This document shows positions 1-23,370 of a DNA stretch of 23,370 nt, in pieces. This DNA is from a virus. Positions within the stretch are counted from its first letter, which is position 1. Each line of letters opens with the position of its first letter. A program made the translations under genes and the position numbers. Under the pieces are notes generated by a model. The model saw only the letters and a list, made by a program, of their open reading frames with translations, did no database searches and was not told the origin of the DNA. The stretch covers positions 1 to 23,370 of the IMG/VR virus record IMGVR_UViG_3300027710_000142; one strand, given 5' to 3'.

Positions 1-7
1 TATATAT

Positions 8-36
8 AGTATAGCACGTTTACTCTGCGTTGTCAA
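8..36 (-). promoter_or_regulatory. sigma70 promoter with extended -10, reading out of the window
   Basis: On the minus strand a perfect -35 box TTGACA (36-31) is followed after exactly 17 bases by TATACT (13-8), preceded by TG one base upstream (extended -10, TGCTATACT). The -35 lies in the last codons of the 83-aa gene and the spacer contains its TAA stop. It would drive genes to the left of base 1, which are not visible. Confidence 0.75.
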
Positions 37-271
37 CGTGTTGCCAAGGGTTTTGTTGCGATCTAGGACCTACTCTAGGATCATACAATGGTATGCCCAA
101 TAAGTTTGCTAGACTGTGTGCTGTGCTACCTCTACGGATCCAATAACCTTGTAGGCTAGCATCATAGTCAATGCCACGCTGAACTGTGCGAAGTCTAGCA
201 AAGGCTTCTGGGTTCATAGAACAGCGTAGTCCACTGAGGAACAGTTCATCTCTACCTGTGTTGTCAATCAC
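20..271 (-). CDS. hypothetical phage protein, 83 aa
   Basis: I do not recognise the family. The protein is 83 aa, mixed charge, with no signal peptide, membrane segment or cysteine motif; the centre is rich in Arg, Gly and Tyr and the C-terminus is polar and acidic. It starts at ATG 271 inside the end of the preceding gene (4-base ATGA overlap), so translational coupling is likely. It is the last gene of the early-type operon in this window, and its final codons contain the -35 box of the next promoter. Small soluble proteins in such a phage position are often host-takeover or nucleic-acid accessory factors, but nothing in the sequence demonstrates this. Coding status is supported by the overlapping operon layout and full use of the available space. 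Confidence 0.7.
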   Translation of the reverse strand: MIDNTGRDELFLSGLRCSMNPEAFARLRTVQRGIDYDASLQGYWIRRGSTAHSLANLLGIPLYDPRVGPRSQQNPWQHVDNAE

Positions 272-456
272 GATTCAACGAACTCACTGCTTTTAACTGC
301 GTTGTTGCCAACTACATTTGTGGCACGTATTTGGTCCCAATGTTGTTGAGCCATATTGCGATCACTGTAGCGGAACTCTGCTGTTTTATTTTCCTGTAGC
401 AATAATTTAATTGTATAGGTCTTGGGTGTGCTTAATAGCGTAGGTGTTTTTTTCAT
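268..456 (-). CDS. hypothetical phage protein, 62 aa
   Basis: An unrecognised protein of 62 aa. The N-terminus is basic (MKKTP), the middle has a beta-like stretch (YTIKLLL) followed by a charged segment, and the end is polar. It has no cysteines or membrane segment. It overlaps both neighbours by 4 bases (ATGA at its start and at the next gene's start), which is the strongest sign that it is translated as part of a coupled operon. The pattern of a short strand followed by an aromatic, basic segment could be a small single-domain fold, but no function can be assigned. Confidence 0.65.
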   Translation of the reverse strand: MKKTPTLLSTPKTYTIKLLLQENKTAEFRYSDRNMAQQHWDQIRATNVVGNNAVKSSEFVES

Positions 457-692
457 AATAAAGTTGATTCCAATGTTGTTATTCGTTGTCTTAGTTTGAC
501 TATTACTTCAGCCATTCTGTTTACTGCTTCACTGATGTCATAGATTTGCTTGGTTGTTTGTTCAAGTAGCCAAGCATTGTTGACGTGTTGTCCTGACATC
601 TCTTCCATTTGTTCTGTCAACAAAAGAACTGTGCCTTCTAGTTCTATTATTTTAGAATAAGGATCCCAGTCAGGCATCATTAAGTTTGTCAT
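453..692 (-). CDS. small coiled-coil protein, 79 aa
   Basis: An acidic, helical 79-aa protein. From about residue 14 to the end, hydrophobic residues (Ile, Leu, Val, Met) recur at 3-4 residue spacing among Glu, Gln and Lys, for example around residues 14-30 and 52-78, which suggests a coiled coil and oligomerisation. It has no membrane segment, so it is not a holin by itself. It overlaps the gene before and the gene after by 4 bases each (ATGA junctions) and is probably co-translated with the HNH-like gene upstream. Its role is unknown; a structural or regulatory adaptor is conceivable. Confidence 0.65.
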   Translation of the reverse strand: MTNLMMPDWDPYSKIIELEGTVLLLTEQMEEMSGQHVNNAWLLEQTTKQIYDISEAVNRMAEVIVKLRQRITTLESTLL

Positions 693-1018
693 TGCTGTAT
701 TTTTACCTCTTCAATGTATGCTTGGTAATCTCGACCGTGCTTTCTAAGTATTTTAATTTTTAAATGATCTAATCTATACACCAGCACACAGTTGTCTTTA
801 CTCCAGGCGTGATCATCTTCAATGCGTGTAAGACATAGGCTGTTACTGGCACGACCACGCTTACTCCATAGATCAGGTGTAGACCAAAAGTCGCACCATT
901 CAGTGAAGGTCAAGTCCCAAGGTTCTTTTCTATAGATTGCTTGGAACTTGGCTCGTATGTAAGGCAGGAATCTAATGTGATCAAACTCATCACTGTGAGT
1001 CCTACGTCCTCTTCCCAT
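689..1018 (-). CDS. HNH/AP2-like phage protein, 109 aa
   Basis: A basic 109-aa protein. Residues about 50-85 read W-x-K-R-G-R-x-S-N-S-L-C-L-T-R-I-E-D-D-x-x-W-S-K-D-N-C, which matches the R-x-D / W-S-x-x-N core seen in many small phage HNH- and AP2-type endonuclease-like proteins. The N-terminus is rich in Arg, and a conserved-looking aromatic segment (LTFTEWCDFW) precedes the core. A complete catalytic HNH triad is not evident, so it may only bind DNA or be a degenerate nuclease. The start at ATG 1018 has GGA upstream (GGAAACAAAATG) and overlaps the preceding gene by 17 bases; the stop overlaps the next gene by 4. It is probably distantly related to the neighbouring 158-aa protein. Confidence 0.7.
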   Translation of the reverse strand: MGRGRRTHSDEFDHIRFLPYIRAKFQAIYRKEPWDLTFTEWCDFWSTPDLWSKRGRASNSLCLTRIEDDHAWSKDNCVLVYRLDHLKIKILRKHGRDYQAYIEEVKIQQ

Positions 1019-1478
1019 TTTGTTTCCTTTGTTTAAGTCCCAGTATCTCTGGAGTAGACCAACCTTTTTTATGTCGCATTGTTATTGTCTCATAGGGTAT
1101 GTTTAACTCTCTACTCCACTCCATCATAGTCTGCGATCTGCGTTTGTAGGTCAAGTAGACACAGGTGTGTTGTTTACGGGCTGTGCCTTGATGATCTGTC
1201 CACTCCAAGTTACCAGGCGCAAAATCTCCATTGTGATTTTTACGACTTAGTCTATCTCTCCAGTCTTGTGGTGGACCTAGCTTTTTAAGCACATAGGCTT
1301 GGAAGCTGTCAAAGTCTTTTTTATCCCAATAACATTGTATACCACGACCTCCATAGCGGAAGTAGTCTGGACTTGTCTCATTGTATACAACTCCCTTGAT
1401 CCAGTTCCATCTACGGTATATGGGATTTTTAAATGTTTTTCCTAGTTCCATAATACACTGGGGATGGTTAGTCCCCAT
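1002..1478 (-). CDS. HNH/AP2-type endonuclease-like protein with C-terminal helix-turn-helix
   Basis: Resembles the phage HNH/AP2 homing-endonuclease-like family. An N-terminal Y-R-R-W segment is followed by YGGRGI (residues 42-47), an aromatic W-x-x-x-x-x-F-x-x-F stretch, and a core around residues 74-93 (R-D-R-L-S-R ... G-D-F-A-P-G-N-L-E-W) equivalent to the usual 'LDRIDNxGxYxPxNxRW'. The canonical Asp/Ile of that motif is altered here. The C-terminus (about 108-147) looks like the helix-turn-helix/NUMOD-type tail often attached to these enzymes, with EWSRELNIPYETITMRHKKGW as its core. The ATG at 1478 lies only 5 bases after the preceding stop; ATG 1451 (residue 10) is an alternative, and neither has a well-spaced Shine-Dalgarno. 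Nuclease activity is family-based inference. Confidence 0.75.
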   Translation of the reverse strand: MGTNHPQCIMELGKTFKNPIYRRWNWIKGVVYNETSPDYFRYGGRGIQCYWDKKDFDSFQAYVLKKLGPPQDWRDRLSRKNHNGDFAPGNLEWTDHQGTARKQHTCVYLTYKRRSQTMMEWSRELNIPYETITMRHKKGWSTPEILGLKQRKQNGKRT

Positions 1479-1483
1479 CCTTT

Positions 1484-2023
1484 TTATTTGTTGCCGCGCT
1501 TTAACACTCGAAAAATACCATTGGTATCATTATATGTGCCAGTGTGCTCTGATGGATCATTTATCATATTTCTAATAAGTGATGCTGTAGCACCTTTGCG
1601 TATAATGGGCTTGTCTTCTTTGGGTGCTTCTTCTAACCAATCAAAAAAGTTTAAGCCACGTGCTGTGTAACTGCCACTGCCTACTGGGCGTTTAAAATTA
1701 CGTGTGCCATCTTCAAAGTGGCTTGCTGGATCAGGTTTTAGTTTTACTGCCACTGGCTGTTCGCCTTCTGCTGTAATTGTTAATACCCATCCATCGCTGT
1801 TGTCAGCTTCATAGGGCAATGCTAGGCGTGCTGTAATACCTGTTACTGGCTGTTTAGTTCTTTGTAAGCGGATGCGTGTGCCTTCGCACTCTCCATCTTC
1901 AAACTTGTTACCAAAAAAGGTAAACATAACTTTGTCAGGCGCGCCATTGATCACTGCGTAACCAGTTGCCTGTGTTTCTTCTTCATTATACCATACGCTG
2001 GCTTCTACCGTTTCTATTTTCAT
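1484..2023 (-). CDS. hypothetical protein, first gene behind promoter P2, 179 aa
   Basis: I do not recognise this 179-aa protein. Residues 1-100 alternate beta-like stretches (VEASVWY, GYAVING, KVMFTFFG, WVLTITAEG, VAVKLKP), suggesting a beta-rich domain. This is followed by a Gly-rich link and a C-terminal tail containing FFDWLEEAP, which is acidic and aromatic, and a charged end. An OB-fold-like beta domain followed by an acidic tail would suit a single-stranded DNA-binding protein, but I see no decisive motif and do not make that call. The start is ATG 2023 with a good Shine-Dalgarno (AAAGGA, 5 bases before ATG). It is the first gene after a near-consensus sigma70 promoter, so it should be one of the best expressed early-type proteins here. 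Confidence 0.75.
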   Translation of the reverse strand: MKIETVEASVWYNEEETQATGYAVINGAPDKVMFTFFGNKFEDGECEGTRIRLQRTKQPVTGITARLALPYEADNSDGWVLTITAEGEQPVAVKLKPDPASHFEDGTRNFKRPVGSGSYTARGLNFFDWLEEAPKEDKPIIRKGATASLIRNMINDPSEHTGTYNDTNGIFRVLKRGNK

Positions 2024-2049
2024 ATTGGTCCTTTTTAAAAAATAGTTTT

Positions 2050-2067
2050 ATGCTTTTTTAAAAGCAT
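2050..2067 (-). repeat. perfect inverted repeat at the predicted 5' end of the P2 transcript
   Basis: Two 8-base arms (ATGCTTTT / AAAAGCAT) are separated by 2 bases. The repeat begins about where transcription from the adjacent promoter (-10 at 2078-2073) should start, so it would form a small hairpin at the mRNA 5' end or act as an operator half-site pair. No T-tract follows on the minus strand, so it is not a terminator. Confidence 0.5.
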
Positions 2068-2072
2068 TTACT

Positions 2073-2101
2073 AATATATACTTATGCTACGCAAATGTCA
2101 A
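2073..2101 (-). promoter_or_regulatory. strong sigma70 promoter P2
   Basis: A perfect -35 TTGACA (2101-2096), a spacer of 17, and -10 TATATT (2078-2073, 5 of 6 to consensus). The TGA stop of the upstream 73-aa gene is inside the -35 hexamer. The predicted start is near 2066, about 43 bases before the ATG of the 179-aa gene. Confidence 0.8.
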
Positions 2102-2319
2102 GCACTTTTTTTACGTTTTTTCTTACGCTCTACATATAGTTCAACTGGCATGTGGTCTTCGTCTATAAGTTGGTAAGCTACTTCATCGGGTAGCCAATCT
2201 AAAAAGGCATCGTGTGCTTTACAAAACAATCCTGGAGTAGGAGTTGGTCTGCCTTTAAAAAGTTTAAATCGGATGCTGAGTTCGCAGTTTGCGTGTTTTT
2301 CAATGTTGTTTAGTTTCAT
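2098..2319 (-). CDS. small putative zinc-binding protein, 73 aa
   Basis: A 73-aa protein whose arrangement H9-x2-C12 and C33-x2-H36 could bind one zinc ion. The segment around GLFCKAHDAFLDWL resembles a recurrent but uncharacterised small phage family. The C-terminus is strongly basic (ERKKKRKKSA), which suits nucleic-acid binding. It begins 3 bases after the stop of the polymerase-like gene with no clear Shine-Dalgarno, so it probably depends on coupling, or on a promoter-like pair in the preceding repeat (TTGAAC, 16 bases, TATACT). Its stop codon is embedded in promoter P2. The function is unknown; a DNA- or RNA-binding accessory factor is inference. Confidence 0.7.
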   Translation of the reverse strand: MKLNNIEKHANCELSIRFKLFKGRPTPTPGLFCKAHDAFLDWLPDEVAYQLIDEDHMPVELYVERKKKRKKSA

Positions 2320-2322
2320 ATT

Positions 2323-3444
2323 TTAGACTTGTAATACACTAGGGTATAATAGTATATTGTTTAAATTTAAATGTTCAAAGTTTACTTCATAACTTGTCTG
2401 TGTTTTTACATAACTCTTTAACTCCTCTATATCTAACTCAGTGTCACAACTCCATCCATCATGTTCTAAGAAATACTTTATTGACCTCTCATCTAAGTAA
2501 CTTCTAATTGAGTCAAGTATAACTCTCTCAAGTTCAAAGTAAACATTCCACTTCTGTCTACTAGTAATTTTACATAACCTCTGCTTACCTGACTTAGTGA
2601 GTCGAGTTCTTCTTTGTAATACAGGTCTTATGTATTCCCAACAAGTTTTAATGTCTGCGATTAACTGCTGTATAAATTCATCTTGTTTTAAGTAGTCAAT
2701 TCTAGCACGATCTCCATTGAGTATGTGATAGATATCTGACTGCGTGTTATTGCTAATAATAGCTCCAGCGAATAGTGCGTTAATGATCTCTTTAACTGCG
2801 GCTGGGTCAAGTTCTAATGCCTGTGCTAGTTCAGCTCTTACTGCTGTTCTATCACTGAGGTATCTACGTAGTGCGAACAAGTATAAGTCCATGGGACCTT
2901 GTTGCCAACGACCATCGACAATTACTTCGGGTATTTGCTGTGCGTATTGATGTATCAGTGTAGGTGCTGAACATACAATGTCATATTGGTGTGTGTAACC
3001 AGCATCTTTAAGCACTTGCTGTTTGTATTGTCTACGATAACGCTGTAATGGATGCCAAAGTCTGTTACTGGTGTCTTTGTAAACGAAGTTGCCACTGCGT
3101 AATTCTTCAGTGTGGTCTTGTTTAGCGACTTGTAATACACTAGGGTATAATAGTATATTGTTTAAATTTAACTTATCTCTAAGTGTTCTAACACCCTCTT
3201 TGTTGAGTCTGTATTCCTTACACTTGTTCTCACTTGAGTTATATCTATAAAACTCATCTGTAACAACTAGTAATGTCTTACGCAAATACTTAGATAAGGG
3301 ATTACTTGAAACTCCAAAGTATCGATCTATATGTCTAGTTGACCAGGGATGACTCTTAGAGTCACTCATAACACCACAGGCAAAGCCAAGGGCTGTTTTA
3401 ATTCGTTTAATGACACGAGGGTCAGTGAAGTTGGGTGTATACAT
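2323..3444 (-). CDS. putative compact polymerase-like protein with N-terminal winged-helix-like domain
   Basis: A 373-aa protein. Residues about 34-91 look like a winged helix (STRHIDRYFGVSSNPLSKYL, then a wing-like EYRLNKEGVRTL). The rest carries three blocks ordered and spaced like family-A polymerase motifs. Motif A-like is YDIVCSAPTLIHQYA with D155. Motif B/O-helix-like is VKEIINALFAGA with K218, and G227 at K+9. Motif C-like is FLEHDGW with H328-D329. The A-B and B-C spacings (63 and 111 residues) are near those of DNA polymerase I (53 and 124). The usual Arg at K-4 and Tyr at K+8 are absent, and no exonuclease domain is present. I chose ATG 3444: the longer frame opening at TTG 3498 uses the -35 box of its own promoter as a start codon. 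The last 15 residues duplicate residues 92-106. The polymerase function is inference. Confidence 0.6.
   Translation of the reverse strand: MYTPNFTDPRVIKRIKTALGFACGVMSDSKSHPWSTRHIDRYFGVSSNPLSKYLRKTLLVVTDEFYRYNSSENKCKEYRLNKEGVRTLRDKLNLNNILLYPSVLQVAKQDHTEELRSGNFVYKDTSNRLWHPLQRYRRQYKQQVLKDAGYTHQYDIVCSAPTLIHQYAQQIPEVIVDGRWQQGPMDLYLFALRRYLSDRTAVRAELAQALELDPAAVKEIINALFAGAIISNNTQSDIYHILNGDRARIDYLKQDEFIQQLIADIKTCWEYIRPVLQRRTRLTKSGKQRLCKITSRQKWNVYFELERVILDSIRSYLDERSIKYFLEHDGWSCDTELDIEELKSYVKTQTSYEVNFEHLNLNNILLYPSVLQV
2326..2370 (-). repeat. 45-bp perfect direct repeat, copy 2 (3' end of gene)
   Basis: Identical over 45 bases to 3127-3171. It encodes the final 15 residues (LNLNNILLYPSVLQV) of the polymerase-like protein and ends immediately before its stop codon. 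Bases differ directly outside both ends, so the repeat is sharply bounded. Confidence 0.95.
3127..3171 (-). repeat. 45-bp perfect direct repeat, copy 1 (inside gene)
   Basis: Encodes residues 92-106 of the same protein in the same reading frame as copy 2, directly after the winged-helix-like domain. The copies are 801 bp apart (267 codons), so recombination between them would delete the whole polymerase-like part in frame. Confidence 0.95.
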
Positions 3445-3469
3445 AATTGTCTCGCACAAATATTTATAT

Positions 3470-3498
3470 AGTGTAACACAAGTGCTAAAATTAGTCAA
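3470..3498 (-). promoter_or_regulatory. sigma70 promoter P3 of the early-type module
   Basis: -35 TTGACT (3498-3493), a spacer of 17, and -10 TACACT (3475-3470), followed by an AT-rich ATATAAATA stretch. It starts 2 bases after the T-tract of the late-module terminator and lies just upstream of ATG 3444. The predicted start near 3463 leaves a leader of about 19 bases. Confidence 0.7.
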
Positions 3499-3500
3499 GC

Positions 3501-3533
3501 AAAAAAATAGCCCAGTGTTTTAAGCTGGGCTAT
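3501..3533 (-). terminator. intrinsic terminator closing the late module
   Basis: On the minus strand the stem ATAGCCCAG/CTGGGCTAT (9 bp, 3533-3525 with 3515-3507) has a 9-base loop and is followed by an uninterrupted run of 7 T (3507-3501). This is a textbook rho-independent terminator for transcription coming from the structural genes. Confidence 0.9.
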
Positions 3534-3674
3534 AAACTACGGTATAGTTTTTAATACATTGCGTATGTGTGCGAAACAACGGTGTAAGTGTAGAGGGTAG
3601 TAACAATGAAAGCAATCATATAGTAATTAAGGAGATTGAAGTCTTAATAACAGGAACAACTACTCTCTACAACT
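3534..3674. other. non-coding stretch with nested inverted repeats
   Basis: About 140 bases between the zinc-ribbon gene and the terminator hold no convincing gene on either strand. A 13-bp imperfect inverted repeat pairs 3589-3601 with 3659-3671 (plus-strand arms TGTAGAGGGTAGT and ACTACTCTCTACA, one G-U wobble). Inside it, ATTAAG...CTTAAT forms a further 6-bp hairpin. The stretch could be a structured 3' untranslated region, a small RNA or a protein-binding site. On the minus-strand RNA the wobble becomes an A-C mismatch, so the plus strand folds slightly better. Confidence 0.4.
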
Positions 3675-3974
3675 TTATTTATTGTTGTTAATATCCTTGA
3701 AAGATATTTTAGTTTTAGTTTTACAGGTGACACAATGCTTCTTCCACTGCCTGCGTTTAGTGCCAAGTCCAGTGACGTAGAATTCTACACGCCTGTTAAT
3801 GACCTGCTTGCCACAGTCACCACAGCTCTGTTCAACACGTGGTGTAAGTTTTAAACTAGAGTCCAAGTAGTCAGCACTTTCTCTGTGCTGTAGTTCCCTG
3901 GACTTTTTAATGTAGTCTTTGGGCTGTGCTTCTAGTAGTGTGTCTACTATTAGTTTGAATTTTGTTTGCTCCAT
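3675..3974 (-). CDS. zinc-ribbon protein, 99 aa
   Basis: A basic 99-aa protein with C51-x2-C54 and C81-x2-C84, 26 residues apart, the four-cysteine pattern of a zinc ribbon. The N-terminal half is helical and charged. The ribbon is flanked by Arg/Lys-rich segments (RRVEFYVTGLGTKRRQWKK), suggesting nucleic-acid binding or contact with RNA polymerase. It is the last gene before the module terminator and has its own perfect TATAAT box so close to the ATG that the transcript may be leaderless; no Shine-Dalgarno is visible. The promoter is overlapped by a palindrome, which hints at autoregulation. Its precise role is unknown; a transcription regulator is the most natural inference. Confidence 0.75.
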   Translation of the reverse strand: MEQTKFKLIVDTLLEAQPKDYIKKSRELQHRESADYLDSSLKLTPRVEQSCGDCGKQVINRRVEFYVTGLGTKRRQWKKHCVTCKTKTKISFKDINNNK

Positions 3975-3975
3975 A

Positions 3976-3989
3976 CTGTAATTATACAG
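3976..3989 (-). promoter_or_regulatory. TATAAT promoter element within palindrome CTGTATAATTACAG
   Basis: A perfect -10 TATAAT (3986-3981) sits in a 14-base perfect inverted repeat (5-base arms CTGTA/TACAG, 4-base centre). Upstream at 17 bases is only a poor -35 (TTTTAA). The start should fall at or within a base or two of the ATG at 3974, predicting a leaderless or near-leaderless mRNA and an operator overlapping the promoter. Confidence 0.55.
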
Positions 3990-4003
3990 AATGGAATTAG
4001 TGG

Positions 4004-4210
4004 TTAAAATTTAACTACGAATACTGCGGCACATACTACAGCAAATATACTCACGCAGGATTTGACGGCTAATTTAACAATAAACGTCTTGAATCCATCA
4101 ATTTCTCGATGGATTTCGTCAACTTTATGTTCTAATTTTGCTAGTTTTTCGTCTATGGCTTGGTAACGTATATTACATACGTCCTCGTGATCTTTGAGTG
4201 TTCTTGCCAT
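4004..4210 (-). CDS. holin-like small membrane protein with coiled coil (XhlA-type layout)
   Basis: A 68-aa protein with an N-terminal charged helix, a coiled-coil stretch (IDEKLAKLEHKVDEIHREIDGF) and a single C-terminal hydrophobic segment of about 20 residues rich in Val, Ala and Ile, ending in KF. This layout is that of XhlA/hemolysin-type phage membrane proteins that partner holins in lysis. No endolysin is recognisable nearby, so lysis function is inferred from architecture only. I chose ATG 4210 because GGA sits 6 bases upstream (TTTGGAACTAAAATG). An alternative ATG at 4228 adds 6 residues and overlaps the fibre gene stop (TAATG) but lacks a Shine-Dalgarno. Another possibility is a superinfection-exclusion membrane protein. 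Confidence 0.65.
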   Translation of the reverse strand: MARTLKDHEDVCNIRYQAIDEKLAKLEHKVDEIHREIDGFKTFIVKLAVKSCVSIFAVVCAAVFVVKF

Positions 4211-4227
4211 TTTAGTTCCAAATAACA

Positions 4228-6327
4228 TTATACTGCGGCGTTGTCATGGACATAACTCCAACGACTATTGGTAGTGTCCCAGAATGCCATCATGCCGTTG
4301 GGGTTACCACCACCAGCACTATTTGAAACTATGGCAATTTGTCCCACTGAGCCAGTTATGGCTGTCAACGCTGAGGCTGTGAATACTGCCAGTGTTGTTA
4401 TTGAATTAAAAGTGGTAGGTCCATTGACTGTCAATCCATAGTTGATGGTGTTTGACGTAGTGTTGAAAGTGGCCACTGAGAACTCTTGGCTGTTGCCTGA
4501 ATATAGGCCAACACCTGCTCCATCACCATTGCCGATGCTAATACTACCACCTGGACCATCATTGTCACTGGTTTGTAGGAGCAAGGATTGACTACCTACA
4601 CTGGTAATATATCCTGACCCACTGCCGCTGCCAACTTCTAAGACATTGCCTACACGCCAATTGCCATCTACACCAATGACGTTAAACCCCTGTGATTTAA
4701 TGGCTTTTAGATCTGCGCCAACAACTACTTCATTGGCTGTGGCTGTATTTGTCACTGACAAATTATTCACTGTGGCTGTATTTGTCACTGACAAACTGTT
4801 GACTGTGGCTGTGGTGCCCACTGCCAGGGATTTGGGTAAGGTCAATCCGCCGTGTAAGTCGAACACTGAACTGTTAAATGCTGTGGCACCACCACTGGTT
4901 CTTGTGCCTATGGTAAAGCCTGACGCATCATTGAATATGCCTCGTGTCAGCGGTCCAGATCCAGTTATACCACCACTGCTTAGGAATAGTTGATTGACCG
5001 TGCCAGTGCTGGTTGAAGCGGCTTGAATGTTTAGACTGCCAACACCAGCACCTTGTCCTGGGAAAATCTGCTGTCCAAAGTCAAAGGCAATACCACCAGT
5101 GCGTGTTATAGCAAGTGGTCTTTGTAAGCCAAAGCGGTTCATACCAAATATGATGTGACCACCACTGGTTGGAGGAGTTTGAACTAATACATTGGTTGAT
5201 GAACTTAGGATAACATTGGGTATTAACACTGAGTTGCTTACGCCAATGGTCATTCCAGCCACGGTCATGGTATTGGCTGTGTTGACTGCGAGATCGCTGG
5301 CAACAGTGACAGCAGTATATGTGCCTGAGGGACGAATGGTGTTGACATTTAAGAAACTTTGAGCAGGCGTGTTTTCATTAATGATAACAGCACTTTGTGG
5401 ATTTAAGTAAACATAGTTGAGATTTTCAACTCTCAACGAATCTCCACTATTTTCACCAACAACTCTAAACACACTACTATCTTTGAATAAGTTTAATTTC
5501 GAACTGGCAGTGTCGCCAATGGCTAGTGTAGCCACTGTGGCAGTAGTTGCCACTGTCAGTGATGTCAATGTGCTACCAACTTGATTGCCGTTTAATGTTA
5601 AACTGTTATCAGCATTGATTGAAAGAGCTTGATCATCAAAATAAATTGTGCTGGAACTTACATATAAATGACGGAACTTTTTACTGGGAGATCCTAGATC
5701 AACCGCATTATTTGTCACTGGAATAATGTGATTATTAGGATTCAATACGCTGTTGAATTGAACTCCTCCAGCCCACTGATCAAAGAATAATTTATTGTTG
5801 GTATTTCCAGATTGACCTGTGATGTAGAACTGATTGTCAAAATTTGGAGGACTCTGCCCCCATAACATACGGTTTGTGCCTGTTCCAAACGATAATTCAA
5901 CACCTACGTCCAATTTATTCGTTGCTGTTAAATTGTAGTATGTAGAAGTTGACGAAACAGTGACTGCGCCAGTTGATGTGTTAACACTGACATTTTGACC
6001 AGCAATGATACTAGTGACACCACCCACAGCAGTTGATGAAATAGTCACTGCGCCAGTCGATGTATTAACGCTGATGTTCGATCCAGCAATAATACTAGTA
6101 ACGCCACCCACAGCAGTTGATGAAATAGTTACTTCACCAGTTGATGTGTTAACACTGATGTTTGATCCAGCAACAATACCAGTTACACCGCCAACTGCGA
6201 TGCCTCCTTGAGTAGTGCCATCACCAACATATAATTTTTTACTGTCAGTGGTCCATACTGGTTCTCCGCTGGCAAATGTTTTTGCTGTTCTTTCAGAGTT
6301 AGTGCCTCTGCGTATTTGTAAAGTCAT
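4228..6327 (-). CDS. tail fibre / receptor-binding protein with Mtd-like N-terminus
   Basis: A 699-aa Ser/Thr/Gly/Asn-rich fibre. The N-terminus (MTLQIRRGT ... GEPVWTTDSKKLYVGDGTTQGG, residues 1-42) matches the short domain at the start of many phage fibres and of the Bordetella phage tropism determinant Mtd, thought to trimerise at the tail attachment. Residues 45-128 are three 28-residue tandem repeats. Residues about 500-530 contain 11-residue repeats (LSVTNTATVNN). The C-terminal 50 residues, ending FWDTTNSRWSYVHDNAAV, form a compact tip seen on many environmental phage fibres. No Peptidase_S74 autocleavage domain is apparent. It is the third fibre gene in a row, preceded by AAGGAATAATAAAATG, and likely sits distally in the tail and binds the host surface. 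Confidence 0.8.
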   Translation of the reverse strand: MTLQIRRGTNSERTAKTFASGEPVWTTDSKKLYVGDGTTQGGIAVGGVTGIVAGSNISVNTSTGEVTISSTAVGGVTSIIAGSNISVNTSTGAVTISSTAVGGVTSIIAGQNVSVNTSTGAVTVSSTSTYYNLTATNKLDVGVELSFGTGTNRMLWGQSPPNFDNQFYITGQSGNTNNKLFFDQWAGGVQFNSVLNPNNHIIPVTNNAVDLGSPSKKFRHLYVSSSTIYFDDQALSINADNSLTLNGNQVGSTLTSLTVATTATVATLAIGDTASSKLNLFKDSSVFRVVGENSGDSLRVENLNYVYLNPQSAVIINENTPAQSFLNVNTIRPSGTYTAVTVASDLAVNTANTMTVAGMTIGVSNSVLIPNVILSSSTNVLVQTPPTSGGHIIFGMNRFGLQRPLAITRTGGIAFDFGQQIFPGQGAGVGSLNIQAASTSTGTVNQLFLSSGGITGSGPLTRGIFNDASGFTIGTRTSGGATAFNSSVFDLHGGLTLPKSLAVGTTATVNSLSVTNTATVNNLSVTNTATANEVVVGADLKAIKSQGFNVIGVDGNWRVGNVLEVGSGSGSGYITSVGSQSLLLQTSDNDGPGGSISIGNGDGAGVGLYSGNSQEFSVATFNTTSNTINYGLTVNGPTTFNSITTLAVFTASALTAITGSVGQIAIVSNSAGGGNPNGMMAFWDTTNSRWSYVHDNAAV
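5944..6195 (-). repeat. three 84-bp tandem repeats in fibre gene
   Basis: Three consecutive 28-residue units of the form VGGVTSIIAGSNISVNTSTG plus AVTISSTA. The units differ mainly by synonymous changes and a few substitutions (Gly/Ser, Glu/Ala, Ser/Gln, Ile/Val). They probably build repeating beta-structure in the fibre shaft and could vary in copy number. Confidence 0.9.
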
Positions 6328-6345
6328 TTTATTATTCCTTAATCT

Positions 6346-7245
6346 TTAAATTGGACCTAAGTCAAGCTCAATGGCTGTGGGTGCTAGTATGGTTCCAAAA
6401 TCATAACTCGAACCTGGTAGTGGCAAATCTGTGGGGGTTATCCAAGTAACTTCTTTTGTTGAAGTGTTCCACATCAGCGTTTTAAAGAAGCGAGCTCCTT
6501 TATCTGGAAAATTTTGGTATCCACTGGTCTGTGTTTGTTTAATGGGATTGATTACCAAACCTCCAGGAATACCACTTTGTGGACTGCCTGTTGCGTTTAA
6601 TATAATTCCATTTGTGTTAGGCTGTGCCATATAACTGGCATAGTTTCCAATGTTAATGGCATTGGTCCAACCTTCAGCGTTATTACCTATAACAATAGCT
6701 TCATCATCATAGATGCCTGTGTTGTTACCCAACAAAATACCACTACCAGCAAATATAAAAGAATTTCGTCCAAGAGCAACGCTAGATGGTCCGTTTGCTC
6801 CGCTTTTATCATCTACACGATCCCAAGTAACACGCAGGGTGTTGGCGCTAGTGATTGTTGAATTATCATTAAATGTCAAAGTTCCGTTGACACGAGCATT
6901 AGTGACAGTTAAATTATTAATACCACTTAAATTACTAATTGTTGCTGTGGTAATAACTGCGTTGGCTATGTTTGTAGTGCCGTTGAATGTGGCAGTGGAA
7001 GATATTGTTAACCCACTGCCACCAATGCCACCAACAGTTATACTGCCAGCACTGATGCTGTTGGTCACTGTTAGATTACTAACTGTGTAATTGGATTGAG
7101 TGTTGACAGAATCAACAACCTTCCAAGTGCCATTACCAGCTAGGAATGTGTTTGATGTGGCAGTTGTTGTGGGCGTGTATAAATTATCTGGAACAACCAC
7201 TGATCCATTTGCCAACATTCCACGGGTAATTCTTGTTAATGCCAT
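6346..7245 (-). CDS. tail fibre / adhesin protein, 299 aa
   Basis: A 299-aa fibre-like protein that starts MALTRITRGMLANGSVVVPDNL, an N-terminal signature shared by many phage tail-fibre attachment domains. Low-complexity Thr/Asn/Ser repeats follow (TVSNLTVTNSISAGSITVGG, TISNLSGINNLTVTN). Its second half is related to both halves of the upstream 573-aa protein: W-x-x-V-D-D-K-S-x-A-N-G-P ... LGRNS, then ILNATGS, then a VINPIK ... LMWNTSTKEVTW block. The start overlaps the upstream stop (TAATG) with a strong Shine-Dalgarno (GGGAGACATAATG). It probably forms part of the distal fibre or a fibre cap. It could be a separately encoded tip that trimerises with its neighbours. Confidence 0.75.
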   Translation of the reverse strand: MALTRITRGMLANGSVVVPDNLYTPTTTATSNTFLAGNGTWKVVDSVNTQSNYTVSNLTVTNSISAGSITVGGIGGSGLTISSTATFNGTTNIANAVITTATISNLSGINNLTVTNARVNGTLTFNDNSTITSANTLRVTWDRVDDKSGANGPSSVALGRNSFIFAGSGILLGNNTGIYDDEAIVIGNNAEGWTNAINIGNYASYMAQPNTNGIILNATGSPQSGIPGGLVINPIKQTQTSGYQNFPDKGARFFKTLMWNTSTKEVTWITPTDLPLPGSSYDFGTILAPTAIELDLGPI

Positions 7246-8966
7246 TATGTCTCCCAGTATATAATTTCGCCGGTCGATGTATTGTAAGCCATCATTGAGA
7301 ATCCAGCGGGCAATGTAGCACTAGTGACTTTTCTTATTGGTTTAACATAAAAACTATTTTGTTGCCCTGCCACCCCATTTAACTCACTACCAGAGGCGTT
7401 TAAAATAATAGTGTTATTGCTGGCTGTGGTGTAACCTGCTCGATAACCAATGGCAACGGCGTTGCTACCTTGATTAATATATCCAGCACCATTACCAATA
7501 GCAACAGATTCACTGCCTTGATTAGTATAACCTGCTCCCGATCCCAAGGCAACAGCATCACCACCTTGATTAGTTTGCCCAGCCGCAGTGCCTAGAGCAA
7601 ATGCTCTTTGTCCTTGATTATTTTGTCCAGCTCCATCACCTATGGCAGTTGCCCATCGCTGTTGACCGCTGTTGCCAGCATTGTATCCAATATTAACAGT
7701 TTGTGTTCCAAGACTCCCTCTTCCGGCGCCATTGCCAATTGATACAGAAAGATCACTGGCCTTGACAGTATTGCCAATACCTACACCACCGTTAAATGCC
7801 TGAGCGTCATTTCCAATAGCAACATTAATGCCATCGCCTGTTAGTGCTGTATTACCAATTGCGATACTATTAACATTACTGGAAGTTGAATTTCTACCTA
7901 ACAATATTTGTGTAGGACCATTGGCATTGCTTTTATCAGCCAGTGTTGCCCAAGTTCCGCCACCTACAGATGATGCCGGACCATATGTGATCTCTTTGGT
8001 TGTTGCGTTGTAGTATAATACGCTGGATGTAGCAGTAGATCTAATTGGTGATATATAAGTAGAACTACTAGTCAATGCCGGCAAATAGTCGCCGCTGGCA
8101 TTAATAACAATGGTGTTATTTGGTGATTGTGTTATACTAGATATATGTGTATTAGCAAATTTACCAATAGCTATAGATTCTAAACCTATTCTGCGTCCAG
8201 CATCATAACCAATAGATACTGAACTAGTTCCAGCATTAATTTGACCAGCACTATGACCAATGGCAACAACATTAAAGTTTGGATTGTTACTGGCAGAATT
8301 ATAGCCAATGGCTACACCACGAGCACCTTGATTATTTTGTCCAGCACCTAGACCTATGGCAACTGTTGATGTGCCTTGATAATTTCTTCCTGCGTCTACA
8401 CCAATGGCTACAGCAGTTGGATATTGTGCGCTTAATCCTGCTCCAAGTCCCAGCTTTATTTCAGTGGCAGTTGAATAATTACCAGGAGGACCTGCGGGCC
8501 CAGTATCACCTTTGATTTCTTTGGCTATAAGAATGCTGTAGTATCTTGCTGTAATATTATTTGTTCCAGCGGGTGGTGCTTCGCTGAATATAATGTAGCC
8601 TGTCAACGTGTTATTAACTATTGTAGATGTAGTTGTGTAACTATCATTGGGTATTTGAACTACTCCACCTACTACAACTTGAACGTTTTCTTCATCAACG
8701 GGTGGCACTGATAGTTGAAATTGTGTGGCTACTCCATTGCCATTAAATGTGTCAACTGTGATAACACTGGGTGCTAAAATACTGATAATGCCATTATCAA
8801 CTACTTCAACTACACTGACACTTTGAGTTGCTGTGACAATGTTTGTGGCTGGGGGAGTAACTGTAACAGGCACACCGTCAATGGTTACTGTAAAATTAGT
8901 TACAGGGGCAAGGGTGGCTGTAAAATTGTATTGAACAAGATCGACAGTAAAATTGTTAGCTGCCAT
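7245..8966 (-). CDS. tail fibre / adhesin with collagen-like patch and YadA-like head repeats
   Basis: A 573-aa protein. Residues about 68-145 form a phage-fibre beta domain (FNGNGVATQFQLSVPPVDEE ... VVVGGVVQIPNDSY ... IIFSEAPPAGT), as found in T7-gp17-like adaptors. Residues 153-162 are a collagen-like Gly-x-y patch (GDTGPAGPPG). Two runs of YadA/trimeric-autotransporter head repeats (consensus VAIGxxAGxxNQGxx) occupy about 185-270 and 360-512. Each run is closed by the same block, NxTIVINASG ... YISPIR ... LYYNATTKEITY (283-328 and 517-571). The internal closing block suggests a fusion of two ancestral fibres. It should form a trimeric, beta-rich stalk binding the host surface; the receptor is unknown. 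The Shine-Dalgarno is weak, and it starts 3 bases after the preceding stop. Confidence 0.8.
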   Translation of the reverse strand: MAANNFTVDLVQYNFTATLAPVTNFTVTIDGVPVTVTPPATNIVTATQSVSVVEVVDNGIISILAPSVITVDTFNGNGVATQFQLSVPPVDEENVQVVVGGVVQIPNDSYTTTSTIVNNTLTGYIIFSEAPPAGTNNITARYYSILIAKEIKGDTGPAGPPGNYSTATEIKLGLGAGLSAQYPTAVAIGVDAGRNYQGTSTVAIGLGAGQNNQGARGVAIGYNSASNNPNFNVVAIGHSAGQINAGTSSVSIGYDAGRRIGLESIAIGKFANTHISSITQSPNNTIVINASGDYLPALTSSSTYISPIRSTATSSVLYYNATTKEITYGPASSVGGGTWATLADKSNANGPTQILLGRNSTSSNVNSIAIGNTALTGDGINVAIGNDAQAFNGGVGIGNTVKASDLSVSIGNGAGRGSLGTQTVNIGYNAGNSGQQRWATAIGDGAGQNNQGQRAFALGTAAGQTNQGGDAVALGSGAGYTNQGSESVAIGNGAGYINQGSNAVAIGYRAGYTTASNNTIILNASGSELNGVAGQQNSFYVKPIRKVTSATLPAGFSMMAYNTSTGEIIYWET

Positions 8967-8969
8967 ATC

Positions 8970-9491
8970 TTATACTGCTATTGAAATAAAACCTGTGCCT
9001 GTTGTCGTTGTTGGATCGTTGGGATTTACACCTGGTTCCCAACATTGAATAAACGCCCAACGATGACTAGCAATCTGTGGGGGAGTGCCTGCGTCCTTCC
9101 ATTGAACTGATACTACATTAATGGGAACATTTTTACGAGCATCCGCAATAATTGGCCCAGTATACATATTTTTTGGTAGTGTGATGTTAACAATACCAGC
9201 TGAAGAATTTAATACTGTGAGATATTGATTGCTTGCCACATCAGTATCAACAATAACACTACTTGGGAAGTAACCAATTACTTGGCTGTTAGCAAAGTTT
9301 GGAGTGCCAGTGTTACGATCAAATGCCACTGTGTCAACTACAACAACCTGCTGTTCTACCTGAAAATCCCAGTTAACAATGTTGACACCAAAATTGTATT
9401 GTAGGGTTCTCTGATCTGAGGGAAATACTTGTTCGCAGTTTACTTGATCCGGTCCGCCCAAGTATTGCGAGAAATTTAAAACGCCAGCCAT
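8970..9491 (-). CDS. hypothetical virion/tail-associated protein, 173 aa
   Basis: An unrecognised 173-aa protein between the tail-tip protein and the fibres, so it is probably a baseplate or fibre-attachment component. It is rich in Val, Asn, Thr and aromatics, with beta-like stretches (VNIVNWDFQVEQQVVVVDTV, SVIVDTD, IVNITLP), no membrane segment and few charges, as expected for a virion protein. I place the start at ATG 9491, which has GGAG 6-7 bases upstream (TTGGAGACTACAATG). A four-codon longer frame begins at TTG 9503, but that TTG overlaps the Shine-Dalgarno. Upstream lies a 76-base spacer with small inverted repeats but no clear terminator. A structural role is inferred from position only. 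Confidence 0.65.
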   Translation of the reverse strand: MAGVLNFSQYLGGPDQVNCEQVFPSDQRTLQYNFGVNIVNWDFQVEQQVVVVDTVAFDRNTGTPNFANSQVIGYFPSSVIVDTDVASNQYLTVLNSSAGIVNITLPKNMYTGPIIADARKNVPINVVSVQWKDAGTPPQIASHRWAFIQCWEPGVNPNDPTTTTGTGFISIAV

Positions 9492-9579
9492 TGTAGTCTC
9501 CAAATAAGTTGTAAAATCTTATCACTGTGGTAATAAGAAGTTTGCTGTTTCGTATATTTAGCGCAGGGTAAAATTAACC

Positions 9580-11484
9580 CTAATTTATGCCACCAAAGTT
9601 GTTGGGATTCCAAACAAAGCCCACAGTGGTTGATGTTGAATAATTGCTGTATCTACCACCTAACTCTGTCTGTGCTGAAAAATACCAAGTGCCAGCTACG
9701 GGCCATGTCACAGTGTCAGTGACTGTGGTTCCGGGAGCAAACCCACCGATGCCAGACTGCTCTGAACCTAGTGGGTCACCATAGCTAGTGCTAGTAGAGC
9801 TGATCCACCAGCGCACTGAATTAACAGTATCACTGTTAGCGGCAATGGTTGTAGATAATCTAAATGCCTGAGTTGAAGTATCAATAGTAGATACTATGGG
9901 TTGACTTGGTGCTGGTAAACTAGCACTGCCAAGAAAAGTAGGAATACCACTACCCGGAGTGTCCGCACTATCTTCTAGTGTTTCATCTGTGTAGACATCG
10001 CTGTCATATTGTAGTGCTGTGACTTCAACTGTGATGCCACCAACCTCATCTTCTATCTCACGTGTCTTACTAACACGGAATAGTTTTTCATTAAACCCAT
10101 AAACGCTGTTGGTTATTTTAACAACATCTCCAGCTTCAACTTGTAGGGCACTATAGTCAGCACGGAATGTAATGATTAAGTCAGCACGACTTTGTTTAAG
10201 TTCAATAAGTCCAATACGTGCGGCGTGTATGGCATTGTTGACAAGGTCTAGTCTGAGACTTAGTTTATTGTCTGGCTCCAGTGCGTTGCGAACTGCGGGA
10301 TTGATCTCTGCTCTGTAGTAGTCATTTTGATCTTTGATTTTACGTGACGCAAACTCAACTTCTAAATTGTTATACAGGTCTTCTAAGTTAGTGGCTGTAA
10401 CTCCTACGTCACCTATGATGTTGTCATCTGTAAAGTGGAAAGCACTGGCTAGTTCTCCCTCTGTGGCAGCACGGTTGGCAATCATCTTCCATTTACCTTG
10501 ACTGTAGTCAAAGGTGGTAAATGCTTCACAGGCAATTGAGATCTTTTCTAAATTGTTTTTAACTGTGTCACCAGTGCTGATAACACCATTGATCTCATAA
10601 CGCACTTGATTTGTAGCAGTGACTCCACCAGCCAAATATTGATTTGCGGGAATTTGGTTACTCACAGAAAATATACTGGTAGGAGTAGTAGTTGATATAC
10701 AGCTTACTGTGTCAATGTTAGTGGCAGTAGTGGCAAAGCCGTATCTCTCAGATGTCATATAGTCATACCATACTAGACCTGGATTCTTTAAGCTGTTGTT
10801 GATGTCAAACGTAATTTGTCCAAGACCATTGGGACCTTTGTTGTTGGTGTCATAGTCAACTTGTATGACAGCAAACACTAGGTCAGTCAACAAGTAGTTG
10901 GTGTCAGCTTCATTTAATGCTGTAAGAGCACTTTCTGTGTTGCCTGAACTCTGTGGCGGGAATATCTGATTGGCAGCACCAGTGCCTCCACTGTATAATC
11001 TAACGCGAATAAATCCATTGAAGTTGGTATTCAATTCGCCATTGCCGTTTTGGTCTATACTGCCCGTGACCTTGTGTTGATTACCCGCACTACTATCAAA
11101 CTGTAGTAGTTGATCATTCCAATAAATGTTGTTTACTGTAAAGACACCAGTCTGTGTTTTTTCACTAATAGTCAGCACATAGCTCATTGTGTTGTTGTTG
11201 TTGCTGAGTCTAGCATCAGTGACAATGCCTCTGGTATTTGCTGATCCGTAAACTACAGGAACTTTGTTAGTGGTTGCTGGAGGGAATTGAATACGCACTC
11301 CTGGATCTTGTCCAGTGCCACCTGCTCCTCCGCTTAGTCCCAGCAATCTACTTGTGGCAATACCCAAGCCAAGAGCAACCACGCTGGTAACAAAAGCTAG
11401 ACCAGCTGATCCTAAAATAGCGGCACCGCTAATGCCAATAGCACTGGCTACAATAACACTAGCAAGATAGGTAAATGCTGGCAT
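9580..11484 (-). CDS. tail-tip / host-specificity protein (gpJ-like)
   Basis: A 634-aa protein. A hydrophobic, Ala/Gly-rich N-terminus (about residues 5-50) resembles the membrane-active segment of lambda gpI/gpJ-type tip proteins. It is followed by VPVVYGSANTRGIVTDARLS and LTISEKTQTG, typical of the tip attachment protein family J/phage-tail_3. The middle (LVWYDYMTSERYGFA ... ACEAFTTFDYSQGKWKMI) matches the hub domain, and residues near 430-480 (LIITFRADYSALQVEAGDVV) the adjoining beta domain. The C-terminal 110 residues look like a fibronectin/Ig-type module with Trp-rich strands. It is shorter than lambda gpJ, which suits a phage that uses separate fibres. It starts 4 bases after the GNAT stop with AAAGGA upstream. 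It should form the trimeric central tip that contacts the cell envelope. Confidence 0.85.
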   Translation of the reverse strand: MPAFTYLASVIVASAIGISGAAILGSAGLAFVTSVVALGLGIATSRLLGLSGGAGGTGQDPGVRIQFPPATTNKVPVVYGSANTRGIVTDARLSNNNNTMSYVLTISEKTQTGVFTVNNIYWNDQLLQFDSSAGNQHKVTGSIDQNGNGELNTNFNGFIRVRLYSGGTGAANQIFPPQSSGNTESALTALNEADTNYLLTDLVFAVIQVDYDTNNKGPNGLGQITFDINNSLKNPGLVWYDYMTSERYGFATTATNIDTVSCISTTTPTSIFSVSNQIPANQYLAGGVTATNQVRYEINGVISTGDTVKNNLEKISIACEAFTTFDYSQGKWKMIANRAATEGELASAFHFTDDNIIGDVGVTATNLEDLYNNLEVEFASRKIKDQNDYYRAEINPAVRNALEPDNKLSLRLDLVNNAIHAARIGLIELKQSRADLIITFRADYSALQVEAGDVVKITNSVYGFNEKLFRVSKTREIEDEVGGITVEVTALQYDSDVYTDETLEDSADTPGSGIPTFLGSASLPAPSQPIVSTIDTSTQAFRLSTTIAANSDTVNSVRWWISSTSTSYGDPLGSEQSGIGGFAPGTTVTDTVTWPVAGTWYFSAQTELGGRYSNYSTSTTVGFVWNPNNFGGIN

Positions 11485-11488
11485 ATCT

Positions 11489-11938
11489 TTATTCCTTTAA
11501 AAATGTAGTTTCTGTTCGTTTAAAGCCACGTGACTCTAAATCAATATTTCTTGTTGTGGTCATCTGTGTGGTAAAGTAACCTTGGATTTCTCCTGTAGCC
11601 AGTAGTTCATCGCCCTTGCGACAGTATTGTAAAAACAACTTGCCACCTATGGTTGATGATCTGTGTTCTGGCACTACATACCAAACAATTTCTCGTAATT
11701 CTTGGGCACTGGGCAACCACATATTGGGTTCCCGGATTGCCATTAACAAGCCCACTGGCTCTTGGTCCTTAAATGCCAACCAAATGTAGCCGTGCTGTTT
11801 TATAATCCAAACAAGTTTACAAAGATGCTCTGTGTCTTTGCTGGCTTGCTCAGCTTGACTATAACTGGTGTCAGACAAAAACCTGCGTAGTAAATCTACT
11901 ACGACCAGTGTGTCTGAATCTGTGGCTAGTCTAATCAT
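11489..11938 (-). CDS. GNAT-family acetyltransferase-like protein
   Basis: A 149-aa protein with the layout of a GNAT N-acetyltransferase: N-terminal IRLATDSDTLVVVDLLRRF (strand 1 and helix 1), a central strand pair (YIWLAFKDQEPVGLLMAI), then the core strand/acetyl-CoA loop REIVWYVVPEHRSSTIGGKL, and a C-terminal strand with RGFKRTETTFLK. The pyrophosphate loop, usually R/Q-x-x-G-x-G/A, reads R-S-S-T-I-G-G here and is degenerate but still Gly-containing. It is encoded within the tail operon between two minor tail genes, with a good Shine-Dalgarno (AAGGATTAAGATG). Similar genes are common among phage structural cassettes; the substrate (phage tail protein, host surface or host protein) is unknown. 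Confidence 0.8.
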   Translation of the reverse strand: MIRLATDSDTLVVVDLLRRFLSDTSYSQAEQASKDTEHLCKLVWIIKQHGYIWLAFKDQEPVGLLMAIREPNMWLPSAQELREIVWYVVPEHRSSTIGGKLFLQYCRKGDELLATGEIQGYFTTQMTTTRNIDLESRGFKRTETTFLKE

Positions 11939-11946
11939 CTTAATCC

Positions 11947-12615
11947 TTAATTAGGCATCCAAATTTGTCCACCTTCAGTTTCTATAAAACTGCCACCGCT
12001 ACTGCCACCACCACCCCCGCCAGTAGCAGAACTTGGTTTACCAAAGTCAAACTGTGTGTCAGCTAGACTCTTGACACGATACATGCCAGTGTCACCAGGA
12101 TACCAAAACTGTTGATCAGTGTCATTGGTTCTGCGTCCAGTGTATTTCTTTTCTAGAATAGCGTGTATGTTGGCACATTGAATACCAATGGTGCTACTGG
12201 TCATCTTGTTGTCTTGATCCCAGTTCTCATTTAAACTAAAGTTACTGACGTAGCCATCAAATCTAAGATAAACTTGTGTTGGTGAGTAGTTGCCACTGCT
12301 GTCAAAGAACGCACGACGTATTCTAACAGCACTGCCTTTTAGATTACTGTTTAGTGCGATGCCCATGTAACTGGGACTGCCATCATCAGTGGGTATGCCT
12401 GTTAGCTGTAAGTTGATCTGATTGTTAGTGGCTTTCAAATCATCTTGTATCTCACTCATGCCTAAGAAGTTACCTAGCTGTGTGTAAGTGTTGCCAAGGT
12501 ATGTTAGTGGGGCATAGGCATTGCTGAGATAGTATGTGGTGTCATTGACTACTATGTCTATGAGTAGGCAGTGCTTGATACTGCTGGAGTCGAGTGCTGG
12601 GATACTTGTAGGCAT
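11947..12615 (-). CDS. minor tail / baseplate hub protein (gpL or DUF2163-like)
   Basis: A 222-aa protein with two strands at the N-terminus (LLIDIVVNDTTYYLSN, YAPLTYLGNTYTQLGNFLGM) characteristic of minor tail proteins placed between the distal tail protein and the tip. Residues about 85-135 (LKGSAVRIRRAFFD ... VYLRFDGYVSNFSL) and a motif near the end (YTGRRTNDTDQQFWYPGDTG ... FDFGKP) match the DUF2163-like hub family. The C-terminal tail contains a run of six glycines with serines and would be flexible. It starts on the upstream stop (TAATG). By position it connects tube and tip, as gpL does in lambda; no iron-sulphur cysteine set is seen. Confidence 0.7.
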   Translation of the reverse strand: MPTSIPALDSSSIKHCLLIDIVVNDTTYYLSNAYAPLTYLGNTYTQLGNFLGMSEIQDDLKATNNQINLQLTGIPTDDGSPSYMGIALNSNLKGSAVRIRRAFFDSSGNYSPTQVYLRFDGYVSNFSLNENWDQDNKMTSSTIGIQCANIHAILEKKYTGRRTNDTDQQFWYPGDTGMYRVKSLADTQFDFGKPSSATGGGGGGSSGGSFIETEGGQIWMPN

Positions 12616-13295
12616 TATATGATCTTCTCAATTAATTCAAAGTCACCAGTGTATTGGACCTGCCGCATAGGTATCAGTGAGTAAGTTGGTAGAGCTGTAA
12701 CAATCATTCTCCATGTAGCTGAGTTGCCTACCTTTACACCTTGCGTCATTAAATTAACACCTTCACTGGTAATAATTGCTCTATGTAGTGGCACATTTAC
12801 TGTGCTACCACTGCCTCTTAACACAGTAGTGGTCACACTATAAGGATATCTACTGTTTTGTGGTTGTATGATGTCACCAGCGGCAAATATCACTGTGGCT
12901 GTGGTAACAACGGTGCTGGTGTCTGCCAATGCGGCACCAATGGCTGGCAATGTTCCTACCACCAAAGTAGATGTAGTGCTGGTAGAAATTGCCAATGCGT
13001 TGAGTTGTGCCTGTGTTAAAGGACCTTGGTAGGCTGTGATGTAGTTCATGCCAGGATTGTCATTTAAACTAATTGTGTATTCATTGACACGATCATTGAA
13101 GTCAATGACCTCAATAAACCCACGACTGGCTGTCCAAGGCAGTTGTGCTGGAGGAGTAACCTTAAACTTCCAAGGCTGACCAGTGCTACGCTCTGCTGTT
13201 TTAATACGTTGACTTCTGCTGACACTTTGTCCCACCATACGTCTGCGATCTATTTCAATCTGCTGTGCGCGATTAATAATATTTTGAATACCCAT
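12615..13295 (-). CDS. minor tail protein, distal-tail position, 226 aa
   Basis: Encoded directly after the tape measure, where lambda gpM and Dit proteins are found. The 226-aa product has an N-terminal basic helix (IINRAQQIEIDRRRMVGQSV), then beta-rich segments (GFIEVIDFNDRVNEYTISLN), a Thr/Ser/Val-rich middle that looks like an inserted beta domain, and a C-terminus (MRQVQYTGDFELIEKII) of the kind that closes distal-tail proteins. The start overlaps the tape-measure stop (TAATG) with a strong AAGGAG site. Its function as an adaptor between tube and hub is inferred from synteny; residue-level identification is weak. Confidence 0.65.
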   Translation of the reverse strand: MGIQNIINRAQQIEIDRRRMVGQSVSRSQRIKTAERSTGQPWKFKVTPPAQLPWTASRGFIEVIDFNDRVNEYTISLNDNPGMNYITAYQGPLTQAQLNALAISTSTTSTLVVGTLPAIGAALADTSTVVTTATVIFAAGDIIQPQNSRYPYSVTTTVLRGSGSTVNVPLHRAIITSEGVNLMTQGVKVGNSATWRMIVTALPTYSLIPMRQVQYTGDFELIEKII

Positions 13296-15832
13296 TATCT
13301 ACTCCTTGTAGGTTGGCTGCGACGCCCTTGTTCTGTTACGGCATATATAAAGCTAGGATCTCTAGCTACTAGACTGCGGAAACTTGCGGCATCTACCGCA
13401 GATATATTATAATTCACAGTGGTCTGCGAACCACCACCTTCATTGCTTCTACCAGCCATGCCACCTAAGGCGTTGTTGGGCACAATGGCACCTGCTGAAC
13501 GTGGAACAAAGAGCTCAGGTCCCCGTTCACCAACTATGATGGGTGTGTCTGCCATAACTTGTCCACCTGCGGCAAATCCAAACAAACTTGCCATACCCAC
13601 TACAGCTTTCTTAAAAGCAATACGGGCTAGGTCAGCAAGAATACTATTGGCTAGATCCTTAAAACTCAACTTACCTGTTTGGGCAAATCTCACAAAGGCA
13701 TCTTCCATACTCTGTGTAAAGTTTCCAAAGTTATCTTTTATCTGACTGGCTGTGTCCAAAGCCGCAGCCTTGTAACTATCCCAAGCTTCAGTCAATCCAC
13801 GTATCATGTCATTGCTTGATCCCAGTGATTCAACTTGTGCTTGAGCAATGTAAATGTAGCCATCAGCAATGGCATTTAACCCATTGGCTAGTTCACGAGC
13901 ACGTTCTGGTGTTAAGCCATCACCAGTGTCTTCGAAACTTGCGGCATAGGCTCTGCCTGCTTCCAGTGCGGCTTTTCTAGCACTCTCTTGTATAGTGGCA
14001 ACTTCTTTCTGATAACTGCTGAGACCTTGGATACTCTTTTGGAAAGCAAGATCAACTTTCTGATCATTGATGCCACGCAGAACATCACCCAACTGTTGTT
14101 GACGACTAATTTGATCTTCAATGGCTTTGTTGATGTTTTCAATGTCTTGTAAACGTGCTTTTTCAACTGCCCTAAGGCTTTGAGTATTTGTTATAGCCTG
14201 TGCTGTGGCATCTAATCCTGTGATGCTTAATTCTCTAATTTTATTAATTTGATCATCATAGACTTTTGCCAATGCTTGTTCATCTTTGCTTAACAAAGAT
14301 TTAGCCCGCTGTAATTGTTTGATTTCTTCTTCAGTTTTATTCAATACTTCTATTTGTGCTTTAAAGATTTCAACCTGATCTTCTGTCATTCCAATAAAAC
14401 TGGCTTCTTGATAGATAGACGCATTTTGTTGTTTTAGGAAGTCTGCGAATGCCACACTGGTTTGTTCTATTTCTTTTCTGCGTTTTGCCAAAGCTTCAAC
14501 TACTTCACGCACGTTTTTGCTATTATCTTTTTCTGCTTTGGCGGCGGCTTCACGGTTGGCAATTTCTTTGGGATCACCACGACCTTGTCCAGTGCCTCTA
14601 AGTGCTGCCATCTCAGCATCTTTGCGTGCCTCCGCTGCCTTTTCAGCTAATGCCAGCAGTGGAGTTCCTAGTCCAACAGCATTGTCAATGCCCAGTATCT
14701 TACCAATTAAGTTAGTGGGTAGATTTAATAGTTGTCCAGCGGCACGTGTCAGCGTTTCAAGTCCAATGGCAATACCATTAACACCTTTTTCAACGTAGTT
14801 GGTTTGGAACACAGACTTTTCCAAATAACTAAATGCTTCGACCACAGAATAAATTATTCCAGCCAGTCCCGCAAAGCGCAACAATGAACGTGATAATGAT
14901 GCCAAAGCAAATACAAGACTGCTTATGCCACCATAGGCAGTGGGCAATAGTCCAACTGCCTTACCTAGGTTTTTAAAGAAGCCAAAGAAACTAGCACCAA
15001 CCATTTTAAAATTGTGACTCAATGCTCCACCAGCAACTCCTAGTTTTGTCCAACTATTTGCCAGAGCATTGACAATGGTCAAGCCTTTGGTCAATGCGAA
15101 CAATGCGGCACCCACAGTAAGAACTGTTTTAATAAATTGACTTATGCTTTCAACACTGACATCAATCTTGGCAACAAACTCACTGATTGGTTTTAATACT
15201 TCTAACAAGGCAGTTTGGAATTTCCTAACAGTGACTTCTAGATTCTGTTGTGCGGCTGCTCCAGCGGCAATACTACCACTGTATCGTTGACTTTCTGCGG
15301 CAGCAAGGGCATAGGCAGCACCAAGTTCACCAAACTTAACATTACGGAATTCTTTGCCCAAGAGTTTGGCAATCAACGTGCTACGTTCAGCACTATTACT
15401 AATTTTATCTAGTCCGTCAATGGTCTTTTTAAGTATGTCTTCTTCACTGAGTTTACCTAAGTCACCTAGTGTAACACCCACTGCTCTAAATGCGTTCTGT
15501 GCCTCTAGACTTCCACCTGCGGCATCACCAATGCTTTGAACAAGTTTTAAAATTGCTTTTTGTGCGCCATCGGCTGTGCCACCATTCTCACTGACAGCAT
15601 TACTGAATCCTAGAATGTTAGCAGTGGCAATTCCAGTGGCATCACTGAGGTCTTGTATTGCGTCAGCAAACTTTAACGAGTTGGCAATGACAGCACCAAG
15701 GCTGATTGTGGCCAGTGTGCTTTTAAGTCTAATGAATGTGTCATTTAATCCACCTACTGATTTTTGTAAGTTGGTTAAATTTCGTTCAGCTTGACTAACA
15801 TCAACTGTGGCTTTGTAACTTAGATCTGCCAT
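13295..15832 (-). CDS. tail tape-measure protein
   Basis: An 845-aa protein, the largest in the window. An N-terminal coiled-coil (about 10-40) is followed by a long Ala/Leu-rich helical region, with hydrophobic segments near residues 230-260 and 300-345 that could insert into the membrane during DNA ejection. A charged coiled coil follows (about 400-620). The C-terminus carries the family's hallmark GFAAGGQVMADTPIIVGERGPELFVPRSAG plus IVPNNAL. With about 1.5 angstroms per residue as in lambda, tail length would be near 125 nm (inference). It sits in the canonical place after the chaperones, although a 98-aa gp10-like gene intervenes. It starts 1 base after that gene's stop. Confidence 0.92.
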   Translation of the reverse strand: MADLSYKATVDVSQAERNLTNLQKSVGGLNDTFIRLKSTLATISLGAVIANSLKFADAIQDLSDATGIATANILGFSNAVSENGGTADGAQKAILKLVQSIGDAAGGSLEAQNAFRAVGVTLGDLGKLSEEDILKKTIDGLDKISNSAERSTLIAKLLGKEFRNVKFGELGAAYALAAAESQRYSGSIAAGAAAQQNLEVTVRKFQTALLEVLKPISEFVAKIDVSVESISQFIKTVLTVGAALFALTKGLTIVNALANSWTKLGVAGGALSHNFKMVGASFFGFFKNLGKAVGLLPTAYGGISSLVFALASLSRSLLRFAGLAGIIYSVVEAFSYLEKSVFQTNYVEKGVNGIAIGLETLTRAAGQLLNLPTNLIGKILGIDNAVGLGTPLLALAEKAAEARKDAEMAALRGTGQGRGDPKEIANREAAAKAEKDNSKNVREVVEALAKRRKEIEQTSVAFADFLKQQNASIYQEASFIGMTEDQVEIFKAQIEVLNKTEEEIKQLQRAKSLLSKDEQALAKVYDDQINKIRELSITGLDATAQAITNTQSLRAVEKARLQDIENINKAIEDQISRQQQLGDVLRGINDQKVDLAFQKSIQGLSSYQKEVATIQESARKAALEAGRAYAASFEDTGDGLTPERARELANGLNAIADGYIYIAQAQVESLGSSNDMIRGLTEAWDSYKAAALDTASQIKDNFGNFTQSMEDAFVRFAQTGKLSFKDLANSILADLARIAFKKAVVGMASLFGFAAGGQVMADTPIIVGERGPELFVPRSAGAIVPNNALGGMAGRSNEGGGSQTTVNYNISAVDAASFRSLVARDPSFIYAVTEQGRRSQPTRSR

Positions 15833-15833
15833 A

Positions 15834-16130
15834 TTATTTCTTTCCTAGTATTGAGTCAAGACGTTTCTTGATGTAGGCTTCTGTGGGCTTGCTCATACCA
15901 TCAGGAGCTTGTTTACTGTAGCCATCATCCAACCGCTGTGCGTAAGGATAAGCGCCAACAATAGTGTCTTTGTTTAAAAATGTATTTCTACGAGCACGGC
16001 CACTGCGTATAGGAGTATGAGCTTTAAAAAATGTATAGGCTTGAACAGGAACTTGAACCAATAACTTTTGTTTGGCTAGGGTGTTTGGAGTTATCTTATC
16101 ATCTATGGTAATTTTAAAATTTAAACTCAT
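15834..16130 (-). CDS. HK97-gp10-like tail-completion protein
   Basis: A basic 98-aa protein that contains F-x-x-x-T-P-I-R-S-G-R-A-R-R-N-T (about residues 34-49), then VGAYPYAQRLDDGYSKQAPDGM (58-79) and a C-terminal PTEAYIKKRLDSIL helix. These are the typical features of HK97-gp10 / minor-capsid tail-completion proteins that join head and tail. Unusually it lies between the chaperone and tape-measure genes rather than among the connector genes. It starts at ATG 16130, overlapping the TGA of the -1 frameshift product (ATGA), which independently supports that frame being translated. The family call is good; the exact position in the virion is uncertain. Confidence 0.75.
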   Translation of the reverse strand: MSLNFKITIDDKITPNTLAKQKLLVQVPVQAYTFFKAHTPIRSGRARRNTFLNKDTIVGAYPYAQRLDDGYSKQAPDGMSKPTEAYIKKRLDSILGKK

Positions 16131-16659
16131 ACTCTATCCTTGATCTTTAGCAACTCTTCTGTGGACATGGGAGGAATATAACCTTCTTGATTAGCTTCCT
16201 GATAGTGTCTTTCTAAACTCATTGCTGTATCCATAATAACTAAATCAAATGTAGAAGCCTTTACTATAATCTCACTGGGTAACATTCCATAGCGTTTACT
16301 CAGATTGTCAATGGTTATAATTAAACTTGATTCTAAACTTCTAGGATCTATGGACTCCTGTGTTACTTTCCCAGAGTTTCCACTACCTTACCAATGACCT
16401 TGGTCATAACATTGGTAGGCAGCATCAACCCATCCTTGACAATGGGGTTACCCTCTTCGTCAAGCACCATTTCATTTACTGCTGTAATTAATTCACTCAT
16501 ATCCTCGCCCCGCATCTGTGCCAAGCGAACAAACTTGTCCATTGGTTGCCTGTCCCAGATCCAAAACTCCAATGGTTCACCAAACTCTCGAACAATATCT
16601 TCGTCCGTGAGTTCAATCTTTACTAACTGGGGTTTTGCGGCTAATTGTGTAAGTTTCAT
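16127..16659 (-). CDS. tail assembly chaperone, -1 frameshift fusion (GT-like), 177 aa
   Basis: Produced when ribosomes slip back one base on GGGAAAG (16372-16366) at the end of the 98-aa chaperone. Decoding then continues GTA-ACA-CAG for 79 codons to TGA at 16129-16127. The added domain contains LSKRYGMLPSEIIVKASTFD and a helical, charged end, with no internal stop, and its final codon overlaps the next start. In lambda the same heptamer gives gpGT, which loads the tape measure and recruits tube subunits, and the balance of short and long forms matters for assembly. No separate start or Shine-Dalgarno exists for this frame, so it should be made only as a fusion. Confidence 0.85.
16363..16659 (-). 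CDS. tail assembly chaperone, short form (G-like), 98 aa
   Basis: The zero-frame product of the chaperone gene: an acidic 98-aa protein with LVKIELTDEDIVREFGEPLE and a following FWIWDRQPMDKFVRLA segment, a pattern typical of siphovirus tail assembly chaperones encoded just before the tape measure. The Shine-Dalgarno is AAGGA, 7 bases before ATG 16659. Translation ends at TAA 16365-16363 immediately after the slippery codons GGA-AAG. As in lambda gpG, most ribosomes should stop here, and a minority produce the longer fusion. It is not a virion component in the model systems. Confidence 0.88.
   Translation of the reverse strand: MKLTQLAAKPQLVKIELTDEDIVREFGEPLEFWIWDRQPMDKFVRLAQMRGEDMSELITAVNEMVLDEEGNPIVKDGLMLPTNVMTKVIGKVVETLGK
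16366..16372 (-). promoter_or_regulatory. programmed -1 frameshift slippery site GGGAAAG
   Basis: The heptamer is in the required phase (CTG-GGA-AAG, read G GGA AAG) and is identical to the lambda G/GT site. It is directly followed by the zero-frame stop. The open -1 frame and the ATGA junction at its end support it. Confidence 0.88.
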
Positions 16660-16662
16660 CTT

Positions 16663-16830
16663 TTAATCCTTTGTTTCTTTTAATATGTGTATGACTGCTA
16701 GAGCAAATCTCAAGCGTCCTTTGATCTTGTCTATGTCACCTTGTGCTGTCTTTATTTCATTCAAGCTCTTAGCGACTTCTGCTTCTAAACTTTTAATCAG
16801 ATCCTCATCAGAGTATTCTCTTAGATCCAT
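16663..16830 (-). CDS. small coiled-coil protein, 55 aa
   Basis: A short gene between the tail-tube terminator and the chaperone gene. The 55-aa product starts MDLREYSDEDLIKSLEAEV and has heptad-like hydrophobics (Leu, Ile, Val) through to IKGRLRFALAVIHILKETKD, so it is probably an alpha-helical dimer. An excellent Shine-Dalgarno (AGGAG, 7 bases before ATG 16830) and a stop only 3 bases before the chaperone start support translation. I do not recognise the family. The position suggests a tail assembly accessory factor, possibly acting with the chaperones. Confidence 0.7.
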   Translation of the reverse strand: MDLREYSDEDLIKSLEAEVAKSLNEIKTAQGDIDKIKGRLRFALAVIHILKETKD

Positions 16831-16861
16831 TTTAATCTCCTAACTGTATATTTAACAATAA

Positions 16862-16887
16862 TAAAAAAGGGCACCCTAAGATGCCCT
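16862..16887 (-). terminator. intrinsic terminator / attenuator after the tail-tube gene
   Basis: Stem AGGGCA/TGCCCT (16887-16882 with 16873-16868), 8-base loop, followed by TTTTTTATTATT on the minus strand. It lies 20 bases past the tube gene stop inside the late operon, so it should be leaky and set high tube expression relative to the chaperones and tape measure. Confidence 0.8.
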
Positions 16888-16906
16888 AATTTTGTTTAAT
16901 TACAAA

Positions 16907-17386
16907 TTAAACTGTGCCTGCTGTGATGTCACCGTTAACACTGATAGTGATTGGTGATACCCAGACCGGAGCCGTAGGATTAACGGTTGGGGCTAGATTT
17001 GTAATAAAGCCACTTCCACTAATGTATTTGCTGCCAGCACCAGTTCCATCAAAATACACACGGAACTGAATTTCAGCGGCATCATTGCTTAGAGCAAATA
17101 AGCTAGGAGTCGCTTGTGAGTTAGCGACAACGCCATTGGTTCCAAAGAATGTTGCTGAGTCTAACACTAGGTTAGCACTGATGCTGTTAGTAGCAGGTGT
17201 TGATACTGCTAGTTGAGAGAACACGTCTAACTGAGTCCAATTAAAGACACCAGCCGCGTTGTTTACTGTGACATCCTGAAGAGCGCCAATTGTGTATCCA
17301 GTTGTCGTGCTTGCGATCGCTGTGGTCGAAGTTGAGATCTGGATAATTGCGTTCTTTGTAGGAGCACTTACGTTGATATAAGCCAT
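16907..17386 (-). CDS. major tail (tube) protein, 159 aa
   Basis: A Thr/Ser/Ala/Asn-rich, beta-type 159-aa protein placed between the tail terminator and the chaperones, the canonical place for the tail-tube subunit. The last 40 residues (GSGFITNLAPTVNPTAPVWV then SPITISVNGDITAGTV) resemble the C-terminus of siphovirus tube proteins; it contains no cysteine and no membrane segment. The Shine-Dalgarno AAAGGA sits 8 bases before ATG. The strong terminator directly after the gene fits a protein needed in many copies. The fold is inferred from composition, size and synteny. Confidence 0.8.
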   Translation of the reverse strand: MAYINVSAPTKNAIIQISTSTTAIASTTTGYTIGALQDVTVNNAAGVFNWTQLDVFSQLAVSTPATNSISANLVLDSATFFGTNGVVANSQATPSLFALSNDAAEIQFRVYFDGTGAGSKYISGSGFITNLAPTVNPTAPVWVSPITISVNGDITAGTV

Positions 17387-17397
17387 TTTATTTTCCT

Positions 17398-17796
17398 TTA
17401 TGTTGTTGCGACATTTAACCTAAACTCAAAGGTATAGATTAAAACATCTTCTTGTTTGTCTACAGTATAGTCACTTTCGTTGCCAAAACTGACTATGCCT
17501 GTGGATGATTTACACGATAATATTTTAGTAATTGCGGAGTCTAACTGACTAGGTGGATTTTTAGCATCTACAGCTAAAAACACTTCTGCGATAAGATCAT
17601 CTTGAAAAACTTCTTGACCAGTAAGCACAGGAATTAACACAGTCTGTTCCTGACGTTCACGATCAACATAGATCTTCTTCATGTTCTTAAGATATAAGGG
17701 CGTGCCATTTTGTTCCCAGGGCAACTCAGTGCTGACAGCAAACTGTGTAAGTGTGCTGACTGCTGTGGTTATTGCTGATAACAGTTGTGCTCGCAT
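17398..17796 (-). CDS. tail terminator protein (gpU-like), 132 aa
   Basis: A 132-aa protein in the position of lambda gpU, between connector and tube. It has an N-terminal helix (LLSAITTAVSTLTQF), a segment of alternating strands (KIYVDRERQEQTVLIPVLTG), an acidic helix (DDLIAEVFLAVDAKN) and a C-terminal strand YTVDKQEDVLIYTFEFRLNV, which fits the alpha/beta fold of tail terminators that cap the tube and dock it to the head. Its ATG overlaps the preceding stop (TAATG). Sequence similarity cannot be verified here, so the call rests on order and secondary-structure pattern. Confidence 0.65.
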   Translation of the reverse strand: MRAQLLSAITTAVSTLTQFAVSTELPWEQNGTPLYLKNMKKIYVDRERQEQTVLIPVLTGQEVFQDDLIAEVFLAVDAKNPPSQLDSAITKILSCKSSTGIVSFGNESDYTVDKQEDVLIYTFEFRLNVATT

Positions 17797-18323
17797 TATC
17801 TTATTCTCTTAATGTTGGTCACAGTGGGCATTTTCTCTGCGGCTGTAATTGCTCCAGTGCCATCAAAGTCATACCAAGCACCATCTTGAATCAATTCGTC
17901 AAACAGTCTGCTGAACTTTTCTTTGTAAACACCAATCTTCTTTACTTCTGCGTTTTCTTGACTACTGAAGTCTGCTACTTTGGGTAGTATGTATTCAAAT
18001 AGTGTGTAGAACACGCATAGGTCTGTGAAGTCTGCTTGCCTAGCCTTGATCTTATTGGGATCTGGCGTTGGGAAACTAAACAATCCGTTGGTAAGAATAG
18101 TGGGATTTAAAGTTCCGCCACTTTGTTTAATGTAATAACTCTTCCACCAATCTGTATTGCGGATCAAATACAAGATGCGTGTGGTGCCCCTTGTAAGTTG
18201 ATCCTCAATCTCAGAGTCAATAAGGCCCTCATTGGCTTCAAACAATCTCTGATCCATTGCCACTACATCTCCGTATTCAGCGAAGGATGTTACATTGTTG
18301 CCGCCTATATTAATAAAAGCCAT
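17796..18323 (-). CDS. head-tail connector / adaptor protein, 175 aa
   Basis: A mostly helical 175-aa protein just downstream of the major capsid gene. It has the helical features of gp6/gp15-type adaptors (FEANEGLIDSEIEDQLTRGT, ILYLIRNTDWWKSYYI, then TDLCVFYTLFEYILPKVADF and KIGVYKEKFSRLFDELIQDG) and an acidic loop near the end (YDFDGTGAI). Adaptors bind under the portal and receive the tail terminator encoded next. The Shine-Dalgarno is GGAG, 8 bases before ATG. The identification comes from gene order and helical pattern, not a signature motif. Confidence 0.7.
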   Translation of the reverse strand: MAFINIGGNNVTSFAEYGDVVAMDQRLFEANEGLIDSEIEDQLTRGTTRILYLIRNTDWWKSYYIKQSGGTLNPTILTNGLFSFPTPDPNKIKARQADFTDLCVFYTLFEYILPKVADFSSQENAEVKKIGVYKEKFSRLFDELIQDGAWYDFDGTGAITAAEKMPTVTNIKRIR

Positions 18324-18348
18324 TATTGTTCTCCAGTATTACTTGATA

Positions 18349-19236
18349 TTACATCGTGCCTTCAGTAGTGATCGCAACACCGTGTGTGCTACGGATAACC
18401 TTAGCACCAGCGAATTGGCGTAATACCATATCTGTAGCACGATCTTTTGGCTGATACAATGTGTTCAAGTCCAAAGCACCACGCTCGGCAAGACCAATAG
18501 CAGTAGGAGCAAATACAGCACCACGATAAGCAGTGGCGCCACCTGTTGCTACAGCGGCTACTAATGGGCTCTCGATGATGGTTACACCAGCGATGGTGCC
18601 GATTACGCCACCAGCTAGAACTGCGTTACCAACATTGCTTAATGCGTTGGCTGTTGGAACCAAAGCACTGCCGTTATATACTTGAGTCTGTGTTAGAACT
18701 TTCTTCATATTGAAAGCGGCTGCGGGGTGCACCACGCAGTAGTAAGGTCCTTGAACCTTAGCGGCACGTAGAGTAGCGGCTGCCTTCATAACCAACTCTG
18801 TGGTTAGTTCTGTGCCTGTTGTGCCAATGTCGCTGGATAAGTTAGCAAATGTAGCAAATGTGTATTTGTCAATGCTCTCACCAATAGCTAGACCACTTTG
18901 GAAAGCTAGGTCGCTCATAATGTCACCGTAGGCAGCATCACGAATACCGTCTGTGATTTTTTGGTAAACAACGTGTTCAGCCAATGTGATTAGCTCTTGT
19001 GTTGTTCCAGTTGCCGCTGGAGTAGTAGCAAAGTCTTCGTCAGGGAAGTAGTCAGCCTGGATACTGGACCAGATTGGAACTTGAACTGTTCTACCGCTGT
19101 TCATAGGAACTGCGAAAGTCTTAACCAATTGACGAGAAATTGATTGATCATACATAGCGAACTCAGCGTCGGCTACGAAATTAGCAAACAGTTCACTGTT
19201 GATGTCACTGTTGTTTGTATTATTTGGGAATGCCAT
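18349..19236 (-). CDS. major capsid protein
   Basis: A 295-aa protein directly after the scaffold gene. A short flexible N-terminal arm leads to a segment rich in strands and acidic turns (VPMNSGRTVQVPIWSSIQAD, then YFPDEDFATTPA), a long helix (YGDIMSDLAFQSGLAIGESI), VVHPAAAFNMKKV (a typical capsid His-Pro motif) and a C-terminal APTAIGLAERGALDL ... MVLRQFAGAKVIRSTHGVAI strand region. This order is consistent with the HK97 fold of phage capsids that start without a cleaved delta domain. No separate head protease is visible, and scaffolding is encoded as its own gene. The Shine-Dalgarno is AAGGA, 8-9 bases before ATG. Confidence 0.88.
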   Translation of the reverse strand: MAFPNNTNNSDINSELFANFVADAEFAMYDQSISRQLVKTFAVPMNSGRTVQVPIWSSIQADYFPDEDFATTPAATGTTQELITLAEHVVYQKITDGIRDAAYGDIMSDLAFQSGLAIGESIDKYTFATFANLSSDIGTTGTELTTELVMKAAATLRAAKVQGPYYCVVHPAAAFNMKKVLTQTQVYNGSALVPTANALSNVGNAVLAGGVIGTIAGVTIIESPLVAAVATGGATAYRGAVFAPTAIGLAERGALDLNTLYQPKDRATDMVLRQFAGAKVIRSTHGVAITTEGTM

Positions 19237-19254
19237 TTTAAAAATCCTTTTAAA

Positions 19255-19914
19255 TTATTTTTTGAACCTAGCTTCTTGATACATCTTCCTATGTTCAGGG
19301 TTACGCATATCAAGACTCTTAAGGTCTACTTTTGTTTGACTTTGATTAACGCTACTACGAGTGTTTGTTGTGCTGGGAGGTGCCGCAACAAAGTGGGGAT
19401 TCTCTTGTAGAAATGATTGAACTAAATCTTCTACCTTGAAGGGTTGGCCTTGGTCGTTGTATTTCACACTACCTTTCTCGTCCAATACTTCTACATCTCC
19501 ACTGTCGTTGAGTCTTACTCTTGGCTTCAACAATGCTTTAACTTGATCCGCATTTACAGCACGGAATTGTGCTGCCGCATTGACCAAGGGTAAATCCACT
19601 GTGTAGTTTCTGATAATCTCATCACGCTTTTTAATTTCAGCGTCCTTTTTGGCTGCCAAGGATTGTAGGATTTCATCGAATTCCCCACGCTTCTTTTGGT
19701 CTTCTAACTTGCGCTTTTCAGCATCTTGTTTTAGACTTCGCAGTTCATCTGGATCGCCTAAGTCTTCCCACTGCTTGGTAAGTTTTTTAGTTAGACTGCC
19801 CTTGAGTCGAGCCATCATATCGTTTACTTCACTTTCAGTGTAGACTTTTTCTTGTGCCTGGTTGTTTGTTTCTAAGGACCCAGTGTCCTCATTAGCCAAC
19901 GTATTGTCTGACAT
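19255..19914 (-). CDS. capsid scaffolding protein
   Basis: A 219-aa, strongly charged, mostly helical protein immediately upstream of the capsid gene. Residues about 30-115 are a coiled coil rich in Lys, Glu, Asp and Arg (KLTKQWEDLGDPDELRSLKQ and on), typical of phage scaffolds. The C-terminus is basic and helical (NPEHRKMYQEARFKK), as in other scaffolds that touch the capsid through a basic end. I chose ATG 19914, which has GGAGG 10 bases upstream. A longer frame opening at TTG 19968 would add 18 residues, but that TTG is part of a TTGACA box and palindrome, so it is regulatory DNA rather than coding. Confidence 0.82.
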   Translation of the reverse strand: MSDNTLANEDTGSLETNNQAQEKVYTESEVNDMMARLKGSLTKKLTKQWEDLGDPDELRSLKQDAEKRKLEDQKKRGEFDEILQSLAAKKDAEIKKRDEIIRNYTVDLPLVNAAAQFRAVNADQVKALLKPRVRLNDSGDVEVLDEKGSVKYNDQGQPFKVEDLVQSFLQENPHFVAAPPSTTNTRSSVNQSQTKVDLKSLDMRNPEHRKMYQEARFKK

Positions 19915-19938
19915 TGTAGCATCGCCTCCCTTCAGAGT

Positions 19939-19985
19939 GTTATTGTGTATGACAGAACCTTCTGTCAAGTAATGTATTTATAGCA
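19939..19985 (-). promoter_or_regulatory. promoter/operator block upstream of scaffold and capsid genes
   Basis: An extended -10 (TGCTATAAA, 19985-19977) predicts a start near 19970. Just downstream is an 18-base perfect palindrome TGACAGAACCTTCTGTCA (19950-19967), whose minus-strand copy overlaps a TTGACA box (19968-19963) that could pair with AATAAC (19944-19939, spacing 18). Either reading places a dimeric repressor-type site on a promoter that feeds the scaffold and major capsid genes. Confidence 0.6.
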
Positions 19986-19999
19986 ATCACTTTTTGTGC

Positions 20000-20149
20000 T
20001 TACTTTTTACCCCGTTTAGCGGCTGCTTGACTGGCTTTAATGGCTCTAGCCTGAGCAACTGCTTGTCGTCTTGTAGGATAAACCTTACCTGTAGTCCCAT
20101 ATTGGAAACCCTGTCCACCTCTGGGACCCTTGGCTTTGTGTATGGGCAT
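20000..20149 (-). CDS. small basic protein between portal and scaffold, 49 aa
   Basis: A gene shorter than usual cut-offs. The 49-aa product is very basic and Gly/Ala/Arg/Lys-rich, with the pattern GKVYPTRRQAVAQARAIKAS, a signature that recurs in tiny phage proteins encoded close to portal genes. It starts one base after the stop of the 24-aa frame (TGA-T-ATG) and lacks its own Shine-Dalgarno, so it should be translated by re-initiation. It may bind DNA or packaged components; no function is established. Confidence is fair because the family-like pattern fills the gap exactly and is followed by regulatory DNA. Confidence 0.7.
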   Translation of the reverse strand: MPIHKAKGPRGGQGFQYGTTGKVYPTRRQAVAQARAIKASQAAAKRGKK

Positions 20150-20150
20150 A

Positions 20151-20225
20151 TCAACGACGCTTTGGTGGTTTGTTTTTATTCTTCTTTGTTCGCATACCGC
20201 GTGTTGGTAGTGGATAATTAGTCAT
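20151..20225 (-). CDS. tiny basic ORF coupled to portal stop, 24 aa
   Basis: A 24-aa frame starts at ATG 20225 inside the last codons of the portal gene (overlap 8 bases). It has the best Shine-Dalgarno of the area (GGAGG, 7 bases before ATG) and ends at TGA 20153-20151, one base before the next gene. The product begins MTNYPLPTRG and ends in a Lys/Arg/Asn/Pro-rich tail. It could be a real tiny structural or DNA-binding protein, or serve mainly as a leader that couples the 49-aa gene to portal translation. The sequence alone cannot separate these. Confidence 0.5.
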   Translation of the reverse strand: MTNYPLPTRGMRTKKNKNKPPKRR

Positions 20226-21717
20226 CGTAGCCCTCCATTTCTTTGTGTTGGTAACCTTGTGCCGCATAGGCTAGGTGTTCAGCTTCTGTTCTAGCAATAT
20301 ACTCTGTGCCTGTTTCGGGATCCATCATAACGTGTGGTTCAAATACTGGCTGTGCTGGCAACACTTCTTGTCCTGCCAACATATCAGTGGCAAATAGCAC
20401 TGCTGGATCTTCACCCAAACATTCAACAATTTGTCCATCAATGATGTCCAGCACTTTGGGATTAGTAGCCGCACTCTTAGCTGTAGCTAGTTGCTGTAGT
20501 TCACGTTGCTCATCACGTATGTTAAAGCTGTCTGGATACTCAACTTCACCTTCCCACTCACGTCCTTGATAGGCACCAAAGATGCGCCATAGCTGTTCCT
20601 CAGCCAGTTCTAGGTTGTCAGCTTTCTCACTGAGTTTAGCGTTGAGTAACTGGAACTCAACTTCCATGGCAACACCACTTTCAGTAAACTTCTGTGTGCC
20701 ACGCACTCCACCAGTGTGTGCTATTCTATCAATGGCTTCAACAAGTTTGTCTATACTGCTGTGTATGCTGGCAACACCTGCTGAACTATGTTCCAAATAG
20801 AAGGGATTCAAACCCGGATCACTGCCCTCTTGAAGTAGGATAAGTCCACCAGCACCCGATCCTAACTGTGCTGTGGGAGGTGCCACAAGTGTAGGGTGTC
20901 CATCAAGTCTAATACTTTGTTCATTTTCTGAAGTCAAGTTGTAGATCATCTTTTGTATGTCAGCAATGTCTGTGATGTCACTGACGCCAATGCCTTTGAC
21001 CACGCTTCTACGATTGTAGACTAACACGGCAGGAATCATACCAAGCTGATTAGGTTCCGTGTTGGTCATATAGGCTTCTTTTTTATCTTCGTCTACAATC
21101 CAAGTTTCAATTCTATCCTTATACCACTTTCTAATAACAGTGAGTTTGTCTACTACTTCTTCAATGTATTTGATGTATGTTAGTTCATAGGCGCCAGTGG
21201 GCATACGTTGATACTTCCACTCACTGACCACAAGTGGAGTCATTAGGTTAACATAGGGTCTAACACCAGCATCAATCTCTTGACCCAATGTAGTGGCACC
21301 AATGTTGGGTTTTGTCATCATAATCCAGCAAGCGCCAAATACTGAACTCCATACTGCCACATCTTTCATAAACTGGTCTAATGTTCTACCCTCGTAGTCA
21401 CAGTCCTCTAGGAATGCCTCTAAGTCTGGACTACCCTCCCACGATTCAAAGTCACGATCAGGTTCTTCACGGAATAAAAAGCTGACGTATGTTGCTATAA
21501 CACTGGCACAATGGTTGTCTAGGGGCGTGGTGGCTAGACGTTGTCTATACTCACTGTCTGTTTCTAAAGCATATCTAGTTAAGTGATAGCCTTGTCTATA
21601 CTCTTCCCCACCAATGTAGCTTTGGTAGAGGAAGTCCCAACGATCTCTGTTACGAGCATACTCATTGTTGGTCAGCGTCAGTGCGCGGTAGTCATCGGTC
21701 AGTGTTTGATTAATCAT
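20218..21717 (-). CDS. portal protein
   Basis: A 499-aa protein with the layout of a phage portal (DUF4055-like branch). The N-terminal helices contain DDYRALTLTNNEYARNRDRW and LATTPLDNHCASVIATYVSFLF. A central wing domain follows (DQFMKDVAVWSSVFGACWIM, then LMTPLVVSEWKY), then the DITDIADIQKMIYNLTSENE helix and a long helix around KLSEKADNLELAEEQLWRIF. The C-terminus is acidic. The portal forms the dodecameric DNA channel at one vertex and docks the terminase. The gene follows terminase by 12 bases, with AGGA 7 bases upstream of ATG; its end overlaps the 24-aa frame. Lengths of 450-520 aa are usual for the family. Confidence 0.85.
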   Translation of the reverse strand: MINQTLTDDYRALTLTNNEYARNRDRWDFLYQSYIGGEEYRQGYHLTRYALETDSEYRQRLATTPLDNHCASVIATYVSFLFREEPDRDFESWEGSPDLEAFLEDCDYEGRTLDQFMKDVAVWSSVFGACWIMMTKPNIGATTLGQEIDAGVRPYVNLMTPLVVSEWKYQRMPTGAYELTYIKYIEEVVDKLTVIRKWYKDRIETWIVDEDKKEAYMTNTEPNQLGMIPAVLVYNRRSVVKGIGVSDITDIADIQKMIYNLTSENEQSIRLDGHPTLVAPPTAQLGSGAGGLILLQEGSDPGLNPFYLEHSSAGVASIHSSIDKLVEAIDRIAHTGGVRGTQKFTESGVAMEVEFQLLNAKLSEKADNLELAEEQLWRIFGAYQGREWEGEVEYPDSFNIRDEQRELQQLATAKSAATNPKVLDIIDGQIVECLGEDPAVLFATDMLAGQEVLPAQPVFEPHVMMDPETGTEYIARTEAEHLAYAAQGYQHKEMEGYDD

Positions 21718-21729
21718 TGAGTTATCCTG

Positions 21730-22965
21730 TTATACTCTTGAGAGTTTATGTGTCCACAACTTGACTTCAGGTTGTTGAACTGGTGTTCTAATTGGGAAAA
21801 GGTAATCCACCATATAGCGTAGTGCGTCGTTCATATGATCCCATCCATCGCTTTTACTAGGTTGGCTGGTGCCTTCCTTGTAAGTGTGCTTCTCTAAGCA
21901 TTCAGTAACATATTTACACTTGGGGTCAATATACAGCGTGGTAAGCCCCGTAGAACTGCGTAGTTTAGCGTTGACAGCATTAACGCCATCACGTATGGCA
22001 TTATGCCCATGTGGTGCTAGGACTGTAAATCCTGCCGCTCTAAGTATGGTATGGTCTGTTCTACCACCCGCTGAAGTCTTTCTTGCGGCTCCGGCAGGGT
22101 CTGGATAACAGATGATCCTCTTGTCAGGAAATCTAGTTTTAATCTCGTCTACAAGTTCATCTGTGTTACTGCCATATATTTTAATTTCATCTATGACGTG
22201 TAGGTTGTTGCCTAGTTTAACTGCCACTACAGCTGACATTGGATCCAAATTGAAGTCACAGCCGATGTGTAGTTCACGGGGCAAGTCAGCGTCAAACACT
22301 TTGTGGTTATACTTGCGGTCAAATGCGTAGAATACACGTCCACTAAAGGTTTCAAATGTTGCCCTAAATTCTTGATTGTAGGTTCTCGTGTCCAAGCTAC
22401 GACGTGCGGCTTCAATTTCCTCTAAGGGAACATTGCCACCTTCTTCTGTGGTAAATTGGAAGCTGGCCCACTCTTCTGGATATTCTTCGGACATGGTGTA
22501 TAAGTCGTGTGCCCAGTTTAAGCCTTTGGGTGTGCCAATAAACAATGCTGAGCCTTGCTTGTCTGCCAGTGTTGGTCTCAGTGTTTCAAACCACGCTTCA
22601 CTGTGGATATCTGCGAATTCGTCTAGCACTAAGAAGTCCAAGCCTACTCCACGCAAGCTGTCATAGTTGTCAGCACCTTTAAGACTAATTGTTGATCCAT
22701 TCTTAAGTTCAAAGCTCATGGCTGTTTCATTAACTTTGCTGACCCAGTTTAGTTCCAATAACTTCTTACGTAGTTTCTTGAACACGATCATCTTAGCCTG
22801 TTTGTATGTGGGAGCAACATACCAACACTCTCTATCAGGTTCTCTAGCGTGTAAACATAGTTGGCGTATGGCTAAGTGTGTCTTACCAAATCTACGTCCA
22901 GCCACTACTACGACAAAGCGTTGTGGTGCTTCTACTATTTTACGCTGTGCTAGACTAAGAGGCAT
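21730..22965 (-). CDS. terL: terminase large subunit
   Basis: A 411-aa packaging ATPase/nuclease. Walker A is VAGRRFGKTH (21-30), Walker B LVLDEF (112-117) with the catalytic Glu at 116, and a coupling motif GTPKG (144-148). The RNase H-like nuclease has acidic residues at D237 (HIGCDFNLDP), E260, D289 (CYPDP) and the late D373/D376/D380 cluster (KSDGWDHMND). It translocates DNA through the portal and cuts it to unit length. The start is ATG 22965 with AGAGGA 8 bases upstream, overlapping the previous gene by 11 bases. The length is close to the compact T4/lambda-independent terminases of small siphoviruses. A small subunit is not visible in this window. Confidence 0.93.
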   Translation of the reverse strand: MPLSLAQRKIVEAPQRFVVVVAGRRFGKTHLAIRQLCLHAREPDRECWYVAPTYKQAKMIVFKKLRKKLLELNWVSKVNETAMSFELKNGSTISLKGADNYDSLRGVGLDFLVLDEFADIHSEAWFETLRPTLADKQGSALFIGTPKGLNWAHDLYTMSEEYPEEWASFQFTTEEGGNVPLEEIEAARRSLDTRTYNQEFRATFETFSGRVFYAFDRKYNHKVFDADLPRELHIGCDFNLDPMSAVVAVKLGNNLHVIDEIKIYGSNTDELVDEIKTRFPDKRIICYPDPAGAARKTSAGGRTDHTILRAAGFTVLAPHGHNAIRDGVNAVNAKLRSSTGLTTLYIDPKCKYVTECLEKHTYKEGTSQPSKSDGWDHMNDALRYMVDYLFPIRTPVQQPEVKLWTHKLSRV

Positions 22966-23370
22966 TAAAATAATCCTCTAATTTTTCGTTGACATCATCT
23001 TTACCAAACTTACCAATGTGAGGATTACCCACATATCTACTACGCCAGAAGTCAGGATCCGCACGCCAGTATTCTCCAACCTGTGGAAAGTGTCCATAAG
23101 CACTCTCAACACGCTGTCTTAGATCTAGATCAGTGCGTTCCTTACCTGGCATGTCAATATTGAATCCCACTGTGTTAAAATACCGTTGGGTATAGATATA
23201 GGCAATGGGATCTTGTTCAGTGGCAAAGGACACTATCTCAGCACCAGCATTAATGACGTCAATGGCACGTTCAATAAAGCCACCCTCAAATACTGTGACA
23301 TCATCAGCACTGAAGCAGAGTAGTCTGTGTTTCTCGAATAATTCTCTACTCCATCTATCTTGATTCACTG
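22955..23370 (-). CDS. 5'-truncated gene with glycosyltransferase-like motifs
   Basis: The frame is open to the window edge (a GTG at 23368 is the first possible start seen), so the N-terminus is probably missing; 137 residues are visible. A DXD-like element (CFSADDV, D22-D23) is followed by FEGGFIERAIDVINAGAEIV, then YIYTQRYFNTVGFNID and GKERTDLDLRQRV (E77, D80, D82). This spacing resembles the end of a GT-A family 2 glycosyltransferase (DxD, then 'F..vGgf', then 'E-D-x-D-L-x-x-R'). The tail ends in a charged segment that overlaps the terminase start by 11 bases. It could instead be an unrelated packaging-linked protein. A small-terminase role is not supported: no helix-turn-helix is seen. 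Confidence 0.5.
   Translation of the reverse strand, partial: VNQDRWSRELFEKHRLLCFSADDVTVFEGGFIERAIDVINAGAEIVSFATEQDPIAYIYTQRYFNTVGFNIDMPGKERTDLDLRQRVESAYGHFPQVGEYWRADPDFWRSRYVGNPHIGKFGKDDVNEKLEDYFNAS

Follow-up and report, generated by a model that had tools for sequence, protein, structure and literature searches.

Introduction

The TV-Pol family comprises polymerases with a minimal family-A core that are encoded in mobile elements and are predicted to function in priming (Iyer, Abhiman and Aravind 2008, PMC2579912). CCPol-MP of SCCmec is an A-family primase-polymerase that primes de novo with a ssDNA-binding partner (PMC7581432; PMC10061031); synthesis starts mostly with a purine opposite a template C, and also at a putative origin with the TACCACTTAAT repeat (PMC7581432). 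The divPolA2 polymerases are found, beside a regular PolB, in Barbavirus and ICP1-like phages with genomes of 80-140 kb (Yutin et al. 2024, PMC11348598).

Here we compare with these systems a gene from the 23,370-nt stretch of IMG/VR virus record IMGVR_UViG_3300027710_000142 that was analysed as a whole (hereafter, the window). A preliminary description, made from the sequence alone, had read its product as a minimal family-A-like polymerase with a winged-helix-like N-terminus. The predicted fold and the invariant active-site residues support the polymerase reading and place the 373-aa protein in the fold superfamily of family-A polymerases. We regard this protein and its relatives as a new family of candidate mobile-element primase-polymerases of the family-A type, with a fused putative DNA-binding domain and apparent sites embedded in the gene.

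Predicted structure and active site

The polymerase gene occupies positions 2323..3444 of the window on the minus strand, including the stop codon (2323-2325); the ORF (2326-3444, minus strand) starts with an ATG at 3444 and encodes 373 aa, in agreement with the placement and length given previously. A longer ORF starting with TTG at 3498 is unsupported because 16 aligned homologues begin at the matching residue.

In the AlphaFold model, which was built from a 16-sequence alignment (pLDDT 86, pTM 0.67), residues 107-366 (2347..3126, minus strand) form a predicted polymerase core, a palm with a fingers-type insertion. The best 50 rows of the VIA-align comparison are all family-A DNA polymerases, with T7 DNAP on top (6p7e, Z 12.3); for 1t7p, Z is 12.1 and the rmsd is 3.6 angstroms over 222 residues, with residues 109-366 of the model superimposed on 409-702 of the chain. 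In the PDB, Foldseek ranks T7 DNA polymerase and Pol I highest (E 1e-4 to 1e-3), with mitochondrial and phage RNA polymerases at lower rank, and in a comparison with viral models, virophage replication proteins of the TV-Pol type are among the better matches.

The residues that had been proposed as counterparts of motifs A, B and C, namely D155, K218/G227 and H328-D329, are each invariant in all 70 full-length homologues on which the counts were made, and their reported spacing holds (63 residues from D155 to K218 and 111 from K218 to D329). In total, 12 residues are invariant in 70/70 sequences (R128, Q134, Y154, D155, R203, K218, G227, W269, Y302, E306, H328 and D329), far beyond the expectation at roughly 30-60% overall identity, so the motifs are not due to chance. 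In the model, the predicted catalytic Asp of motif A, D155 (codon 2980..2982, minus strand), closes the first palm strand; K218 lies inside a helix that G227 follows (motif B-like fingers helix, 2764..2793, minus strand); Y302 and E306 are located on a long helix; and H328-D329 (motif C, 2458..2463, minus strand) form the turn of the last hairpin (E324-327/E330-333), as in family A. In hhalign comparisons with T7-type DNA polymerases, VKEIINALFAGA of the fingers helix is paired with AKTFIYGFLYGAG, a match that is weak alone (P 0.017).

The palm and fingers fold, the order of motifs A, B and C, and the K218-G227 spacing of nine, which equals that of K758-G767, are shared with DNA polymerase I and T7 DNAP. 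Unlike these enzymes, the 373-aa protein has no Pfam match, contains HDG in place of HDE, and lacks the thumb, the exonuclease, the O-helix Arg and Tyr (RxxxKxxxxxxYG) and the Glu steric gate. The model contains no visible long thumb helices or exonuclease, and only short helices, 103-110 and 112-117, precede the beta-hairpin. The missing exonuclease and the missing O-helix residues had both been reported and are borne out, the former by the total length of just 373 aa and the latter by the variable K218-4 and the lack of a conserved aromatic at K218+8. Every one of the 70 homologues has Ala, Cys or Ser at the steric-gate position, D155+5; given the absence of both the Glu steric gate and a conserved aromatic at K218+8, sugar selection by this polymerase is probably relaxed.

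The likeness to TV-Pols extends to the minimal family-A core, the two predicted catalytic Asp residues, a proposed priming role, an apparent mobile-element context and an invariant Arg in the beta-hairpin preceding the palm (R128, 70/70; codon 3061..3063, minus strand; hairpin E123-125/E128-130 in the model), which by position corresponds to the TV-Pol-type template Arg. In contrast, the RxxxK fingers motif of TV-Pols is lacking, with K218 kept, K218-4 never a conserved Arg, and the invariant R203 fifteen residues earlier; the TV-Pol thumb of two antiparallel helices (coiled coil) is not seen in the predicted model; the N-terminal domain is different; and D5 helicase is missing in the scanned phage contigs. 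Because RxxxK is lacking and the coiled-coil thumb is unseen in the model, we do not file the 373-aa protein as a TV-Pol, although it probably works like one.

With divPolA2, the 373-aa protein shares a thumb-less family-A palm, an extra N-terminal domain and colinear motifs A and C; the hhalign match, which is colinear across both motifs, is weak (P 0.013, E 0.011-0.013 in a single comparison). This profile similarity is not significant (E 0.01), and unlike divPolA2, which accompanies PolB, the 373-aa protein is the only polymerase found. A pattern search of IMG/VR yielded no relatives of divPolA2. As a side result, a hypothetical protein of Vibrio phage ICP1 shows 42% full-length identity to the reference divPolA2 AUR84708, and therefore ICP1 carries an unannotated divPolA2; the observation concerns L169 (MW794152, 57744-59033) and L086 25469-26761.

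The N-terminal domain, residues 1-98 (3151..3444, minus strand), when folded alone with AlphaFold (pLDDT 91), adopts an H-H-H-E-E-H topology, and its structural neighbours are almost all winged-helix regulators. The topology and the neighbour list agree with the winged-helix-like N-terminus suggested earlier; with the best Z just 4.6, we consider a winged helix in the N-terminal ~98 residues no more than likely.

Relatives and genomic context

About 75 relatives, from metagenomes and bacteria, are 28-66% identical to the 373-aa protein. The IMG/VR search yielded 16 relatives with a single protein as the query and 72 loci with an alignment. The reference bacterial genomes added four members, two of these from isolates (Caballeronia udeis LMG 27134 and Janthinobacterium sp. 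SUN073), and a sample of 393 genomes from the family of the Janthinobacterium member contained five matches, four full-length, with the SUN073 genome included, and one partial. In one metagenomic locus (L031), a stop near codon 229 interrupts the polymerase gene at 372-1561 while the remaining protein is still encoded; this could be either a sequencing error or a decayed copy.

Searches of Pfam, PHROGs, NCBIfam and PDB sequences with the 373-aa protein gave chance-level matches only, among them I-OnuI and HTH_65, which were rejected, and PF00476 (DNA_pol_A) did not match it at E up to 10. No profile match to an unrelated family was thus found, and the motif residues are invariant. A tblastn search with three members of the family against 50,697 GenBank phage records retrieved no credible relative, the family profile did not match the Ma-LMM01 record (an uninformative result), and an Rfam scan of the window gave no match. 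We found no description of this family in the literature searched, largely without subscription journals.

Twelve related records of 34-40 kb contain no match to PF00476. Among the 131 ORFs of four near-complete relatives (35-39 kb), Pfam identified terminase, portal, capsid, tail, HNH, ParB, methylase, ferritin-like and GroES-like proteins, but no helicase, primase, polymerase, ligase or integrase, and PHROGs was consistent with Pfam on the missing replication genes among the 25 families listed per scan; this absence is by profile searches, which the polymerase itself escapes, in contigs that may be incomplete. By these searches, the related phages examined have no recognisable replication gene besides that of the polymerase. 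The relatives carry either SU10-like or siphovirus-like structural modules, which indicates that the polymerase gene travels between unrelated phages. No conserved neighbour, such as an SSB or a helicase, was detected across the loci, by a comparison that OB folds without sequence similarity would escape. The bacterial members lie close to tyrosine (integrase) or serine recombinases, in apparent integrative elements.

One genome from the family of the Janthinobacterium member encodes a 519-aa protein that matches the family profile over residues 140-337 (E 3e-18). Its relatives are carried by small plasmids of Polaromonas, close to RepA and a recombinase, in a TV-Pol-like setting. These TV-Pol-like proteins of 500-540 aa (L190 6521-8080, minus strand; L196 37-1653 on pW9NP1; L197 6095-7600 on pH8NP1), encoded on these plasmids and on one chromosome from the Burkholderiales, are annotated as hypothetical or as Clp N-terminal domain proteins; they possibly bridge our polymerase family and the TV-Pols.

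A repeated DNA element at the polymerase gene

The C-terminal 15 residues of the protein (LNLNNILLYPSVLQV) exactly duplicate the inter-domain linker, a feature that is absent from the preliminary description, because an exact 45-bp direct DNA repeat encodes both. The two copies, 801 bp apart, flank the catalytic core at 3127-3171 and 2326-2370 of the window. On the minus strand, the linker copy (3127..3171) consists of the 21-bp motif TACCCTAGTGTATTACAAGTC (3127-3147) and a G-free tract (3148-3171), and the 3'-end copy (2326..2370) has the same composition (motif, 2326-2346; G-free tract, 2347-2370); both score 30.4 bits with a leave-one-out position weight matrix. A weaker inverted copy of the motif (TTATATAGTGTAACACAAGTG; 3464..3484, plus strand; 16.8 bits), 20-40 bp upstream of the ATG, is a possible operator; such a copy is not general because upstream inverted sites of at least 12 bits are present in only 3/58 loci. 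These are the top three motif matches in the 23 kb, all at the polymerase gene.

Most relatives contain the element as well, in the linker, at the 3' end of the gene or in both places. Alignment of all copies gives a bipartite 21-bp motif, approximately TACCCTA[GT]TGT-N4-RC[AT][AG/TC]TC, with ACATATAGTGT as a core variant. On the coding strand, the motif is preceded by a G-poor tract of ~25 nt (0-9% G per 5-nt bin vs 20% gene-wide) that occupies the same place relative to the motif in both copies. Among 59 non-redundant loci, 31 have a linker site of at least 15 bits and 32 have such a site at or just past the stop codon; there are about zero sites of this strength elsewhere in the same loci, and the interior of the core contains none. 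The same two-copy arrangement, with a different repeat sequence, is seen in most of the closer relatives, and about one third of the members, mostly distant, have no clear site. Several distant members have only the 3' site (L050 and L063, and in weaker form L053 and L055). The polymerase gene accounts for most of the best motif matches in those near-complete contigs that bear the repeat, with one strong extra site in one of them (G004). The isolate genome of Janthinobacterium SUN073 contains an inverted site pair around the polymerase gene, and in L040/L041, L049 and L033 the pairs are likewise inverted, not direct, around the core or past the gene.

The window being a metagenomic contig, the 45-bp repeat might be taken for an assembly artefact. 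The architecture recurs with different sequences in dozens of independent assemblies, which refutes this explanation for the family, and the site pair (inverted) of the SUN073 isolate also speaks against it; we give it hardly any credence for the window. Long identical direct repeats that precisely bracket the core could also be recombination sites through which the core would move as a cassette, either leaving as a circle or integrating behind a winged-helix gene. Two contigs, L066 and L068, end within the polymerase gene, 50-120 nt past the linker site, in an apparent branching of the assembly graph that the repeat or a different arrangement could explain. Several observations make a recombining cassette quite improbable: none of the 72 loci shows an empty allele; in some loci the sites are inverted, single or placed around the whole gene; the pairwise identities of the two domains co-vary (r 0.67); and no integrase was detected in the four scanned phage contigs.

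Two reading frames are used across the linker sites and three across the 3' sites, some of which lie past the stop codon, and in many cases the spacing of the copies is not divisible by three. Since one DNA element is translated in several frames, it is conserved as DNA and not as a peptide; conservation of the linker peptide as protein was considered and rejected on the same grounds. The 4-nt spacer is 96% identical between the copies within a genome vs 46% between genomes, and the adjacent 12 nt are 82% vs 43% identical, with no excess similarity past about 30 nt; in the related loci L014 and L036, both copies differ at the same bases. The copies are alike within a genome where genomes differ and therefore undergo concerted evolution. 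The 3'-end site is tandemly duplicated, with a period of about 60-80 nt, in L003 (1033-1176), L007 (1447-1568) and L025 (downstream of the gene), which suggests that the element is prone to duplication. Together with the L018 pair, in which the motif alone is common to the two copies, these duplications suggest occasional copying between sites combined with selection on the motif.

The directionality of the element, with its C-poor product side, is also compatible with a promoter. In that case, the protein would be an RNA polymerase of the single-subunit type, in minimal form, that makes transcripts rather than replication primers, and the motif, read antisense to the gene (GACTTGTAATACACTAGGGTATAATAG), would be its promoter, resembling by eye the T7-type CACTA(TA)GGG. 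The missing Glu steric gate and the RNA polymerases among the lower-ranked fold relatives point in the same direction. Nevertheless, the DNA polymerases rank above the RNA polymerases structurally, and the characteristic HDSF and Tyr639 of T7-type single-subunit RNA polymerases have no equivalents, motif C being HDG[WF] across the family and K218+8 having no conserved aromatic. Moreover, the sites are mostly at the polymerase gene and not ahead of other operons. Therefore, we consider an RNA polymerase unlikely. Of the two functions allowed for in the preliminary description, a replicase is favoured over a transcription enzyme, given that no other replication gene was detected and that the cognate-like sites are mostly at the gene.

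Possible replication mechanism

We consider it somewhat probable that a minimal primase-polymerase/initiator of the family-A type and the DNA sites embedded in its gene constitute a one-gene replication module. The ori of phage lambda sits within gene O, a precedent for an origin inside the gene of its own initiator. Like lambda O and iteron initiators, the 373-aa protein would combine a DNA-binding domain with a following linker whose coding DNA holds repeated sites, and self-contained replicon behaviour is proposed; as with iterons, the repeated sites are in or next to the gene (31/59 linkers and 32/59 gene ends). The difference is that O is not a polymerase, whereas here two putative sites ~800 bp apart flank a catalytic core.

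This likeness opens another route, in which the protein is an initiator that recruits the host replisome to iteron-like sites and uses the polymerase fold for strand transfer, repair or host-primed extension. A winged helix and repeated sites in its own gene would fit such an initiator, as would the lack of a conserved partner primase or helicase gene. Yet the entire polymerase active site is strictly invariant, which argues that catalysis is the conserved function, and we doubt that recruitment is the principal role.

For the one-gene module, the closest parallel is CCPol-MP, which also has an A-family polymerase domain, is encoded in a mobile element without other polymerases, and has, past the replication genes, a repeat taken as a putative origin (TACCACTTAAT in that system, TACCCTAGTGT in ours); the recombinase association is shared by the bacterial members of our family. 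CCPol differs in that it requires the SSB-like partner MP and works with the origin-binding helicase Cch2 (PMC7581432; PMC10061031), whereas in the 373-aa family there is no conserved partner or helicase gene, a winged-helix-like domain is fused to the polymerase, and the sites lie inside the polymerase gene and at its end.

By analogy with CCPol-MP and from the sequence features, the following scheme can be envisaged. The N-terminal winged helix would bind the 21-bp bipartite motif, and the bound protein would melt, or receive in melted form, the adjoining A/T-rich, G-poor ~25 bp; as no helicase is encoded, a host helicase would be needed. The core would then initiate de novo, with the coding strand as the template, placing a purine opposite the C residues of the motif (CCC of TACCCTA). 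Because this template is G-poor, the first ~25 nt of the product would be nearly C-free. Without the Glu steric gate, rNTPs may serve besides dNTPs. The short product would prime replication, with extension by the host replisome or by the same enzyme. The linker and 3'-end copies would represent duplicate origin or priming sites, placed where the protein sequence can vary freely.

More tentatively, and with a lower probability in our estimate, tailed phages and integrative elements might share one-gene replication by a thumb-less primase-polymerase of ~370 aa, the fused winged helix of which recognises duplicate bipartite origin or priming elements in its own gene, with synthesis copying one element onto the other. 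DNA or RNA synthesis would then start without a phage primase or helicase, and the copying would keep both elements identical.

If the one-gene module is confirmed, a replication system will have been identified for phages of 35-39 kb, of at least two unrelated structural types, that have no annotatable replication gene, and the enzyme would be an unusually small phage polymerase-initiator. It would provide a natural test of what a minimal family-A core can do, including de novo initiation and sugar selection without a steric gate. Given the concertedly evolving element pairs, origin recognition and the start of the primer could be tested directly using a single small protein and short DNA.

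Other genes of the window

Two further genes precede the polymerase gene in window coordinates, both on the minus strand: an HNH endonuclease-like gene (1002-1478; phrog_3377, E 5e-24) and a gene for a 109-aa protein (689-1018; phrog_16521), relatives of which are located near the polymerase gene in many loci. The region 4228-8966 (minus strand) encodes tail-fibre-like proteins with internal DNA repeats of 84 bp and 48 bp; by eye, their AIG-type repeats resemble the head-domain repeats of autotransporter adhesins.
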